Shown one piece after another: positions 1 to 64,000 of a DNA stretch of 64,000 bases. The position numbers were made by a program, and so were the translations under genes. This DNA comes from Polyangiaceae bacterium. Lineage in GTDB: Bacteria; Myxococcota_A; Polyangia; Polyangiales; Polyangiaceae. The stretch is from positions 62,001 through 126,000 of the forward strand of contig JANXOF010000036.1 in the NCBI GenBank assembly GCA_025353725.1. The letters are read 5' to 3'. The notes under the pieces were generated by a model, which saw nothing but the letters and a program-made list of their open reading frames with translations, did not search any database and was not told the origin of the DNA. Each line of letters opens with the position of its first letter. Position 1 is the first letter of the stretch.

Positions 1-1
1 G

Positions 2-658
2 CAGGGGCTGCCGTATTACGCCCGGACTGAGCCATCAGGTGGCCGAACGCTCGTGCATTTGGCCTACCCGATTGCGACCGTTGACCCGAATGGCACTCTT
101 GAGAGCGGACTCAATACGCGTAACCCTGAACCTTTCTCGTATCAGGTTTGCGGGGGAGACAACTTCAAGGCGAGCAATCGTATCGGTAACTTTGGTGGCT
201 TTCCTTTTATTGAATACGTTTGCGATCATGAGGATGCTGACGGTCGCGTTCGCGGCGGCATTGCCTTTCACGGGCCAATTACATCCTCGGAGGCCGAGGG
301 AAGTGAATATTGGTTCCTTAAGCGGGGCCCGGTGTCGCACGCTTGTAACCGTATGTTAGGCGAGCACGTGCTCGAGTTGGCTCACGTCATCGGCTTTGAT
401 CGAAATTCGGGGGTCAACCCCCCGGTTAAGGTCATCAAAGAGTTTGATACCTTCCAAGGCAAAACGCTGGACGTCGACTACCCGTCGACGAACTGGACGC
501 GTCCTTCTGGCGCCTATGTCTTTCCCATTTGGCAAGCGGTGATGAAGCGCAGCGATGGGAGCATCGGTTTGCAGTTTCCACGTTGGGCATGCGAAACGTC
601 GCGCTGCGCAAGTATGCCCGCGAACGCGTACGACTCGAAGACCGGCGCGAAGCTTTAG
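2..658 (+). CDS. L,D-transpeptidase-like (YkuD) protein, 5' end missing
   Basis: The reading frame is open to the left window edge, so only the C-terminal ~218 residues are visible. The stretch GIAFHGP, then about 20 residues later VSHACNRML, matches the YkuD active-site pattern (His, a spacer, then S/T-H-G-C-x-R), with Ala in place of the usual Gly before the catalytic Cys. Family members crosslink peptidoglycan stem peptides (3-3 links) or anchor lipoproteins in the periplasm. The N-terminus, including any signal peptide, lies outside the window. The gene converges on the desaturase gene with a 26-bp gap. The fold assignment is fairly good, but enzymatic activity is inferred only. Confidence 0.6.
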   Translation, partial: QGLPYYARTEPSGGRTLVHLAYPIATVDPNGTLESGLNTRNPEPFSYQVCGGDNFKASNRIGNFGGFPFIEYVCDHEDADGRVRGGIAFHGPITSSEAEGSEYWFLKRGPVSHACNRMLGEHVLELAHVIGFDRNSGVNPPVKVIKEFDTFQGKTLDVDYPSTNWTRPSGAYVFPIWQAVMKRSDGSIGLQFPRWACETSRCASMPANAYDSKTGAKL

Positions 659-684
659 TGTCGTGTCCCTCGTGAGGGCCGCGT

Positions 685-1800
685 TCAGGCGGCTTGCGCG
701 TGAGGACGCGCAGGCTGCTTCGCGCGCCGTTGCCCAGGAAGCGCGTGTTCAAAGAGGCGGGTCACGACGCTCCCGAGTTGTTTGCCGAAGCTTCCTGCGT
801 TGTAAGCTTGGCCGTAACGCGTGCATATGTCACGCACGCGCGGTGCCATCGACGGGTACCTAGCGGCAGGAATGTCCGGAAAAAGGTGGTGCTCGATCTG
901 ATGGCTTAGATGGCCGCTCATGACGTGAAGTAACGCGCCACCCTCGATGTTTGCAGAGCCATTGAGTTGGCGTACGTACCAAGCGCCGCGGCTCTCGTCG
1001 CTCGTCTCGGCTTCCGTGTATACCTTCACTCCCTCTGGAAAGTGACCGCAGAAGATAATCGCGAACGTCCAGACATTCCGCACGCCGTTCGCAAGAAGAT
1101 TGCCCAGTGCGACGCGCGGCGCATTGGCGAGTGCGAGCGCGGGATAGAGAATGTAATCTTTTGCAAGTTGCAACGAAGCCTTACGGGCGAAGGGGCGGCT
1201 GCGCTCGAGAAGCACGCGGAACGTCTGTTCGCCTTTGAGCGTCTCCACGATTCGCATGTCATGCATGGCAACTCCCCATTGAAAGAAAAGGGCAAGCGCC
1301 GCAGCCGACAGCGGCTGGACAAGATGCGTGACGTTCCACGGCTGCTCCGGTGCGACACGCAGAAACGCGTACCCGATGTCTCTGTCCTTCCCGAGGACGT
1401 TGGTGAATGTGTGGTGCTCGTAGTTGTGCGAATGTCGCCAATCACTTGCGGCACATACGAGATCCCAGTCGTACGCGTGAGAGTCGAGTGCGGGGTCGCG
1501 CGTCCAGTCGTACTGGCCGTGCATGACGTTGTGACCGACCTCCATGTTTTCTAGAATCTTTGAGGTCGAGAGTGCGGCGACTCCGGCGGCAAACGTCAAT
1601 GGGTCTAGGCCAAGCGTGAGGAGCAGTCGCCCACCGGCCTCCGTTTGACGCGCGAGACGAATCATGTCGCGGATATGGCTGACGTCGCTCTCGCCGAGCG
1701 AATTGCGGACTTCGAGACGGAGCGCGTCCAGCTCGTTGCCAAATGCGGTGGTCTCTTCGGTTGAGAGTGATCGACTTACGGTATGCGTTCTCATCGTCAT
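685..1800 (-). CDS. desB: Membrane fatty acid (acyl) desaturase, DesB-like
   Basis: The 371-residue protein carries the three histidine boxes of membrane di-iron fatty acid desaturases: HNVMH, then HNYEHH, then HQIEHH near the C-terminus. These ligate the di-iron centre that inserts a double bond into an acyl chain using O2 and electrons from a reductase. Start: the open frame continues upstream into the reductase gene, but the ATG at 1800 has a purine-rich stretch (AAAGAGAAC) ahead of it and lies 25 bp after the reductase stop, so it is preferred. It is second in a two-gene operon with an electron-donating reductase and divergent from a TetR gene, as in Pseudomonas desT/desCB. Regiospecificity cannot be read from the sequence. 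Confidence 0.85.
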   Translation of the reverse strand: MTMRTHTVSRSLSTEETTAFGNELDALRLEVRNSLGESDVSHIRDMIRLARQTEAGGRLLLTLGLDPLTFAAGVAALSTSKILENMEVGHNVMHGQYDWTRDPALDSHAYDWDLVCAASDWRHSHNYEHHTFTNVLGKDRDIGYAFLRVAPEQPWNVTHLVQPLSAAALALFFQWGVAMHDMRIVETLKGEQTFRVLLERSRPFARKASLQLAKDYILYPALALANAPRVALGNLLANGVRNVWTFAIIFCGHFPEGVKVYTEAETSDESRGAWYVRQLNGSANIEGGALLHVMSGHLSHQIEHHLFPDIPAARYPSMAPRVRDICTRYGQAYNAGSFGKQLGSVVTRLFEHALPGQRRAKQPARPHAQAA

Positions 1801-1825
1801 GTTCTCTTTTTCGCTCTCGGAGAGT

Positions 1826-2911
1826 TTAGAGGGCGAGTTCCACGTTTGTTTTCGCGCGCGATACGCAAAGGCGGATGGTTTCATTGGGTTCGGTGGAGAT
1901 TTCGCCCGTGACCATGTTCTCGACAATGCCTGTTTGCTTGCGGCAGGCGCACGTGTTGCAAATGCCCATTCGACAACCGCTTTCGGGTCGCTCTCCTTCG
2001 GACTCGAGCTGCTCGAGGAGGGATCCCGCGAGGTTCGTCGTGACTACACGTCCGGAGCGCACGAGGGTTAGCCGCACGGGCGTATGCACCGAGTCGGGTA
2101 GGATTTCCAGTGATCGTGCCGGCGCGAAGCGCTCTGTCTTCAAACGATGCGAAAGGTCAGAGTCGACCCAAAGTGAGGACAGCGAATCCATCATTGGAGC
2201 CGGACCGCAAAGCATCGTGAGTCGCTCTTCGAAGTCGGGTACCAAAGCGCGAAGCTTTGCCGCGTCGAGGCGACCGCTCGCGGGATTCTCGTTGTCTCGA
2301 AAAAACGCCAGCCGAAGTCCTTCATTCGCGGCGGCGAGAGCCGAGAGTTCAGCTTCGAACGCGATGTCGCGCTCCGAGCGCGCGGCGTGAAGGAACACAA
2401 CGTCGTCCAGACCGCGGCGGCGTGCCAAGTCGCGCAAAATAGACATCACGGGCGTGACGCCGCTTCCGCCGCTTAGAAGGAGCAGCCTATCCGCCTCCGG
2501 CGCTACAAATTCGCCCGAGGGCATGCTGAGCCCAAGGACGTCACCGCACCGTACGTGATCGTGCAGCCATGAGGAAACCCGACCTCCCGGAACGCGCTTT
2601 ACGGTGATCGTGAGCCGAGGGTCACCCGGCGCGGAAGAGAGCGAGTAGCAACGGTGCATCTTTACGCCGTCGACGTCGACCTCGACGTGGACAAATTGCC
2701 CCGCGCGATGTCCCGGCCAGAGGGCATTCGGAGCGAGAACGAAGGTGCTGACGTCGTGGGTCTCCGCGAAGACATCGACGACACGCGCGCGAACGGTTGT
2801 AAGGGACCACGCGGGCGAAAGCTCGCGCATCCAAAAGTCGACTTGACGGCTCTGGGCAACGCGTCGCGTGAGCGCGCGTGCGGTGCGGGTCGTGGTTTGA
2901 AGTGCGGTCAT
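1826..2911 (-). CDS. desC: Flavin/2Fe-2S ferredoxin reductase, DesC-like electron donor for the desaturase
   Basis: A 361-residue protein with a ferredoxin-reductase-type FAD domain (RCYSLSSAPGD), a NAD(P)-binding domain (LLLLSGGSGVTPVMSIL) and a C-terminal plant-type 2Fe-2S domain (CRMGICNTCAC, later RLCVSRA). It should pass electrons from NAD(P)H through FAD and 2Fe-2S to the desaturase encoded 25 bp downstream. Start chosen at the ATG at 2911, which has AAAGG about 9 bases upstream. The longer open frame to 3037 would read through a tandem DNA repeat (residues LHERK twice) that looks like regulatory DNA. The nearest known arrangement is Pseudomonas desCB under DesT control. Confidence 0.85.
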   Translation of the reverse strand: MTALQTTTRTARALTRRVAQSRQVDFWMRELSPAWSLTTVRARVVDVFAETHDVSTFVLAPNALWPGHRAGQFVHVEVDVDGVKMHRCYSLSSAPGDPRLTITVKRVPGGRVSSWLHDHVRCGDVLGLSMPSGEFVAPEADRLLLLSGGSGVTPVMSILRDLARRRGLDDVVFLHAARSERDIAFEAELSALAAANEGLRLAFFRDNENPASGRLDAAKLRALVPDFEERLTMLCGPAPMMDSLSSLWVDSDLSHRLKTERFAPARSLEILPDSVHTPVRLTLVRSGRVVTTNLAGSLLEQLESEGERPESGCRMGICNTCACRKQTGIVENMVTGEISTEPNETIRLCVSRAKTNVELAL

Positions 2912-2952
2912 GAACGTGAGCCTTTCGCGTGCGCGCGACTCCTCGGGGAGCA

Positions 2953-2982
2953 ACTTACGCTCGTGTAACTTACGTTCGTGTA
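2953..2982. repeat. Two tandem 15-bp repeats in the desCB/tetR intergenic region
   Basis: Two adjacent copies of ACTTACG(C/T)TCGTGTA differ at one base. They lie 42 bp upstream of the reductase start and between divergent promoters, so they could be regulator-binding sites. No function is shown by the sequence alone. Confidence 0.5.
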
Positions 2983-3018
2983 GGTACGCGTCAAGGCGCC
3001 GAGGTCCAATCGGGCGAT

Positions 3019-3046
3019 TGTCAGCGGATTGTGACAAGGGCTGACA
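3019..3046. promoter_or_regulatory. Inverted repeat, candidate TetR-family operator
   Basis: A perfect 7-bp inverted repeat, TGTCAGC and GCTGACA, is separated by 14 bp and ends 19 bp before the TetR-type start codon. Its place between divergent genes fits an autoregulatory operator that also controls the desaturase operon. The assignment is inferred from position and symmetry. Confidence 0.45.
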
Positions 3047-3065
3047 GGCGTAATAGGTTCCATCA

Positions 3066-3689
3066 ATGACCGTCCGCGCTCCGCGCTTGTCTGCGTCCGA
3101 ACGACGCGCTCAGCTCATCGATGTCGGGCGGAGAGTCTTTGCAAAGCGTGGGTACGAGGCGGCTTCGCTCGAAGAGATTGCGGACGAGGCAAAGGTTTCG
3201 CGACCCGTCGTGTACGAGCATTTCGGTGGAAAGGAGGGGCTTTACGCCGTCGTCATCGACCGCGAGATGGACGTCATCGTCCAGCGCATCGCGGCGGCGA
3301 TCTCCGGCGGATCACCGCGCGCGCGGGTCGAGGCTGCGGCGCTCGCGTTTCTCACTTACGTGAAGGAACACCCCGAAGGGTTTGCCGTACTCACGCATGA
3401 CGCGCCCGTGAGCACGGCCCGCGGCGGCATGTCGTCGCTCCTCAATGACGTGGCCGCAAGGGTCGGTGACATTTTTGCCGCCTCGTTCAAGAGTGCTGGC
3501 TATGATCCAAAAGCCGCGCCGGTCTACGCCCACGCGTTGGTTGGTATGGTGACTTTCGTGGGCCAGTGGTGGACGGAGACGCGTCGACCTTCGGTCGAGG
3601 AGGTCGCAAGTCACATTGCCGCTCTCGCTTGGATGGGGTTGCGTCACCTTCCCAAGCGTCCGACGCGCCTGAAGTCTCGTCCGACTTAA
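3066..3689 (+). CDS. TetR/AcrR family regulator, DesT-like position
   Basis: A 207-residue protein with a typical N-terminal TetR helix-turn-helix (RRVFAKRGYEAASLEEIA then VSRPVVYEHFGGKEGLY) and a helical ligand-binding C-terminal half with no recognisable signature. It is divergent from the reductase/desaturase pair across a 154-bp region holding a tandem and an inverted repeat. The layout matches desT-desCB of Pseudomonas, where a TetR protein senses acyl-CoA and represses the desaturase genes. That it regulates its neighbours and binds acyl-CoA is inference; the TetR family assignment is firm. Confidence 0.85.
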   Translation: MTVRAPRLSASERRAQLIDVGRRVFAKRGYEAASLEEIADEAKVSRPVVYEHFGGKEGLYAVVIDREMDVIVQRIAAAISGGSPRARVEAAALAFLTYVKEHPEGFAVLTHDAPVSTARGGMSSLLNDVAARVGDIFAASFKSAGYDPKAAPVYAHALVGMVTFVGQWWTETRRPSVEEVASHIAALAWMGLRHLPKRPTRLKSRPT

Positions 3690-3851
3690 CGTCTTTTTGC
3701 GCGCCGGGTTGGACCGAGCTGTCGGCCGGCGGTGTTCCTCGCGACTCGTCCGGGTGCGGGCAAGTGTACGCAAGCGGGCCGCGCTTTTCGTGCCCGACCG
3801 AGCGGCATGAAGGAGCACCCAAGGCCAAGCGGGATCCGATACGCTTTCGGA

Positions 3852-5411
3852 ATGAGCGAGTTCGCGTTGAAGACGGCGCTCCCTGCATATCTTGCCAGGG
3901 AGCAGGAGCGGATCGAAAAAATTGCCGCCGAGGCGGGGCTCGATTTCTTTCCCACGGTGTACGAAATCCTGACGTACGACCAAATGAACGAGATCGCGGC
4001 CTACAGCGGATTTCCAAATCGCTACCCGCACTGGCGGTACGGGATGGAGTACGAGCGGCTCGCAAAGAGCTACGAGTATGGACTCTCGAAAATCTACGAG
4101 ATGGTGATCAACAACAATCCTTCGTATGCCTATCTCCTCGAGGGAAACTCGCTTACGGACCAGAAGCTCGTGATGGCGCACGTTTACGGTCACGTCGACT
4201 TTTTCAAAAATAATTTCTGTTTCCGTTCTACCGACCTCGATACCGGTGGCCGAACGACGAACCCCGCGCAGCGACCCAAAGACTATAATCCGAATCGACG
4301 GTGGATCGACAAGATGGCGAATCACGGTTCGCGCGTGCGCCGGCACGTAGCGCGGATTGGTGTGAATAAAGTCGAAGACTTCATTGACCAGTGCCTGAGC
4401 CTCGAGAATCTCATTGACCCGCACGCCGCCTTTCGTGGACGTCGGGCGATACGAGACGCCGACGCGGAAGACGAAGTCCAGGAAGTTCCGCGCCTAAAGT
4501 CGAAGGACTACATGGAGTCATTCATCAATCCGGTGGAGTACCTTGACGAGCAACGTCAAAAGATTCAGGCCGCGAAGGACAAGGAGAAGAAGTTTCCTGT
4601 CCATCCAGAGCGAGATGTCCTCATGTTCCTGCTCGACAATGCTCCACTCGAGCGATGGGAGCGCGACGTCCTCGAGATTATTCGTGAGGAGGCGCTGTAT
4701 TTCATTCCGCAAATGCAGACCAAAGTCATGAACGAGGGGTGGGCTAGCTACTGGCACTCTAAGCTCATGACGACAAAGATTTTGGACGCCTCCGAAATTA
4801 TTGACTACGCCGACAACAATGCGGGCGTTCTCGCGACGAGCGGCGGTCGCTTGAATCCTTACAAGCTTGGCGTCGAGCTCTATCGCAATATCGAAGAGCG
4901 GTGGAATAAGGGTCAGTTCGGCAAAGAGTGGGAGGACTGCGACGATCTCGATGCAAAACGGCATTGGAATTTGCGGCTCGACTTGGGCAAGCAGAAAATT
5001 TTCGAGGTGCGTGCGCTCTACAATGACGTCACGTTTATCGACGAATTTCTCACGCCTGACTTCTGTCGTGACCATAAGCTTTTTAGCTTCTCCTGGTCGA
5101 ACCGCAACGAGCGGTTCGAGATCGAGACGCGCGAATTCAAGAAGGTCAAAGAAAAGCTCCTCTTTCAGCTCACGAACGCGGGAAATCCGTTCATTTTCGT
5201 GGAGGACGCGAATTACGACAATCGCGGTGAACTTTTGCTGCGGCACGACCATCAAGGTGTCGACCTTCGCGCGGACTACGCTCGTGAGGTCATGCAGAGC
5301 CTCGTGCGCGTGTGGAAACGGCCCGTGAATCTGCTCACATTCGTCGAAGCCAAGCAGATTCTCGTTCGCTACGACGGTCGGGAGCATTCGACGCGCCAGA
5401 TGCGGCCCTAA
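3852..5411 (+). CDS. spoVR: SpoVR family protein
   Basis: A 519-residue protein with SpoVR/YcgB landmarks: an N-terminal [19 protein letters not shown] region, [14 protein letters not shown], and [11 protein letters not shown] in the middle. Bacillus SpoVR is needed for spore cortex formation, and in other bacteria the family is tied to the PrkA kinase and a DUF444 protein (YeaH/YhbH). Here prkA lies 15 kb away and no DUF444 gene is visible. Start: ATG at 3852 gives the usual family length; ATG at 3807 is an alternative. It is first in a tight operon with a HEPN-like gene (1-bp gap) and a TPR lipoprotein. Confidence 0.88.
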
Positions 5412-5412
5412 G

Positions 5413-5859
5413 GTGTCAACGCCACCGAACGCGTCTGGTTTCGTGTTTGAGCGCGACGCGGCTCATTGGCTTTACAAGCTTTCGCCTGACGAATGGATTC
5501 GCGCGGGCTCGAGCGAGGTTCGTCGCGCGGCGGAAGCGTTCGACGCGCACAGCGCTCGCGCGGGCCTTGCGGGCGCCAAGCGCGGAGCCGGAATGGCCCT
5601 GAACGGTGCGCTCATCGTCGAGCCCGACGCGCGATGGGGCCGCTCGTACGTCGATCACCTCACGGCTCTTTCGCGGGATGCGGCCGTCCCCGAACGAGTC
5701 CGTCAGGCGTGCCGCGAACTTACGTTGGTCGCGGCGCCACCGGGGCCCACACTGCTCGCGATCCGCACGCGTTCCTCGGAGCAGCGCATTCTTGAAGCTG
5801 CACGCGACGTTATCGCGCACGCCTACGCCGTCGTTGCGCGCTATGGAGAAACGCGTTGA
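5413..5859 (+). CDS. Small HEPN-like protein
   Basis: A 148-residue, mostly helical protein starting at GTG one base after the spoVR stop. Near the C-terminus ARDVIAHAYAVV contains the R-x4-H pattern seen in HEPN domains, many of which are RNases or nucleotide-binding helpers. The centre (GLAGAKRGAGMALNGALIV, then WGRSYVDHL) is hydrophobic-rich and helical. The HEPN call rests on the R-x4-H motif and the helical character only. No partner nucleotidyltransferase (MNT) gene is adjacent. Its stop overlaps the start of the following TPR gene (TGATG), so the three genes are probably cotranslated. Confidence 0.45.
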   Translation: MSTPPNASGFVFERDAAHWLYKLSPDEWIRAGSSEVRRAAEAFDAHSARAGLAGAKRGAGMALNGALIVEPDARWGRSYVDHLTALSRDAAVPERVRQACRELTLVAAPPGPTLLAIRTRSSEQRILEAARDVIAHAYAVVARYGETR

Positions 5860-7061
5860 TGCAAAGCCTCCGACTGCCCGTGCTTTATGTTCTTCTTTTT
5901 GCGACAGCCGCGTGCCGTGCGGGAGGCCACGCGGTCGAACTGTCGCTTCCGCACTTGTCGCCCGCGCTAGCCGCAGGGGGAGAACCGTCCGCGCTTCACG
6001 CACAAGACGCCCAGGACTTGGCGAACACGTCGCCATCCGCGATAGCTAAAGGTTTGGCCGTTCCGAACAACGTCGCGCCCTCGTTGCCTCGTCCGTTGCC
6101 CACGACGATTTCGCTCGTTCCTTCCGGGGACGACACGCTCGATGCGCTGCTCGCCCAGGGCGACAAGGCCTTCGAGGACGGCGATCTCACGAAAGCCGAT
6201 GCGATCTACACGCAGGCGCTGCGTCTCGCGCCGCGCCGCGCCGCCCCCATGGTTGGCGTCGCGCGCGTCCGCGCCGCGAAAGCTAGCCCTAGCCTCGCTT
6301 TTGCGGCGGCAGAGAAGAACGGCGAGGTGCTATCCGCCGCGAAAGATCTGAAGCGCGCCGTCGCGTTGGAACCTGCGTGCGGTCCTGCGCAGGCCGAACT
6401 GGGTCGCGCGTTTCTGCTTTTGGGTGACGGGCCCAATGCCGAGGCCGCACTCAGAAAAGGGGCGCAACTTTTGCCCGATGACGCCGAAGCCCACTCGGCG
6501 TTCGGCATTGCGCTTCTGGCTTTGGGAAAGACCGACGAGGCGCTCGTCGAGCTCACGCGAGCGCGGACCATTGACCCCGGGAGCGCGGCGCGTCGCGGAA
6601 ATCTCGGCACCGTTCTCTTCATGCGCGGCCGAGTCGCGGAGGCTGTCAAGGAGTACGAGCTTCAAGCGCAGCTCCTTCCGCTCGATGCGCGCGCGCACTC
6701 CGACCTTGGGACGGCGTGGTTGGCGGAGGGCGATTTCTCGCGCTCTGAGCCTGAACTCCGCCGCGCTATCGAACTCGACGCGACCCGCGCGACGTTTCAT
6801 TCGAATCTAGGCTATGCGCTGCAGTTGTCGGGCAAGGTAGCGGCGGCCATCGCCGAATACCGCCAAGCCCTGAAACTCGATTCGAAGCTCTCGAGTGCAT
6901 GGATTAACCTCGCCACTGCGCTTTCGCGCGACCCCAAAACGCATAGCGAAGCGCGTGAGGCACTTACGACGGCGGGCCGGCTCGACCCTACGGACCCGCG
7001 TGTAAAGGCGAATCTCGAAGAGTTGGATGCCCTCGAGAAGGCGCAGCCAAAGAAACGCTGA
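5859..7061 (+). CDS. TPR-repeat lipoprotein
   Basis: A 400-residue protein with an N-terminal hydrophobic segment and a possible lipobox (FATAAC, Cys near residue 19), followed by a ~70-residue linker and about eight TPR units (for example DEALVELTRARTIDPGSAA, then AAIAEYRQALKLDSK). Such proteins act as periplasmic or outer-membrane scaffolds. The start is the ATG at 5859, with GGAGA 9 bases upstream and overlap with the preceding stop. It is third in the spoVR operon. No partner can be named from the sequence. Confidence 0.8.
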   Translation: MQSLRLPVLYVLLFATAACRAGGHAVELSLPHLSPALAAGGEPSALHAQDAQDLANTSPSAIAKGLAVPNNVAPSLPRPLPTTISLVPSGDDTLDALLAQGDKAFEDGDLTKADAIYTQALRLAPRRAAPMVGVARVRAAKASPSLAFAAAEKNGEVLSAAKDLKRAVALEPACGPAQAELGRAFLLLGDGPNAEAALRKGAQLLPDDAEAHSAFGIALLALGKTDEALVELTRARTIDPGSAARRGNLGTVLFMRGRVAEAVKEYELQAQLLPLDARAHSDLGTAWLAEGDFSRSEPELRRAIELDATRATFHSNLGYALQLSGKVAAAIAEYRQALKLDSKLSSAWINLATALSRDPKTHSEAREALTTAGRLDPTDPRVKANLEELDALEKAQPKKR

Positions 7062-7090
7062 CATCTCTGCATTTCCACGCAGAATCAAAG

Positions 7091-7120
7091 TTGACGTCTT
7101 CAACTACCTTCCCGTACCGT
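7091..7120 (+). promoter_or_regulatory. Candidate sigma-70-type promoter of the cold-shock gene
   Basis: TTGACG at 7091 and TACCGT at 7115 are spaced by 18 bp, about 50 bp upstream of the cold-shock start codon. The -35 box is good and the -10 box is weak. Confidence 0.3.
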
Positions 7121-7170
7121 ACAGCTAGCTCGGTGGTTGGACGTCTTTCTCGCACGTACTGGAGGCTCTG

Positions 7171-7389
7171 ATGGCAGTGGGCAAGGTGAAGTGGTTCAAC
7201 GACGAAAAGGGATGGGGCTTCATCAAGCAGGACAACGGTGCCGACGTGTTCGTGCACTATTCCCAGATCTCCGGTGACGGTCGCCGTCGTCTCGTCGAAG
7301 ACGAAACTGTGGAATTCGAGATCAAAGAAGGCCCGAAAGGCCTCCAAGCGGTCAACGTCGTCCGCCAGGAAGTCGACGCAATAGCCTGA
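7171..7389 (+). CDS. csp: Cold-shock domain protein (CspA family)
   Basis: A 72-residue single cold-shock domain of the standard size. It begins [18 protein letters not shown] and includes both nucleic-acid-binding motifs, RNP1 (KGWGFI) and RNP2 (VFVHY). Such proteins bind single-stranded RNA and DNA and melt mRNA structure. A clear ribosome-binding site (GGAGG) precedes the ATG. It is monocistronic, with its own upstream region of about 110 bp. Confidence 0.95.
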
Positions 7390-7487
7390 TTTTTCGGCCT
7401 CGTTTTGAAAGCCAGTTTCTTCGCAGACCCCGCTCGTGCGCTTCCGTCGAGGGTGGGCGAGCGTGGGCTCTAGTTTTCCAGTGGGTC

Positions 7488-8206
7488 TTAGGGTTTATCC
7501 GGAGTGATACGAACGAAATCGCCGACGGCTAGCCTCCCACCGCGCAGAACCGAGGCGTAAACGCCAAAGCGCCCGTTGGCCTCTCGAGCAACCGCTCGAA
7601 GCACGTTGGGAGCGCGTAACAAGCCTGGCTGGGGCATCATCGTCATGACGCAGCGATCGGCGGTGTCCGTGACAATCAGGTTAACGCTACCTTCCACCTC
7701 AAGACGCTGGCCGATCCATCCGTCCTCCTCACGTTGCGAGTTCGTCGACGCAACGTCGAGCAGTACGTTTGGTCGAAACCTTCGCACATCAGCACATGGC
7801 TTCAATCCGCCTCGTCCGTTTATCCACGCGAGCGCGCTGGTCGTGAGCAAGTGAACGGGGCTGGCGTCGAAGTGTGAAATATCGGCTTCCTCCCGAAGTC
7901 TCACGTCTGTGCGGAGAAAAGCTGAGAGCCGTGCGTCGACCCCGGCACTCATACCGCGAAGGAACGTCCCGTCTGGCAGTTGGATGGTTGGAGTGTCATC
8001 TGTTAGCAATGCTGACAAAAAAGGAGACCCTCGATCCGATTGAAGCGACGCGTCGACTTACCGCTCCCGATCTTTCCGTCACGGTCGTAAAGGGCGAACC
8101 GCCGGTCACCTACCGCCCCTCGCGCGTTGAACGAGAGTTCACTTACAGTCTCGCCAGCGAGCGACTTGACGGGGTACCGGAAAAGCGCGCGAACTTTTGC
8201 CATCAT
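7488..8206 (-). pseudogene. MOSC-domain protein split by a 1-base frameshift
   Basis: Two leftward frames make one MOSC protein. The first (8206 to ~8003) encodes the N-terminal beta-barrel (KVRALFRYPVKSLAGE, GDRRFALYDRDGK) and ends early. The second (~8018 to 7488) encodes the MOSC core (NVLLDV, then DTADRCVMTMMPQPGL with the conserved Cys). The switch point is a run of six A/T bases at 8018-8023; seven would restore one ~240-residue frame. MOSC proteins move sulfur or bind the molybdenum cofactor. A sequencing or assembly error, a real null mutation and polymerase slippage are all possible. Confidence 0.7.
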
Positions 8207-8275
8207 TGACGACTGCACGGAAAGGTCTTTCCTCTCGCGAATTTTCTCCAGCGCATGGGAAAAAGTGCCGCTGCG

Positions 8276-9193
8276 CTAGACGACTACGGGGATTCGCTCG
8301 ACGTGAAAGGTTTCACTCGGGGCGTCGAGAACGTGGGCTTCGATGTTCAAAAGCGAACCCGCGTCGTCGAACTCGTAGAGGTTGAATCCAGCCATCTTGT
8401 GTTTATCGTCGTGGTGCAGCGAAGCGCTTGTTGCTCCCACCGAAAGGAGTTCGCCCACGGGCGTCGAGTGCGCACGCTGACGGCGCGCGTGGAGGTGTCC
8501 GTGGAGAACGAGTCCGTGGGCGATACCGCTTAGCTTTTGGAGAAGCGCGTCGGCATCCCAAAGGCCCTCCATGAATGTCTTTACCTTCGACGGGGGGTTA
8601 TGAATGGGGTGATGAATCAGGACAATAGGCGTGCGGCGCCTGACCTCGGAATGCGCGAGAATGCGTGATAACGCTTCGAGCTGAAGGTTGCCAAGCATGC
8701 CCGATGCCATCAGTGGAGGTCTCGGCACGGCGCTCGAGAGGCCGATGATCGCGCACGGGCCGCGGAGTTTGACGAACGGAAAGCGCCCTTGGGGAAGGCT
8801 TGCCGAGAGTTCGGGAAAGTCGCTTGCGACGTACTCATGAAAGTATGTCGTAAATCGCTGATCGCGCATCGCGCCGCGCGTATACAGATCATGATTGCCC
8901 GGTACGGCGGAAATCTGGTCCGGGCGTAGGCCGAGATCTTGCTCCAGGAGCTCGCGGACAGCGACGAACTCCTGCTCGAGCGCGAGGTTCGTGAGGTCAC
9001 CGGTAATCACTACGTGGTCGACGTTTGCACGCGTAATCTCCCGCGCCACGGCGTGGACATGCCCAAGGCGATGCTTGTGCGCGCGCTTGACGCGTAGGTT
9101 CACCCACCCCGTGAAGCGCTTGTTAAAAAAGCGACGTGCGGGGACGCCCTGCAAGGCGAGAACGTGGAGGTCTGAAAGGTGCGCGATGCGCAT
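8276..9193 (-). CDS. Calcineurin-like metallophosphoesterase
   Basis: A 305-residue protein with the full metallophosphoesterase motif set: HLSDLH near the N-terminus, VITGDLTN, AVPGNHDLYT, IVLIHHP and LHGHLHARR. These bind two metal ions and cleave phosphomonoesters or phosphodiesters; the class includes CpdA-type cyclic-nucleotide phosphodiesterases, but the substrate cannot be read. The start is the ATG at 9193 (MRIAHLSDLH), since the open frame further upstream has no domain. It lies 78 bp after the SUMF1-domain gene and may be the last gene of the pdh operon. Confidence 0.88.
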   Translation of the reverse strand: MRIAHLSDLHVLALQGVPARRFFNKRFTGWVNLRVKRAHKHRLGHVHAVAREITRANVDHVVITGDLTNLALEQEFVAVRELLEQDLGLRPDQISAVPGNHDLYTRGAMRDQRFTTYFHEYVASDFPELSASLPQGRFPFVKLRGPCAIIGLSSAVPRPPLMASGMLGNLQLEALSRILAHSEVRRRTPIVLIHHPIHNPPSKVKTFMEGLWDADALLQKLSGIAHGLVLHGHLHARRQRAHSTPVGELLSVGATSASLHHDDKHKMAGFNLYEFDDAGSLLNIEAHVLDAPSETFHVERIPVVV

Positions 9194-9271
9194 GTGCGCA
9201 GCATACACGTTTCGCGTCAGCGTAGGCGCGCGCCTGACGCTACGCGCGAAGCTCGCAACGCTCACCTCGAC

Positions 9272-10267
9272 CTAGCGAGTGATGTCGTAGGCGCAGCGAA
9301 AGCCTATCTCGCGTGCTGAGGTAGGCCACGCGCGTCGAGCTGCCGTGCGCAGCCAGTGGGCGGCTTCGCGGAATGAGCCGCCGCGCGTCACGTGCCCCAT
9401 TGGACCGTATGCGGGGCCCTTCGGGTTAACCACCGCGCCGCGACCGTAACCGTAACCCTCGTCGTCGCGCTCGTACCAATCGGAAACCCACTCAGCCGCG
9501 TTGCCAGCCATGTCGACAAGCCCCGTGGACGTCGAGCCGTCAGGAAAGGATCCGATCGGTGCGAGGCCGACAAAGCCGTCGCGACCGTCTGTCGGGTCGT
9601 CCGCCCAGGCGCCGTGGTTGGCGAGGTGCGGGTTGTAGAGCTCGCCCCACGGAAAGGTGTGGCCTGCTCGGCCGCGCGCCGCATGTTCCCACTCGGCTTC
9701 GGTCGGAAGCCTGCCGCCTTCCCATGCGCAATAGGCGACCGCGTCTTCCCAGCGAACATGCGTGACGGGAAGCTCCGGTCGGTCGTAGCGTGCGTCACCC
9801 CCCGGATACGCCGCGGGCGCGCACGCCCCGGCGGAGACGCATCGCGTGTAGCGACGGACAGGAACCTCTGTGCGGTCGATGTCGTAGTCGTCGAGCGTCA
9901 CCTCGTGCGCGTTCCCTTCGGCGCGAACCCACGGGCCGATGTCACCGCCTTGTCGGGCTTGAGACTCACAGCGCGCTCCGTAGGGTTCGCGCTCGCAAAG
10001 TTTCATCGCGCTGACCATCTCACTCGGCGTTGACCCCATGACGAATCGCCCGCCGACAATCCGCACGCGCTGTTCGACTGGCGGAACCAGGACGACGATG
10101 CCGCTCGCGTGCCCACGTGCCTCGCCACGGCCAAGGGCGAATCCGCGCCAAAAATGCTCGAATTTCGGCATTGGACGTGGTGGTAACGGGGCCGAGCCCG
10201 AGGGAAGCCCGGACTGGACGTCCATGAAAGACGTAAAAACCGCGAGAGCAAGCGTGAGCGCCTGCAT
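9272..10267 (-). CDS. SUMF1/formylglycine-generating-enzyme-like protein lacking the catalytic cysteines
   Basis: A 331-residue protein with an N-terminal hydrophobic segment (possible signal) and a SUMF1/FGE-type sulfatase-modifying fold: GGRFVMGS, YDIDRTEVPVRRY, LPVTHVRWEDAVAYC, GRLPTEAEWEHAARG, DMAGNAAEWVSDWY, RGGSF and GFRCA. In genuine FGE two cysteines follow RGGS; here the segment reads RGGSFREAAHWLRTAARR with none, so sulfatase activation is unlikely. Related non-catalytic domains bind peptides or glycans. It starts 4 bp after the E2 stop, so it is probably cotranscribed with the pyruvate dehydrogenase genes. Confidence 0.82.
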   Translation of the reverse strand: MQALTLALAVFTSFMDVQSGLPSGSAPLPPRPMPKFEHFWRGFALGRGEARGHASGIVVLVPPVEQRVRIVGGRFVMGSTPSEMVSAMKLCEREPYGARCESQARQGGDIGPWVRAEGNAHEVTLDDYDIDRTEVPVRRYTRCVSAGACAPAAYPGGDARYDRPELPVTHVRWEDAVAYCAWEGGRLPTEAEWEHAARGRAGHTFPWGELYNPHLANHGAWADDPTDGRDGFVGLAPIGSFPDGSTSTGLVDMAGNAAEWVSDWYERDDEGYGYGRGAVVNPKGPAYGPMGHVTRGGSFREAAHWLRTAARRAWPTSAREIGFRCAYDITR

Positions 10268-10271
10268 GGAG

Positions 10272-11714
10272 TCAGCCCGTGAGGATCCGCATCGGGTGCT
10301 CGAGGAGCGCGCGGAGCTCGGCTAGGAAAGCCGCGCCCACAGCGCCGTCGATCACGCGGTGGTCACATGAGAGCGTCAGCGTCATCTTCTTGCCGGCGAC
10401 GACAACGCCGTTTCGGACAATAGCTTCGTCGCGTGCCTGCCCGACGGCAAGAATCGCGCCCTCGGGAGGATTGATGACCGCCGCGAAAGAGTCGATACCG
10501 AACATCCCGAGGTTTGAGATGGAGAAGGTGCCGTCGCTCATCTCCTCCGGCTTGAGTTTCTTTGCGCGTGCCCGCGCGGCGAGATCGCGTACCTCGCGCG
10601 CAATCGCCACAACGCTCTTTTGATCGGCGTTGCGCACCACGGGTGTCACGAGGCCATCGGGTACGGCGACGGCGACAGAGATGTCGACACGGCTATGGAT
10701 GAGAATCGCGGCGTCGGTAAACTGAGCATTCGCCTCAGGCACCCGAAGCAATGCGGCGGCGACTCCCTTGATGAGAAGGTCGTTTAGGCTGATCTTCGCG
10801 GGCTCTTCGCCGACTGCGCCCTTTCGCACGCCTTCGGCAAGTTGCTTGTTGATGCTTTCGCGGAGTTCCGCGAGAGGCGAGGCGTCAATGTCAATCGTCA
10901 GATAGAAGTGGGGTACCGTCTGCTTCGATTGGGTGAGTCGTCGAGCGATGGTTTTTCGCATCGGCGACAGCGGGTGCACCGCAGGCGCCGCGAGCGACCC
11001 GAAGGCCGGTACAGCCGTTCGGGGCGCAAGCGCTTTTGACGCTGAGTCATTCCGTTCGCCTGACCCTTGCGACTCACTCGGAGCGCTACCCGAAGCGCTA
11101 GGTGAGAGCGCATCCAGGTCGGCGGGCAGAATGCGGCCGTGTTCGCCCGAACCCTTCGCGCTCGACAAGTCGATCCCGCGCTCGCGTGCCACTTTGCGAA
11201 CGTAGGGAGAGGCAAGTCCGCGCGTGGCCTCGCTCGTGCGGCCAGCCTCCACTGCGTCGTCACGCTCCGTCCGTGAAAGCACGCTGCCTTTGGAGCGCTG
11301 TGCCTTCACGGGCTCGGGCCCCGCAGCCGCGCGTGCGGGCGGCACGCTCGCGGCAGAAGGACTCTGCATCGCTTTCTCGCGACTTGCCACGACCTCGCTC
11401 AGGCGTGCGGGTTCGGCCTTGGCGTCGGTTGTGTCGCTCGCGGCGGGGGCACCTGCGAGCCCGCTTACGTCTTCGCCGGCTGCGCCGAGGATGGCCACGG
11501 CTTGTCCAAGCTTTACGTTCGTCCCGGCCGGCACGAGAATCTTCAGCAGCGTTCCTTTGTCGAACGCACGAAATTCCATAGTCGCCTTGTCGGTTTCGAC
11601 CTCCGCGAGGAGGTCGTCGATGGCGACTGCATCACCCTCGTTCTTGTGCCACGCTTGAAGGACGCCCTCTTCCATGGTGGGAGAGAGTTTCGGCATGTCT
11701 AAGACTTTTGCCAT
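10272..11714 (-). CDS. pdhC: Pyruvate dehydrogenase E2, dihydrolipoamide acetyltransferase
   Basis: A 480-residue protein: one N-terminal lipoyl domain with the modified Lys in VETDKATMEF, an Ala/Pro/Ser-rich linker, a peripheral-subunit-binding domain (SPYVRKVARERGIDLSSAKGSG), a second linker, and the catalytic domain ending with DHRVIDGA. It transfers the acetyl group from lipoamide to CoA and forms the core of the complex. The start is the ATG at 11714 (MAKVLDMPKLSPTMEEG), two bases after the E1beta stop. A gene for E3 is not in the window. Confidence 0.95.
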   Translation of the reverse strand: MAKVLDMPKLSPTMEEGVLQAWHKNEGDAVAIDDLLAEVETDKATMEFRAFDKGTLLKILVPAGTNVKLGQAVAILGAAGEDVSGLAGAPAASDTTDAKAEPARLSEVVASREKAMQSPSAASVPPARAAAGPEPVKAQRSKGSVLSRTERDDAVEAGRTSEATRGLASPYVRKVARERGIDLSSAKGSGEHGRILPADLDALSPSASGSAPSESQGSGERNDSASKALAPRTAVPAFGSLAAPAVHPLSPMRKTIARRLTQSKQTVPHFYLTIDIDASPLAELRESINKQLAEGVRKGAVGEEPAKISLNDLLIKGVAAALLRVPEANAQFTDAAILIHSRVDISVAVAVPDGLVTPVVRNADQKSVVAIAREVRDLAARARAKKLKPEEMSDGTFSISNLGMFGIDSFAAVINPPEGAILAVGQARDEAIVRNGVVVAGKKMTLTLSCDHRVIDGAVGAAFLAELRALLEHPMRILTG

Positions 11715-11716
11715 GA

Positions 11717-12718
11717 CTACGAAGCTGCCTTTCCACGACCACGCGTAACGACACGCTTCACGGCATCCACGACGCGCGCCGGCTGCGGCATACACATCTG
11801 TTCGAGTTTTGCGTTGTATGGCATTCCGACATCCAGTTGCGAGATACGCAAAATGGGCGCTTCTAGCCAATCGAACGCGAGGCGCTGCACGCGGTCGCAG
11901 ACTTCCGCGCCGACACCTCCATAGGGCCACCCCTCGTGAACTACCACGCAACGATGCGTCTTCCGTACGGAGTCAGCGATAAGGTCCTCGTCGAGGGGTC
12001 GAAGCGATCGCAGGTCGACAACCTCCGCAGAGATTCCCTCTTTTTCCAGCGCTGCGGCGGCTTCGAGGGCTACGTGGGTCATGCGCGAATAGGCAACGAT
12101 CGTGCAATCCGTCCCCGCCCGAACGACGTGAGCTTTGCCCAATTCGACAACCACGTCGCCGTCTGGGACCTCGCCTTTAACCGAGTAGAGGGTCTCTGAT
12201 TCCATGAAGCACACGGGATTCTCATCGCGAATCGCGGCCTTCATAAGGCCTTTCGCGTCAGCAGGGAAGGCCGGAGCGACCACCTTCACGCCTGGAATCG
12301 TGGCATAAAAGTGCTCCATCGATGTCGAGTGTTGGCTGCCGACTTGGCGCGCACTGCCGTTGGGTCCGCGGAACACGATAGGACAACTGAATTGCCCGCC
12401 TGACATTTGCCGCACCTTCGTCGCGTTGTTCAAAATCTGGTCGAAAGCGACCGCGGAGAAGTTCCAGGTCATGAACTCGATAATTGGACGGAGTCCCACC
12501 ATGGCCGCTCCCACGCCAACACCCGCGAAACCGCTCTCGGCGATGGGCGTGTCGATCACGCGGCGCGCTCCAAATTTCTCGAGCATTCCCTCCGTGACCT
12601 TGTATGCACCTTGGTAGTGGCCGACCTCTTCGCCCATGAGGAACACGCGATCATCGCGCTCCATCTCCTCGACCATCGCCTCACGAAGCGCTTCCCGGTA
12701 ACGTATCGATCTTGCCAT
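11717..12718 (-). CDS. pdhB: Pyruvate dehydrogenase E1 beta subunit
   Basis: A 333-residue protein of normal family length. It begins MARSIRYREALREAMVEEM and carries the E1beta signatures FLMGEEVGHYQGAYKVTEG, IDTPIAESGFAGVGVGAA and RGPNGSARQVGSQHS. With E1alpha it forms the thiamine-diphosphate enzyme that decarboxylates pyruvate and acetylates the lipoyl group of E2. It lies between E1alpha (27-bp gap) and E2 (2-bp gap), so the three genes are one operon read leftward. Confidence 0.95.
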   Translation of the reverse strand: MARSIRYREALREAMVEEMERDDRVFLMGEEVGHYQGAYKVTEGMLEKFGARRVIDTPIAESGFAGVGVGAAMVGLRPIIEFMTWNFSAVAFDQILNNATKVRQMSGGQFSCPIVFRGPNGSARQVGSQHSTSMEHFYATIPGVKVVAPAFPADAKGLMKAAIRDENPVCFMESETLYSVKGEVPDGDVVVELGKAHVVRAGTDCTIVAYSRMTHVALEAAAALEKEGISAEVVDLRSLRPLDEDLIADSVRKTHRCVVVHEGWPYGGVGAEVCDRVQRLAFDWLEAPILRISQLDVGMPYNAKLEQMCMPQPARVVDAVKRVVTRGRGKAAS

Positions 12719-12745
12719 TGTGATTATGCTGCGATTGTGCCGCGG

Positions 12746-13864
12746 TTATGCTGCGAAAGGTCCGTCGTAGGTGGTCGACTCGAGAAGTGAAGCGTCGGGC
12801 TCGGGACTCTCGTCGGCAAACGTTATCGCCTCTTGTACTTCTCTCTCTACGTCGTCATCCATCGACTTCAGGCGAGCTTCGCCGAAGCCTTCCTTCGCGA
12901 GTTGGAGACGCGCACGGAACAAAGGATCTTTCTGCTTCCGCTCCTCAAGCTCTTCATTTGTCCTGTACTTGGCCGGATCGCTCATGGAGTGACCACGAAA
13001 CCGATAGGTGCGAACCTCAACAAGGGTTGGGAGTGACAGTTCGCGCGCGCGCTTTACGGCCTCACCAATCCGCGCTTCGACTGTAAGCACGTCTTCGACA
13101 AAGAAACGGTCGCGATCGATGCCGTAGCCAATGGCTTTGAGGGAAACGTCTTCGACGCTCATCGTGCGCGAGAGCGGCGTGCCCATCGAATATTCGTTAT
13201 TCTCGCAGATAAATACGATCGGGAGCTTCCACAGCGCGGCGAGTGAAACGCCCTCGTGGAACCCTCCAATGCTTACGGCGCCCTCGCCGAAGTAACAGAG
13301 CGTGACGCGGCCGTCGGCCCGGTACTTCGACGCGAATGCGACACCGGAGGCGAGTGGAATATGGCCTCCGACAATGCCGTAGCCGCCGAGCATGTTCGTC
13401 GCTTTGTCGAACAGGTGCATCGACCCGCCGAGACCCTTTGAGCACCCCGTTGCCTTGCCGAAGAGTTCAGCCATGAGTGCCTTTGCGCTCATGCCTTTGG
13501 TGAGGGCCACTCCGTGGTCGCGGTAGGTCGTCACGACGTAGTCGTCGGGCCTGAGAGCGGCAATCGAGCCGACGGCCACGGCCTCTTGACCGATGTAAAG
13601 GTGGAGGAATCCGCCGATTTTACCCTGAGCATAAGCACGCGCGGCCTCTTCCTCGAGACGCCGGATGAGGTACATCTGGCGGTAGAGGTCTGCGAGGTGC
13701 TCCAACTGGCCCTGAGAAAGCTTTGCAGGGACGGAGGCTCCAGGGACGGCTACGGCCCCCATTTCGCTCGAGGTGACAAGGGCGCTGGGCGGCAAAGGTA
13801 GAGGTAGAGCAGGAGAAGGAGCTGCGTTCATTTCGGGCTCGGTCTGGGCTTCGGATTGGCTCAT
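12746..13864 (-). CDS. pdhA: Pyruvate dehydrogenase E1 alpha subunit
   Basis: A 372-residue protein with an unusual ~50-residue Pro/Ala-rich N-terminal extension before the TPP-binding fold (RQMYLIRRLEEEAARAYAQG). Motifs: GGSMHLFD, GGHIPLASGVAFA, FGEGAVSIGGFHEG, FICENNEYSMGT and RTYRFRGHSMSDPAKYR with the loop serine. The TPP/metal motif usually begins GDG; here it reads GEG. Start: the frame is open to 14155, but the ATG at 13864 has GGAG 8 bases upstream and everything before it lacks family similarity. First gene of the pdh operon. Confidence 0.92.
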   Translation of the reverse strand: MSQSEAQTEPEMNAAPSPALPLPLPPSALVTSSEMGAVAVPGASVPAKLSQGQLEHLADLYRQMYLIRRLEEEAARAYAQGKIGGFLHLYIGQEAVAVGSIAALRPDDYVVTTYRDHGVALTKGMSAKALMAELFGKATGCSKGLGGSMHLFDKATNMLGGYGIVGGHIPLASGVAFASKYRADGRVTLCYFGEGAVSIGGFHEGVSLAALWKLPIVFICENNEYSMGTPLSRTMSVEDVSLKAIGYGIDRDRFFVEDVLTVEARIGEAVKRARELSLPTLVEVRTYRFRGHSMSDPAKYRTNEELEERKQKDPLFRARLQLAKEGFGEARLKSMDDDVEREVQEAITFADESPEPDASLLESTTYDGPFAA

Positions 13865-14211
13865 TGCAGAGGCTCCAACATCACCGATTGCGGGTGGATC
13901 GGGCGTGAGAGTCGAGTGCTTAGTCGAGACCCGGCGTTGAGGGAAGCGTGGCCGAGCGATGCCTTCGCTCTCTCGCGATGCGGCGACGGACATCGAAGCG
14001 AGCGCTGCCGTCCCGCTCCGACGAACCCTGAAAGTCGGCGTCGCGGTGGCGTTACGCATGTTCTTGTACGGAGAGCGCGCGCACCCACGCGAATTGAGCC
14101 ATCTTTCCTTACCGCAACACGCGAATCGCCGTGGCATGTCGTCGAGGACAATCACGAAATCCCTGGCATACTTGGAGAGCGTTGAAGTGAAGAGCGCTAG
14201 GAGTCGCGACT
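13865..14211. other. Divergent intergenic region between pdhA and a lipoprotein gene
   Basis: These 347 bp should hold the leftward pdh promoter and the rightward lipoprotein promoter. The leftward pdhA frame stays open up to 14155, but its translation there is Arg/Ser-rich and resembles no known domain. I see no convincing -35/-10 pair, sigma-54 site, long inverted repeat or RNA gene here. Confidence 0.5.
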
Positions 14212-15336
14212 ATGAGTTATCGTTTGGTCTACTTGCTTAGCCTACTTGGATACGGGCTAAGTGTCGGGTGTGGGTCTGCGGGGAACGTCGACCCTTCGAA
14301 GGTTGACGGCGCGGCAAGCTCTGACCCGAACGGAAAGCGGACCGACACGACGACGACGAACGCGCCTAAAGATGCGTCCGCTGAGACCTGCGAGCTCCAG
14401 ATCAAACAGGAGCAGCCTGCAGTGGTCTCCGATCTCGATTCGGTAAAGCTCGATTTCACGGCGGCCATCCAGGGCACGAAGTGTTCGATCGAGATTGATG
14501 GAATCAAACGGGATACCGCATGCGGTGCGGCTCTTTCGCTCCGCGGAACGGACTTCGGCGTCGGGTTTCACACGGCTCGTTTGCGCTCGGAGCTCGGAGG
14601 GGGTCGCACGTCGGACTGCACGAAAGTTTTCCGAATTGCGGAGCCTTGGCCCTGCCACTACACGTTCGTGAGCCCCACGCGTCGCTCGGAGGTGGACAAC
14701 GAGTTCGATACCAAGGGTCGACGCGTACGTGAGGTCCAAAATCATGTGACCGGTGGGTCGGGACAGACGATTACCGATTATCAGTATCAAGGGGACTCGC
14801 TTCGGATCGAGTCCGAAGTGACGACGTACAAGAACGTTCCAGGCGTTGATAACTCCAGGCGCGACACGTCAGCGCGCACGTATATTTTAGGGCCTACGAA
14901 TGCGCTGGGGTTGAACGAGGACCTGGTCAAAAATCTTGCCGTTGACTACCTCGCCGACGGGAAGGTCGATGTTCGCCAGTCGTTTTTTTACGACATTGAG
15001 GGCCGCCTTAGCGTCGTCGAAATACGCAGCGGAGATGACCCTGCGCTCGCGGCACGGTGGGTCCACAAGTACGACGCGCGCGGACTCCTCGAAGCGCGTG
15101 CAGACGACACGAATGCGGACGGCGTCGACGATATGTTCGTGACTATCGTTCGTGACAAGTGGGGCGTGCTTCAGAGTTACAAGTCGACCTGGCAGGGGGG
15201 GACTTCATGGACCTACCAATACTTACGATGTGGTATCAGAGTGCGGGCGGCAGAGGGATTGCCGCTGTCTGACGTGCCGCACGTGCGCGTAGCCTCGCCT
15301 CGATCGAGTCGAACCCGCTCAGCGGTCGTTGGGTGA
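14212..15336 (+). CDS. Lipoprotein with YD-repeat-like C-terminal region
   Basis: A 374-residue protein with a signal peptide and lipobox (GLSVGC) followed by a Ser/Asp/Thr-rich linker. The middle has paired cysteines. The C-terminal half contains short repeats of the type DNEFDTKGRRVREVQ, FFYDIEGRLSVVEIR and HKYDARGLLEARADD, which look like the YD/RHS beta-strand repeats of wall-associated proteins. The last ~35 residues are basic and overlap the 3' end of the convergent kinase gene by 18 bp. No function is known; it is an envelope protein by prediction. Confidence 0.65.
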   Translation: MSYRLVYLLSLLGYGLSVGCGSAGNVDPSKVDGAASSDPNGKRTDTTTTNAPKDASAETCELQIKQEQPAVVSDLDSVKLDFTAAIQGTKCSIEIDGIKRDTACGAALSLRGTDFGVGFHTARLRSELGGGRTSDCTKVFRIAEPWPCHYTFVSPTRRSEVDNEFDTKGRRVREVQNHVTGGSGQTITDYQYQGDSLRIESEVTTYKNVPGVDNSRRDTSARTYILGPTNALGLNEDLVKNLAVDYLADGKVDVRQSFFYDIEGRLSVVEIRSGDDPALAARWVHKYDARGLLEARADDTNADGVDDMFVTIVRDKWGVLQSYKSTWQGGTSWTYQYLRCGIRVRAAEGLPLSDVPHVRVASPRSSRTRSAVVG

Positions 15337-16737
15337 CGCGGAGGCCGGAGCTGCGTCGGTCGTCTCAGGTGGCGCTACGACGGGGGCGGGTAGTGCGGAT
15401 TGAGCCGCTCGCGGAACCTGGCGCTTTGCCGCGACGTGAGAAGCCGGCGGCGCGGATGAGGCGGAGGGAGCTAACGAAGCCACGGGTAGCAGAGCATCCT
15501 GATCGGCGACGCGCTCCCGGGTCTTTTTCCCGATCGCGACCAGCGTGACGATCACGAGCAGAGCCGTTGCGGCCAGAATGTTTTGCCACCGCTTCGTTTC
15601 TTTACGCACGATGATGGAGGGGCGTATCGGCGTCTCGAAGTACGGAGTCGCAGAGGAGGGATAGCTTGAGCGCCGCGCCGCTCGCTCGAGCGCCAGGCGT
15701 GAACCGAGCGGGGACCTCTCGACCTCGATCCGCTCGCTCGCGGCGCCGTTGTCATCGAGGTGAGGCGCGCTTGCGGCCACCAGCATCGCGTCAATCAAGG
15801 GGCCGTCGTTCGGGCGCTCTATGGCACGAGCAACGGCATCTCCGAGGTCGATGCATGATGCAAATCGAGCCTCTGGCGCCTTCGCGAGCCCCCTTCCGAG
15901 AGCGGCGTTGAGCGCACGGATGACCAGCACCGGGCCGAGTCCCGGGTCGAGCGGAGGCGGAGGCTCGGTCGAGACTTTACCCGCCGTGACAGTGGGGTCG
16001 TCGCTGCCGAACGCCCTCACACCCGCCGCGGCTTCGTAGAGCGTCGCGGCGAAGGCAAACTGGTCCGACGCGGGGCCAAAGGTGGCGTCAGAAAGGACTT
16101 CTGGGGACGTATAAGCCGGTGTGCCCAGGACGGCGTTGGCGCGCGTGATCGTCGATTCGGGAATACGCGCGATTCCAAAATCCGCGACTTTGGCGCCAGT
16201 CGCCGAAAATAGGATGTTTTCCGGCTTGATATCGCGATGAATAACGCCTTTGGCGTGTGCAAAAGCAAGCGCCGACCCGACCTCCCGTGCGAGCTTTGTG
16301 ACCTCACCGAGAGGCAGCGGACCCGCGCGCAACCGGTCTCTCAGCGACTCTGGCCGATGGCCCCGATCGCGGTCATCGTGTCCAATCCGCGCCGACGAAA
16401 GCCCCGCAGCGCTGACGTACTCGAATACGAGATAGAGGCCTACGGCATCGTCTTCCCCCATGTCGTAGAGCGTCACGATGTTTGGGTGACTCACCAAGGC
16501 TGCCGCTTGTGCTTCGTGCCGCATCCGGGCAACGAGCTCATCGAGGACGCGTGGCGGAAGCGCGAGATCATCACGGAGTACTTTAATGGCAACCTGCCGA
16601 CCAAGGACGCTGTCGCGCGCGAGCCAAACGCGCCCCATTCCACCTTGACCGAGGAGCCTTTCGACCTCGTATCGACCGATCGACCGCGGCGCCGTCGCGT
16701 GGCTGGGGGGCCGCGGGGATGAAGAGCGCGGGGTCAT
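15319..16737 (-). CDS. Pkn-type serine/threonine protein kinase with one membrane segment
   Basis: A 472-residue protein with an N-terminal kinase domain: glycine loop GQGGMGRV (~30-37), catalytic Lys52 (VAIKVL), HRDIKPEN (167-174), DFGIA (186-190) and APE-like TSPE. All key residues are present. A single membrane segment (ILAATALLVIVTLVAIG, ~380-400) is followed by an Ala/Pro/Ser-rich extracytoplasmic tail with no sensor domain. The start ATG (16737) overlaps the stop of the DppF-like gene as ATGA, suggesting translational coupling. An insertion (SARIGHDDRDRGHRPESLRD) follows the hinge. The substrate is unknown. Confidence 0.9.
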   Translation of the reverse strand: MTPRSSSPRPPSHATAPRSIGRYEVERLLGQGGMGRVWLARDSVLGRQVAIKVLRDDLALPPRVLDELVARMRHEAQAAALVSHPNIVTLYDMGEDDAVGLYLVFEYVSAAGLSSARIGHDDRDRGHRPESLRDRLRAGPLPLGEVTKLAREVGSALAFAHAKGVIHRDIKPENILFSATGAKVADFGIARIPESTITRANAVLGTPAYTSPEVLSDATFGPASDQFAFAATLYEAAAGVRAFGSDDPTVTAGKVSTEPPPPLDPGLGPVLVIRALNAALGRGLAKAPEARFASCIDLGDAVARAIERPNDGPLIDAMLVAASAPHLDDNGAASERIEVERSPLGSRLALERAARRSSYPSSATPYFETPIRPSIIVRKETKRWQNILAATALLVIVTLVAIGKKTRERVADQDALLPVASLAPSASSAPPASHVAAKRQVPRAAQSALPAPVVAPPETTDAAPASASPNDR

Positions 16738-17867
16738 TCCGTGTGCGGATTCCAACAGGCTACCTTGTGCCCCGTACCGTGCGTGACTTCGGCAAACTGG
16801 GGCACCTGCTTATCGCAGGTTCCGGCGACCTTCCGCGGACAACGCGGGTGAAACGCGCAGCCCTCGGGCGGATCGATGGCCGAAGGAGCGTCACCTTGGA
16901 CGACGATCCGGAGTCGCTTTTTTTCGGGATCCGGCGTCGGAACCGCGGCGAGCAGCGCGCGCGTGTACGGATGAAGGGGACCGTCGAACAGTTGGTCGTT
17001 CGTGCCCTGCTCGACGAGCTTGCCGAGGTACATCACGGCGACGCGCTGACTGATGTGCCGCACTACCCGAAGGTCGTGCGAAATAAACAAGAAAGCAACG
17101 CCGAGGTCGTCTTGCAAGTCCATCAGCAAATTGACGATCTGGGCCTGAATCGACACGTCGAGCGCGCTGATGGGTTCGTCACACACGATGAATTCAGGTT
17201 GGACGGCGAGCGCGCGCGCGATGCCGATGCGTTGCCGCTGGCCTCCCGAAAATTCGTGCGGGTAGCGCCCCATGACGTCGGGTCGAAGGCCGACTTTTAG
17301 GAGCAGGCTCGCGACCATGTCCTCCTCGTCACGCTTCGTTTTGGCGAGCTTGTGAATTTGGATGGCCTCGCCGACGATCGCGCGCACGGTCATGCGAGGA
17401 TTTAGGCTCGAGTAGGGGTCCTGGAAAATGATTTGCATTTTACGCCGCAGCGGGCGGAGCGCGGCGGCGGAAAGCGGTACGAGATCTCTGCCATCGTAGA
17501 CGACGCGGCCGAACGACGGCTCGACGAGGCGGAGCATTAACCGGCCAAGAGTGCTCTTTCCGCATCCGCTCTCGCCGACGAGGCCGACGGTTTCGCCGCG
17601 CCGAACGCGAATCGAAACGCCGTCGACCGCACGGAGCAACTTTTGCTCCCGCGAGAAGAAACCCGAGCGTACAGGAAAGTACTTGCCGATGCCGTCCGTG
17701 GCAATGAGCGTGCGAGGACGGCCTCCCTCCGCGGGCATTTCCGAAGGAGCTTCGGACCCCCCAGCCCCCCTATCCGAAGTGTACGGGGCGCCTGAGCCCT
17801 GGAACTTGAGCTTTTCGCTCGAGCTCATCGCGCCGGTCTTCGGGTCCTCGCTCGTGCTCGCCGCCAT
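16734..17867 (-). CDS. dppF: Dipeptide/oligopeptide ABC transporter ATPase, DppF/OppF type
   Basis: A 377-residue ABC ATPase with an N-terminal ~45-residue low-complexity extension. It has Walker A (GESGCGKST), the Q-loop (IIFQDPYSSLNP), signature (FSGGQRQRIGIARAL), Walker B (FIVCDEP) and the H-loop. The C-terminus (CAFHPRCPRK) is the oligopeptide-transporter-specific domain. It forms a heterodimer with the DppD-like ATPase just upstream to power peptide import. The start is uncertain: ATG at 17867, or GTG at 17906 overlapping the dppD stop. Its own stop overlaps the following kinase start. No permease or binding-protein gene is in the window. Confidence 0.88.
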   Translation of the reverse strand: MAASTSEDPKTGAMSSSEKLKFQGSGAPYTSDRGAGGSEAPSEMPAEGGRPRTLIATDGIGKYFPVRSGFFSREQKLLRAVDGVSIRVRRGETVGLVGESGCGKSTLGRLMLRLVEPSFGRVVYDGRDLVPLSAAALRPLRRKMQIIFQDPYSSLNPRMTVRAIVGEAIQIHKLAKTKRDEEDMVASLLLKVGLRPDVMGRYPHEFSGGQRQRIGIARALAVQPEFIVCDEPISALDVSIQAQIVNLLMDLQDDLGVAFLFISHDLRVVRHISQRVAVMYLGKLVEQGTNDQLFDGPLHPYTRALLAAVPTPDPEKKRLRIVVQGDAPSAIDPPEGCAFHPRCPRKVAGTCDKQVPQFAEVTHGTGHKVACWNPHTE

Positions 17868-17902
17868 CCGCAGAACTTTCGTACCCGATTCGGCCTCAGC
17901 CG

Positions 17903-19018
17903 TCACACCTCGTTTGCACGAATGCAGCGAGCAAGATGCGGAGACCCGTCGCGAGCCTCGCCTACGACGAGGAGTTCCGGCTCCGCGTCGCGGCATTGGG
18001 CGACCGCGAGCGGACATCGATCTTGAAAGCGACATCCCTGTGGCAACGCGAAGAGATCCGGCACGAGGCCCTCAATGACTGGGAGGCGAGGGCGTGTTCG
18101 TTTCGGCGCACATCCGGATTCGCTTCCCAGCGACGAGGCTAAGGCTTCCCCCGCCAAAAGCGTGTCGCGCGCGGCCGACGCCGGCTCGCTGAGCGCGACC
18201 TTGTCAAACGTTGGCAAGCAGCGCAAGAGCCCGCGGGTGTACGGATGGCGAGGGTGCGCAAAGAGGTTTTCGACCGAGGCACGTTCGACGACTTGCCCCG
18301 CGTACATCACGACGACGTCAGTGCACACCGAAGCCACGACGCCAAGATCGTGCGTAATGAGCAAAACGCCCATCCCGAGTTTGGTTTTTAAATCCGAAAG
18401 TAACTCCAAAATTTGCGCCTGAATCGTCACGTCGAGCGCGGTCGTCGGCTCGTCGGCGATGAGCAAGTTTGGCTCGCACGAGAGCGCCATGGCGATCATC
18501 ACGCGTTGGCGCATTCCGCCCGAAAGCTGATGGGGATACGCGTCTATCGTCGAGCCAGGGGCGGGGATGCCGACAAGTCGAAGCATTTCGATGGCTCGCT
18601 CTCGCGCTTCACCGCGTGACTTTTTTTGGTGGAGACGGATGGCCTCGACAATCTGCCAACCCACGGAATAGACTGGGTTTAGGCTCGTCATGGGCTCTTG
18701 AAAGATCATTGAGATTTCGTTGCCGCGCACGTCTTGCATCGCGCGCGCGCTAAGCCCGAGCAGATCTTTTCCGCGGAACTCGATAGTTCCGCGTTCGATC
18801 GTGCCCTGAGGATGGGGAATGAGACGCAGAATACTCAGCGCGGTGACGCTCTTCCCGCAGCCGCTTTCCCCGACGATGCCGAGCGTTGCGCCTTCTGCGA
18901 CCTCGAACGATACGCGGTCGACAGCCCGGAGAAGGCCGCGTTCTGTCCGAAACGTGGTCACGAGATCACGCACACGGAGGAGGGGAGCGGTGGTGCTTCC
19001 TGACGACGAGACCGACAT
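17903..19018 (-). CDS. dppD: Dipeptide/oligopeptide ABC transporter ATPase, DppD/OppD type
   Basis: A 371-residue ABC ATPase: Walker A (GESGCGKSV), [12 protein letters not shown], signature ([15 protein letters not shown]), Walker B (LLIADEP), H-loop (LITHDLG), and a C-terminal oligopeptide domain ([10 protein letters not shown]). The GESGCGKS and MTSLNP signatures are typical of the DppD/OppD family. It pairs with the downstream DppF-like ATPase. The missing permease and substrate-binding genes would have to be elsewhere in the genome. The divergent lipoprotein gene starts only 23 bp away. Confidence 0.88.
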
Positions 19019-19041
19019 GCGCGCATGCTAGGCTGCGCCAC

Positions 19042-19854
19042 GTGAGTTGGTCGAGGACGACGGTAGGCTCCCTCTCTGGACGGTCCGGCGTTTTCGTCAC
19101 GGCATCTTTGGTTTGCGTTTGCCTGGCTGCGCTGGCGGCGAGTTGTGCGCCGCACGCGCGGATGTGTGCGAGTGCCACCAGTCACACCATCGGCGCGTGC
19201 GGTGCGTCCTCGGCGTGCGTCGCAGGTCGATGTCAACTTGCCCGACCCGGGCTGAGACCCGCGATTGACGCTGCACGCCGGATGGTGGTGCGTGCGGTCG
19301 ATCTTGCCTACGTGCGTCGCGGACACACGCCTTCAGACGGGGCCCGACCGCCGCTGTTTGTTCTTGGAGCCGAATCCGCCGTCCTGCTGATGCGCTTCGA
19401 CGTCGTAGTTCAGCCCGGAGTCAAACTGGTTGAAGCCTACGTAATCTTGCGGAGGGCGTTCGCCGACTCCGATACTCACGAGTCCCTTCTCCTACACCCC
19501 ACCCGGATCGTCGAGGCGTGGGATGGTCGATCCACCGCGTGGGCTTCGCGACCGCGCGTGGTTGAAGGAAGCGCGCCGACCACCCTCGTTCATCCGAATC
19601 ACCCGTCCCTCGTCCGGCTGGATGTCCTCGATCTCGTGAGGGAATGGCCGCGTCTGGACGGGCGTGACCACGGCCTTGCGGTTGTGGCAGAGAACGAGCC
19701 GCGAGGTGGAATGGCGTTTGCGTTCGGCGTGCCTAGTGCCGGCTTCCTTTCGTCATCGGCAGAGGCCAGCCCCGACCCTGACGGGGTCATGGCTGACGGG
19801 GTCATGGACCCAGACATCGAGTCCGAGCCGGCCCTGGAGCTCTACTTCCGGTAA
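19042..19854 (+). CDS. Secreted DNRLRE-like lipoprotein
   Basis: A 270-residue protein read from a GTG. It has a signal peptide with lipobox LAASC, a short Cys-rich stretch (IGACGASSACVAGRCQ) and a beta-rich domain of the DNRLRE type (LLMRFDVVVQPGVKLVEAYVILRR, later RLDVLDLVREW). DNRLRE domains are found in extracellular proteins and are thought to be adhesive or stabilising. The acidic Asp/Pro tail ends in ELYFR. Start: the frame is open upstream, but no signal peptide would form from the earlier starts. Domain call is moderate. Confidence 0.65.
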   Translation: MSWSRTTVGSLSGRSGVFVTASLVCVCLAALAASCAPHARMCASATSHTIGACGASSACVAGRCQLARPGLRPAIDAARRMVVRAVDLAYVRRGHTPSDGARPPLFVLGAESAVLLMRFDVVVQPGVKLVEAYVILRRAFADSDTHESLLLHPTRIVEAWDGRSTAWASRPRVVEGSAPTTLVHPNHPSLVRLDVLDLVREWPRLDGRDHGLAVVAENEPRGGMAFAFGVPSAGFLSSSAEASPDPDGVMADGVMDPDIESEPALELYFR

Positions 19855-20084
19855 TTTCGCTGATTCCGCCGAATTAACACTGATTATTGTCTCAAACCGC
19901 GCACGGAGGAGCCTCCGTACACAAGAGCTACGTTCTTGAGGATTGAAGTTTTGCCAACGTTCGACGTCAAACGTCGGAAGCGAGTCTTCGACTCGCGCTA
20001 CGGTTCCAGCAACCCCGTACCCACACCCGAACTCGTTACTCGTTACTCGTTGCGCGCGAAGTGCGCCGTCAGGAAAGAGAGCCG
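19855..20084. other. Intergenic region with hairpins and a 7-bp tandem repeat
   Basis: No gene. It holds a perfect hairpin (ACGGAGG/CCTCCGT, 19903-19918), a perfect 7-bp inverted repeat (GCGAGTC/GACTCGC, 3-base loop, 19980-19996), and three tandem copies of ACTCGTT (20031-20051) ahead of the next gene. The first hairpin lacks a T-tract and is not a clear terminator. Confidence 0.5.
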
Positions 20085-20420
20085 ATGATGCGACTGTCAA
20101 AGACCTTAGGAACTTTCGTTGCGATGGCTGCGGCGCTCGTCGCATTGTCGACCGCGTCCGATGCGCGCGCAGATGCCGAGTTTACGGCGACTGGCGGAAA
20201 GGGATCCATCGAGGTCAAGGGCAATGGCCATTGGCACATCAACAAGGAGGCCCCTTGGAAGGCCACGAGCGGGTCGACCACACTCGCGAAAGACAAGTGG
20301 GCGCTGAGCGAGGAGTCCGCCAAGGTAAGCGGCGTACCCGCGGGCGACGTCAAGGTGAAAATTTACGTGTGCAACGGCGACCAATGCAAAAACACCGAGG
20401 TTACGGTCAAAGTTCAGTGA
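20085..20420 (+). CDS. Small secreted protein of unknown function
   Basis: A 111-residue protein with an excellent ribosome-binding site (AGGAAAGAG) and a clear signal peptide (ends near ARADA). The mature ~80 residues look beta-rich and contain a C-terminal CNGDQCKN pair of cysteines that may form a disulfide. It is rich in Lys and Gly, with HWHINKEAPW. I do not recognise the family; immunoglobulin-like folds with such a pair occur in DsbD/thiol-exchange partners, but that is only a guess. A strong terminator follows. Confidence 0.75.
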   Translation: MMRLSKTLGTFVAMAAALVALSTASDARADAEFTATGGKGSIEVKGNGHWHINKEAPWKATSGSTTLAKDKWALSEESAKVSGVPAGDVKVKIYVCNGDQCKNTEVTVKVQ

Positions 20421-20460
20421 CCACCTGACGCCACGAAGCGTCGACGAGCGACCACGAACG

Positions 20461-20498
20461 ACGAGGCAGGCGATCACGCTCTGCCTCGTTTGCTTTTT
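20461..20498 (+). terminator. Rho-independent terminator
   Basis: A perfect 9-bp stem (ACGAGGCAG/CTGCCTCGT) with an 11-base loop is followed by a T-rich stretch (TTGCTTTTT). It lies 40 bp after the small secreted protein gene and ends that transcript just before prkA. Confidence 0.7.
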
Positions 20499-20514
20499 GT
20501 CCTACGCTTTCACC

Positions 20515-22773
20515 ATGCCAGAGACGCCGAGCGTCACGAGCGAGATTGGTGCGATAGCAGAGAGCGTCGAGAGGCGATTCTTGAACGGCAGGCGCGTGCT
20601 CGCGTTTTCCGAGTACTTGGACCTGTTCGCGGGCGATCCTGTCCGTTTCGCGCGCGATGCGAGCGTTTACCTTCGCGACTGTTTCGACCACTACGGCTCG
20701 ACCTCGAAGGAAGAACCGTGGGGCACGTTTACGCGGTGGAACCTCTTCGACCTCCCTTGGGATCCGCGTCAGGCGCCCCACGCGCTCATCGGTCAAGAAC
20801 AGGTTCAAGAAGAGATCTACCGCTCGATCTCGAACTTTGTTCGTGAGGGGCGACCCAACAGACTCATCCTGCTCCACGGACCCAACGGCTCCGCGAAGAG
20901 CACCATCGTGGCGTGCATGATGCGCGGTCTCGAGCACTATTCGACGCTCGATGGGGGCGCGCTCTACCGGTTCAATTGGGTATTTCCCTCGAGCAAGACG
21001 CTCCGCGGGAGCCTCGGGTTCAACCAAAAAGAGCAGGGCTCTCAGGTCGGCACCTATGCCCATTTGCCGGACGACCAAATCGACGCGAAACTCTTGGTCG
21101 AAGTGCGCGACCACCCACTTTTCTTGGTCCCGGTCGACGAGCGACGCAAGCTTCTCGAGCGCATGCGAAAAGACAAGGAGGTCGCTTCACCCAGCGAATA
21201 CTTTTGCGATTGGATCCTTCGCGGAGAGCTCTCGCACAAAAGCCAACAGGTCTTCGAGGCGCTGCTCGCGAGTTACAACGGCTCGTATACCGAGGTCCTC
21301 AAGCACGTTCAGGTCGAACGCTACTTTATCTCGCAGCGCTACCGCGTTGGTGCCGTCACCATTGGACCGCAAATGACCGTCGACGCCGGTGAGCGTCAGA
21401 TCACGATGGATCGCTCGCTCGCGTCGCTGCCAGCCTCGCTCCAAGCCATCACGCTCTATGAAGCGAAAGGAGAGCTTGTCGACGCCGCGGGCGGAGTTTT
21501 GGAGTTTAGTGATCTGTTGAAACGTCCGCTGGACGCATTCAAGTACCTTCAGCTCACGGTCGAGACCGGGGAAGTGTCGTTGGGCGCGCAAAATGTACAA
21601 CTCAATTGCGTAATGACGGGAAGTGCCAACGAGCTCCATCTCGATGCATTTCGCGAGCACCCAGAATTTGCGAGTTTTCGCGGTCGCATGGAGCTTATTC
21701 GCACGCCTTACCTTCGTAGCTTCGTGCACGAGCAGCGTATTTACGACACGCACGTTCTGCCACACATTCGTCGTCACGTAGCCCCTCACGCGACGACGAT
21801 GGCCGCGCAGTTCGCGGTGCTTTCGCGCATGCGTAAGCCAAATACCGAGAAGTATCCGCGTGCCCTTTCGACCGCCCTGGCCGAGCTCACGGCCGTCGAG
21901 AAGCTCGACTTGTACGCAACAGGAGCCGCGCCCGAGCGTCTCGAGCCCGAAGCGCAAAAGGTCCTTCGTGCGGGCGTGCGCGCGGTTTTCGAGGAGAGCG
22001 ACTCCTATCCCATCTACGAGGGCCGAATTGGCGCGAGCCCGCGAGAGATCAGTGTCGTGATGTTCGACGCCGCGCAAGCGACGGCCTACGCATGCCTCTC
22101 ACCCCTCGCCGTGCTCGACGAGATCGAACAGCTCTGCACACGTAAAGGGGAGTTCGAGTGGCTCCAGCAAGACGCGCAGGTCGGCGGGTATCACGACGTA
22201 AAGCTGTTTCGCGAGACGCTTTTTTCGCGCCTTCTCGGCATGTGGGAGCAGGAGCTTTACGCGTCAAGCGGGCTCGTTGCCGACGCGCAATATGATGAAC
22301 TCTTCGAGAAGTATGTCCAACACGTCAGCGTATGGACAAAGAAAGAACGCATTCGCAATAGTCACACGGGCGACTATCAGGAGCCCGACGAGGCGATGAT
22401 GCGTGAGGTGGAGCGGTTGCTCGACGTCAAGGGTGACGCGCACGAGGCGCGAAAGACGCTCATCAGCGGAATCGCCGCATGGGCTATCGATCATCCTGGG
22501 CAAAAGGTCGAAGGTCGAATTGTATTTCCAAATTTTCTGCGGCGGCTCCGCGACGCCATCTTCGGCGACAAGCGTGCAGACATTGCAAAGCAAGCACGAG
22601 ACATCGTCGTACTCGTGCGCGACGGAGGCGCCGGCCTCGACACTAACCGGCGGGCTTCTGTGCGCGAAGTGCTTGCTCAGCTCGCGTCACGTTTCGCGTA
22701 CTGCGACAACTGCTCGGCCGACATGGCGAGCATGCTGGTGCGGAAGCGCTACAGCGATCTGATCGTCCACTGA
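20515..22773 (+). CDS. prkA: PrkA-type AAA/serine protein kinase
   Basis: A 752-residue protein with the PrkA N-terminal AAA domain (LLHGPNGSAKSTIVACMMRG, Walker A at about residues 122-129), the family core (FNWVFP) and the long PrkA C-terminal domain. Length is ~100 residues more than E. coli YeaG. The family is linked to stress adaptation and, in sporulating bacteria, to spore development. The usual partners DUF444 (YeaH) and SpoVR are not adjacent; spoVR is 15 kb to the left. ATG at 20515 is chosen; no clear ribosome-binding site. Confidence 0.9.
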   Translation: MPETPSVTSEIGAIAESVERRFLNGRRVLAFSEYLDLFAGDPVRFARDASVYLRDCFDHYGSTSKEEPWGTFTRWNLFDLPWDPRQAPHALIGQEQVQEEIYRSISNFVREGRPNRLILLHGPNGSAKSTIVACMMRGLEHYSTLDGGALYRFNWVFPSSKTLRGSLGFNQKEQGSQVGTYAHLPDDQIDAKLLVEVRDHPLFLVPVDERRKLLERMRKDKEVASPSEYFCDWILRGELSHKSQQVFEALLASYNGSYTEVLKHVQVERYFISQRYRVGAVTIGPQMTVDAGERQITMDRSLASLPASLQAITLYEAKGELVDAAGGVLEFSDLLKRPLDAFKYLQLTVETGEVSLGAQNVQLNCVMTGSANELHLDAFREHPEFASFRGRMELIRTPYLRSFVHEQRIYDTHVLPHIRRHVAPHATTMAAQFAVLSRMRKPNTEKYPRALSTALAELTAVEKLDLYATGAAPERLEPEAQKVLRAGVRAVFEESDSYPIYEGRIGASPREISVVMFDAAQATAYACLSPLAVLDEIEQLCTRKGEFEWLQQDAQVGGYHDVKLFRETLFSRLLGMWEQELYASSGLVADAQYDELFEKYVQHVSVWTKKERIRNSHTGDYQEPDEAMMREVERLLDVKGDAHEARKTLISGIAAWAIDHPGQKVEGRIVFPNFLRRLRDAIFGDKRADIAKQARDIVVLVRDGGAGLDTNRRASVREVLAQLASRFAYCDNCSADMASMLVRKRYSDLIVH

Positions 22774-24182
22774 AGTCCGTCACCCTTTCGTCCGAGGTCC
22801 GGCGGCTTGCGCTGCCGGCAATCGCTCATTCGCTGCTGCAGACGCTTGTCTTCGTCGTCGACCGAATCATGCTCGGGCGTCACGGCGGGGCGTCGCTCGC
22901 GGCGATGCAGCTCGGCGGGTCGGTCGAGTGGTCGATTTGGAGCATTTTTGCGGCGTTCGAGGTCGGAACCATCGCGCGCGTCGGTCGCCACGTCGGGGCC
23001 CGTGATTCGGAGTCGGCACGGCGCGCCGCCCGAATTTCTCTCGCCGTGGCGGCTTCGATGGGCACGCTGCTCGCCGTCGCTTCGCCGTGGCTCCTCGAGT
23101 TCTTGCCGCTGCTCGCGGGTGAAGTTTCGCGCGATGCGCTTGCGGAGGCGCGGGCGTACCTTGGTGTGACCATTGCGGCATCGCCGCTTGTGTTCGTGGC
23201 GACGATCAACGTGGCGACGCTGCAAGCCGGAGGCGACACGCGCACACCACTGGTGATGGGCATCGCCGCCAACGTCGTCCACATCGGTCTGAACTCCGTT
23301 CTCATTCCCCGTTATGGTGCGCGGGGCGCGGGTTTAAGCACCGCAACAACCTTCGCGCTCGAGGCCGCGCTCGCGACGACTGCTCTTCTGAGCGTCAAGC
23401 GAACGGTGTCGCTGCGCGCCCGTCCCGGCGTCTCCACGCGCGAAGCGGAGACCCGACTTCAGACGGCACAACCGTTTCGCGAAGAGGCGCGCATGCTTGG
23501 GCGCATTGCGTTGCCTGCGTTCGCGGAGCGCCTCCTTTATCACCTGGGCTACGTCGGTTACGTGCTCATCATTGCGCGTCTCGGAGACGCGTCGATGGCT
23601 GCCAATCAGTCGCTCATCAGTGTCGAATCGATATGTTTTCTCTCTGCGGACGGATTCGGAATCGCGACGGCCGCGCTGGTCGCGCAAAAGGTTGGCGCAG
23701 GTGCCCCCGAGATCGCTGCGAAAATCGCAAAAATAGGGTCCCGCGACGCGATGGCGGCGCTCACGGTGTTCGGATTCTCCGCGCTGGCGCTGCGGAGCGT
23801 GATTTTGCCTATTTTTTCGGCTGATCCTGAGGTGCTCCGCATCGGCCTGGGCGCGATGCCCGTGCTCGCCATTGCGCAGCCGTTCATGGCCGTGGCTATT
23901 GTCCTTGCGCAGTCGCTTCGTGGCGCGGGGCGGACACGTGAGGCACTGGTCGTCAGCGTCATCGGCGCGGTGCTCGTGCGACTGCCCGCGACGTGGTTCT
24001 TTGCTATCACGCTCAGACTTGGGCTTACCGGCGTGTGGTTGGGGTCGACCTGCGACTGGGTCGTTCGGTGCTTCTTGCTCGTCCGTATTGGGCGGCGGGC
24101 CGCTCGGCGCACTACGCACTATGAAGTCCGCGAAGCGGACGCGGCGCCTAGCGATACGGACTCGGGCGACCTTCCAGCTTGA
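22770..24182 (+). CDS. MATE-family efflux transporter
   Basis: A ~470-residue membrane protein with about 12 predicted helices. The N-terminal EVRRLALPAIAHSLLQTLV and a central EARMLGRIALPAFAERLLYHLGYV mark two similar halves, typical of MATE antiporters that export drugs or toxic metabolites with Na+ or H+. The conserved first helix begins before the first in-frame ATG (22869), and the only candidate start I find upstream is a CTG at 22770 that overlaps the prkA stop as CTGA. The start is therefore uncertain. It overlaps the convergent gene by 35 bp. Confidence 0.8.
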   Translation: MKSVTLSSEVRRLALPAIAHSLLQTLVFVVDRIMLGRHGGASLAAMQLGGSVEWSIWSIFAAFEVGTIARVGRHVGARDSESARRAARISLAVAASMGTLLAVASPWLLEFLPLLAGEVSRDALAEARAYLGVTIAASPLVFVATINVATLQAGGDTRTPLVMGIAANVVHIGLNSVLIPRYGARGAGLSTATTFALEAALATTALLSVKRTVSLRARPGVSTREAETRLQTAQPFREEARMLGRIALPAFAERLLYHLGYVGYVLIIARLGDASMAANQSLISVESICFLSADGFGIATAALVAQKVGAGAPEIAAKIAKIGSRDAMAALTVFGFSALALRSVILPIFSADPEVLRIGLGAMPVLAIAQPFMAVAIVLAQSLRGAGRTREALVVSVIGAVLVRLPATWFFAITLRLGLTGVWLGSTCDWVVRCFLLVRIGRRAARRTTHYEVREADAAPSDTDSGDLPA

Positions 24183-24705
24183 GCCGAGCACCACGCACGC
24201 CGTAGATCTCTCGACCTCCCGGGCTGAGAATCGGTCCGAGCATGAGACTCGCGAAGATCGCCGCGATCGTGAGCGCCGCCTTGTCGTCATCGACTTCTGG
24301 CACCACGCTCCACACGATCGCGCAGCGCTGCGCGAGGAGCGCTAGTCCATAGGTTCCCATGGCTCGCTCAGCCTCGAACGCGAGCGAAATGTCGGACTCC
24401 TCGACCGGGCGCGCGTAGCAGAGGCGAGTTCCCGACGAGGTGCCGTCGTCGCTCGCGATCACCATGCGCGCGGCATCGACGATGGGCGGTTCGTCCGCGT
24501 ACTGCTTGTCGACAGTGATCCCTATTTTTACTGAGAAAAACCGACCGGCTTGCTGCTTGAGCGCGTCGATTTCGAGTCGCGCATCCTGACGCTGAGCAAA
24601 GACAACAAACGCGCACGCCGGCTCAGGAGCCGCGAGTTGAAGCGCGCGCAAAACTCCGCGCTCGTCGAGACATTTCCGAAACGATTCTTCCGTGATGGCT
24701 CTCAC
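24148..24705 (-). CDS. Conserved-looking protein of unknown function
   Basis: A 185-residue protein with mixed alpha/beta character: an N-terminal helix (MRAITEESFRKCLDERGVLRALQL), then ACAFVVFAQ, a DARLEIDALKQQAGRFFSV segment, and a C-terminal hydrophobic helix (LTIAAIFASLMLGPILSP). I do not recognise a family. It starts 54 bp after the SGNH esterase stop on the same strand, so the two may be cotranscribed, and it overlaps the MATE gene at its 3' end. Confidence 0.55.
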   Translation of the reverse strand: MRAITEESFRKCLDERGVLRALQLAAPEPACAFVVFAQRQDARLEIDALKQQAGRFFSVKIGITVDKQYADEPPIVDAARMVIASDDGTSSGTRLCYARPVEESDISLAFEAERAMGTYGLALLAQRCAIVWSVVPEVDDDKAALTIAAIFASLMLGPILSPGGREIYGVRGARLKLEGRPSPYR

Positions 24706-24759
24706 GCCACCACACTACCAAACGCGACGCACTTCATCGTCCACTTACCGTAGCGACAG

Positions 24760-25989
24760 CTACCACGCGAGTTCGCCCTTTAGCCACCCGGTGAGCTCCG
24801 CGCTCATTTGTGCGTGAAGTTGCGCGTTGGGGTGGAAGTCGCAGCCCGTCAGTTGTCCGTCAGCGTACGGCGCCATCGCGTACCACGCGATCTTTGTGTC
24901 GCCGACCGCTCTGCGCAGCGCGACGACTTGTTTACTCGTTTCGATGAGGCGGCTACGCGTTCGCCCTCCAGCGGGGTAGCTGTCCGACGAATAAGCTGAC
25001 GTTACCAAGAGAATGCGCGCGTTTGGGTACGCCTCGCGGAGGGATTGCGTAAAGCTCCCATACGCCTGCGCGCGTGCGTCATCCGCGATGTCGGCATCGA
25101 GGTTACTCATCGCTAGGACCACGGCGTCGGGGACGAATCGACCGAATGTCCAGCGGGTGGCTTTGTCCGGCGATAGTCGATTAAAAAGAACAGGCAGCGT
25201 ATCTGTATCGCCCGGAGTCGCGTTGGTGGCGACGCCCTTCCCGCCGTAGGCAAGGAGCGAAAGCTCCGCATCGAGGCCGCGTGCGGTCAGAAAGGCGACC
25301 GATCGGGTAGCGTTGGCCGAGCTCGAAGGATTTCCTCCGTCACATGTTGGGCCGTGACCGTCCAGGCCATAGCCTGACACGTTCGAATTGCCGATGATTT
25401 CTACCCGGCGACGTGCGGCGGGCGGCGGCTCGAGCAGTTCTCCTCCTTCTGGAAAAGATACGCTGCCAAAGCGGATGGTGCCGATTCGTGCCTCCGTGCG
25501 TTTAACGACCTCCACCGTGTGGACGCCGAGCGCGAGACCCGTTGCAAGTGTGACAGGGGTGGCAGCGGCAGGGATTTCGAGTGGACCTGCGACGCGGAGC
25601 GTGCCGTCGACGAAGACATCGACGTAGTCCGGACCCGAGCCGTAGCCTGGCTCGCTTGAGAGAACGAGGCTTACGCCCGTGCCTCGAAATCGGATGAGCG
25701 CTGCGGAAGCTGGCCAGGCTGCACTCACGTCGTTTGGACGGGACGAATCCGTGCGCCCAGTATAGCGCACGCCGGGACCCGTCACAGTTTCTGAGCCCGT
25801 GCGGCTCGATTTTGAGGTTCCTTCTTCTTTCTTGCTCCCCGTTTCAAAAGAATCAACGATCGGAATTTCACGTGAGTCCGTGCCGCCGTCGGAGGAGCCG
25901 CACGCGACGGGGAACGCGCCCACGCAAAACAGTCGGACTACGACGTGTGCGACCTGGAGGATTCGCGAGGCTTGGCCGAAACGAACCAT
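24760..25989 (-). CDS. SGNH-hydrolase esterase lipoprotein, CE2-like
   Basis: A 409-residue protein with a signal peptide and lipobox (FPVAC), a low-complexity linker, a beta-sandwich N-terminal domain (VRYTGRTD through GTIRFGSVSF) and a C-terminal SGNH hydrolase domain. This two-domain order matches carbohydrate esterase family 2 deacetylases. The nucleophile block reads EIIGNSNVSGYG, with Asn where GDS would have Asp, and the C-terminal His is in CDFHPNAQLH. Probably an outer-membrane-anchored esterase acting on polysaccharide acetyl groups; substrate inferred. Confidence 0.7.
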   Translation of the reverse strand: MVRFGQASRILQVAHVVVRLFCVGAFPVACGSSDGGTDSREIPIVDSFETGSKKEEGTSKSSRTGSETVTGPGVRYTGRTDSSRPNDVSAAWPASAALIRFRGTGVSLVLSSEPGYGSGPDYVDVFVDGTLRVAGPLEIPAAATPVTLATGLALGVHTVEVVKRTEARIGTIRFGSVSFPEGGELLEPPPAARRRVEIIGNSNVSGYGLDGHGPTCDGGNPSSSANATRSVAFLTARGLDAELSLLAYGGKGVATNATPGDTDTLPVLFNRLSPDKATRWTFGRFVPDAVVLAMSNLDADIADDARAQAYGSFTQSLREAYPNARILLVTSAYSSDSYPAGGRTRSRLIETSKQVVALRRAVGDTKIAWYAMAPYADGQLTGCDFHPNAQLHAQMSAELTGWLKGELAW

Positions 25990-26176
25990 ACTTCAGCATG
26001 GCTCCAGAGGGGCTATTGGCAAGTCCGACGGCTCCTCGAAACCGCACACCTGCGGACCACTCACCAACATCGCCGAACGGCGGGTGAGGACAACACTTAC
26101 GCTCCCCTCGAAGTCCCTAGGACGCCCTTCTTGAAAGGCGAAAGGGTCGAGACCCGTGATACGCTTAGGTTACGCC

Positions 26177-27031
26177 GTGCTGATTGATACTCATTGTCAT
26201 CTCGATCCTCAGTATTTTCCTTTAGGCCCCGACGAGGCGATCGAGCGCGCACGCGAGGTTGGTGTCGTGGGCTTTGTCGTGATTGGGGTTGGTGTGGACC
26301 TCGCTCCAGCACGAAGCGCCGTGACGCTCGCGAAGCGTATGCCTGGCCGCGCGGGAGCGGCGGTGGGCGTGCACCCTCACGATGCCGCGACGCTCGACGA
26401 TACGGCATACGCTGAGCTCGCGGAGCTTTCGGCTGACCCCGCAGTCGTGGCCATCGGCGAAATCGGACTTGACTATCACTACGATCATTCGCCGCGTGAC
26501 GTTCAGCGACAAACTTTCGCGCGCCTGGTGGGGCTCGCGCGCGAGCGGAACAAGCCTATTGTCGTCCACACGAGGAGTGCGCCCGCCGACACGCTCGCGA
26601 TTCTGACGGCCGAAGGGGCGCGCGACGTGGGCGGCGTTATTCATTGCTTCAGCGAGGACCGCGCATTCGCTGAAAAGGCTCTCGACCTCGGCTTTTATTT
26701 GTCTTTTTCTGGCATCGTGACGTTCAAAGCTTCGCGGTCGATCCAAGACGTCGCGAGCTGGGCTCCGCTCGGTCGCATTCTCGTCGAGACGGATAGTCCG
26801 TACCTCGCGCCCATTCCCAAGCGCGGTAGACCGAACGAGCCTGCCTACGTGGTGCATACCGCCCGCCGCGTCGCCGAGCTACGCGGCATGGCCTTCGAGG
26901 CGCTCGCCGAGGCCACTACGCTGAACGCCGAGCGCGCGTTCAACGGCCGTTTGCGTAGCCTCGCAAACGCGCCGGACACGTTCGAGGGCGACGGATTTCA
27001 TCCGTTGGCGCGCGCTGCCCAAACGCCGTAA
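26177..27031 (+). CDS. tatD: TatD-family metal-dependent hydrolase (DNase)
   Basis: A 284-residue protein of standard length with all family landmarks: IDTHCHLD at the N-terminus, IGEIGLDYHYD, IVVHTRSA, GVIHCFSED, and VETDSPYLAP near the C-terminus. These form the metal site of a TIM-barrel hydrolase; TatD homologues have exonuclease and DNA/RNA end-processing activity. GTG at 26177 is chosen because it puts the conserved sequence at residue 2 and has an AGG upstream. It is followed after 30 bp by a TonB-like gene. Confidence 0.9.
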   Translation: MLIDTHCHLDPQYFPLGPDEAIERAREVGVVGFVVIGVGVDLAPARSAVTLAKRMPGRAGAAVGVHPHDAATLDDTAYAELAELSADPAVVAIGEIGLDYHYDHSPRDVQRQTFARLVGLARERNKPIVVHTRSAPADTLAILTAEGARDVGGVIHCFSEDRAFAEKALDLGFYLSFSGIVTFKASRSIQDVASWAPLGRILVETDSPYLAPIPKRGRPNEPAYVVHTARRVAELRGMAFEALAEATTLNAERAFNGRLRSLANAPDTFEGDGFHPLARAAQTP

Positions 27032-27061
27032 GCTTCTCCTGCGAGGAGGAGCCGCTCGCCG

Positions 27062-28375
27062 ATGCCACGTCGCTTTCGAATTGCCGCGGGTCACGCGGGG
27101 TGGCCGATTGTTTTGTCGATACTCGCGCACCTTGGACTCGTTTCCGTAGCAAGCGTACTTGCCTACGAAGTCGCACATTCTCGCGCTGCCACACGACGAA
27201 CAGCGTGGCCTCCCCAGGCGCTTGTTGTCGACCTGCCAACGTTTTCGGACACGGCGTTGTGGGCGGAAAGCGACATTCCCACGGAGGGCGCGAAGCCGGA
27301 CGCGTACGGCGGCGCGACGCTTGCCCGCGTGGATACGGGCAAGTCGGGTTTAGGTGGTCAAAACGCTGGAAACCCCGCCACAAACCTCGCGGCGATCGAC
27401 GAGGATGCGCGACTTAGCCCCGATCTCACGAGTCGGCTCGACCGCGACCAGCATCAACGTTTGAAGACCTCGAGGGTACGCGCCACGCATGACGATCGAC
27501 GCGCGACGACGCATCCGATGGAACTGACGTTCTTGGCGACAGGATCAGGCGTCCATCCGGAGCGACGGCCGAATGCGCAGAACGACCCGAGTCGCGGTTC
27601 CCTGTCCTCGAAGCTTCCGGCGTCGGTGGTCGGGGGTGCTCCTGGTGGCCCCGAAGCCGAGGCCCTAGAACGCGCGGGGCAAGCCTCAGGAAGCCCGTTG
27701 ACAGGCCTGCGCGTCGCGAGTCCGGGGGTGGGCTTGCGGGACGGAAATAAGGGCGAATGGCACGTCGCTGCGGCACGCATTTCGGAGGGACGTCCCGCGA
27801 TTGCGGAGGGGCCACCGACGGTGACGGCCACACTGCGCGCGCGCGCCAGTGACACGGTCGACAGCGATCAAGAGGTTGCAACTCTCGTACAATCGGCGGT
27901 CCACGCAAGCTTCGCGGGTGGTTTGATCGGCGAGGGTCGCGGCGGATCGCTCGGCCCTGCCTTCGACCGAGGAGCGGGCGGCAACGACGGCCGCGGCTCG
28001 ACGTCGCGCACGATGGGCTCGGGTGACGGCGACGCGTTTGACTGGTTCACGAGCGACCCGCTCCTCCTGCCCTATTTTCGAAAAATTCACGCGAAAGTAG
28101 ACCCGCTTTGGAAAGACGCCTTCCCAAAGAGTGCCATGCTCGAACTAAAGCAGGGCACGGTGATCCTCGAGTTTACGATCGCTCTTGACGGCGCCGTGCG
28201 CGTGACTCTCCCGCCCGTCCGTCCAAGCGGAATAGAGGAGTTCGACATGAACTGCATCGAGGCCATTCGACGCGCTGGGCCGTTCGAGCCTATCCCCGAA
28301 GCGCTACGGTCTGGGGGGCGTACGACCCTGCGTATCCGCGCACCGTTCGTGGCAAAAAACCCGATCATCAAGTAG
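27062..28375 (+). CDS. TonB-like protein with long disordered linker
   Basis: A 437-residue protein with an N-terminal membrane segment (WPIVLSILAHLGLVSVASVLA), a long Gly/Asp/Arg-rich disordered stretch, and a C-terminal TonB-type domain (AMLELKQGTVILEFTIALDG through AIRRAGPFEPIPEAL). TonB proteins transduce inner-membrane energy to outer-membrane transporters, normally with ExbB/ExbD, which are not nearby. The linker is much longer than in E. coli TonB. A GAGGAG ribosome-binding site precedes the ATG. Because partners are absent, it may be a TonB-like envelope protein with another role. Confidence 0.7.
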   Translation: MPRRFRIAAGHAGWPIVLSILAHLGLVSVASVLAYEVAHSRAATRRTAWPPQALVVDLPTFSDTALWAESDIPTEGAKPDAYGGATLARVDTGKSGLGGQNAGNPATNLAAIDEDARLSPDLTSRLDRDQHQRLKTSRVRATHDDRRATTHPMELTFLATGSGVHPERRPNAQNDPSRGSLSSKLPASVVGGAPGGPEAEALERAGQASGSPLTGLRVASPGVGLRDGNKGEWHVAAARISEGRPAIAEGPPTVTATLRARASDTVDSDQEVATLVQSAVHASFAGGLIGEGRGGSLGPAFDRGAGGNDGRGSTSRTMGSGDGDAFDWFTSDPLLLPYFRKIHAKVDPLWKDAFPKSAMLELKQGTVILEFTIALDGAVRVTLPPVRPSGIEEFDMNCIEAIRRAGPFEPIPEALRSGGRTTLRIRAPFVAKNPIIK

Positions 28376-28424
28376 CCACGTCACCACGTTACCAAGTAAC
28401 CAAAGTATCAAGTATTCTTGGAAG

Positions 28425-28498
28425 TGCCGGAGGAGGGATTCGAACCCCCGACCTAGCGCGTATGAAACGCCCGCTCTAACCGACTGAGCTACTCCGGC
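28425..28498 (-). tRNA. tRNA with CAT anticodon (elongator Met, or Ile2)
   Basis: A complete 74-nt cloverleaf on the minus strand: a fully paired 7-bp acceptor stem (GCCGGAG/CTCCGGC), D-arm with GGTTA, anticodon loop TTCATAC with CAT, and a T-arm GGGGG-TTCGAAT-CCCTC. The paired first base pair excludes an initiator. Anticodon CAT serves Met or, when modified, Ile. The 3' CCA is not encoded. It lies between the TonB-like and response-regulator genes. Confidence 0.9.
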
Positions 28499-28591
28499 AG
28501 GAGGCCGCGCAGTATATCGAAACGTGCTCGGCTGGCAAGCACGTCTCGCCGTGGACCTCTCGTCAGCGTCTTCCGAACGGAGCGGAACGCG

Positions 28592-29245
28592 TTAGAACTG
28601 CCCGAAAAGGTCCTGAATGCGCGAATCGAGCGCTGAGGCGATTTTGTAGAGCGAAGAAATCGACGCACTCGACTCGGCGCGCTCGATCTGGGAGAGAAGC
28701 GAGACGCTCAGATTGGTGCGCCGGGACATTTGCTTGAGCGTGAGGTCCTTGTCCTTCCGAAGGTTCCGAATGGTGTCGCCGATGACCCTGTGAAGCTGCT
28801 CCTCGGGGGTACGCGCGAGGCCTTTCTTCTTCATCACGCGGTCGAGAACCTCTCGGAACTCGTCGACATTGAAGGGTTTCTTGAGGTAGTCAACAGCGTC
28901 GAGCTTCATCGACGCCACGGCGGTCTCGAGATTTGGGTACCCCGTAAAGATGACGACGGCGACGTCAGTGTCGATCTTTCGGATCTTCTTTAGCGCCTCG
29001 ATTCCGTCCAGTTTGGGCATCATTACGTCGAGAATGATCAGGTGGTAGCCACCGTTTTTTACCTCGTCGTCGATGGTCGTCGGGTCGTTCGTCGTTTTCA
29101 CGGCGTATCCGTCGCGTTCGAGCAGCGTCTGCATGTAGTCGCAGATGGCTCGGTCGTCGTCGACGATCAGAATTTTCACCGAAGGGAGCTGCGTCTCCGG
29201 TTGCATGGGTTTCGCATCTCCTTGCACTTGAACCTCTGGCGTCAT
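28592..29245 (-). CDS. Response regulator receiver fused to an XRE-type helix-turn-helix
   Basis: A 217-residue protein: a receiver domain (LIVDDD acid pocket, phosphoacceptor Asp73 in LIILDVMMPKLDG, conserved Thr in VVIFTG, Lys in LKKPFNVDEF) followed by a C-terminal XRE/HTH_3 domain (LRKDKDLTLKQMSRRTNLSVSLLSQIERAESS). Most response regulators use OmpR, NarL or NtrC outputs; an XRE output is unusual. There is no adjacent histidine kinase, so it is an orphan. The ATG at 29245 is chosen over an upstream alternative (29266). It likely binds DNA in a phosphorylation-dependent way (inference). Confidence 0.85.
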   Translation of the reverse strand: MTPEVQVQGDAKPMQPETQLPSVKILIVDDDRAICDYMQTLLERDGYAVKTTNDPTTIDDEVKNGGYHLIILDVMMPKLDGIEALKKIRKIDTDVAVVIFTGYPNLETAVASMKLDAVDYLKKPFNVDEFREVLDRVMKKKGLARTPEEQLHRVIGDTIRNLRKDKDLTLKQMSRRTNLSVSLLSQIERAESSASISSLYKIASALDSRIQDLFGQF

Positions 29246-29520
29246 AGGCGTCGTCTTTCTCAGCAAGGGTCTTCGTTTGCCTGGCGATTGGACCGAGTCG
29301 AAACGAGCGCGCCTGAACTCCGAGCGCCGAGCTTCCCGGCCAGCAGTCCAGTGCAGCTTGACAGAGATTGGGGCAGAACAGAGGGCTCGCTTTACGTGAA
29401 CACCCTATAAAAGTGGGAGGTATGCCGCGTTGGACGCTCTGAGCCGAGGTGTAGTTTGCGCGATGCTCAAAAATGGCGTTGACGCAGAGGCCCTGGCCGA
29501 CGCATATATCGCGCTCTCTT

Positions 29521-29594
29521 CGGGGCGTAGCGCAGCCTGGTAGCGCACCTGGTTCGGGACCAGGGAGTCGGAGGTTCAAATCCTCTCGCCCCGA
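29521..29594 (+). tRNA. tRNA-Pro (anticodon CGG)
   Basis: A complete 74-nt cloverleaf: acceptor stem CGGGGCG/CGCCCCG, D-arm GCGC-AGCCTGGTA-GCGC, anticodon stem CCTGG/CCAGG with loop TTCGGGA, T-arm GGAGG-TTCAAAT-CCTCT, discriminator A. The anticodon CGG reads the codon CCG, which is common in this sequence. No CCA is encoded. The next ~285 bp to the cupredoxin gene hold no recognisable gene. Confidence 0.93.
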
Positions 29595-29879
29595 CTATTG
29601 CTCGCTCGTGGTCGCGGGGGTGGCCCCGGTCGACTTGACTAACAGGACACGGGTTCGTCTTAGGCGCCAATAGTGTTTATAGATTGGTCGTCGCTTACCT
29701 AGACACCTAGACACCCTGTCGCTGGATGCCGAACGCCGAGCGCTCGATCCGCCGCGGGGCTTCGGAGGCCTAGCGTCAAGGCGTTGGAATGAGGTTTTAG
29801 CTACTCGCGCCCGCGAGTTCGGCGGCCGATGGTGCCACGCATATGGCGCGAACGGCGCACTCCCGTCTAGACTCCAACC

Positions 29880-30332
29880 ATGCCGTCGAACGCTGCCGTC
29901 AGTGCTTTGCTAAATGTCGTTTCGCCGCGGTCGCCGTGGCAACGTCGCGTGGCCCTAAGCCTGTTCGCGTCATCCTTGCTTGCGGGGCTTGCGGGGCTTG
30001 CGGGGCTTGCGGGCTGCGACAGGAAAGCGGCGCCCGTGCCCATCGCCGAAACTGCCCTCGCCGGGACCGTCGCCATCACGGCAGATGACACGGGCTTCAA
30101 GCCGAACAGCGTAAAGCTTACGAAGGGAGCTCCCGCCACCCTCGTTTTTACACGGACGTCGGACGACACGTGCGCTACGGAGGTGGTGTTTCCTCAACTG
30201 AATATAAAAAAGGAGCTGCCGAAAGGGCAGGCGGTCTCGATCGTCATTCCGACTGAAAAAGAGCAAACGCTCACGTTCCAATGCGGAATGGGCATGTACA
30301 AGAGCTCCGTTGTCATCGCTGCCCTAAAGTAG
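29880..30332 (+). CDS. Cupredoxin-like lipoprotein
   Basis: A 150-residue protein with an N-terminal membrane/signal segment, a lipobox ending AGLAGC, and a cupredoxin-type beta-barrel. The copper-site-like cysteines and methionine appear as TCATEVVFPQ and, near the C-terminus, FQCGMGMYKSSVV. Such proteins bind copper or shuttle electrons at the periplasmic face. The signal segment includes four 9-bp DNA repeats giving the residues AGL in series. Start ATG at 29880. Metal identity is inferred. A hairpin follows the stop. Confidence 0.75.
   Translation: MPSNAAVSALLNVVSPRSPWQRRVALSLFASSLLAGLAGLAGLAGCDRKAAPVPIAETALAGTVAITADDTGFKPNSVKLTKGAPATLVFTRTSDDTCATEVVFPQLNIKKELPKGQAVSIVIPTEKEQTLTFQCGMGMYKSSVVIAALK
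29978..30013. repeat. Four 9-bp tandem repeats inside the cupredoxin signal peptide
   Basis: The unit GCTTGCGGG occurs four times in a row, in frame, encoding part of the hydrophobic LAGLAGLAGLAG segment. Copy-number change would alter signal-peptide length in steps of three residues without a frameshift. Confidence 0.8.
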
Positions 30333-30352
30333 GGACCGAGAGCGGACCCTAC
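30329..30352 (+). terminator. Hairpin at the end of the cupredoxin gene
   Basis: An inverted repeat (GTAGGG/CCCTAC, one mismatched pair, then CCG/CGG and a 4-base loop) overlaps the cupredoxin stop. It is followed by GTATTTCC, a weak T-tract, so it is only a likely terminator. Confidence 0.45.
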
Positions 30353-30532
30353 GTATTTCCGACTGAGTTGCGCAGCGGTCGTCCACAGAGCGACACGCCT
30401 TGTTAGCTCTTAGTAAAGGCGCGTTAGCGACGTGTCGTCTAGACGGCGGCTCAGCCAGGAAAGGCTCGTTTCCCCGGATTCACCGCGCGGTCCGAGTGTC
30501 TTCGTATCGAAGCCGAAAGCGCGCCGGTCGGT

Positions 30533-31840
30533 TTAGGCCCGCAGCGCCGCTCGCACGCTTTCATGAAGAATTTCTAGGAGCTCGTCGAGCTCGCGATCAC
30601 TGATAACGAGCGGCGGACATACGTAAACTGTGTCGCCGAGCGGCCTGAGGTAAGCGCCTCTGCGCCGAGCCTCATCATAGACACGCCACCCCGCACTCCC
30701 GAGGTAACCCGAAGCGCCCTCCAAGTCGGCGGCTCCGGTCATTCCGAGGCTTCGAGCGCGCGCGACGCCCGGAAGCTCGCCGAGTCGTTCGAAGGCGGCT
30801 TTAATGCGCGGCGCCTTTGCGGCCGCTTGATCGACCACACCCTCGTCTTCGTAGATCGAGAGCACCTCGAGTGCAAGGGCCGCTCCGATAGGGTTACCGC
30901 AAAACGTGTGGCCGTACCAGAGCGCGCGGTCACCCGGACCACCACGAAACGAATCATAGATTCGGTCTGTGACAAGTGTGGCGCCCATGGGAATGAGCGA
31001 CGAGAATGCTTTACCGAGACATAGAATATCAGGGGTAATTCCAGCGTGGTCACACGCCCACATTTTTGACGTGCGCCCGTATCCCGTAAAGACTTCGTCG
31101 GCGATGAGCAAAATGTCGTGTTTCAGCGTGAGCTCACGGAGCGCGCTTAGGTACTCAGCGGGATAAGAGCGCATGCCTGCGGCCCCTTGCAGGAGAGGTT
31201 CGATCACGACGGCCGCTATCGTGTCGCCTTCCGTCGCGATGAGCCGGTGCATGGAATCGAACGCCATTTCATAAGCGTTCGGCTCCGGGAAAGGCGCGCG
31301 GAAGCACTCGAAAAGCACACTTGAGAAGGGCCGCCGAAAGATTTCGACCCCGCCGAGGCTCGACGCGCCGAGCGTGTCGCCATGAAACGCGCTATTGAGC
31401 GCGACGAAGCGCGTCTTTCTCGTCGCCCCTAAGTGCTGCCAAGTTTGGAGTGCGATCTTTACGGCAACCTCGACCGAGGTAGAGCCGTTGTCAGTGTAGA
31501 ATACACGTGTAAGTCCGCGTGGAGCCACGCGCACAAGCTCGGCGGCGAGCGCAGACGCCGGCTCGTGCGCTATCCCGGCGAGCGCGCAGTGGTCCAGCGC
31601 GGCGGCCTGCTCACGTAGAACGCGCACGAGTCGCGGATGCGCATGACCGAGGGCCGCCACCCACCACGACGAGTTTCCGTCGAGTAGGCGCGTGCCGTCG
31701 GCCTCGTAAAGACAAGAGCCCTCAGCGCGTGCGACGACAATAGGGTCCGTCTTTTCCCAACGGTCGACCGGAGTGTAAGGGTGCCAGACATGCTCCTTGT
31801 CGAGCCGCACGATCTCCGTGCGCGTAAGAGATCGTTTCAT
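30533..31840 (-). CDS. bioA: Adenosylmethionine-8-amino-7-oxononanoate aminotransferase
   Basis: A 435-residue class III aminotransferase of biotin synthesis, which makes 7,8-diaminopelargonate using S-adenosylmethionine as amino donor. Motifs: HVWHPYTPVDRW at the N-terminus, DGNSSWWVAALGHAHP, TDNGSTSVEVAVKIALQ, AFHGDTLGASS, IADEVFTGYGRT, and the PLP lysine in CLGKAFSSLIPMGA. The SWW and HPYT signatures favour BioA over other class III enzymes. The ATG at 31840 lies one base after the stop of the upstream lipoprotein gene. No other bio genes are in the window. Confidence 0.92.
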   Translation of the reverse strand: MKRSLTRTEIVRLDKEHVWHPYTPVDRWEKTDPIVVARAEGSCLYEADGTRLLDGNSSWWVAALGHAHPRLVRVLREQAAALDHCALAGIAHEPASALAAELVRVAPRGLTRVFYTDNGSTSVEVAVKIALQTWQHLGATRKTRFVALNSAFHGDTLGASSLGGVEIFRRPFSSVLFECFRAPFPEPNAYEMAFDSMHRLIATEGDTIAAVVIEPLLQGAAGMRSYPAEYLSALRELTLKHDILLIADEVFTGYGRTSKMWACDHAGITPDILCLGKAFSSLIPMGATLVTDRIYDSFRGGPGDRALWYGHTFCGNPIGAALALEVLSIYEDEGVVDQAAAKAPRIKAAFERLGELPGVARARSLGMTGAADLEGASGYLGSAGWRVYDEARRRGAYLRPLGDTVYVCPPLVISDRELDELLEILHESVRAALRA

Positions 31841-31841
31841 G

Positions 31842-32849
31842 TCACTTCTTGGGCGCCGCGCCCGCGTCTTTGATGGTCGGGCCAGTCGAGGCGCCGCCAT
31901 CGGGGCCAGACGAAGGCATGCTCATTGACATGTCCATCGGTGCGTCATGGTCGATCTTGATGGTGCGCGTCGTGCTGTTCCAAGCGCCTTCGATGCTCTT
32001 GTTCGCGCCGTCCATCAGTTCCACCTTGACCGTGTAGGAGCCGTTTTGGAGGTTGTCCAAATACAGCGGGGTACCGACCTTCTCGACTTTACCTTCGACT
32101 GAACCCTCGATACCGGGCCCGGTCACGCTCACGTGAGCGTGAGTTTTACCTTCGGCCAGTGCCACGTTGGCGACTTGGAAGTCCACGAGAACGTGATTGG
32201 CCATCTCTCCGTTGTATTCGCCTTTGGGTCGGCTGTAGACCAGCATTGCTTTCTTGGTCGCATCGGCTTTTGCGGCGGCGGGGTCCTTTTTCCCAACCCA
32301 AAACGGAACCATCACCAGCGCGTCCTTCGTTTTCACGGACTCGTGATTGGCTCGGCTCGGAAACGCGACAAGCATGTGCATGCCTTCGCCGAGAGACTCA
32401 CCGGCGGTAAGCTCGCTCAGCTTTACAGGTGCCTTCGTATCGTAGAGAGCTTTGTATGGCTTGTTGTCTAGAATGAGGTGAACGTGGCTCGAGCCTTTGG
32501 CCGTTTGCCAGTTTTTCACGTCGAGTTTCACGGCAAAATCTGAAGCCTTGTCGACGGGTATGAGTTGGTCCCTCATCGGCGCGAGAAACTTGACGGTCGG
32601 GAGCGGCACTGCCGGATCGGGGCTCGCCGTGCCCTGGGTCAACGTGACCGGCGGTGCGTTCGGCTTTGTTGGCGTTGCGGGCGGCGGCGTCGTTGTCACA
32701 GGGGTTGTTATCGTTGACGCGGGCGCCGGTGGTGGTGGCGGAGGTGGTGGCAGGTTGTCATTGCCGCCTCCACACGCGATCCCGAGCGTTGACGCTAAAG
32801 ACGTTACGAAAGAGGCTGCCAAGAAAAAGCGATGAGCGCGGTGGTTCAT
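31842..32849 (-). CDS. Lipoprotein with His/Met-rich segments
   Basis: A 335-residue protein with a signal peptide and lipobox (LGIAC), then a run of eight prolines and a Thr/Pro linker. The body has two related-looking segments each with a His pair (SSHVHLILDN and KTHAHVSVTG) and a C-terminal Met-rich stretch (HDAPMDMSMSMP). The His and Met clusters could bind metal such as copper; this is inference, encouraged only weakly by the cupredoxin gene ~1.5 kb away. I do not recognise the family. It is read just before bioA, one base apart, so the two genes are coexpressed. Confidence 0.6.
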   Translation of the reverse strand: MNHRAHRFFLAASFVTSLASTLGIACGGGNDNLPPPPPPPPAPASTITTPVTTTPPPATPTKPNAPPVTLTQGTASPDPAVPLPTVKFLAPMRDQLIPVDKASDFAVKLDVKNWQTAKGSSHVHLILDNKPYKALYDTKAPVKLSELTAGESLGEGMHMLVAFPSRANHESVKTKDALVMVPFWVGKKDPAAAKADATKKAMLVYSRPKGEYNGEMANHVLVDFQVANVALAEGKTHAHVSVTGPGIEGSVEGKVEKVGTPLYLDNLQNGSYTVKVELMDGANKSIEGAWNSTTRTIKIDHDAPMDMSMSMPSSGPDGGASTGPTIKDAGAAPKK

Positions 32850-32936
32850 AGGGGGCGAGACTTTTCCACCGAGTATGCGCGCGCTGCAAGAGCCACTTGA
32901 CGCGCGCGACCGCAAACGCGCACGCTGGTCGTCAGA

Positions 32937-33266
32937 ATGCCGCACCGCGAACGCTACCTCTTCGTTTGTACCAATCGTCGCGAAGATGGAAACCCGAAAG
33001 GATCATGTGCCCAAAAGGGAAGCGAGGAGGTGGTGAAGCGCCTAAAGCAGGCGCTCGTGGAGCGAGGCCTCGCGAAATCTGTGGCGCGCGCCTGCACGGC
33101 GAGCTGTCTCGACCTCTGTGAATTTGGCGTCGCCATCGTGGTCGAACCCATTCACGTCGTATACGGGCGAGTGACACTCGACGACGTTGAAGCCATCGCT
33201 GACGCGATGGTCAGAGGCGAGGTTGTTGAAAGGCTCCTGATGCCGCGACCCGAGGCGCGTGCCTAA
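32937..33266 (+). CDS. Thioredoxin-fold 2Fe-2S ferredoxin
   Basis: A 109-residue protein matching the thioredoxin-like ferredoxin family. Cluster ligands: VCTNRREDGNPKGSCAQKG at the N-terminus and CTASCLDLCEFG in the middle. The fold carries a 2Fe-2S cluster and transfers electrons; some members are fused to or adjacent to enzymes of cofactor metabolism. ATG at 32937 gives the standard length. The stop overlaps the start of the next gene (TAATG), so the two are probably translated together. Confidence 0.88.
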   Translation: MPHRERYLFVCTNRREDGNPKGSCAQKGSEEVVKRLKQALVERGLAKSVARACTASCLDLCEFGVAIVVEPIHVVYGRVTLDDVEAIADAMVRGEVVERLLMPRPEARA

Positions 33267-33751
33267 TGTTTGGCTTTGAACTTCAGGAGTCGTTTTCTGG
33301 CAGCTACTACCGGCTTGACGAACCCCTTCGCGACCACAGCCTACGCGTCGACCTCCGGCTTGGCGTCGATGGGATTAGGCGGTTTCTTCGCGATCGCACG
33401 GTCGAAGTGACGGGGCGCCTCTTCGCTGAGACCCTCGCCGAGCGCACCGCAGGCGGCGTGCCGCTGTTCGGAACGCTTGCCATGCGGCTCTTTGACGAAA
33501 AGCGCATTCCGTATGATCTCTCGTTCGAGGGCGACGATCGCCGGATATACCGCCTGCGCGGACAGCGCGACTTCTTCGTCCACGACGTGGTCGATTCACT
33601 CACGATTCTTCCCGCCAGTGTTTACGACGACGGCGGAGTCGAGAGAGCCCGTGCGGTGCTCCGCTTCGACCCGAAGACGGAGCTCGGCGCCCTCGTGAGG
33701 TCGTTTCGGCCGCGCGTACGATGGCCGGGTAGGTTGAGCTCCGGTTTTTAG
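33266..33751 (+). CDS. Protein of unknown function coupled to the ferredoxin
   Basis: A 161-residue cytosolic protein whose ATG overlaps the ferredoxin stop codon. It looks beta-rich: MFGFELQESFSGSYYRLDEPLRD at the start, then VTGRLFAETLAE, GTLAMRLFDEKRIPYDLSFEGDD and a C-terminal RARAVLRFDPK. This pattern resembles small beta-barrel domains that accompany redox enzymes, but I do not recognise a family. Context suggests a role with the ferredoxin. Confidence 0.5.
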   Translation: MFGFELQESFSGSYYRLDEPLRDHSLRVDLRLGVDGIRRFLRDRTVEVTGRLFAETLAERTAGGVPLFGTLAMRLFDEKRIPYDLSFEGDDRRIYRLRGQRDFFVHDVVDSLTILPASVYDDGGVERARAVLRFDPKTELGALVRSFRPRVRWPGRLSSGF

Positions 33752-33832
33752 GTCGCCTTTGTTTTCGCGACTCCGCGACGAATCATGGCCCATGGTCCTT
33801 GACGATTTGGCGATGTGCGACAAACTAGCAAC

Positions 33833-35263
33833 GTGATTGACGACTTGTCTGTGTCCGCTGTCAAAACGTCGGAAGGTCCCGAGGGGATCACGGTCCTGGT
33901 CGTCGACGACGAGCGATCGAACGTCGAGTCTTTGGAGAAAATTTTTCTCAAAGAGAACATGCGTGTGTTGGTCGCCAATGACGCAAAGCACGCGCTCGAA
34001 CAAGTGCGAAGCCATCGCGTCCACGTGGTCCTCACCGACTTGATGATGCCCGGCACGACGGGGCTCGAACTGCTCCGGGCGATCAAGCAAGTGCAATCCG
34101 ACGTCGAAGTCGTCCTGATGACGGCGTACGGTTCGGTCGAGGCGGCTGTGAGCGCAATGAGGGAAGGGGCTTACGACTTCGTCGAGAAGCCGTTGAAGCG
34201 CGTAACGATTGTGAAGAGCGTCCGAAAAGCCGCCGAGCGCGGCCGCCTCCTTGAGGAGAATCGATCCCTTAAAGATGAAATCAAGGCACTCACCAAGCGC
34301 GAGATGGTGGGTAGCTCGGTGCCGTGGCGGCGGGTGATTGAGGTGGCGACCCAAGCTGCGCCGAGCACGGCGACCGTGCTCGTTCTTGGCGAGAGCGGCA
34401 CTGGAAAGGAGCTAATTGCGCGCTATATCCACGACAAAAGTGCGCGTGCGCGAGGTGCATTCGTGGCCGTGAACTGCGCGGCCATCCCGGAAACGATCCT
34501 CGAAAGTGAGCTTTTCGGTCATGAGCGAGGCGCGTTTACGGGGGCCGTCACGAAGAAAGACGGTCGCTTCGCCAAGGCGACGGCCGGCACGCTGTTTTTG
34601 GATGAGATAGGCGAGTTGTCGCCTCAAGTTCAAGTGAAGTTGCTGCGTGTTTTGCAAGAGGGCGAATACGAACCTCTGGGTGGTAATACCGTGAAAGCCG
34701 ACGTCCGCGTCGTGGCCGCCACGAACCGCGATCTCCTCGCCGAAGTGCAGGCTGGGCGCTTTCGCGAAGACTTGTATTATCGTCTCAACGTCATCGCTGT
34801 TACGGCGCCACCCTTGCGTGCGCGGCGCGAAGACGTACCGCTTCTCGTGGACCACTTCGTGGGGCTCTACGCAAAGAAGAACGGTAAAGCTCGACTCGTC
34901 GTTGCACGGGCGGCACTCGACCGCATGCTCGACTATGCGTGGCCGGGTAACGTCCGCGAGTTGGAAAATGTCATTGAGCGAGCGGTGGTCCTCTCGCGCG
35001 GTGACACGCTTACGGAGCAAGACCTTCCGGACCAGATTGCCAAAGCGCCGGCGTCGGCTCCGCGCTCGATCGATTTTACGGTCGGCACGCCCCTCGAAGA
35101 AATCGAACTCCGCGTGATTAAAGAAACGCTCAAGCACACCAAAGGCGACAAGTCGCTGGCAGCGCAGCTTCTCGGTATTTCGACGCGTACGGTCTACCGG
35201 AAGCTCGACGGCGTCGACGGTTCGTTCGAAGGAGCCGGAGACCCCGCGAAACCGAGCGCATAG
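33833..35263 (+). CDS. NtrC-family sigma-54-dependent response regulator
   Basis: A 476-residue protein: receiver domain (phosphoacceptor Asp69 in VVLTDLMMPG, later VEKPLK), central AAA+ domain with Walker A GESGTGKE (~186-193), sigma-54 contact loop GAFTGA (~233-238), Walker B LFLDEIGEL, and a C-terminal Fis-type HTH (SLAAQLLGISTRTVYRKLDG). It activates transcription from sigma-54 promoters after phosphorylation. No partner histidine kinase is adjacent. GTG at 33833 is preferred to GTG at 33815. A good sigma-54 promoter match precedes gspC 3.2 kb downstream. Confidence 0.92.
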   Translation: MIDDLSVSAVKTSEGPEGITVLVVDDERSNVESLEKIFLKENMRVLVANDAKHALEQVRSHRVHVVLTDLMMPGTTGLELLRAIKQVQSDVEVVLMTAYGSVEAAVSAMREGAYDFVEKPLKRVTIVKSVRKAAERGRLLEENRSLKDEIKALTKREMVGSSVPWRRVIEVATQAAPSTATVLVLGESGTGKELIARYIHDKSARARGAFVAVNCAAIPETILESELFGHERGAFTGAVTKKDGRFAKATAGTLFLDEIGELSPQVQVKLLRVLQEGEYEPLGGNTVKADVRVVAATNRDLLAEVQAGRFREDLYYRLNVIAVTAPPLRARREDVPLLVDHFVGLYAKKNGKARLVVARAALDRMLDYAWPGNVRELENVIERAVVLSRGDTLTEQDLPDQIAKAPASAPRSIDFTVGTPLEEIELRVIKETLKHTKGDKSLAAQLLGISTRTVYRKLDGVDGSFEGAGDPAKPSA

Positions 35264-35272
35264 AAACGAGGC

Positions 35273-35620
35273 GTGAACAGAACCAATCTCGCGCTCCGTG
35301 GTGGATCAAAGAATTGCGGCTGGGGACTGGGGGCAAGCGCAACCTTCGCAGAACCCGCTCGGTCGTAGCGCCAAACGTCTGCGTTCGCGAGCTTCGAATA
35401 CGTCATTCGGGAAACCTCTCTCCCGCTACACCACGAAGGCTCGAGGCTTACCTTTGCAGACTTAGGTGACGGCACGGAGGTGACCTGGCTGTCGGAGTTC
35501 TCGATTCCGGTACCTGTGCTTGGGCGGTTCCTTGGTGCCCACGCCGCGAGGGTCTTCACGAAAGCGTTCGGCGAGTTCCTCGCGTCAGCGAAGGCCCGCT
35601 TAGAATCGCCGGATCGTTAG
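35273..35620 (+). pseudogene. Decayed SRPBCC (polyketide cyclase/START-like) gene fragment
   Basis: One frame reads CGWGLGASATFAEPARS, then a TAG at 35366-35368, then SAFASFEYVIRETSLP, LTFADLGDGTEVTWLSEFSI and a C-terminal FGEFLASAKARLE. The pattern (short aromatic strand, G-D-G-T-E-V-T-W and a final long helix) is that of SRPBCC ligand-binding proteins. There is no N-terminal half and no clear start, and the in-frame stop breaks it, so it is a remnant. Homology is by pattern only. Confidence 0.5.
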
Positions 35621-35818
35621 GTGAGCGTAAGTCATCGAACGTTATCAGCCTGTCCTGCGGAAACGTCAGACTTCCCAGGAGGCTGCGCGATAGCGAGGAA
35701 GGTGTCTCGGTGGAGGTGAACGTGTCTTTCCGGCCGCTCGCCCCCGAAGGTCGCCATTTGGTCATCGAAGTCTATGCTTGCCTGATGCGCTTCGGTTCGC
35801 GGTACCCTTGACCGACGC
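35621..35818. other. Second short degenerate coding fragment
   Basis: No intact gene. The plus-strand frame ending at TGA 35809-35811 reads SVEVNVSFRPLAPEGRH followed by LVIEV, which resembles a beta-hairpin of SRPBCC/AHSA1-like domains, but lacks a start codon. Together with the preceding remnant this looks like decayed DNA. Confidence 0.35.
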
Positions 35819-36076
35819 ATGCCGTCGTTTCGCTTCAGTGCTCTCGGCCTTCGCACGGTTCGCACGGTTCGCACGGTTGGCGGATTCGTTCTCTTCGCTG
35901 TCGTCGCTTTGCTCGCGGCGTGCACCCACGTGCAACCGTGGGAGCGCGGAAAGCTTGCACACCCAACGATGTCGACTTCGAGCTTTGCGGGACCGGCCGA
36001 AGAGCACGCGAATGCCGTTCGTGAAGGGGCAGCGGGCGGCGGATCGGGCGCTGAGAGTGGATGCGGGTGCAACTGA
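35819..36076 (+). CDS. DUF4266 small lipoprotein
   Basis: An 85-residue lipoprotein: hydrophobic signal, lipobox LLAAC, then the DUF4266 landmarks VQPWERGKLAHPTM and a Gly-rich C-terminus ending SGCGCN. The family has no established function but is commonly found just ahead of DUF3570 outer-membrane-type genes, as here (the coding regions overlap by 16 bp). A 9-bp repeat (CGCACGGTT three times) in the signal segment encodes RTVRTVRTV. Translation begins at ATG 35819. Confidence 0.8.
   Translation: MPSFRFSALGLRTVRTVRTVGGFVLFAVVALLAACTHVQPWERGKLAHPTMSTSSFAGPAEEHANAVREGAAGGGSGAESGCGCN
35852..35878. repeat. Three 9-bp tandem repeats in the DUF4266 signal peptide
   Basis: The unit CGCACGGTT occurs three times in frame, giving RTV three times just before the hydrophobic core. 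It mirrors the in-frame 9-bp repeats of the cupredoxin signal peptide. Confidence 0.8.
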
Positions 36077-37251
36077 GCCAGCGCTGGCTTGGTTCGGCAC
36101 TCTGTGCTGCGCTAACTCTGCTTTCCTTACCGCGAGCGGCGCGTGCGGCTGGCAGCGGACTCACTACCAAAGTCTCGAGCGAGGTTGCCGCTTACCAAGA
36201 TACGACGGCCACAAGTGTTTTGACGCCGAGTGTCGGTGCGAGCGTGGAGAGCCCGACTGCAGGCTGGGGCGTGAACGGACGGTACCTCGTCGATATCGTG
36301 AGCGCAGCCTCGCCTGACATCGTGGCGACGGCCTCGCCCCGCTGGGTTGAGGTGCGCCAAAGTGGAAACCTTGGGTTTCGATACAAGCCGAATACCTTGG
36401 GAGTCGCCGCGTCCGCGACGGCCTCGTACACCAAGGATTACCTCTCCGCTTCGGCGGGGGGACAGGTGACCCAAGAGCTCGACGAGAAGACTCTCACGCT
36501 CGTCGCGGGCTATGCGTATGGACACGACACCATCGGGAGGACTGGAACTCCGTTCTCCGTATTTTCCCGCACACTTGCCTACCACTCGCTTAACGTGGGT
36601 TTCTCGCGCGTGGTCAATTCTGGGCTTATTTTGGGTCTTTACGCGGATGCCATCGTCGAGCGTGGTGACCAGTCGAAGCCGTACCGCTACATTCCCATGT
36701 TCTCCGCAGCCGACGCCCCTTCCATTTCTCGTGGTGCGTCGCCGGACGAGGTCGCAAGTCGGCGCGTCCAGGCGCGACCGCTCGAGCAGCTCCCGCTGGA
36801 GAGAGAGCGTTACGCGCTCACCGGACGACTCGGATGGCGCGGTGAGCGTACGACCCTTCGACTCGAAGAACGCGTGTACGTCGACACTTGGGGACTGAAA
36901 GCGACCACGACCGACGCGCGCTACTTCATCGACCTCGGGTCGCGCGTCACGCTCTGGCCGCATCTCCGAGTGCACACGCAGAGCGGCGTCGGCTTCTGGA
37001 AGCTTGCGTATGTGGCCGTCGATGCGAACCACCTTCCCGCTTATCGAACCGGCGATCGCGAACTCGGATCGCTCACCAATCTCGGGTTGGGCGCAGGCGT
37101 TCGGTTGGGCCTTGGTAAGGCTGGGGCATTCGACGACTGGGCGCTTGTCACGACGGCGGACGGCACGTGGACGTCGTTTGCAGACGCGCTTTACGTGAAG
37201 ACCCGACTTAGCGGACTTGTCGCGACCTCGCTTGAGATCACGTTTCGATGA
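36061..37251 (+). CDS. DUF3570 outer-membrane beta-barrel-like protein
   Basis: A 396-residue protein with a signal peptide (ending ARAAGS) and alternating beta-strands throughout, ending with a C-terminal aromatic residue (SLEITFR), as in outer-membrane barrels. It matches the DUF3570 type: SSEVAAYQDTTATSVLTPSV near the start, RYLVDIVSAASPDIV, then many Tyr/Thr-rich strands. The function of the family is not established; in other genomes it sits with redox and flavin-transfer genes. It is second in an operon whose next genes encode haem lipoproteins. Confidence 0.75.
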   Translation: MRVQLSQRWLGSALCAALTLLSLPRAARAAGSGLTTKVSSEVAAYQDTTATSVLTPSVGASVESPTAGWGVNGRYLVDIVSAASPDIVATASPRWVEVRQSGNLGFRYKPNTLGVAASATASYTKDYLSASAGGQVTQELDEKTLTLVAGYAYGHDTIGRTGTPFSVFSRTLAYHSLNVGFSRVVNSGLILGLYADAIVERGDQSKPYRYIPMFSAADAPSISRGASPDEVASRRVQARPLEQLPLERERYALTGRLGWRGERTTLRLEERVYVDTWGLKATTTDARYFIDLGSRVTLWPHLRVHTQSGVGFWKLAYVAVDANHLPAYRTGDRELGSLTNLGLGAGVRLGLGKAGAFDDWALVTTADGTWTSFADALYVKTRLSGLVATSLEITFR

Positions 37252-37754
37252 GTCACCTCGTTCGTACCGTATCTGTCGCGATGGCGCTCGCTGCGTTGAT
37301 GAGTACGTCGTGTTTCGACCCCGTCCATGCGGACGCCGTGGATGCGCTCGGTGGCGAAAAGGGGGGGGAGCGCCCGGGCCCGACACATCGCGCCGGGCAG
37401 CCGTGTTTGACGTGCCACGGTGGTGCGGGGCCCGGATCTCCGGAGTTTGCGATTGCAGGTACCGTTTACGCGACGCGGAGCGGGACGGAGGCCCTGACTG
37501 GCGCGGAGGTTATGTTGCAAGACGCGACGGGCGCCAAGCAGACGTTCGCGACGAATCGCGTCGGCAACTTCTATGTCCCCAAAACTACCTGGAATCCATC
37601 CTTCCCGCTCGTTGTACGCGTCGACTTTGGGGGGAAGAAAGCAATCATGAAGACACGAATCGGAGGGAAGGGCGCGTGCGCCGCCTGCCACGACGGACCG
37701 CGCCCGGACGGCGACGCTACCCGCGTACCGCCCGTGTTCTTCGAGGACAAATGA
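37248..37754 (+). CDS. Di-haem c-type cytochrome-like lipoprotein
   Basis: A 168-residue protein whose ATG overlaps the DUF3570 stop (ATGA). It has a lipobox (MSTSC), then a first haem-binding motif PCLTCH and a second ACAACH about 100 residues later, with a beta-sandwich-like region between them (FAIAGTVYATRSGTEALTGAEV). Two CxxCH motifs mean covalent haem c attachment, so the protein should carry out electron transfer at the envelope. It is part of the four-gene DUF4266-DUF3570 operon. Confidence 0.85.
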   Translation: MSHLVRTVSVAMALAALMSTSCFDPVHADAVDALGGEKGGERPGPTHRAGQPCLTCHGGAGPGSPEFAIAGTVYATRSGTEALTGAEVMLQDATGAKQTFATNRVGNFYVPKTTWNPSFPLVVRVDFGGKKAIMKTRIGGKGACAACHDGPRPDGDATRVPPVFFEDK

Positions 37755-38311
37755 CGAAGGCGGCGAGACGCAAAAGTGAAGTTGCCGTTGCGTTCCGTCG
37801 GACGTTCGGCAGCGGTGCCGCCGTCAGCGTCTTCGCGTTAGCCGTCGGGTGCTCGGCCGCGCCCGACCTCAAGGCCACGGTAACCGCTGGCGACATCGAC
37901 AAAGCCGGGTTCAAGCCTGTCGCACTCATGTTGGGAAGGCGCTGCGGATCGCTTGATTGCCACGGATCGCGGTTTCGAAACTTTCGCCTTTACGGTCTCG
38001 GTGGACTCCGAAAGCTCGCGGCAGACAAGCCCGAATTGCCGGCGACGACGGCGCAGGAGATCGACGCCGACTACGATGCGTTCATAACACTCGAGCCGGG
38101 TGCGATGCGCGATTTTATCGCCGGTGGCCGCACGGCGCTGAACACGCTTACCGTTTTTCGCAAGGGGCGCGGCGACGAGGAGCATAAGGGCGGCGCGCGA
38201 ATCTTCGAGGGCGACCCGGCCGATGTCTGCCTGAAGAGCTGGCTCACGCGAACCGTGGATGCCGCGGCTTGCGCATCCGCCTCGGAGGAAGCTAACCCGC
38301 TCGACAAGTAG
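37751..38311 (+). CDS. Lipoprotein with an atypical Cys/His motif
   Basis: A 186-residue protein overlapping the preceding cytochrome gene (ATGA). It has a membrane/signal segment with lipobox (LAVGC) and a motif RCGSLDCHGSRFRNFRLYG, in which Cys-x4-CysHis replaces the usual C-x2-CH of haem c sites. It may be an atypical haem or metal site; a disulfide is also possible. Last gene of the operon. The 169 bp after it precede gspC and hold a sigma-54 promoter match. Confidence 0.7.
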   Translation: MTKAARRKSEVAVAFRRTFGSGAAVSVFALAVGCSAAPDLKATVTAGDIDKAGFKPVALMLGRRCGSLDCHGSRFRNFRLYGLGGLRKLAADKPELPATTAQEIDADYDAFITLEPGAMRDFIAGGRTALNTLTVFRKGRGDEEHKGGARIFEGDPADVCLKSWLTRTVDAAACASASEEANPLDK

Positions 38312-38441
38312 TTTGCGCGCGAGGGCGATCCCGTTGTCACTTTGTCAGAGTTGAGCCGAAGGTCGCCGACTTCGCGCCAAGCTGTCTTACGCAGAGTTTT
38401 CCACACGCCAAATAGGCCTGGATTTTCAGACTCAAAGTTGG

Positions 38442-38457
38442 TGGCATGACCCTCGCA
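38442..38457 (+). promoter_or_regulatory. Candidate sigma-54 (-24/-12) promoter of the gsp operon
   Basis: TGGCATGACCCTCGCA matches the sigma-54 consensus TGGCACG-N4-TTGCA at 14 of 16 positions that matter or are free, with the invariant GG and GC exactly 10 bp apart. It ends 23 bp before the gspC start, so transcription would begin near 38468. An upstream TTGTCA pair (38334-38347) could be an activator site. Confidence 0.55.
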
Positions 38458-38480
38458 CTAGCCGATGCGAACTCACGCCA

Positions 38481-39437
38481 ATGGCCGTCGATCAACTCCT
38501 CCGAAACAACTTCTGGATCGTGGTGCTCCCGCTTGCGGCGACGGCGGCGTTGCTCAACGCGCAGGCCGTGACGCAGCTCATTGGCGTTGGGCTCATGCCC
38601 GACGAGAAGGCACTCGCCGCGGCGCCGCTCGTGGCCAAGGGAGTCGCTTCTACGAGCCTCGCCGCGCGGAATCCGAATGCGGAGCCTATCCTTTCGCGCA
38701 ATCCGTTTGACCACGTCACCGGGTCGCTTCACCCAGCCGTCGAGGATACGACGGTCGCATCAAGCGACGTGGATATGAGCGACCCGTGGAACGCGCCTGT
38801 GTGCGACGGCGTGAAGGTGCTCGTCATTACCGCGTCGAGCGATCCGGAGTGGTCGTTTGCGGCGCTCACGGCCACCGGGGAGACGAAGTCCGTGCTCCGT
38901 CGCCGCGGCGGCGAAGTGAGCGGTAAAAAGCTCCACTTCGTCGGCTGGGATCGCGTCTGGTTCCAAAATGGCAGCTCGCTTTGCCAGGCCATGCTTTTCA
39001 AGCAGCCCGATATGCCCGCTGCCAAGCCTGTCGAGGTGGCCCCACCGCCTTCGCCTTCCAAAGGTGGGGCGCCCGGCTTGGATCCCGCACTCGCGAAGGG
39101 CATCCAAAAGGTTTCGGCGAATGAGTTCAACATTGACCGAGGTGTCGTTGACAAGATTCTCGAAAATCAATCCGAGCTGATGCGTCAAGCACGCATTGTT
39201 CCGGAGCAGGAAAACGGCAAAACCGTGGGTATCCGTCTTTTCGGCATTCGCCCCGAAACGCTCCTCGGCACGCTCGGCATGGAGAACGGTGACAGGCTTC
39301 AAACGATCAATGGGTTTGACATGGCGAGCCCCGAGAAGGCACTGGAGGCCTACGCCCGGTTACGGACGGCTGACAAGCTTGTCGTGCAAGTCAATCGGCG
39401 CGGTCAAAACATGAACCTCGACTACAACATTAAGTAA
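38481..39437 (+). CDS. gspC: Type II secretion protein GspC
   Basis: A 318-residue inner-membrane protein: N-terminal membrane segment (WIVVLPLAATAALLNAQAV), a homology region around residues 80-175 (SRNPFDH, then CDGVKVLVITASSDPEWSFAAL), a Pro-rich linker and a C-terminal PDZ-like domain (GIRLFGIRPETLLGTLGMENGDRLQTINGFDM). It links the inner-membrane platform to the secretin. Start ATG at 38481; the upstream intergenic region holds a sigma-54 promoter match. First gene of the secretion operon. Confidence 0.9.
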   Translation: MAVDQLLRNNFWIVVLPLAATAALLNAQAVTQLIGVGLMPDEKALAAAPLVAKGVASTSLAARNPNAEPILSRNPFDHVTGSLHPAVEDTTVASSDVDMSDPWNAPVCDGVKVLVITASSDPEWSFAALTATGETKSVLRRRGGEVSGKKLHFVGWDRVWFQNGSSLCQAMLFKQPDMPAAKPVEVAPPPSPSKGGAPGLDPALAKGIQKVSANEFNIDRGVVDKILENQSELMRQARIVPEQENGKTVGIRLFGIRPETLLGTLGMENGDRLQTINGFDMASPEKALEAYARLRTADKLVVQVNRRGQNMNLDYNIK

Positions 39438-39477
39438 GTCGCATGTATTTATCACATACCAAGGGAGCTCGAAGCAC

Positions 39478-39687
39478 ATGACCTCCGCCACGCACGAAAC
39501 GAATCTGGCGAAGACGACACTTCGCGCGGTTGGACTCCTGGTCGGCTGTTGCGTGGTGTTCGTGGGTGTCCTCAGTGTGTTGGCTGTGGTCCTCACGGGT
39601 CGTGCCGTCGCGAGTGTTCAAGAAGGCGAGGCCAAAACTCGCACGAGCGAGACAACGGCCGCCGCGAAGAAGCCTCTGTCGATTTGA
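39478..39687 (+). CDS. 69-residue membrane protein between gspC and gspD
   Basis: It has a well-spaced ribosome-binding site (GGGAGCTCG) and a single hydrophobic helix (RAVGLLVGCCVVFVGVLSVLAVVL), a short N-terminal tail and a polar C-terminal tail. No family is recognised. It occupies a 311-bp gap between gspC and gspD and could be an accessory component of the secretion machine; the long open frame of gspD also covers this region, but in another reading frame. Confidence 0.55.
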   Translation: MTSATHETNLAKTTLRAVGLLVGCCVVFVGVLSVLAVVLTGRAVASVQEGEAKTRTSETTAAAKKPLSI

Positions 39688-39748
39688 CCCCGATGTTCGC
39701 CATTTTAATTACGGCTTTACCGCTTTCGCTTCCCCTTCCTTGAGCACG

Positions 39749-42316
39749 ATGAAGAACAGGCAAATTTCTCGGTTTATTCTGGTCTCTGTTCCCTTCGCCT
39801 TGACGGTGAGCGGGATCGCGGATGCCCAACCGCGCTTGAAGGACCGCGTAGGGACGCAGGTGGCTCAAGCGGCTGGGCAGGTTGCCACGAGTGCCGCGGC
39901 CGCGGCTGCTGCTGCGGCGCCCGCGACGACCCCCCCGACGACTGGAACGACGCCGGGAACCGGTGTTCCCGCGGCGGGCGCACTCGGCAAAGCGGGCGGT
40001 GCGGCGTCGAGCACGAAGGCGCCTTCGGATACAACAGGCCTCAGCCAGTTCGAGAACGCGCTGGAGTTCGAGCCACGAAGCCCCAACTACCGTGTGGCGT
40101 TCTCGCTTGACGACGTTGATCTCGCGGAGCTCGTACGCGTCATTGCGCAGATCACGGGCAAGCGATTCATCTTTGGCGGCAAGGTGAAGAACATCAAAGC
40201 TACGGTCTATTCACCTCAAAAGGTGACCGTTGCCGAGGCCTATCAAGCGTTTCTCTCGATTCTCGAGACGAATGGCCTCACGGTCGTCCCGCACGGGCGA
40301 TTCCTAAAGATCATCGAGACGACAGCGGCCGCGACGGCGGGCACGCCGATCTATGGGCCGCATCAGGGAACGCCCGCGGAAGATAGATTCGTCACGCGGA
40401 TGCACCGACTCGGCCATATCAATGCCGACGACGCCGCGAACGTGCTTGGAAAATTCAAGTCAAAGGACGCAGACATTACGGTCTACGGCCCTGGCAATAT
40501 GATTATCCTGACGGACAGCGGGACGAACATTCGTCGCATGATGCAGCTTCTCGAAGAGATTGACGTCGGCTCGAGTGGCGATCAGATTTTCATCGAACCC
40601 GTGCACTACGCCTCAGCCGGTGACGTTGAGAAGCGAATTAACGAGCTTTTCGACGTGAAGGGTGGAGGCAGCGGCGGCGCCGCATCGTCTCCGAAACCCG
40701 GAGGTGGGTCGACCACGTCCCTCGCGCCGTCGAGCATGGGCGGTGACCTTCATGTCGCGAAAATCGTTTCGGACGACCGCTCCAATTCGCTCGTCATCGT
40801 GGCGACCGAGCGCGCCTATTTGCGCATCCTGGAGCTGATCAAGCGCATCGACGTTCCGCAGACTGGGGAAGGAGAGATTCACGTCCTCCCGCTCCAGCAT
40901 GCCGATGCGACCGAGCTTACGAAAACGCTCTCGGATATCATTACGGGTACGAACACGGCGACGCCCACCGGCGGCGGTCGAGGCCAGCCCGCTCCTGCTC
41001 CTTCCCAGCAAGCGGCGGGCATCTTCGAGGGGGGCGTCAAAGTCTCCGCCGACAAGGCGACGAACGCGATTGTTATTACCTCGTCGCTCCGAGACTACGC
41101 TTCGCTCCGCACGGTGATTGATCGCCTCGACCAGCCGCGCCGGCAGGTGTTCATCGAGGCGGTTATTATGGACTTGCAACTCAAGCGTTCGGACTCGTTC
41201 GGCGTAAGCTTCCACGGCGGCGCGCCGTTTACCGCCGATCAGCCCAACGACTCGCTGCTCTTTGGCGGCAACAAGATTACGAACACGATTCCGCCAATAC
41301 CCACCGACCCCGATGCGCTGCAAGGATTTGCGCTCGGCGTGCGCGGCCCTGGGATCTCCGGTCAGTCGAACTTTCTCGGTACGGGCATTACCGTGCCGGC
41401 TTTCGGCACTTTTATTCAAGCGCTCGCGAGCACGGGGGACTCCGACCTTCTTTCGACGCCGCACATCCTCGCGCTCGACAACGAAGACGCCGAAATCAGC
41501 GTCGGCGACAACATCCCGCTCCAAACCAACGCGGTCAGCTCGTTCCCGGGAGCGGCCGGCGGCGCGGCAGGCGCCTTGGGCGCGCTCGGTGGTCTCGGCG
41601 GATTGGGAAGCGTCGGCTCGCCGCGCCAAGACGTCGGCACGAAGATTAAGATTAAGCCGCACCTCAATGACTCGAACGAGGTTCGCCTCGACGTGAATGA
41701 GGAGATTAGCGAGCAAGGCGCGCCGCTGGGCGGGACGCTGGGGGCTATACCGATTAGCAAGCGTACGGCGACGACGAAGTTCGTCGTGCAAGACCAGCAA
41801 ACGGTCGTCATCGGCGGACTCATTCGCAACGTCACCTCGCGCTCGGAGGAAAAGGTCCCCGTGCTCGGGGATATCCCTGTACTTGGCGCGCTCTTTAGGA
41901 AGCGGAAAAACACTCAGGAGAAGCGCAATCTCGTCCTTGTCATGACGCCGTACATCATTCGCAATCAGCAAGATCTGCGGACGATTTTCGAGCGAAAGAT
42001 GCAAGAGCGCCAAGAGTATCTCGACCGTTATTTCGTCTTTTCCGACTCGTCCGATTTCAAGCCACCGAAGGATTGGTCGCGGACCAACGGGCTCCTCGAA
42101 GACATTCGGCAGTCGTACTTCCAGCTCGAGGAGCGCAAGCGCCTCGACGAGATCACCAAGCCGCGCGAGCTCAAAACCCACGACCCTCAACGGCCTCTCG
42201 AGATGCCGCAGGGCGTCCGTCCCGCCGCCGCGGGTCCGAGCGGGCCGCCCGGCGCAGCCCCGCCCGCAGTCAACGTCAATCCAGCGGTACGCAACATCGA
42301 GCGAATCGAGAGGTAG
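39749..42316 (+). CDS. gspD: Type II secretion outer-membrane secretin GspD
   Basis: An 855-residue secretin. A signal peptide (IADAQ) is followed by an Ala-rich linker, N0 domain (NYRVAFSLDDVDLAELVRVI), N1-N3 repeats (RMHRLGHINADDAANVLGKF and ILRLI-type strands), and the secretin barrel with VPVLGDIPVLGALFRKRKN near the C-terminus. Between two barrel strands a Gly/Ala-rich loop (AAGGAAGALGALGGLGGLG) is inserted. It forms the channel through which folded proteins exit. ATG at 39749 is chosen because a signal peptide begins there. The gspE start follows immediately after its TAG. Confidence 0.93.
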   Translation: MKNRQISRFILVSVPFALTVSGIADAQPRLKDRVGTQVAQAAGQVATSAAAAAAAAAPATTPPTTGTTPGTGVPAAGALGKAGGAASSTKAPSDTTGLSQFENALEFEPRSPNYRVAFSLDDVDLAELVRVIAQITGKRFIFGGKVKNIKATVYSPQKVTVAEAYQAFLSILETNGLTVVPHGRFLKIIETTAAATAGTPIYGPHQGTPAEDRFVTRMHRLGHINADDAANVLGKFKSKDADITVYGPGNMIILTDSGTNIRRMMQLLEEIDVGSSGDQIFIEPVHYASAGDVEKRINELFDVKGGGSGGAASSPKPGGGSTTSLAPSSMGGDLHVAKIVSDDRSNSLVIVATERAYLRILELIKRIDVPQTGEGEIHVLPLQHADATELTKTLSDIITGTNTATPTGGGRGQPAPAPSQQAAGIFEGGVKVSADKATNAIVITSSLRDYASLRTVIDRLDQPRRQVFIEAVIMDLQLKRSDSFGVSFHGGAPFTADQPNDSLLFGGNKITNTIPPIPTDPDALQGFALGVRGPGISGQSNFLGTGITVPAFGTFIQALASTGDSDLLSTPHILALDNEDAEISVGDNIPLQTNAVSSFPGAAGGAAGALGALGGLGGLGSVGSPRQDVGTKIKIKPHLNDSNEVRLDVNEEISEQGAPLGGTLGAIPISKRTATTKFVVQDQQTVVIGGLIRNVTSRSEEKVPVLGDIPVLGALFRKRKNTQEKRNLVLVMTPYIIRNQQDLRTIFERKMQERQEYLDRYFVFSDSSDFKPPKDWSRTNGLLEDIRQSYFQLEERKRLDEITKPRELKTHDPQRPLEMPQGVRPAAAGPSGPPGAAPPAVNVNPAVRNIERIER

Positions 42317-44137
42317 ATGGAACAGCGCTTCCTTGGCGAGATCCTTCACCGGCGAGCTGGCATTCCGCTTGACCGCCTTGAAGCGCTCTACGCGATTCAA
42401 CGCGAAAAAGGGATCGACCTTACGGATCTCCTCGTCAACGGTAACGTCATTGACGACGCGACGATAGCGCAAGCCCTTGCGGCGGAGGCGGAGCTTGCTT
42501 ACGTCGATCGTCCGGAGCCCGACCGGATCTCGACAGCGCTGGCGACGCGTCTTCCTATCCAGTTTGCAAAGTCGCATCGAATCCTCGTCACGAACGAGGA
42601 TGAAACGTCGGTGTACGCGCTGATCGCGGACCCCTTCGACACCGTTGCCCTCGACGAGATGCGCATTCTCTTCGGGAAGGGCATCGAAGCGAGCGTAGGA
42701 CCCGCCGAGAAAATCATTGACGCTATCAACCGCGTCTACGAGCGGGAAGCTGGCGGCGGTGAACTGGAGAACGACGAAGCCCGCGTGGACGAGCACGAGG
42801 TTGCGGGCGGCGACATCCTTGATTCAGACGACGAAGCCCCGGTCATTCGTTGGGTGAATTCGCTCTTCCTTCAAGCCATGAAGGAGCGGGCGAGCGATAT
42901 TCATATCGAGCCCGAAGAGAAAGAAGTTATCGTTCGCTACCGAATCGACGGAGAGCTCTACGTCGCGCGCCGTGCACCGCGCGCGTTTATGAATTCTATC
43001 GTGGGGCGAATCAAAATCGAAGCCTCGCTGAATATTGCTGAGAAACGACTTCCGCAAGACGGACGCATTACCAAAAAAATAGCAGGTAAAGGCTTCGATA
43101 TTCGCGTGAGCACTATTCCGACGAGCCGCGCGTACGAGCGCATCGTCATGCGCTTACTCAACAAGTCGAGCGTTTTGCTCGACCTTCCGGACCTCGGTTT
43201 TAGCCCGCGCGACTACCACTTGATGGACGCGCTCATTCACAAGCCCGACGGCATTATCCTCGTGACTGGACCCACGGGGTCCGGAAAAACGACGACGCTC
43301 TACGCGTGCCTGAATCGGATCAATCAGCCGAACATCAATATTCTCACGGCCGAAGACCCTGTCGAGTACGAGCTTCCGCAGATTCATCAAGTCCACGTCA
43401 ACGCAAAAATCGGATTGACGTTTGCGAGTGCGCTCCGGGCGTTCCTTCGACAGGATCCAGACGTCGTCATGGTCGGCGAGATTCGAGACAAGGAGACCGT
43501 CGACATTGCGGTCAACGCCTCGCTCACGGGCCACCTCGTGCTCTCGACGCTTCATACGAACGACGCGCCAGGCGCGTTCACCCGTATGATCGACATGGGC
43601 GTGGAACCGTTCCTGCTTCGCTCGTCCGTCGTCGGCGTGCTCGCGCAGCGTCTTGTGCGTATGCTGTGTCCGCACTGCAAGGAGCAATACGAGGCGTCGA
43701 AGGTGGACCTCGAAGAGCTCGGTATCACGCCGGACCGGTGCGCCGCGCGTCGCAAGCGCAGCCTGATTCCTGGTTCGCGCTACTATCCCCGCAGCGCGGA
43801 ATTTAAAGACGACGTGCTCGACACGTATCCCGGGCCCAGGGTGCTTATTTTTCGTCCGAAGGGCTGCGATAAGTGCTCGCAAACCGGGTTTATGGGCCGT
43901 CGCGGAATCTACGAGCTTCTGATGATGGACGACATGGTTGGCCCGTTGGTCCTCAAAGGCGCGGACGCTCAGACGATCAAACGCGCGGCCATGGAGCAGG
44001 GGATGGACGGACTTCGCGACGATGGCGCGCGCAAGGTACTCTCTGGGATGACGAGCGTCGAAGAGGTACTGCTTGCGACCCAAGACGACATGACGATTGA
44101 GCCCGATCGCCCCAGCGTCCGCAACGTGAGGGTCTAA
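42317..44137 (+). CDS. gspE: Type II secretion ATPase GspE
   Basis: A 606-residue AAA-type ATPase: N1E domain, then Walker A GPTGSGKTT (~317-325), Asp box, Walker B (VVMVGEIRDKET, ~382-393), and a zinc domain with C451-P-H-C454 and C517-D-K-C520. The spacing between the two CxxC pairs is 62 residues, longer than the ~30 usual for GspE. It powers pseudopilus assembly at the inner membrane. The ATG directly follows the gspD stop. All catalytic motifs are intact. Confidence 0.95.
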   Translation: MEQRFLGEILHRRAGIPLDRLEALYAIQREKGIDLTDLLVNGNVIDDATIAQALAAEAELAYVDRPEPDRISTALATRLPIQFAKSHRILVTNEDETSVYALIADPFDTVALDEMRILFGKGIEASVGPAEKIIDAINRVYEREAGGGELENDEARVDEHEVAGGDILDSDDEAPVIRWVNSLFLQAMKERASDIHIEPEEKEVIVRYRIDGELYVARRAPRAFMNSIVGRIKIEASLNIAEKRLPQDGRITKKIAGKGFDIRVSTIPTSRAYERIVMRLLNKSSVLLDLPDLGFSPRDYHLMDALIHKPDGIILVTGPTGSGKTTTLYACLNRINQPNINILTAEDPVEYELPQIHQVHVNAKIGLTFASALRAFLRQDPDVVMVGEIRDKETVDIAVNASLTGHLVLSTLHTNDAPGAFTRMIDMGVEPFLLRSSVVGVLAQRLVRMLCPHCKEQYEASKVDLEELGITPDRCAARRKRSLIPGSRYYPRSAEFKDDVLDTYPGPRVLIFRPKGCDKCSQTGFMGRRGIYELLMMDDMVGPLVLKGADAQTIKRAAMEQGMDGLRDDGARKVLSGMTSVEEVLLATQDDMTIEPDRPSVRNVRV

Positions 44138-44144
44138 ACTAGCC

Positions 44145-45530
44145 ATGGCCGTTTTTGTCTATCGCGGGATGCTCGTGGCCTCGGGCAAACAAGTGTCTGG
44201 CGTTCGCGACGCCGACAACCCGAAGGTGCTCCGAACGCAGCTCAAACGCGAGGGCGTGCTCCTCACGGAGGCGAGCGAGGAGACCGGCAAGAAAAAGGGC
44301 GGCCGCGCGATTAACTTTGATGCGTTCTTTAATCGCGTGTCGGTGAGCGACGTCGCGATGATGACGCGTCAGCTTGCGACCCTCGTAGGCGCGGGCATTC
44401 CACTTGTCGAATCCGTCAGTGCTCTCACGGAGCAGGTAGACAAGGAGGAACTAAAAAAAGTTCTTGCTAACGTTCGTGACAGCCTCAATGAGGGTACGAG
44501 CCTCGCGAAATCAATCGAGCCACACGGTCATATCTTTCCGCCGATCTACGTAAACATGGTTGCCGCTGGTGAGGCGTCGGGCACGCTCGAAGCCGTGCTC
44601 GAGCGCCTCTCCGACTTTATGGAGGGGCAGGCAAAGCTTCGCGGCAAAGTGACCGCGGCGCTCGCGTATCCCGTCCTGATGCTCGGGATTGGCGTGCTCC
44701 TGATGACCATGATGATGGTCGTCGTCGTGCCGAAGGTGACGAATATCTACGCGACGCTTGATCGCGCGCTGCCATGGTACACGGCGCTCCTTATTTTTAT
44801 CTCGAACACGCTCTCATCGAATGAGATGGTCGGGTTTATCGTGACCGTCGCGTCGCTCGTGTTCGTCCGCAAGTCGTTTCAGGCGGGAACCAAGAAGACT
44901 GCGTTCACGATGCTGGCGGTCATGTCCGTCGCGGCGCTGTTGCTTCTCTTCTTCGCCGTCGGATCGATTCTTCATTACGTGATCGGGATCGGGCTCGGCG
45001 TTGTCGCGGGCCTGGTTCTCGCGCGGTTCGTCGCGTTTCTCGGGACGCCGGCAGGGCAGCTTTGGACGGACGGAACGAAGCTCAAACTTCCGCTCTTTGG
45101 GCCCGTGTTTCGAATGCTCGCTGTCTCCCGATTCTCCCGAACGCTTTCAACGTTATTGAAAAGTGGCGTCCCGCTCCTGCGTGCCATGGAGATTGTTCGG
45201 CACGTTCTCGACAACGCGAAGCTGTCTAAAATCGTGGAGGAAGCTGCCCTTTCTATTCGAGAGGGCGAGTCGATTGCGGGGCCGCTGAAGCGCAGCAAAG
45301 AGTTCCCTCCGATCGTGGTTCACATGATCGCCGTAGGCGAGAAGTCCGGTCAGCTGGAACAGATGCTCGAAAATGTCGCTCGAGCGTATGACTCACAGGT
45401 CGAGACGCGCGTTCAAGCCATGACGAGTCTCTTGGAACCCCTCATTATTGTCTTCATGGGAGGCGGAGTCGGATTTATCGCGTTCTCGATTCTGATGCCG
45501 CTTATCCAAATGAACGACTTCGTTCAATAG
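44145..45530 (+). CDS. gspF: Type II secretion inner-membrane platform protein GspF, enlarged
   Basis: A 461-residue polytopic protein with two GspF repeats (MMTRQLATLVGAGIPLVESV and RFSRTLSTLLKSGVPLLRAM), each followed by ...VAAGEASGTLE.. and ...VGEKSGQLEQML. Typical GspF has ~400 residues; here a hydrophobic stretch of about 50 extra residues (around 225-300: TAFTMLAVMSVAALLLLFFAVG, then IGIGLGVVAGLVLARF) adds one to two further membrane helices. It couples the GspE ATPase to pseudopilin assembly. ATG at 44145, 7 bp after gspE. Confidence 0.93.
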   Translation: MAVFVYRGMLVASGKQVSGVRDADNPKVLRTQLKREGVLLTEASEETGKKKGGRAINFDAFFNRVSVSDVAMMTRQLATLVGAGIPLVESVSALTEQVDKEELKKVLANVRDSLNEGTSLAKSIEPHGHIFPPIYVNMVAAGEASGTLEAVLERLSDFMEGQAKLRGKVTAALAYPVLMLGIGVLLMTMMMVVVVPKVTNIYATLDRALPWYTALLIFISNTLSSNEMVGFIVTVASLVFVRKSFQAGTKKTAFTMLAVMSVAALLLLFFAVGSILHYVIGIGLGVVAGLVLARFVAFLGTPAGQLWTDGTKLKLPLFGPVFRMLAVSRFSRTLSTLLKSGVPLLRAMEIVRHVLDNAKLSKIVEEAALSIREGESIAGPLKRSKEFPPIVVHMIAVGEKSGQLEQMLENVARAYDSQVETRVQAMTSLLEPLIIVFMGGGVGFIAFSILMPLIQMNDFVQ

Positions 45531-45549
45531 CGTTTACGAGGGTTTTTCA

Positions 45550-45960
45550 ATGGCGTCCCGCTCGCGCGTATCGAAGGTGTTCTTCCCGTGGGAGCGCAGG
45601 CGCGGCCTGTTCGGCGCCCTCGGCCGCGCGCGGGTGCGCTTTGCCACAGCTATCGTCATCGGAATCGTGCTCATCGTTGTTCTCCGCACGCGCGAAGAGC
45701 GAGCTTCCGGTGTGCGGGCAACCCGTGCGACGCTGACCGTGGCGCACCGGGCGGTGGTGGCCTATCGCGCGGACCACGAAGGCGCTTGTCCGAAGGCGCT
45801 CGCCGAGCTCGTAGTCTTGGGTTACACGGCCGAAGTGCCCACGGACGCGTGGGGTAGTGCTGTCCGCCTTAGTTGCCCGGGCCGAAAAGATCCGCTTGGT
45901 TTTGACCTCGTAAGCGATGGTCCCGACGGATTGCCGTTCGGGCTCGATCGAGTCGAATGA
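45550..45960 (+). CDS. GspG-like protein without a prepilin cleavage site
   Basis: A 136-residue protein with an N-terminal membrane helix (ARVRFATAIVIGIVLIVVL) but no G-[FVM]-T-L-I/L-E prepilin-peptidase motif. The soluble part matches the GspG fold C-terminus: VPTDAWGSAVRLSCPG then FDLVSDGPDG. It has a GAGGG ribosome-binding site. The start is ATG at 45550. It should stay anchored as a bitopic protein and may serve as a template or regulator for the pseudopilus; inference. It lies directly ahead of the canonical gspG. Confidence 0.75.
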   Translation: MASRSRVSKVFFPWERRRGLFGALGRARVRFATAIVIGIVLIVVLRTREERASGVRATRATLTVAHRAVVAYRADHEGACPKALAELVVLGYTAEVPTDAWGSAVRLSCPGRKDPLGFDLVSDGPDGLPFGLDRVE

Positions 45961-46004
45961 ATTCTTGTGTTCGCGTGCTGAGAGACCAAAGGAGACTTCG
46001 AGTG

Positions 46005-46463
46005 ATGAAGACGATCGAAACAAGAGCCCTCGCGACGGAGTCCCTCGGATATGTGTCTTTATTCCGGGCGCGCCGTGCGTTGCGCCGGGGTGTGACGCTC
46101 ATCGAAATTCTCATCGTGCTCGCTATCGTCGGTCTCATCGCGGGCGGCGTTGCCGTCGTCGCGGTGCCGGCCTTCGCGAAGGCTCAAATCAAGCAGGCGC
46201 AGACGGATGCGCGGACGATTCATCCGGTCGCCGAAAAGTACCGCGTCGACCACTCGGGTGATCAGTGCCCGACCGTCGAACTGCTGCGCGAAAAGAACGA
46301 ACTCAGCAAAACCTCGAAGGTCACCGACCCTTGGGACATGCCGTACAAGATTCTTTGCGGCGATGAAGAAATCACGGTCTCGAGTTTCGGTCCAGACAAG
46401 AAGGAAAACACGGCCGACGACATCCGCATCCCCGACAACGCGCCCGCAAAGCCGGCTCCGTAG
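46005..46463 (+). CDS. gspG: Major pseudopilin GspG
   Basis: A 152-residue pseudopilin. The cleavage motif RRG/VTLIEILIV has Gly at -1 and Glu at +5, but Val instead of Phe at +1. The soluble domain shows VTDPWDMPYKILC and FGPDKKENTADDI, the calcium-binding C-terminal region. It polymerises into the pseudopilus that pushes substrates through GspD. ATG at 46005 has AAAGGAG at good spacing; ATG at 45957 overlapping the previous stop is an alternative. A ~35-residue leader is longer than usual. Confidence 0.9.
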   Translation: MKTIETRALATESLGYVSLFRARRALRRGVTLIEILIVLAIVGLIAGGVAVVAVPAFAKAQIKQAQTDARTIHPVAEKYRVDHSGDQCPTVELLREKNELSKTSKVTDPWDMPYKILCGDEEITVSSFGPDKKENTADDIRIPDNAPAKPAP

Positions 46464-46487
46464 GTCGACGGCATAGGCCCGCGAACA

Positions 46488-47243
46488 ATGAGTTTTTGCG
46501 CCGCACCACTCACGGCTCGAGATACCCGACATCATTGTCGTGTGTTTGCGCGCGGCGTTACGCTCATCGAGGTCCTTATCGTCATGGGGATTGTGGCCAT
46601 GATTATGGGGGCGGCCGTGATCGGCTCGGGCCAGCTTGCGTCGTCGAAGATGAGGCACTCCTCAACCATGATTGCGGGCGCGATACGCGTCGCGTTCTCC
46701 CGCGCGACGGCCACGTCGAAAAGCGTTCGCCTTGTCATGGACTTTGCGGAGAACGAAATCTGGCTCGAGGAGGGCGACCAACCGATGCTTGTCCAATCAA
46801 AGGACATCACCGGTACGGGCGGCGCCGCGGCGGCGACCACCGCGGAAAAGCAAGCGGTTGACGAGGGAAGTCGAATCGTCAAGGGTCCCGTCGCGCCACG
46901 GGCCGCTTTTCGTGAGATCGACCCGATGGGCCTCGCGGCGAGTGCACCGGGAAAAGGACACAAACCCCTCGAGCGCGGCATCAAGTTTCGTGAGGTGCAA
47001 ACTGCCCATGACGAGGAGCCCCGTAAGGAGGGACGCGCCTATCTCTATTTTTGGCCCGGTGGGCAGACTGAGCGCGCATCCATTCAATTGAGAGCGGGCG
47101 AGGCGACGGAAGACAAGGACGCGATCACGTTGTTTGTCGCGCCGCTTACAGCAAAAGTTACGGTGAAAGACGGAGCTGTCGCGCTCCCGAAGCCTCAAGA
47201 CGACCGAGACATTTCTGATCGCCAAGATCCAGGTGCGTTTTGA
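46488..47243 (+). CDS. gspH: Minor pseudopilin GspH
   Basis: A 251-residue pseudopilin with cleavage motif ARG/VTLIEVLIVMG (Gly -1, Glu +5), then GQLASSKMRHSSTMIAGAIRVAFSRATATSK, a helix typical of GspH, and a beta-rich C-terminal domain (LYFWPGGQTERASIQL). It is longer than canonical GspH (~170), with an additional loop containing GGAAAATTAEKQ. It is part of the tip complex with GspI, J and K. Its TGA overlaps the gspI start. Confidence 0.85.
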   Translation: MSFCAAPLTARDTRHHCRVFARGVTLIEVLIVMGIVAMIMGAAVIGSGQLASSKMRHSSTMIAGAIRVAFSRATATSKSVRLVMDFAENEIWLEEGDQPMLVQSKDITGTGGAAAATTAEKQAVDEGSRIVKGPVAPRAAFREIDPMGLAASAPGKGHKPLERGIKFREVQTAHDEEPRKEGRAYLYFWPGGQTERASIQLRAGEATEDKDAITLFVAPLTAKVTVKDGAVALPKPQDDRDISDRQDPGAF

Positions 47244-48040
47244 GCCGCGGCGCTACGCGTCGGCGACGAGCGCGAGCTTTTTCGCTTCTCGAGGTGATGG
47301 TCGCGATAGCGATTTTAGGTCTCGTGCTCACTGTGATTCTCTCCGCTCAAGGCGGACTCGCCGCGAGCAATCGCGGCGCTGCCAACATGGGGCAAGCCGT
47401 TGCCCTTGGTCGCTGCAAAATGACCGAGATCGAGGAGAAACTTCTCAAGTTGGGTTACCCAGAGCTCGACGCTATCGACCCGGGAGTGCCTTGTTGCGAG
47501 GACGAAAAGAGCGATTTCTTTACGTGTGATACGCGTACGGAAAAAGTCGTGATGCCAGACTTTCAGAGCGGTAACTCGCTTGGTGACGGCGGAGCCCTTG
47601 TGGGACCCGGCGCGGCTGCGGCTGCCGGAACCGGGGGAATCGCTGGTCTGGTGAACCCTGCAGGCAGCGGTGGCGGACTCAACTTGGACGTCGATGCAGG
47701 CCTGTCCGGGTTGGGCGCTCAGCTCGGCGCCGGTGGCGGCTCCGGCGCGCAGGGGCTGCTCTCGATGGTCATGGGTATTCTGTACCCATCGATTAAGCCG
47801 ATGTATGAGGCGAGTATCCGGCGCATTTCGGTGACGGTGAAGTGGAAAGAAGGCTCTAACGCGCGCGAGTTGCCAATTGTCCAGTACGTCACCAATCCGC
47901 AGCGCGGCGGTTTCGCCGGCAGCGCTTTGCTTGCGGATGGTGGCGCGATGGACTTCGCGCCGCCAGGAACGGCGGGAAGCGCGGCGCCGGCGGGTTCTTC
48001 GGGCAGGGCAAACAATATTGGAGCGGGAGCCGTGCCGTGA
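47240..48040 (+). CDS. gspI: Minor pseudopilin GspI with large Gly-rich insertion
   Basis: A 266-residue pseudopilin starting at TTG that overlaps the gspH stop (TTGA). The cleavage motif reads RARA/FSLLEVMVAIAIL: Phe +1 and Glu +5 are right, but Ala replaces Gly at -1. Soluble part: LGRCKMTEIEEKLL and SIRRISVTVKW, as in GspI. A ~90-residue Gly/Ala-rich insert (for example GGGSGAQG) makes it more than twice the usual length. It is a tip-complex member with GspJ and GspK. The gspJ start overlaps its stop. Confidence 0.88.
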   Translation: MSRGATRRRRARAFSLLEVMVAIAILGLVLTVILSAQGGLAASNRGAANMGQAVALGRCKMTEIEEKLLKLGYPELDAIDPGVPCCEDEKSDFFTCDTRTEKVVMPDFQSGNSLGDGGALVGPGAAAAAGTGGIAGLVNPAGSGGGLNLDVDAGLSGLGAQLGAGGGSGAQGLLSMVMGILYPSIKPMYEASIRRISVTVKWKEGSNARELPIVQYVTNPQRGGFAGSALLADGGAMDFAPPGTAGSAAPAGSSGRANNIGAGAVP

Positions 48041-48768
48041 TCGAGGGCATGACTTCTCTCAGGCCACGCGCTGGGCGCGCTCGTCGAACGCCGTCTCGGG
48101 GCATGACGCTTCTGGAGGTGCTCGTATCGCTTGGCGTGCTGACGATGATTTCGCTCCTTATTTTTGGTGCGTTTGATTCGCTTTCGCGAGGGCGCAAGGG
48201 GGAGGCGATGCGCGTCGATCGCGCGCGGCAGGGAAGAGACGCCATGGAGCGCATCACGCACGAGGTTCAGAGTGCGTTCCTCTCGATGCACAACCCGCAG
48301 AGCCAGGCGCTCGTGACTCGCCAGACGGTTTTCGTAGGCACGAACAGTTCAGCCTACGACAGACTTGACTTTGCCTCTTTCTCCCATCGTCGCGTCGAAA
48401 AGGAGGCGAAGGAATCGGACCAAGCGGAGATTGGCTTTTTTGTCGTCAAAGATCCGGACAGGGACGAGAAGATGGATCTCGTGCGCCGCGAGCAAGTCCC
48501 GCCGGACTTCGAGCCGAAAAAGGGAGGGGTCATCAATGTGCTCGCCGAAGATGTCGAGCTTTTCGATATTCGCTACCTCGATCCGCTTACCGGGCAGTGG
48601 ATTGAAAGTTGGGATACGACGCAAGTGACCGGTCAACTCAATCGACTGCCTCTCGAAGTGAAGGTAACGCTTGTACTCAAGCCGGTGAAGAACACTCCTC
48701 CTTACAGGTTTGTGACGAAGTTCATGCTTCCCATGCAGGAGGCCCTTAGTTTTGGGATCTCGCGATGA
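48037..48768 (+). CDS. gspJ: Minor pseudopilin GspJ
   Basis: A 243-residue pseudopilin with cleavage motif SRG/MTLLEVLVSLGVL (Gly -1, Glu +5, Met +1), then the GspJ landmarks RARQGRDAMERITHEVQSAF, FASFSHRRV and VELFDIRYLD. GTG start overlaps the gspI TGA as GTGA. It forms the tip complex of the pseudopilus with GspH, I and K. Overlaps on both sides argue for translational coupling across the operon. Confidence 0.9.
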   Translation: MIEGMTSLRPRAGRARRTPSRGMTLLEVLVSLGVLTMISLLIFGAFDSLSRGRKGEAMRVDRARQGRDAMERITHEVQSAFLSMHNPQSQALVTRQTVFVGTNSSAYDRLDFASFSHRRVEKEAKESDQAEIGFFVVKDPDRDEKMDLVRREQVPPDFEPKKGGVINVLAEDVELFDIRYLDPLTGQWIESWDTTQVTGQLNRLPLEVKVTLVLKPVKNTPPYRFVTKFMLPMQEALSFGISR

Positions 48769-50171
48769 GTGCGGGCGCTCGTCGAAGACTGCGAAAGCGC
48801 TCGAAAGAGCGCGGTATTGCGCTCGTGATGGTGATGGGAGCCATTGCTATTCTCACGGTGATGCTGGCTGAGTTTCAGGACGAAACGAGTGCCGAGCTCG
48901 CCGCGGCGACTGGGCAGCGCGATGGCGTTCAAGCCGAGTACATGGCGCGGAGCGCGGTCAATCTTTCGAGGCTTCTCATCGCGAGTGAGCCCACCATGCG
49001 CAAGGCCATTGCCCCCATGTTTCAAATGATGAAGCGGACGCCTCCGCAGCTTCCCGTGTGGGAGTTTTCGGATCGCCTACTCGGCGCGTTCAATGACGAA
49101 GAGGCAAGCAAAGACTTTGCCTCGACCGTCGGCGTGGACATCACCCAAGGCAAAAACCTCGGTATGCCTGGCGGCAAATACGAACTGGTGATCGTTGACG
49201 AGGACGCAAAAATCAACGTGAACCTAGGCGCTGCCAACGACATCGCGCACATTCGCCTCGCGCAAGAGATCATGGCTCTCATTGGTCCCCCTCAGTACTC
49301 GACTATCTTTGAGCAGAAGGACGGCACGGGGCAGTTTCATGATCGCATCTCGACCTGCCAAGCGATCATCGACTGGGCGGACGTCGACGAGCAAGCGTTC
49401 AATTGCGACCTAAGCCAGCTGTCCGCGGCGCAAAATGCGGGTGTGGAGGATGCATGGTATCAGCTTCTCAAGAAGCCGTTCCGCCGCAAGAATGCGCCGT
49501 ATGACTCTTTGCAAGAGTTGCACATGGTACGCGGTGTGAGCGATGACGTATGGTCAACGTTTATCGACCCCGACCCGACAAACCCGAAAAAGCGCGTTAT
49601 CACGGTATGGGGCCAGGGGGCTGTCAACGTGAACACGGCGAACGCGCAGACACTGCTGGGGGTCGTTTGCGCGGGCGCTCCCACGGCCGACATTTGCGTG
49701 AACGCCGATCAGGCGGCGCTTTTTCTTACGGGTGTAACGATGGCGCGCGGAGTCACGATGGGAGCCCCGATGTTCGGTAACACACGCGACTTCGTCCAGG
49801 CGCTAAGCGGGCAGGGTCAGCTGGGCCCGCTTCTTTCCTCCATTGGCATGAAGCCCGTCGTTTTCAAGTCCCAGGCGGAGTTCCAAAAAAGCATTACCAC
49901 CGAGAGCAAGATGTTCTCGATCTACGCCGTGGGTGTAAAAAAGGGCTATCGACGCGAAACGCGCGTGCAAGTCCACGCTGTCGTGGACTTCCGCAACGCG
50001 CCGAATCTTTCGCAGCCCGCACCCGCGACCGCGAACCCTTTTGGTGGTTCAGGCGCTGCGACTTCTGCAGCCTCCTCTGCGGCAACGACGGCGGCGCAGG
50101 GGGCTGCAACGATTGCTGCGGCCAATGCGCCGAGTACCGGCGGTACTGTCGTCTATTACCGAGTCGAATAA
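48765..50171 (+). CDS. gspK: Minor pseudopilin GspK
   Basis: A 468-residue protein with the typical GspK arrangement: ERG/IALVMVMGAIAIL, lacking the Glu at +5 (as is normal for GspK), a large insertion domain with INVNLG, HDRISTCQAIIDWADVDEQ, WGQGAVNVNTANAQTLLGVV, and a C-terminal Ala/Thr-rich tail. GspK caps the pseudopilus tip with GspI and J. It is longer than usual (~320-400) because of the tail. It starts at 48765 overlapping the gspJ stop, and gspL begins 13 bp downstream. Confidence 0.9.
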   Translation: MSAGARRRLRKRSKERGIALVMVMGAIAILTVMLAEFQDETSAELAAATGQRDGVQAEYMARSAVNLSRLLIASEPTMRKAIAPMFQMMKRTPPQLPVWEFSDRLLGAFNDEEASKDFASTVGVDITQGKNLGMPGGKYELVIVDEDAKINVNLGAANDIAHIRLAQEIMALIGPPQYSTIFEQKDGTGQFHDRISTCQAIIDWADVDEQAFNCDLSQLSAAQNAGVEDAWYQLLKKPFRRKNAPYDSLQELHMVRGVSDDVWSTFIDPDPTNPKKRVITVWGQGAVNVNTANAQTLLGVVCAGAPTADICVNADQAALFLTGVTMARGVTMGAPMFGNTRDFVQALSGQGQLGPLLSSIGMKPVVFKSQAEFQKSITTESKMFSIYAVGVKKGYRRETRVQVHAVVDFRNAPNLSQPAPATANPFGGSGAATSAASSAATTAAQGAATIAAANAPSTGGTVVYYRVE

Positions 50172-50184
50172 AGGCGAAAACGAG

Positions 50185-51711
50185 ATGAGCACCTGGTTGG
50201 GTATCGACATCGGGACGACGGCCGTTAAGGTCGCCGTCATTCGTACGGCGTATCGCAAAGTGCAGCTTGCCGGTCTCGCAAGCGTGGAGGTCGCGCAGGC
50301 AGGCGGTGTGGCTGAGGCTCTCGCTCAGGCTGCGCGCGCTGCGGTGGGTGAGGGAGCAGGTCTAGGCGATGCGCTTGCCGTCTCCCTCGAGGGCGCGCGA
50401 GGTACCGTCAAAGTCGTCGGGCTCCCAGCTTCTGCGCTCAAGCAAGTCGCGGAGGTGTTGCCTTTCGAGCTTGAATCGCAGCTTCCGTTCGATATCGCAG
50501 AAGCTGTATTCGATTACCGGATACTTCCCGGGCTTCGCGAGCAGAAGGGCGAGGAGCTTGGGGTCCTCGTCGGCGTGGCCAAGACCGCCGACGTCGCGGG
50601 GCGCATCGAGCTCGTTAAAAGCGCGCTCGGGTTAGAGCCTGAGCGCGTGGGCATTGGTGCGTTTCCCATCGCGAATCTCTTGCCGTTCGTGCCCGCGCTC
50701 GGCGAGGGCGTGGTGGCCGTGGTCGACCTCGGAACCGTTTCGAGCGACGTCCTCATTCTCAAAGGTGGCGAGCCGCTCTTCGCTCGCACGATAGCGCTTG
50801 GGACCAAGGGACTTCCCGGTACAGCAGCCAAGCTTGCACGCGAACTTCGGACGACCATTGCGGCGCATCGGTCTCAGGGCGGCGAATCTCCCGCGCGGCT
50901 CTTTTTGTGCGGCGGTGGCGCGTTCGTCTCTGGCGCCGAGGCCTTTCTCTCGAGCGCGTTGGAGGTGCCCGTCGAAGTGCTCCCCGTGCCCTCCCTCGAA
51001 ATGGTGTCGGTTTCGGCCGATCATGTCGTCGCTCTCGCGCGGTTTGCGAAGGCCATCGGTCTTGCGCTCGGTCTCGGCCCTCGTGCCCTTGGCTTGAACC
51101 TGCGCAAAGGCCCGCTCGCTTTCGAGCGAGGTTTCGCGTGGGTAAAGGAGAAAGTGCCGCTGCTTGCGGGGCTCGCGGCGGTGATCGTCGTCAGCTTCTT
51201 GTTCTCCGCGTGGGCGCAGCTCTACGCGACATCCAAAGAGAAGGCCGTCCTCGAACAATCGCTCGGGCTTGTAACGAAGGACGTTCTCGCTGAGGAGACG
51301 TCGAGCGCGGCTCGGGCGTCCGAGCTCCTCGCGTCACAGACTACGCTCAGCGACGATGACCCGCTTCCGCACGCCGATGCGTTCGACGTCATGGTGAAGC
51401 TGTCCGAACTCATTCCTCCCTCGATGACACACGATATCGAGGAGCTCGACATTCAAAAGCAGCATGTGATCGTCCACGGAATCGTCGGCAGTATTCCGGA
51501 CGCGCAAGCGATCAAGACTGCGCTCGCGACGGAACGGTGCTTCGTGGATCCGAAAATTACCCGCACGAACGCGCAAGTTGGGAGTACTGCCCAGAAATAC
51601 GTGCTTGAGTTCGATATCAAATGCCCTGAAGACACAAAGGGAGGCGGCAAGAAAGCGCCGAGCCTCGCCGCGTCAGCCTCCGCTTCACCTTCCGCGACTG
51701 GGGGCAAGTAA
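50185..51711 (+). CDS. gspL: Type II secretion protein GspL
   Basis: A 508-residue inner-membrane protein: an N-terminal actin/PilM-like cytoplasmic domain (LGIDIGTTAVKVAVI, VVDLGTVSSDVLILKGG, FLCGGGAFVSG), a transmembrane helix (LLAGLAAVIVVSFLFSAW), and a periplasmic ferredoxin-like domain (VMVKLSELIPPSMTHDIEELDI). It anchors the GspE ATPase to the membrane and pairs with GspM. The actin-like part is closer to PilM than to E. coli GspL. ATG at 50185 starts right at the first conserved strand. Confidence 0.9.
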   Translation: MSTWLGIDIGTTAVKVAVIRTAYRKVQLAGLASVEVAQAGGVAEALAQAARAAVGEGAGLGDALAVSLEGARGTVKVVGLPASALKQVAEVLPFELESQLPFDIAEAVFDYRILPGLREQKGEELGVLVGVAKTADVAGRIELVKSALGLEPERVGIGAFPIANLLPFVPALGEGVVAVVDLGTVSSDVLILKGGEPLFARTIALGTKGLPGTAAKLARELRTTIAAHRSQGGESPARLFLCGGGAFVSGAEAFLSSALEVPVEVLPVPSLEMVSVSADHVVALARFAKAIGLALGLGPRALGLNLRKGPLAFERGFAWVKEKVPLLAGLAAVIVVSFLFSAWAQLYATSKEKAVLEQSLGLVTKDVLAEETSSAARASELLASQTTLSDDDPLPHADAFDVMVKLSELIPPSMTHDIEELDIQKQHVIVHGIVGSIPDAQAIKTALATERCFVDPKITRTNAQVGSTAQKYVLEFDIKCPEDTKGGGKKAPSLAASASASPSATGGK

Positions 51712-52292
51712 TGGTTCTCCCGATTTTCGAGCGCTGGGGGATGAACCCGCGCGAACAACGGATAGCGACTGTGGCCGTGCTCGTGCTCGGCGGAATGCTT
51801 CTCCTCGCCGTGCCAATAGGCCTTCAGGCGCTCGTGTCGGGACGCCGCGCCGACAACGAAGAACTGCGGAGTGCGCTCTCGTCCGTAAACAGCGCGCGCG
51901 CTCAGATCCGCGACCGCCAAGAGCGCAAGGCCTCGCTTACTCTACGCTACGGGAAGAAGGCACCGCAGTTAGCGGGTTTCCTCGAGCAGAGTGCGAGTGC
52001 GCAAAAGCTTCAAGTGACGGATTCAGTGGACCGGCCTGACGTCCCGCACGGGAAGAAGTACGTCGAGCGCAACACTGTTATCCATCTCAAAAAGTCTGGA
52101 ATGGCCCCGTTGGCGACCTTTCTCGAAGCGATTGAGAAGAGTAGCTATCCCGTCTCTCTTTCACGACTTAACATTCGTAAGCGATCGGGCGAGCCCGACT
52201 CGTACGACATCGAGGTTGGAGTTTCCGCGTTTGATCGCACCGAAACGGCGCCGGCAGCGTCCGCGCCTCCTTCGTCGGAGAAGAAGCCATGA
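51711..52292 (+). CDS. gspM: Type II secretion protein GspM
   Basis: A 193-residue protein with a short cytoplasmic tail, a transmembrane helix (VAVLVLGGMLLLAVPIGLQAL) and a periplasmic domain (APLATFLEAIEKSSYPVSLSRLNI, then DSYDIEVGVSAFDR). These match GspM, which with GspL forms the inner-membrane anchor. ATG at 51711 overlaps the gspL stop (TAATG). A Pro/Ser-rich C-terminal extension (APAASAPPSSEK) is present. Confidence 0.85.
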   Translation: MVLPIFERWGMNPREQRIATVAVLVLGGMLLLAVPIGLQALVSGRRADNEELRSALSSVNSARAQIRDRQERKASLTLRYGKKAPQLAGFLEQSASAQKLQVTDSVDRPDVPHGKKYVERNTVIHLKKSGMAPLATFLEAIEKSSYPVSLSRLNIRKRSGEPDSYDIEVGVSAFDRTETAPAASAPPSSEKKP

Positions 52293-53344
52293 GCGAAGTC
52301 TTCAAGGATCGTCTCAAGCGACTGGCGCCAAAGGTGGGTTATCCGCTCTTTTATCTCTTTGCTCTGGTTCTTTTTCTCTCGCTTACGTTTCCGTATGACA
52401 AGCTTAAAGAACGAATTGTCACGACGTTCAATGCGCAGCAGCGCGCGTCCTCGACCCCGACAGAGCTCCAGATCGAGGAGCTCGACTCGTCGTGGCTTTT
52501 GGGTATCAAAGCAAAAGGCGTAAAGCTCACCGCGCCGTCCAGCGATCCGGCCAAACCGTCGCTCGAAATCAAGTTGGACGAAGTGCGCGGCCGCATCTCG
52601 CTGCTTGGCTTGCTTGTGGGGAATAAGGACGTCAGCTTTCGTATCGAGGCGTTTGGCGGGCTTATTAAAGGCACGTTCGAGGACACGGGGAAGGAGCGCA
52701 GCGTCGACGTCACGTTTGAAGACGTCGATGTGAGCAAAGTTGACGCTATCGCGGCAAATGTAGGCTTTCCGCTCGATGGAAAGCTCGGAGGTACGGTGAA
52801 GCTTCAGCTTCCCGAAGGCAAAGCCTCAAAAGCTATTGGCCCGGTGAACCTCGAGATCAAGGACATGTACGCGGGGAACGCGACGGAGTTGACGGTCAAA
52901 ACCCCACTCGGTCCGTTCACGCTACCCCGACTCAAAGTGGGCAGTTTCGTGGTCACGGGCGAAGCGAAGGACGGCATCATTAAGCTCACGAAGATGGGAG
53001 CTTCGGGCGGCGACGTCGACGTGACAGGTGACGGTCGCGTGCAGCTTCGGGAGGTTGCGACGGACGCGCATCTCGAGGTGGCTCTCAAGTTTAAGATCAA
53101 TGACAGTTACCGCAACAAGAACGACAAAACGAAAATGCTTTTCGGCTCGCCGGGGAGCAAAGAAAAGCCCATGCTCGAAATGGACGCACGCATGGCAAAG
53201 TCCAAGACCGCGGATGGTTTCTACGGCCTGACAGTCGGCGGTACCCTTGGAAAGCCGGACGTTCAGCCTGCTGCGGGAGGAGTGGTCCCCGGCATCAACT
53301 TGAGTGGGAGCACGTTTGGTCGCGGCCCGATGGTTCCCAAATGA
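52289..53344 (+). CDS. gspN: Type II secretion protein GspN
   Basis: A 351-residue protein with an N-terminal membrane helix (YPLFYLFALVLFLSLTFPY) and an AsmA-like beta-strand-rich periplasmic domain (EIKLDEVRGRISLLGLLVGN, KVGSFVVTGEAKDGIIKLTKMGASGGDV). GspN is found in a subset of type II systems and its role is unclear. Start ATG overlaps the gspM stop (ATGA); its own stop overlaps the next gene. It closes the recognisable gsp block. Confidence 0.8.
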   Translation: MSEVFKDRLKRLAPKVGYPLFYLFALVLFLSLTFPYDKLKERIVTTFNAQQRASSTPTELQIEELDSSWLLGIKAKGVKLTAPSSDPAKPSLEIKLDEVRGRISLLGLLVGNKDVSFRIEAFGGLIKGTFEDTGKERSVDVTFEDVDVSKVDAIAANVGFPLDGKLGGTVKLQLPEGKASKAIGPVNLEIKDMYAGNATELTVKTPLGPFTLPRLKVGSFVVTGEAKDGIIKLTKMGASGGDVDVTGDGRVQLREVATDAHLEVALKFKINDSYRNKNDKTKMLFGSPGSKEKPMLEMDARMAKSKTADGFYGLTVGGTLGKPDVQPAAGGVVPGINLSGSTFGRGPMVPK

Positions 53345-54138
53345 GTACGATGACAACGCCACGACTCGTCGGGGTGATTCATCTGCCGCCCTTGCCCGGG
53401 AGTCCTCGTTCTACGATGACGGCGTCGGCTTGTGCGCGCGCCGCCGCAGACGACGCGCGCTTCTTGGCCGCGGCTGGCTACGACGCTGTGGTGGTCGAGA
53501 ATTTTGGCGATGTGCCTTTTTTCGCCTCGAAAGTCCCGCCCGTGACGGTCGCCGCGATGACCGCGTGCGCGGTGGCAGTCCGCGCGGCTGCCCCGAGCCT
53601 CACACTCGGTATTAATGTATTGCGCAATGATGCCGAAGCCGCGCTCTCCATCGCCGTATGTGCAGAGGCCACGTTTGTCCGGGTCAACGTGCTTACGGGG
53701 GCGCGCGTAACGGATCAGGGGATCGTTCAAGGCGAAGCCGCCGCCACGCTGAGGCTTCGCCGGTCGCTCCTCGCGGAGGGAGTGGCCCTATGGGCAGACG
53801 TCGACGTCAAGCACTCGGCGCCACTGGGAGCCGCGCGCTCACTCGCCCAAGATGTGTCGGACCTCACGGCGCGGGGCTTGGCAGACGTGGTTCTGGTCAC
53901 CGGGGAGGGAACGGGAAAAGGCGTCGACCTTGAGACCCTCGCGACGGTCAAACGTGTTTCGGGAAAGCCCGTGCTCGTGGCCAGTGGTGCGGCACTATCG
54001 TCGCTCTCGGCGCTCGCTTCACGGTGCGACGGCGTGGTCGTTGGAACTGCACTTCGCCGCGGTTTCGTCGCCGGTGAGCCGATCGATGCCGAGCTCGCGC
54101 AGGAGTTCGCGCTGGCGTTTCGTCACGCCTTTGCTTAG
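53341..54138 (+). CDS. BtpA-family TIM-barrel protein
   Basis: A 265-residue protein that begins MSTMTTPRLVGVIHLPPLPGSP and continues YDAVVVENFGDVPF, FVRVNVLTGARVTDQGIVQG and VASGAALSSL, the hallmarks of the BtpA family (a TIM-barrel group in which a cyanobacterial member affects photosystem I). The catalytic role is not established. Its ATG overlaps the gspN stop (ATGA), so it is coupled to the secretion operon, although it has no known link to secretion. Its TAG abuts the stop of the convergent TPR gene. Confidence 0.85.
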   Translation: MSTMTTPRLVGVIHLPPLPGSPRSTMTASACARAAADDARFLAAAGYDAVVVENFGDVPFFASKVPPVTVAAMTACAVAVRAAAPSLTLGINVLRNDAEAALSIAVCAEATFVRVNVLTGARVTDQGIVQGEAAATLRLRRSLLAEGVALWADVDVKHSAPLGAARSLAQDVSDLTARGLADVVLVTGEGTGKGVDLETLATVKRVSGKPVLVASGAALSSLSALASRCDGVVVGTALRRGFVAGEPIDAELAQEFALAFRHAFA

Positions 54139-55149
54139 CTAGAAGGCTCCGCTAACGCCCGCCCAAGTGGGTCCGACGTCGGCGCGGAAGCTCCGACCCG
54201 ACGTCGCTGAGGGCGTGGCTTCGGAAGACGTTTTCGACTTCAGTACCAGTCCGACGATGCCGGCTCCGACGCCGACGGCGCCGACCACAAATGCGACCGT
54301 CGCGACCGTGCCCAACGACTTTGCCGAATCGATGTCACTTTGGCGCGAGGGAGGACACGTGTTGTTCTGGCAGTCTTTCTTGATGTCGCTCACTTTCGCG
54401 ATACTGGCGAGTCCCATTACCGTGCCCACGGCGATGCCTGCGGCACCTAACCCGAAGCCGCCGTAGAGAAGCACGCCTGGCAACGGTGACGTGTCGGTCG
54501 GCGCGCGCGCGGGCTGGACGACGGCGCGAGCCTGCGGCAGTGCCGTCGCCTTCAGATCGAACGTCACTGTCTTTGACTCGCGCTCCGCGACGTCGACGAG
54601 TTGCTTTTTTTCGACGGAGCCCGAGCGAGCGATCACGACGTGACGGCCTGGGTTGACCTTACGCGGAGCCTGCACCGCTGCCGCGGCGACGACTTCGCCG
54701 TCGAATGTCACGACGGCGCTTTGCCCGGGCTCCACGTTGGCGATGACCACTGCGATCGAGGGCAATCGCGCGCTCAAATCTGTATTCAAGCTCTCCGCAG
54801 ACACGCGTGCCGCCGTGAAGGGGGCAGGCTCTTGTTTCGCTGGCAGTGGTAACCGCAGGACGCGCGCGAGCGTTTCGCGCGCTTCGAGCAAGAGGCCAAG
54901 GCTTACTTGAGTGCGTGCGACGTCGATTCCTGTCGTCGGTACGTGCATGATGGCATCGGCCGCCTCATAGCTCTTCAGGGCGCCTTTGAAGTCGCTCTTG
55001 TCACGCTTTGCATCGCCTTCGTCCATCAAGTTGCGCGCGGTTTCGCGGTCCGACGGCGTCGTATCCGCCGAGGCAGGCAACGCAGAGATCGTGAGCAGCG
55101 CGGAGGCCGTGAGCATGGCTATCGAGACGTGACGAAAAAGGCGCTGCAT
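54139..55149 (-). CDS. Secreted TPR/PEGA-like protein paired with a kinase (copy 1)
   Basis: A 336-residue protein: signal peptide (ending PASADT), a TPR-like helical region (NLMDEGDAKRDKSDFKGALKSYEAADAI), a PEGA-like beta-domain (VVTFDGEVVAAAAVQAPRKVNPGRH), and two C-terminal membrane helices (LYGGFGLGAAGIAVGTVMG and VAFVVGAVGVGAGIVGLVL) bracketing a Cys pair (DCQNNTCPPS), ending in ...GVSGAF. It starts 6 bp after the kinase stop. A clear homologue at 62088 sits beside another kinase. Function unknown; envelope localisation is inferred. Confidence 0.75.
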   Translation of the reverse strand: MQRLFRHVSIAMLTASALLTISALPASADTTPSDRETARNLMDEGDAKRDKSDFKGALKSYEAADAIMHVPTTGIDVARTQVSLGLLLEARETLARVLRLPLPAKQEPAPFTAARVSAESLNTDLSARLPSIAVVIANVEPGQSAVVTFDGEVVAAAAVQAPRKVNPGRHVVIARSGSVEKKQLVDVAERESKTVTFDLKATALPQARAVVQPARAPTDTSPLPGVLLYGGFGLGAAGIAVGTVMGLASIAKVSDIKKDCQNNTCPPSRQSDIDSAKSLGTVATVAFVVGAVGVGAGIVGLVLKSKTSSEATPSATSGRSFRADVGPTWAGVSGAF

Positions 55150-55155
55150 AAATGT

Positions 55156-56874
55156 TCAGAAGCCCCGCTCGGGCGACTTTCCTGTACCGACGACGGCTGG
55201 GGTCGTGGGTTTCGGCTTGGGGTTTACGGGAGGGGCGGGCGGCACGACGCGATGTGTAGCGATGCCAAGGACCGGGGCCGAAGGGCTCGCTTGCGGAGTA
55301 GGAGCGGGGACCTGCACCGTGGCCACCGCAAGGCCTGTGGTGGTGGCTGGCGTGAGGACGACCGCGCGTTCAGACCCCGCCGCGCTCGTCGCACTAGTTA
55401 CGCCTTCCGGGCTTCCGCGCGGCGTTAGTTCGGCACTCTCCTGGGGCAGAAGAACGCCTGCGGTGCCGCCCGCGGGTCTCCTCTCCCCTGGGCCCGACGC
55501 GTTGACGATAAGGAAGGCGCCAACGATGCCGACCGCCAAGGACAGGCCTAAAACTGCTGCGGCGAGGAGACGTCGCTTGTGCGTAAGCTCGACGCTCGAA
55601 GGTTCTCGCGGAGGAAACTCCATCGCGGCAGATCCGAGCGTCGCGGAGCTCGTTGCACTCGGGATCTCCGCAAGCTCGAGTCGACCCACCGTATCGCCGC
55701 GCGCAGACTGTGCAGACTGCATGGATGGTGCCGAGGGCCTCGACCGGGCCGACGGGGTGGATGCGAGCTCCGTCTCCGAAGAAAGCGCCAGTTGCGCGAT
55801 GCGCGCCGCGATGGGCGTAGAGGGCAGGTTCACGACGCCTGACGCATCCACGGGCATCGACATGCTTGAAGCGCGGTCGCTATCGCGGGCGTACGCGGCT
55901 GCAAGCGCTGTGTCGACGGCGCGCTTGCGGGCAGCCTTGCGGTCGGCGAGTAGATGCCCCGTATAGGCCGCGACGACCGCACTCGACGTGGCCTCGCCGA
56001 TCTCGACAAGGCAGGCTTCGAGCGCAAGATTCAGTTCGAGCGATGTCGCGAACCGCGCGTCGGCTTCGTAGGCGAGTGCGCGCTCGATGACGGCCCGAAT
56101 GGGAGCCGCGACGTAGGCAGGAACAGGGGCTGGAATCACACCGCTCGTAAGCATGTGCAGTGTAGCGACCTCGTTCGGCCCATCGTAAGGCGGGACACCC
56201 GCGAAGAGTTCGTACAGTATCGCGCCGAGTGCCCAGACATCGGCGCGGTGATCGATACCTCGCCCGAGCGCTTGCTCTGGAGCCATGTACCGAATCTTGC
56301 CTTTCAACTGACCTGCACTGGTTTCTTGGGAAACGCGGTCGCGCGCTTTGGCCACGCCGAAGTCGATAATCACTGTCGCGCCCGAGTTCGAGATAAGGAT
56401 GTTTTGCGGAGAGACGTCGCGATGAACCACACCAAGGGGCGTGCCATCGCGCTCCCTCAAAGTATGCGCCGCATGAAGGCCCGCGGCCGCGTCCGCACAC
56501 ACGCGAAGCGCGATGCCTGGCGGAACTCGCCGCTTCGCTTGTTCTGCTGCGCGAGCGACCTTTGAAAGCGAGTCTCCGTCGACCCACTCCATCACGATGA
56601 ACGTGCTCTCCCCTTGTTCGCCTACGTCAAGAATGCGAGCCACATTCGGGTGTTCGATGCGCGAGGCGATGCGTGCCTCATCGAGGAACATCTCCTGAAA
56701 GCGCGGGTCTTGCGAGTACTGCGGCAAGATCATTTTGACCACGACGAGCCGCTCGAATCCTCGTCGGCCACCGAAGCGCGCAAGCCAAACGGAGGCCATG
56801 CCGCCGTAGGCCAGCGGGCAGAGCAATTCGTACCGGTCGAGTCGGTGACCGGGCTGAAGCTGAGCCGGATCCAT
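55156..56874 (-). CDS. Pkn-type serine/threonine kinase with HRDVSPQN catalytic loop
   Basis: A 572-residue protein with an N-terminal kinase domain: glycine loop LAYGGMASV (~21-29, first Gly replaced), Lys47 (VVVKMIL), HRDVSPQN (151-158; the usual Lys after HRDx is replaced by Ser), DFGVA (171-175) and APE motif (YMAPEQ). A variable linker follows, then a membrane helix (~455-480) and an Ala/Pro/Thr-rich tail. The HRDVSPQN loop is a variant I associate with myxobacterial kinases. ATG at 56874 is chosen because the kinase sequence begins there. It directly precedes the TPR/PEGA gene. Confidence 0.88.
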   Translation of the reverse strand: MDPAQLQPGHRLDRYELLCPLAYGGMASVWLARFGGRRGFERLVVVKMILPQYSQDPRFQEMFLDEARIASRIEHPNVARILDVGEQGESTFIVMEWVDGDSLSKVARAAEQAKRRVPPGIALRVCADAAAGLHAAHTLRERDGTPLGVVHRDVSPQNILISNSGATVIIDFGVAKARDRVSQETSAGQLKGKIRYMAPEQALGRGIDHRADVWALGAILYELFAGVPPYDGPNEVATLHMLTSGVIPAPVPAYVAAPIRAVIERALAYEADARFATSLELNLALEACLVEIGEATSSAVVAAYTGHLLADRKAARKRAVDTALAAAYARDSDRASSMSMPVDASGVVNLPSTPIAARIAQLALSSETELASTPSARSRPSAPSMQSAQSARGDTVGRLELAEIPSATSSATLGSAAMEFPPREPSSVELTHKRRLLAAAVLGLSLAVGIVGAFLIVNASGPGERRPAGGTAGVLLPQESAELTPRGSPEGVTSATSAAGSERAVVLTPATTTGLAVATVQVPAPTPQASPSAPVLGIATHRVVPPAPPVNPKPKPTTPAVVGTGKSPERGF

Positions 56875-56993
56875 CCCGTCGAAAGAATACCCCGGTCCTG
56901 AGCAAGTGGGCAGGAAGAACGCCATCCCGATGCGCAGTCGCGAGCGGGCGAGGTACCCGCGATGGGCGCCGAGGTACGAGACGGTAGGCGCGA

Positions 56994-57824
56994 TCAGTGC
57001 CGAACGGCGAGGATGGCCTGGACCCGCTCGGGCGCGAGTCTCGCGGATCGCTCGCGCAATCGCGCGAGAAGCTCGTCTTTGCTTGGCGTCGTCAGCGAAG
57101 GAGCAGTCAAAAGCGACGGATCTGTCAATTCAGCCATCGGCAAAGGCGCCTGTCGCGACGGAGGGCCGCTGTCGCGTGTGGGCAAGCTCTCGCTTACCTC
57201 AGACGTCATGACAGGCAACGGCGGAGGCGTGAGCGCAGGTGCCCTGCCCGACGGCGGGACGCGGACTCCTGTACGCCGCGCGTTCACACGGGCCATTTCG
57301 TTCGCCTTTTCGCGCGCGTTTGCGCGTTCATTGGCGACCGCGGTCTCCTGGTCCGCTTGGGTGCTCAGAGGCCCGATTCCGTTGCCCGTCGACAGTGGGG
57401 CCACGGACGGGGGGGGCGGAGTCGAAGCCGTGAGTGCGTCGGCGAGCGCTCCGTGCGGCAGTGCGGATGGCCTTGACGACGCCCCACTCGCCTCGGCCTG
57501 ACGCGCCTCGCGAAGTGACGTAGCGCGATCGACGATGGCCTTGGAGCGCGGGTCGAGTCTCGTAAAACGGAGCGTGAGCCCTGGCTGACCGCGAAACGCG
57601 TTCTCCTTGTGCGCAAGGACGCGCCCCTCGCCGCGGAGCAACGTGATTCCTTCGGCGAGCGCAACCTCGAATCGGAGAATCACGCCTGTCGGACGCGGAT
57701 GCGCGCCCACCAAAACGATGCTCGTTTTTCCTATCGTTTCGAGCTCGTGTTCGAGCAATTCGTCTTCGCTTTGGTGCGGACGTACGACGCGGACCGCGAC
57801 TGGCGGACGGAGGTTCTCTGCCAC
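56994..57824 (-). CDS. PilZ-like domain protein
   Basis: A 276-residue protein. The N-terminal ~100 residues (LETIGKTSIVLVGAHPRPTGVILRFEVALA, GEGRVLAHKENAFRGQPG) form a beta-barrel of the PilZ kind often seen in Myxococcota; the standard R-x3-R c-di-GMP motif is not evident, so binding is uncertain. The rest is Pro/Ala/Ser-rich with a short helical C-terminus (KDELLARLRERSARL). The start is uncertain: GTG at 57824 or TTG at 57842. Divergent from purD with a 38-bp gap. Confidence 0.55.
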   Translation of the reverse strand: MAENLRPPVAVRVVRPHQSEDELLEHELETIGKTSIVLVGAHPRPTGVILRFEVALAEGITLLRGEGRVLAHKENAFRGQPGLTLRFTRLDPRSKAIVDRATSLREARQAEASGASSRPSALPHGALADALTASTPPPPSVAPLSTGNGIGPLSTQADQETAVANERANAREKANEMARVNARRTGVRVPPSGRAPALTPPPLPVMTSEVSESLPTRDSGPPSRQAPLPMAELTDPSLLTAPSLTTPSKDELLARLRERSARLAPERVQAILAVRH

Positions 57825-57862
57825 GCGTGCATGGTACCGCAAAATCGTGTTAGTTCGGCCTC

Positions 57863-59182
57863 ATGTCTGTCACGACGCAGTCTCGGCCTCGACCCGGACC
57901 TCGACCCGGACGCCAGCGCATTCTCATCGTCGGCGCAGGAGCGCGGGAGCACGCACTCGCCCGAGCGCTGTCCGGGCACGAGATCCTTTTCGCGCCTGGC
58001 AACGCGGGCACGGCGCTCCTCGGTCGAAATGTGACCGTCGACGCGACCGACATCGACGGCCTCGTCGCACTTGCCGAGGACGAACGGTGCGACCTCGTGG
58101 TCGTCGGGCCGGAGGGGCCCCTTACGCTCGGACTTGTGGACAGGCTCGCCGAACGTTCGATCGTAGCCTTCGGTCCCACACGCGCCGCGGCTCGACTCGA
58201 AGGCTCGAAGGCGTTTATGAAGGACTTTCTGCGTCGCCACGCCATTCCTACCGCGGCTTTTGCCTTATTTACCGAACCGAATGCGGCCAAGGCGTACGTG
58301 CGTGCGGCGGGGCGACCGCTCGTTGTCAAAGCGGACGGTCTTTGCGCCGGCAAAGGCGTTGTCGTCGCGAACACGACGGACGAAGCGCTCGAAGCGATTG
58401 AACGCATGATGGTCGCGCGTGAGTTCGGCGCGGCCGGTGACACTCTGGTTATCGAGGAGATCTTGCCGGGTGAAGAGGCGAGCTTCCATGTCGTCTGTGA
58501 CGGGACGCGCGGCCTCGCGCTCGTCGCGGCGCAAGATCACAAACGTGTTTTCGCTTTTGATCGCGGCCCCAACACGGGCGGGATGGGCGCCTACGCTCCC
58601 GCGCCTGTCGTGACTCCGCAGATCCACGACGCCGTAATGCGCGAGGTCGTCGAGCCGACGTTGCGCGGCATGGCTTTGGAGGGCGCGCCGTTCCGAGGTG
58701 TACTCTTCGTCGGTCTCATGATCGACGAGGGCAAGGCGCGGGTCCTCGAGTTCAACGTGCGCTTCGGAGATCCCGAAATGACGGTCCTCGTCCCGATGTT
58801 CGACGGCGATTGGCTCTCCCTCCTGGAGGGCTCGGCGCGCGGTGATCTCTCGCAGGTCTCGGGGGGCACCAAAAGTGGCGCCGCGCTTTCCGTCGTCATG
58901 GCGTCGGAGGGATACCCGGCATCGCCAGCGTTAGGCGACCGCGTTGAAGGTCTCGACCGCGAGCTTCCTGCAGGCGCATTTATCTACCACGCAGGAACCC
59001 GCGCGCGTGGCGAGGAGGTCATCACCTCGGGCGGGCGCGTCCTGACGGTAGGCGCGTACGGAGCTTCGTTTGTGGCTGCGAGAAACGTCGCTTACGAAGC
59101 CGTGTCGCACATCCACTGGCGCGGTGAGCACCACCGGGAGGACATCGGCAGCCGGGCTCTGTTGCGCGAGCGTTCCATGTGA
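57863..59182 (+). CDS. purD: Phosphoribosylamine-glycine ligase
   Basis: A 439-residue ATP-grasp enzyme making glycinamide ribonucleotide, step two of purine synthesis. Motifs: ILIVGAGAREHALARAL, VVVGPEGPLTLGLVD, VKADGLCAGKGVVVA, EEASFHVVCDG, DRGPNTGGMGAYAPAP, LEFNVRFGDPE. Length is normal for the family, with ~17 extra N-terminal residues encoded by a 12-bp direct repeat (CTCGACCCGGAC twice), giving RPGPRPGR. Start ATG at 57863. It appears monocistronic, between two minus-strand genes. Confidence 0.95.
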   Translation: MSVTTQSRPRPGPRPGRQRILIVGAGAREHALARALSGHEILFAPGNAGTALLGRNVTVDATDIDGLVALAEDERCDLVVVGPEGPLTLGLVDRLAERSIVAFGPTRAAARLEGSKAFMKDFLRRHAIPTAAFALFTEPNAAKAYVRAAGRPLVVKADGLCAGKGVVVANTTDEALEAIERMMVAREFGAAGDTLVIEEILPGEEASFHVVCDGTRGLALVAAQDHKRVFAFDRGPNTGGMGAYAPAPVVTPQIHDAVMREVVEPTLRGMALEGAPFRGVLFVGLMIDEGKARVLEFNVRFGDPEMTVLVPMFDGDWLSLLEGSARGDLSQVSGGTKSGAALSVVMASEGYPASPALGDRVEGLDRELPAGAFIYHAGTRARGEEVITSGGRVLTVGAYGASFVAARNVAYEAVSHIHWRGEHHREDIGSRALLRERSM

Positions 59183-59206
59183 GCGTTCGCGCGTGTACGC
59201 ATGCGA

Positions 59207-60406
59207 CTACGGTGGGTTCGTCGAGCCGCCGTCGACCTGGGTTCCGTTGCCGCTTTCCGCGACAGAGCCTGCGTCGGCCTTCGGCTCGACGACAGGAACA
59301 GCGAGGACGTGGAGCGTGCGTCGGTCGTCGTCGTCGCGGCCTCCGTCGGGCAGTTTCGCGCCGGGATCGCCTAGCAGAAGAAGCGCGTAGTTCGAGGCGG
59401 CCGCAAAGTACGAGGGAGGGACGTCGCGCGGTGACGACGACTTTTGGATTTTCGCGAGGGACTCATCGAGCACAGTGAGCACCGTCTCGGGACCGTTCGC
59501 ACCGCCGTCTGCAGCCCTGCCTACCAAACGAACACGTACGCCGAGCGTCTCGTACACGCCTGCGTCGCTGACTTCGAACGCCAACCGTACGGGTTCGACG
59601 GGCGAAGCATTTCCGAACAGCTTGGGGTTCGTCGTCACCTCGGCCTGTTCGCTGTTGGCGGCCGCTATCGCCCCGAAGCTCACCACCAAATCACGGCCCG
59701 CGCGGAGCGTTTCGAGAGGCTGCGAAAGGTTGACAACCTGCGCCGGGAGCGTAGACGCGCTCGGGCGGTTGGTCCCCGCAAGCGTCACCTCTTGGATGCT
59801 TAGGTTCGATTTTGTCGGTTCCCAATCGGCGCCGCACTCGGCGACGGTGTGTTTCCTGAGGGGAACATCGAAAGGGCAGCCGCGCACGACGAGGAGGTGC
59901 ACGCCGCGCGAGAGGTCTGCGTTGATCGTTCCTAAACTCAACGCGGAGCTGCCCCAGGTTCCAGTCAAGAGCTGCCCACACGTCGGCCCGGGACCGGCTA
60001 CGCCAAAGGCTGGGTAGAGCGCGCGAATCGCGGACTCTTCAAAAAGAAAAACCTCACCCGCGGCGCCGCGGAGAGGACCTAAGCGAACGGCGCTTCCGAC
60101 CTCGACGCCGACCACATTCGCCTCAGGCATGGCCTGCGAATCGGGCTGCGGGCGACGATCAAGCTCGTTTTTGAAGCAAAGGCGAAACGGCTGCGACCCG
60201 GCGGCATGCACGAGGATCACGGCGTTGTCGGCGGGACCGAACGCCTTGCCGTCGCTCGCGCCTGGAGCTTCCATGCTGGCGCCGAACCCGCCATCCGCAG
60301 GCGCGGCGGTGCGTAGGCCCGTCGCAAAGTCAGACCCGGCGCAGGCGGAGGTGAACGCCGCAGTCGCGAGAGCGGTCGTGACGAAGGCAACGAAAACACG
60401 TTTCAT
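59207..60406 (-). CDS. Lipoprotein of unknown function
   Basis: A 399-residue protein with a signal peptide and lipobox (FTSAC). The mature part appears beta-rich: VILVHAAGSQPFRLCF, VGVEVGSAVRLGPL, RGVHLLVVRGCP, and later VEPVRLAFEVSDAGVYETLGV. Three conserved-looking cysteines are in the middle (LCF, TCG and GCP), suggesting disulfides. The C-terminal ~40 residues are acidic and low-complexity. I do not recognise a domain family; DUF4397-type adhesion proteins are the closest resemblance, but not firmly. It converges on purD with a 24-bp gap. Confidence 0.6.
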   Translation of the reverse strand: MKRVFVAFVTTALATAAFTSACAGSDFATGLRTAAPADGGFGASMEAPGASDGKAFGPADNAVILVHAAGSQPFRLCFKNELDRRPQPDSQAMPEANVVGVEVGSAVRLGPLRGAAGEVFLFEESAIRALYPAFGVAGPGPTCGQLLTGTWGSSALSLGTINADLSRGVHLLVVRGCPFDVPLRKHTVAECGADWEPTKSNLSIQEVTLAGTNRPSASTLPAQVVNLSQPLETLRAGRDLVVSFGAIAAANSEQAEVTTNPKLFGNASPVEPVRLAFEVSDAGVYETLGVRVRLVGRAADGGANGPETVLTVLDESLAKIQKSSSPRDVPPSYFAAASNYALLLLGDPGAKLPDGGRDDDDRRTLHVLAVPVVEPKADAGSVAESGNGTQVDGGSTNPP

Positions 60407-60607
60407 CGTATCGACGAGCCTAGCATTCGTCGGGCCATGGCTACGGAGCCGTTGCGCGCCGCGTTTTCCGCAAGCCGCGCGCGTTGACGCGGACGCGCCT
60501 ATGATCGCCGAGTCGCGGCCGTTGTGCGCTGGGCCGAGCTGCGCCAGGCCCTCATTTGGGGCCTAAAGTAGTTGCGGACGAACGCGAGCTCACGCATCCT
60601 TCACCGC

Positions 60608-62101
60608 GTGGGTGAGGTCTTCGTGGGGATGATGGTGACACCGAGCGTGCAGCTCGTGCGCCCCCTTGGCGAGGGCGGCATGGGCGCCGTTTGGGTCGCC
60701 GACCACCTTGCGCTGCGGACCCAGGTCGTCGTGAAGTTTATCGCGAGGGGGCTATCGGCGGACAAAGAGGCGCTCGATCGATTTTCGCGCGAAGCCGCCG
60801 CGGCCTCGCAAGTAAAGAGTCCGCACGTCGTACAGACGTTTGACCACGGTGTGACCGAGGCGGGCGTTCCCTACATTGTCATGGAGCTACTCGAGGGGTG
60901 CGACCTCGGGGTCTACCTCGAACAAGAACCGAACATTCCACCCCTTCGCGTGATCGAAATTCTAAGGCAGCTCGCGCGCGCCCTGGACCGCGCGCACGAG
61001 AAGGGCATTGTCCATCGCGATATCAAGCCAGGAAATGTCTTTTTGACGGACTTGGGGGGCAAAGACAAAGACAGAGGTGACGTGTTTGTAAAGCTGCTCG
61101 ACTTCGGTATTGCCAAAGGAGTTGATGTCGCCGGCTATGGCGGTCGCCTTGACAGCGGTACGCGAACGGGGGCGATGGTCGGGTCGCCATTCTACATGAG
61201 CCCCGAGCAAATCCTGGGCTCGAAGGACGTCGACTATCGTTCGGACCTTTGGAGTGTCGGTGTTCTGGCCTTTGAGATGCTTACGGGAAAAAAGCCGTTC
61301 GACGCGGAGACGATGGGCGGTCTAGCAATACGGATTCACATTGAACCGCTCCCTCTTCTGAGCGCGGTGAATGCAGCGCTTCCCGTCGCACTCGACGGTT
61401 GGTTCGCTCGCGCATGCGCGAGAGATGCGAGCGGGCGCTTCGGGTCCGCAAAGGAGATGACCGACGAGCTCGCAGAGGCGTTCGGGCGTGAGCCGCTCGC
61501 GTCGTCTGCGTCTTTTGACGCTCGTCTCGACGCTCCTCTCGATTCTCCTCGCGCGCTCGTCACGAAGCTCGGGCCCGACGCTCTCGACCCACACTTGGCG
61601 CACGCCGCGACGCTCGCGACAAGCGCCGTGACCGAAGCTGGCGCCGCTCTCGAGATTGCGCCACGCCTTTTGCGCGGTCGTATAATCCTTTTGCTTGCCG
61701 TCGCCGCGACGGTTCCTCTCGCCGGATACGCGGGGTTCCGCGCACTGCTAAGGCCCCACGTACCGACGGCTCTTGTCCCGATGGCACCCACGGCTCCCCT
61801 AGCTCCGATGCCTCCGTTTGGCGTGACGGCCACGGGTGGCGGTACGGGAGACGCCATCGTCTCGCCCATGCCTGGAGCTGTCGCGCGCGTAGTTCCGACG
61901 TCGCTCGCCGACGTCGCGCCTCCGCCGCGAACGACGTCGTCGGGTACCGCGTCTCTCGTCGTGGGCAAAGCGACGGCGGCCACGCACGCTTCTCCTCGCG
62001 CAGAGGTTCCTCGGTCGCCCGCGAGTGCGGCACCGTCCGCGACGGTTCCGGAAACGCTAGTTTCGCCGCGCCCAGCGATGAGCGGGCATGACATTTTCTA
62101 G
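60608..62101 (+). CDS. Pkn-type serine/threonine kinase
   Basis: A 497-residue protein: kinase domain with GEGGMGAVW (21-29), catalytic Lys43, HRDIKPGN (136-143), DFGIAK (165-170) and MSPEQ; a membrane helix (RIILLLAVAATVPLAGYAGF) and a Pro/Ala/Thr-rich tail. Start: GTG at 60608 places VGEVFVG just before the kinase core, as is typical; ATG at 60629 is an alternative. A kinase insert (DLGGKDKDRGDVF) follows HRDIKPGN. Its 3' end overlaps the TPR/PEGA gene by 14 bp. Confidence 0.88.
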   Translation: MGEVFVGMMVTPSVQLVRPLGEGGMGAVWVADHLALRTQVVVKFIARGLSADKEALDRFSREAAAASQVKSPHVVQTFDHGVTEAGVPYIVMELLEGCDLGVYLEQEPNIPPLRVIEILRQLARALDRAHEKGIVHRDIKPGNVFLTDLGGKDKDRGDVFVKLLDFGIAKGVDVAGYGGRLDSGTRTGAMVGSPFYMSPEQILGSKDVDYRSDLWSVGVLAFEMLTGKKPFDAETMGGLAIRIHIEPLPLLSAVNAALPVALDGWFARACARDASGRFGSAKEMTDELAEAFGREPLASSASFDARLDAPLDSPRALVTKLGPDALDPHLAHAATLATSAVTEAGAALEIAPRLLRGRIILLLAVAATVPLAGYAGFRALLRPHVPTALVPMAPTAPLAPMPPFGVTATGGGTGDAIVSPMPGAVARVVPTSLADVAPPPRTTSSGTASLVVGKATAATHASPRAEVPRSPASAAPSATVPETLVSPRPAMSGHDIF

Positions 62102-63134
62102 CCTCCCACGGAACCTCCGCGTCGCTGCGGTAGGCATGGTTTTCATAGCCGTAACAGGTCACGCCGCCCCCGCGTCGGCGCAACGTGGCGCGTCTGACAT
62201 CGCGTCCGCACGCCAGCTCTACAACGAGGGCATCGACTTGCGCGAGAAGGGGGATTTGCGAGGAGCGCTCGAAAAATTTCGCGCGGCCCACGCGCTGGGG
62301 AACACGCCGCTCACCGGAATCGAATTGTGTAAACTGCACGCGCTTCTGAGCCAACCCGTCGAGGCTCGCGAAGTGTGTCTCGGTGTGGGGCGGATTCCGC
62401 CACTCGTGGGTGAGACGTCACGTTCGGCCGACGCGCGACGCGACGCAGCCCGCGTAGCGGACGAGATGACTTCAAAGTTCTCTTCGGTTCGTCTCCAGGT
62501 AAGTGGCGTGCCTGTGGGGTTCGAGCCGACGGTGATCGTCGACGGTGCGCTCATACCTAATGCGGCTCTTGGCGAGCTTCGCGCCGTCAATCCCGGTCAT
62601 CACGACATCGTCGCGCGCATTGGCGACGGTCGCGAAACGCGAGTCGCTATCGAGGTCGCGTCGGGCGAGAGCAAGACGGTGTCGCTTCCGCTGGTCGCCG
62701 GACCCTCCTCCCTCGCACCTGTCGCCGTCGGTTCGGGCGCGCGTGTCGATGAGCCGCGTCGTCGTCCGAATGGGCTCGCGACGGCGGGCTTCGTCGCGGG
62801 CGGCGTGGGCGTAGCGGCCGGCATAGTGACCGGTCTCGTCGCGTTGTCCGCGAAGTCGTCGCTCGCGTCCACGTGCACGTCGAAGATTTGCGGACCCGAG
62901 GATTACGATGCGCTCGACAGCGCCAAGCGGTGGGGCACGGTCTCCACCGTCACTTTCATTCTTGGCGGCGCGAGCGCCCTGATGGGGCTGGTCGCGATCT
63001 TTGTCGCGCCCACACAGGCATCGCAGTCGAACTCACGGATTCTGCCGCGCGACGCCGATGCGCGTTCGGCCGCTAAGGTGAGCGTTGGTGCCTCCGTCGG
63101 ATTGGGAGGCGTAGGGTTTCATGGCGCGTTCTGA
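62088..63134 (+). CDS. Secreted TPR/PEGA-like protein paired with a kinase (copy 2)
   Basis: A 348-residue protein, homologous end to end with the protein at 54139: signal peptide (ending PASAQR), TPR-like helices (LYNEGIDLREKGDLRGALEKFRAAHAL), PEGA-like domain (VGFEPTVIVDGALIPNAALGELRAVNPGHH), two C-terminal membrane helices around a Cys pair (TCTSKICGPEDYDALDSAK), and a terminal Phe (GVGFHGAF). The ATG at 62088 overlaps the kinase stop region by 14 bp. Function unknown; the repeated pairing suggests it works with the kinase. Confidence 0.75.
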   Translation: MTFSSLPRNLRVAAVGMVFIAVTGHAAPASAQRGASDIASARQLYNEGIDLREKGDLRGALEKFRAAHALGNTPLTGIELCKLHALLSQPVEAREVCLGVGRIPPLVGETSRSADARRDAARVADEMTSKFSSVRLQVSGVPVGFEPTVIVDGALIPNAALGELRAVNPGHHDIVARIGDGRETRVAIEVASGESKTVSLPLVAGPSSLAPVAVGSGARVDEPRRRPNGLATAGFVAGGVGVAAGIVTGLVALSAKSSLASTCTSKICGPEDYDALDSAKRWGTVSTVTFILGGASALMGLVAIFVAPTQASQSNSRILPRDADARSAAKVSVGASVGLGGVGFHGAF

Positions 63135-63786
63135 ACTCAGTTCGCGGCGCTTCTTACGTGGCGTGCTTGGCGCGACATTCTTCTTCGCGCTCCCGATCGT
63201 CGTGGCCTGCAACTCCATCCTCGGACTCTCCGATTTCGACAAGGGACCGTGTCCGGGCGGGCCTTGCGTGGTCGACAGCGGGCCTCCAGACCAAATGGTC
63301 GACGCCGCCGTTGATGTACGCGTCGACGCGAAGGGCGCCGACCCCGTGTCGTGGGCAAAGTGGCCGATGCCGAACTACTTTGGCGACGCCGGGGCTGATG
63401 GCCAGGTTTCGTCTCCGCCGCTCGTGCTCCTCGGTGAAACGGTGACCGACCCCACGACCAAGTTGGTTTGGCGCTCGAAGATTGCCGTCGGAGACCCCAC
63501 CGCGGCCGAGGCCGAAGGGCTCTGCCAGGCGCTTCCCAACGGCCCGTGGCGCGCACCGAAGCGGATTGAGCTCGTGACGTTACTCGACTACGCGCGAAAG
63601 TCGTTTATCGACACGACGAAATTCAGCGACATGAAGAACTACAAAGTTTGGACAACGTCTGAAGTGCGACCGCTCGCACCCGTGAAGGCGGATCAGCGTT
63701 ATTGGATTGTTGATTTCGGATCCGGTGCAGTCGACACACTCGGCGCGAATGATGTGGCGAAAGCGCTTTGCGTGAGGGCAAAGTGA
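63121..63786 (+). CDS. DUF1566/Lcl-type lipoprotein
   Basis: A 221-residue protein with a signal peptide, lipobox (IVVAC) and a short Asp/Pro-rich stretch. The C-terminal ~120 residues match the DUF1566/Lcl C-terminal fold (LVWRSKIAVGDPTAAEAEGLC, WRAPKRIELVTLLDYARK, YWIVDFGSG, ALCVRAK). Such domains occur in bacterial surface proteins, some binding collagen or sugars. It overlaps the TPR/PEGA gene by 14 bp and continues into the next gene as an operon with the kinase. Confidence 0.7.
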   Translation: MARSELSSRRFLRGVLGATFFFALPIVVACNSILGLSDFDKGPCPGGPCVVDSGPPDQMVDAAVDVRVDAKGADPVSWAKWPMPNYFGDAGADGQVSSPPLVLLGETVTDPTTKLVWRSKIAVGDPTAAEAEGLCQALPNGPWRAPKRIELVTLLDYARKSFIDTTKFSDMKNYKVWTTSEVRPLAPVKADQRYWIVDFGSGAVDTLGANDVAKALCVRAK

Positions 63787-64000
63787 GGGGCAAGCACAAG
63801 CATGCTTCGGTCGCTCATGTCGCCGTGGGCGTTCTCGCAACTGCGCTCGTCGCGTTTCCCGCGTCCGCCGATGCGCCCCCCGACCAATACGAGCGATTTG
63901 ACGGCGACAGTCAGAGCATCAAAGACAACTTTACGAGACTCGAATGGGGTCGGCGGTCTGTCTACGCAAACGTAAGCTTTGGCGCCGCACAAGCGGACTG
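63783..64000 (+). CDS. Second secreted protein of the kinase operon, 3' end missing
   Basis: A partial gene read from a GTG that overlaps the preceding TGA (GTGA). Its ~72 visible residues have a signal peptide ending near ASADA and continue APPDQYERFDGDSQSIKDN and FTRLEWGRRSV, which resembles the start of another DUF1566/Lcl-type domain (TRLEWGR, then an ...AQADC). The rest is beyond the window edge, so the domain call is tentative. Confidence 0.5.
   Translation, partial: MRGKHKHASVAHVAVGVLATALVAFPASADAPPDQYERFDGDSQSIKDNFTRLEWGRRSVYANVSFGAAQAD

Follow-up and report, generated by a model that had tools for sequence, protein, structure and literature searches.

At least 37 of the 147 called kinase genes in the genome of a soil bacterium of the Polyangiaceae are followed by a gene for one kind of partner protein (next-gene match to the partner profile with E < 1e-10). 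Variation in the final 6-7 residues of the kinase tracks variation in the partner. The gene pairing, a common architecture, the lack of recognised sensor domains in the paired kinases and the tail-partner covariation were all obtained by computation. From these, we infer physical docking, a periplasmic location, an activation step, a signal and targets. The reading that we consider likely is a split receptor kinase, in which the TPR domain of a periplasmic partner docks the C-terminal peptide of the kinase in trans, serving that kinase as sensor or activator.

The two kinase-partner pairs

The window, that is, the whole stretch of 64,000 nucleotides that was analysed, comes from assembly GCA_025353725.1 (contig JANXOF010000036.1, positions 62,001-126,000, forward strand), and the region under study covers positions 54139-63134. 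The two pairs described in an earlier note on this DNA were found at the coordinates of Table 1, one with a 6 bp gap on the minus strand and the other with a 14 bp overlap on the plus strand. The likeness of the partners, P0001 and P0002, was also confirmed by an end-to-end alignment (32% identity, E 2e-36). The kinases P0003 and P0004 are just 30% alike, while their partners are homologous over the full length.

Table 1. Features of the two kinase-partner pairs (window coordinates)
Feature	Position	Strand	Basis
Kinase 1 (P0003), 572 aa, Hanks-type Ser/Thr kinase	55156..56874	-	Pfam Pkinase 114 bits; HRD and DFG read in translation
Kinase 1 layout: N-terminal kinase domain, single membrane helix, Pro-rich tail	55156..56874	-	
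Kinase 1 predicted membrane helix, residues 439-457	55504..55560	-	Hydropathy window
Kinase 1 C-terminal peptide SPERGF, candidate docking motif	55159..55176	-	Translation; orthologues; covariation
Partner 1 (P0001), 336 aa, predicted secreted	54139..55149	-	Starts 6 bp past kinase 1 stop
Partner 1 TPR domain, residues 32-128, candidate peptide-binding site	54766..55056	-	AlphaFold; VIA-align; covariation
Partner 1 PEGA-like beta domain, residues 131-198	54556..54759	-	AlphaFold; 4/23 paralogues match PF08308
Partner 1 Gly-rich helical hairpin, residues 226-308, Cys pair between helices	54226..54474	-	AlphaFold, low confidence
Partner 1 C-terminal beta hairpin, residues 321-336, Phe last	54142..54189	-	AlphaFold, low confidence
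Kinase 2 (P0004), 497 aa, Hanks-type Ser/Thr kinase	60608..62101	+	Pfam Pkinase 134 bits; HRD and DFG read
Kinase 2 predicted membrane helix, residues 354-372	61667..61723	+	Hydropathy window
Kinase 2 C-terminal peptide SGHDIF, candidate docking motif	62081..62098	+	Translation; covariation
Partner 2 (P0002), 348 aa, predicted secreted	62088..63134	+	14 bp overlap with kinase 2
Partner 2 TPR domain, residues 35-128	62190..62471	+	AlphaFold; Foldseek TPR matches
Partner 2 PEGA-like beta domain, residues 132-201	62481..62690	+	AlphaFold
Partner 2 helical hairpin, residues 229-306, Cys pair between helices	62772..63005	+	AlphaFold, low confidence
Partner 2 C-terminal beta hairpin, Phe last	63084..63131	+	AlphaFold, low confidence

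Both kinases belong to PF00069, with scores far above the curated cut-off of 31.7 bits and with HRD and DFG motifs. The PASTA-type PknB family (NF033483) was rejected, as the scores were 211.8 and 245.3 against a cut-off of 450 and the matches extended over roughly the first half of it only; the Pfam scan of the two window kinases returned no PASTA repeats. Pfam matched the kinase domain in all 37 paired kinases of this genome, and the other families found in them were PEGA, in two kinases, and otherwise only overlaps of the kinase fold. Most unpaired kinases of the genome may likewise be without other Pfam domains; TPR_12 was found within the kinase chain in five of 61. The typical paired kinase combines a single membrane helix with an outer tail that is rich in Pro/Ala and ~114 residues long. 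Four orthologues of kinase 1 end in DRGF.

Architecture of the partners

Two AlphaFold models were built from the same eight sequences, with P0001 and P0002 each in turn as the target. Both models agree on an N-terminal hydrophobic helix, TPR-type helices (pLDDT mostly 84-97; 67 in one block), a beta domain (about 87-94), low-confidence helices and a C-terminal hairpin. The TPR-like helices, Cys pair, two late helices and final Phe that the earlier note had listed as shared are present in both partners, by AlphaFold and sequence, the late helices with low confidence. As for its PEGA-like domain, a beta domain was modelled in both partners, but Pfam did not recognise PF08308 in either of them. 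Four of the 23 partner paralogues did match this family, with E 0.01 or better (best 6e-4). In a sequence search against solved structures, the P0001 beta domain had no homologue (best E 1.4).

The N-terminal domain has a TPR fold according to AlphaFold and VIA-align. In the best five rows, the P0001 model was superposed on TPR proteins with Z 10.1-10.9 over 85-96 residues at 1.3-2.6 A, a range (~10) in which, by the VIA-align warning, Z can reflect a common helical arrangement. With Pfam, TPR_2 was found in seven of the 23 paralogues, and the P0002 TPR remained sub-threshold (15.4, cut-off 27). No named family covering the whole partner was found in NCBIfam, and the Pfam matches were limited to TPR, PEGA and further weak ones, e.g., CarboxypepD_reg in 3/23 paralogues. 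The last residue is F or W in 62 of 75 strong paired partners versus 45 of 687 other called genes.

The earlier note proposed looking for phosphorylation of cytoplasmic parts of the partner. The helical hairpin bears on the corresponding reading, by which the partner is a substrate or output of the kinase and is phosphorylated at a cytoplasmic hairpin tip. By topology logic, the tip would be cytoplasmic if the signal peptide were cleaved and both helices crossed the inner membrane. However, the Cys residues between the helices are all-or-none in the 75 core partners (two in 61, zero in 13, one in 1). This pattern is what a disulphide located outside the cytoplasm would give; a metal site would fit as well. 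The loop carries on average 4.5 K/R and 5.6 D/E and is not Lys/Arg-rich, and the helices are weakly hydrophobic relative to the kinase membrane helices. Furthermore, one kinase-paired partner (L016/L085_g2) has, in our reading, a long beta-strand-like C-terminus in place of the hairpin. A substrate role is very improbable.

Pairing in the genome and its relatives

Fetched regions of the same genome and of relatives were searched with a profile of the partner in which no kinase information was used. A kinase lay directly upstream on the same strand for 23 of the 32 strong partners in the own genome and for 85 of 148 over all sources. The other nine of the 32 had no kinase directly upstream within the limits set, and in one set of relatives only 12 of 35 were paired. 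If the genome has ~6,000 genes, as assumed here, ~2.5% would be expected, and the probability of 23 in 32 is about 3e-30; chance or plain gene density as the source of the pairing was ruled out by this difference. Judged by coordinates only, 41 of the 64 loci that match the partner profile had a same-strand kinase domain <=2.6 kb upstream. The pairing is genome-wide and not rare; the earlier note had supposed that it may be common. These 64 loci were kept from 108 listed profile matches, after secondary pieces and weak, mostly TPR-only matches were dropped; from 152 kinase matches in the genome, 150 were used.

The pair counts are lower bounds because the home-made gene caller misses some kinases, such as L201 and L204, which were found via open frames or a shorter fetch. 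Of 38 next-gene hits, one downstream of a kinase fragment (L068, E 2e-4) was doubtful and was excluded from the 37 pairs. One of these 37 has a gap of 863 bp.

For the covariation tests, a set of 95 pairs was assembled (partner E < 1e-10; in relatives also kinase > 80 bits and gap < 300 bp). The core comprises the 75 pairs with a partner score > 140 bits, and 61 non-redundant pairs were left after dropping partners closer than distance 0.55. We chose these cut-offs without tuning.

Covariation between kinase tail and partner

Kinases and partners co-evolve, as the earlier note had anticipated (Mantel r 0.43, 24 strong own-genome pairs, permutation P 0.0005). For the last six kinase residues against the partner, r was 0.44 in the 24 own pairs and 0.37 in the 61 non-redundant pairs, and it was 0.43 and 0.35, respectively, with the kinase-domain distance partialled out. 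The control stretch, residues -24..-19, gave -0.05 and -0.02. In a window scan of the 61 pairs, r had dropped to 0.07 eight residues in from the kinase end and to 0.03 ten residues in; in the 24 own pairs, a weak r of 0.12-0.16 was still seen at 8-12 residues inward. A covarying kinase C-terminus was absent from the earlier note.

The paired own tails also resemble the paired tails of relatives, with a median similarity of 0.47 versus 0.22 for unpaired own tails (P 8e-8; P 1.5e-5 with unpaired kinases that have a membrane helix as the control), and orthology is no doubt partly responsible for this likeness. Ten of the 75 core tails fall outside all the tail classes that we defined.

The tail could look partner-specific merely by holding the partner start or ribosome-binding site within the kinase end, and 33 of the 95 pairs do overlap, with 41 at 0-50 bp. 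However, r was barely altered when restricted to mature partner columns of non-overlapping pairs (0.40, n=40), of pairs with gaps >=15 bp (0.39, n=27) and of pairs with gaps >=40 bp (0.34, n=16, P 0.008; control stretch 0.12, P 0.19). Because the correlation persists in separated pairs with mature columns only, this artefact was rejected as scarcely credible.

The partner domain that tracks the tail

On the partner side, the covariation lies mainly in the TPR domain and not in the PEGA-like domain. Across the 61 pairs, the partial r with the tail was 0.365 for TPR given PEGA, -0.03 for PEGA given TPR, and 0.035 for the helical hairpin given TPR. Of 14 partner columns with z > 6 for tail class, 12 were in the TPR (50 pairs, classes 1-3). 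Where the nearest-kinase and nearest-TPR neighbours conflict, the tail sided with the TPR 39 to 16 (P 0.003). The same test gave 26 to 29 for PEGA, and, together with its partial r, this discards the PEGA-like domain as the tail-tracking part. In the own genome alone, the neighbour test gave 14 to 7 for the TPR (P 0.19) and 15 to 5 for the helical hairpin (P 0.04), and the control stretch in the large set leaned in the same direction, 34 to 21 (P 0.10). Cognate ranking from the TPR reached significance, but with a low AUC of 0.60-0.61; ranking from the helical hairpin was above chance too (0.55-0.57).

These results were weighed against co-inheritance only, in which each pair is duplicated as a unit, all its parts correlate, and the kinase C-terminus is conserved for reasons other than partner binding, e.g., protease protection or a degradation tag. 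The kinase domain does correlate with the partner as well (r 0.43 in the own core, 0.44 in the non-redundant set), about equally over its regions (TPR 0.39, PEGA 0.37, hairpin 0.34), and it may be that nothing in the outer region other than the tail is sufficiently conserved to hold a signal. However, the tail correlates with the kinase domain of its own protein at r 0.13-0.14 only (own core and non-redundant; 0.07-0.22 over all sets), and it prefers TPR over PEGA, a preference that is lacking in the kinase domain (bootstrap against the kinase-domain baseline, P 0.022; the TPR excess over the hairpin, P 0.077, was non-significant). The neighbour conflicts settled in favour of the TPR point the same way. 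In addition, Minicystis joins one kinase type to the partner and tail of the other type. Its L202 partner is more like P0001 (152 bits, 38%) than like P0002 (115 bits, 34%), whereas the kinase directly before it is 52% identical to P0004 versus 31% to P0003, and this P0004-like kinase nevertheless ends in DHGF, a tail of the P0001 type. The covariation tests all share one dataset and do not fully separate co-inheritance from selection; we consider co-inheritance alone unlikely.

Comparison with known systems

The closest precedent for such split pairs is RtkS-PpkA of the Serratia T6SS. RtkS, the product of a linked gene, is a protein of its own in the periplasm; it binds the outer part of the transmembrane Hanks kinase PpkA and promotes the function of this kinase (PMC6082577). 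The regulator of the kinase is periplasmic there and in TagR-PpkA of Pseudomonas. Similarly, the partner gene described here is linked to the kinase gene, and an N-terminal hydrophobic helix is modelled in the partner. In contrast, dozens of paralogous pairs occur here, whereas RtkS-PpkA is one pair serving the T6SS, and the binding region of PpkA is periplasmic residues 363-482, whereas the region proposed here is a Pro-rich tail that ends in a short motif. With the P0001 model, the top Foldseek match (E 6e-4) was to 9k1u, an entry titled "Rtks and Ppka complex"; since this entry was neither among the 50 Foldseek matches listed for P0002 nor among the matches shown by VIA-align, homology to RtkS-PpkA is not claimed.

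The precedent also raises the reading that the partner is a stabilising subunit with no sensor role, which binds the outer part of the kinase and prevents its degradation. RtkS is reported to bind the PpkA periplasmic domain and to be required for PpkA stability in Serratia (PMC6082577), and the close gene spacing in our pairs suggests joint expression. For such a role, a partner with a TPR, a beta domain, a hairpin and a C-terminal motif would be over-elaborate, and its anchor part differs among paralogues; neither point is decisive, and we judge pure stabilisation to be distinctly improbable.

Receptor kinases with a cytoplasmic kinase and a periplasmic TPR in cis are described for PknS of Xanthomonas, Planctomycetota and myxobacteria (PMC13147305, PMC11032199). 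In those, the TPR is inside the kinase chain, whereas here it is a separate secreted protein encoded by the next gene. The fold of the partner TPR region and the idea of a TPR-bound C-terminal motif resemble the TPRs of the eukaryotic chaperone adaptors Hop, PP5 and RPAP3, which read Hsp70/Hsp90 tails; the structural matches of the partner models include 1elw, 4cgu, 3fwv and 6fdp (Foldseek, VIA-align). PASTA kinases (PknB/Stk1) likewise have a kinase domain, a single membrane helix and an outer C-terminal part, although their repeats were not found here.

To the earlier note, the module looked undescribed, and among the literature matches listed, no title or abstract opening dealt with such pairs; the Perez 2008 kinome paper was outside their scope.

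Proposed mechanism and implications

In the split receptor kinase that we propose, the kinase would comprise a catalytic domain in the cytoplasm, a single membrane helix and, beyond the inner membrane, a disordered tail rich in Pro/Ala, with no recognised sensor, and the sensor would be the separate secreted protein from the adjoining gene. In the periplasm, the partner TPR would bind the last 6-7 residues of the kinase tail. Distinct C-terminal peptides would be matched to distinct TPR subtypes in different pairs, which would prevent cross-talk among dozens of parallel pairs. The input may reach the partner as a ligand on the PEGA-like domain, or as a change in the envelope or in partner assembly, and would cluster or reposition the kinases, leading to autophosphorylation.

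A wider reading, in which split receptor kinases that span the envelope form a large family with a peptide code, is offered tentatively and is more doubtful. The partner would be in or at the outer membrane via its Gly-rich helical hairpin, with the disulphide tip outward, and some paralogues may have a beta-barrel-like end. The Pro-rich kinase tail would then span the periplasm, its last 6-7 residues choosing the correct TPR so that dozens of pairs are insulated, and non-kinase membrane proteins with similar tails might occupy the same TPR sockets.

The Ser/Thr kinomes of myxobacteria rank among the largest in bacteria; 317 kinases are counted for Sorangium So ce56 and 353 for Minicystis (PMC8436480). 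Here, a quarter of the called kinase genes (37/147) have a candidate sensor next door and a candidate 6-7-residue specificity element. To our knowledge, signal reception by many myxobacterial kinases without a recognisable sensor is largely open. If the reading is true, kinase inputs would be assignable from sequence, and the pairing rules would be testable with short peptides. In two-component systems, specificity residues insulate pathways; kinase insulation in a large kinome would gain a comparable mechanism. The tail-partner match suggests a way in which sensorless kinases might be distinguished from one another and activated from the outside.

Pairs in the window and plan of the partner

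The earlier note had described each of the two kinases as followed by its partner at 6 bp or by overlap, and both arrangements were found as described.

Kinase and partner genes of the two window pairs
Gene	Protein	Coordinates	Strand	Position relative to its pair
Kinase 1	P0003	55156-56874	minus	partner starts 6 bp after
Partner 1	P0001	54139-55149	minus	6 bp downstream of kinase 1
Kinase 2	P0004	60608-62101	plus	14 bp overlap with partner 2
Partner 2	P0002	62088-63134	plus	overlaps the end of kinase 2

The alignment of the two partners resulted in 32% identity, with homology along their entire length. The two kinases were 30% identical in pairwise comparison, and their translations have unlike catalytic loops (HRDVSP and HRDIKP). 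A BtpA-like gene, a gene at 56994-57842, and a purD-like gene, names that we assigned, adjoin pair 1 (53341-59182); the pair has these neighbors again in the Labilithrix/Myxococcales loci L198-L201, within the extent of those loci.

Each partner was modeled with AlphaFold from one common set of 8 sequences, and the two models were concordant in domain order. The N-terminus is a hydrophobic, signal-peptide-like helix with what we judged to be an A-x-A motif ahead of the mature part. The five following helices matched TPR domains; the best VIA-align rows had Z of 10.1-10.9 over 85-96 residues, a range flagged by the tool as possibly a common helical arrangement, and Foldseek also returned TPR matches for the P0002 model. 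A beta domain at the PEGA position precedes a Pro-rich linker. From this linker to the C-terminus, both models were of low confidence, with two long helices that flank a Cys pair and, at the very end, a hairpin whose last residue is Phe. Neither window partner passed the Pfam threshold for PEGA or TPR_2, and these families were detected in 4 and 7, respectively, of 23 own-genome paralogues. A C-terminal F or W was present in 62 of 75 strongly matching paired partners versus 45 of 687 other called genes. The models and the sequence identity are in keeping with the shared plan read earlier, from the TPR-like helices to the final Phe.

Among 75 cases, the first partner helix was less hydrophobic than the kinase helix in 96% and the second in 91%, the loop between them was not positively charged overall, and its cysteines were nearly all-or-none. 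Taken together, these features would be compatible with an outer-membrane hairpin that holds the partner. Of the 95 paired partners, 37 had cysteines at both TPR model columns 61 and 83, mostly in the xxR tail class described below; column 83 had one alone in 15, and column 61 never without 83. They look like a disulphide across the TPR. Three kinase-paired partners (L085_g2, L269_g1, and L286_g1) have a longer C-terminus after the TPR-PEGA part, a putative beta-barrel by its sequence in L085_g2, and their kinases end in D-x-G-Y.

Frequency of the pairing

The Polyangiaceae genome (6.62 Mb, 98 contigs) contained 152 Pkinase matches, 150 among the matches listed. Searches with each window partner singly yielded 19 and 22 matches. 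A profile from 23 of these proteins, in which kinases played no part, resulted in 108 matches, from which 64 loci were kept. By coordinates only, a same-strand kinase domain lay up to 2.6 kb upstream at 41 of the 64 loci, a kinase lay only downstream at five (two of them within 200 bp, partner first), and neither was present at 18. The two reversed pairs, on contigs C73 (L124 g9, g8) and C86 (10174-10770), have the profile match first and the kinase directly after; the C73 kinase ends in IELGY.

For gene calling, 118 regions around kinases and partners were fetched, and the next same-strand gene was a partner-profile match (E <1e-10) for 37 of 147 called kinase genes. A stricter open-frame count required a partner score above 140 bits and a kinase directly upstream. 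Under it, 23 of 32 own-genome partners were paired, as were 6 of 6 from the named relatives of P0001 and 12 of 35 from a first set of relatives. Three further genomes contributed 33 of 58, and the best-per-genome matches 11 of 17; overall, 85 of 148 strong partners had a kinase directly upstream after duplicates were removed. The suggestion that the pairing may be common in this genome therefore held by coordinates, by strict count, and by kinase gene. Among 13 unpaired own-genome partners scoring above 100, four were separated from a kinase by one gene, and one belongs to the reversed C73 pair.

P0001 has its named relatives in Labilithrix, in Myxococcales and Deltaproteobacteria MAGs, and in Minicystis rosea; two of the six kinases upstream of them were read in two frames. 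In the orthologous loci L198-L201, a kinase with a DRGF C-terminus precedes the partner in 4 of 4, and the window kinase ends in ERGF. Across the phylum, 71 of 112 sampled genomes had a match at E 1e-10. When 30 genomes were each represented by their single best match, with our own gene calls, a same-strand kinase was directly upstream in 10 of 12 genomes of the same family, whereas only 3 of 18 other genomes had one.

Paired kinases and their tails

All 37 paired own-genome kinases had a Pfam kinase domain. Apart from overlapping kinase-fold matches, the only further Pfam family was PEGA, which two of them carried (best E 1e-6). Some of the 61 unpaired membrane-helix kinases carried TPR, AAA, FGE-sulfatase (2 of 61), cNMP-binding, 7TM, or TonB domains, in families of 1-5 members each (25 of 35 families listed). 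This contrast is only indicative because many unpaired kinases may also carry the kinase domain alone. The outer region had a median of 114 residues in paired kinases (35 of 37 measured; 69% P/A/S/T/G/K/R) versus 148 in unpaired kinases (62%). At L094 (C54) and L125 (C22), two or three adjacent kinases have similar Cys-containing C-termini.

The tails of 95 paired kinases (37 own and 58 from relatives) fell into recurring classes: xxR[HKRED] (PFDRRH, LSDRH, LPDERH, FGGRR), DxG[FY] (DRGF, DLGF, DIGY), DP[YFW] (DKDPYAP), and YKxECL, with 18 outside all of them. In the own genome, YKxECL-type tails occur at L076, L099, L118, L129, L141, L143, and L162, and some of these kinases have a partner with a shortened TPR or none. 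The paired tails of relatives were closer to own paired tails than to own unpaired tails, a likeness that orthology alone would partly explain.

Partner distance correlated with the distance of the last six residues in 24 strong own pairs (r 0.44) and in 61 non-redundant pairs (r 0.37, P 0.0005, 2,000 permutations), and partialling out kinase-domain distance left 0.43 and 0.35. The control stretch (positions -24 to -19) gave about zero in both sets. With only mature partner columns used, the correlation persisted in non-overlapping pairs (n=40) and at gaps of at least 15 bp (n=27) and at least 40 bp (n=16, P 0.008). In an inward scan of the 61 pairs, r dropped from 0.37 at the very end to 0.07 at a distance of 8 residues and 0.03 at 10; between -26 and -40 it was weak (0.08-0.12). 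The 24 own pairs still had 0.12-0.16 at 8-12 residues.

Partner region that tracks the tail

By partner region, r with the tail was 0.42 for TPR, 0.23 for PEGA, 0.22 for the helical hairpin, and 0.14 for the C-terminus. Partial r was 0.365 for TPR given PEGA, -0.03 for PEGA given TPR, and 0.035 for hairpin given TPR. The kinase domain correlated almost equally with TPR (0.39), PEGA (0.37), and hairpin (0.34), so the bias toward TPR belongs to the tail. Coevolution of kinases and partners, about which the earlier note had asked, is seen in both tail and kinase domain. The bootstrapped difference in favor of TPR had P 0.022 versus PEGA and 0.077 versus hairpin, and 12 of 14 partner columns with z >6 for tail class were in the TPR (50 pairs).

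We also compared pairs whose nearest neighbors by kinase domain and by partner region differ. The tail sided with the TPR neighbor in 39 and the kinase neighbor in 16 (P 0.003); the counts were 26 to 29 for PEGA and 32 to 21 for hairpin (P 0.17). The control stretch, taken in place of the tail, gave 34 to 21 (P 0.10). The own genome alone gave 14 to 7 for TPR (P 0.19) and 15 to 5 for hairpin (P 0.04). When own pairs were predicted from relatives, close relatives excluded, the AUC was 0.61 for TPR (P 0.0005) and 0.57 for hairpin (P 0.0025), and at or near chance for PEGA (0.53, not significant) and the control stretch (0.49). From these counts and AUCs, the tail-partner effect is real, yet modest for single pairs, and the hairpin may also contribute.

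The Minicystis rosea partner is nearer P0001 (152 bits, 38%) than P0002 (115 bits, 34%). Its kinase, present as two frames in the record and kept separate here, is P0004-like (52% versus 31% to P0003), and the frame directly before the partner ends in DHGF, a P0001-type tail. These sequences indicate a natural swap, in which a P0004-like kinase has a P0001-type partner and tail.

Partners beside non-kinase proteins

Some kinase-less partners (L126, L287, L315) are preceded by a protein that is not a kinase but is built alike, with a short cytoplasmic part containing a conserved stretch, one membrane helix, and a Pro/Ala-rich tail ending, for example, in IVRDNPF, IVRDTPF, or GIVNDVQF. These tails and partners would fit a general tail-and-socket arrangement. 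Single-pass non-kinase proteins lie directly upstream of partners as L126_g2, L287_g1, L315_g1, L148_g2, and L307_g2, with L148_g2 between kinase and partner; their conserved N-terminal stretch is exemplified by LSADDADRLAEQFRPSWEED.

Proposed arrangement

TPR domains were prominent among the structural matches of the partners, including several whose structures were determined with C-terminal peptides. Among the matches listed in our literature search, such kinase-partner pairs are described in no title and no opening of an abstract. In RtkS-PpkA, the Hanks kinase is bound and supported by a periplasmic protein encoded by a linked gene (PMC6082577); the present module would resemble it in having a linked gene for a separate, predicted periplasmic protein beside a Hanks kinase. 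A review, citing Perez 2008, describes conserved local context as common for myxobacterial kinase genes (PMC8538405), and a study of the phosphatome found very few pairs of kinase and phosphatase and regards co-organisation with substrate genes as possible (PMC2887360). A split receptor kinase is the most likely reading of the module, with location, binding, and activation all inferred: the partner's TPR, in the periplasm, would bind the C-terminal peptide of the kinase.
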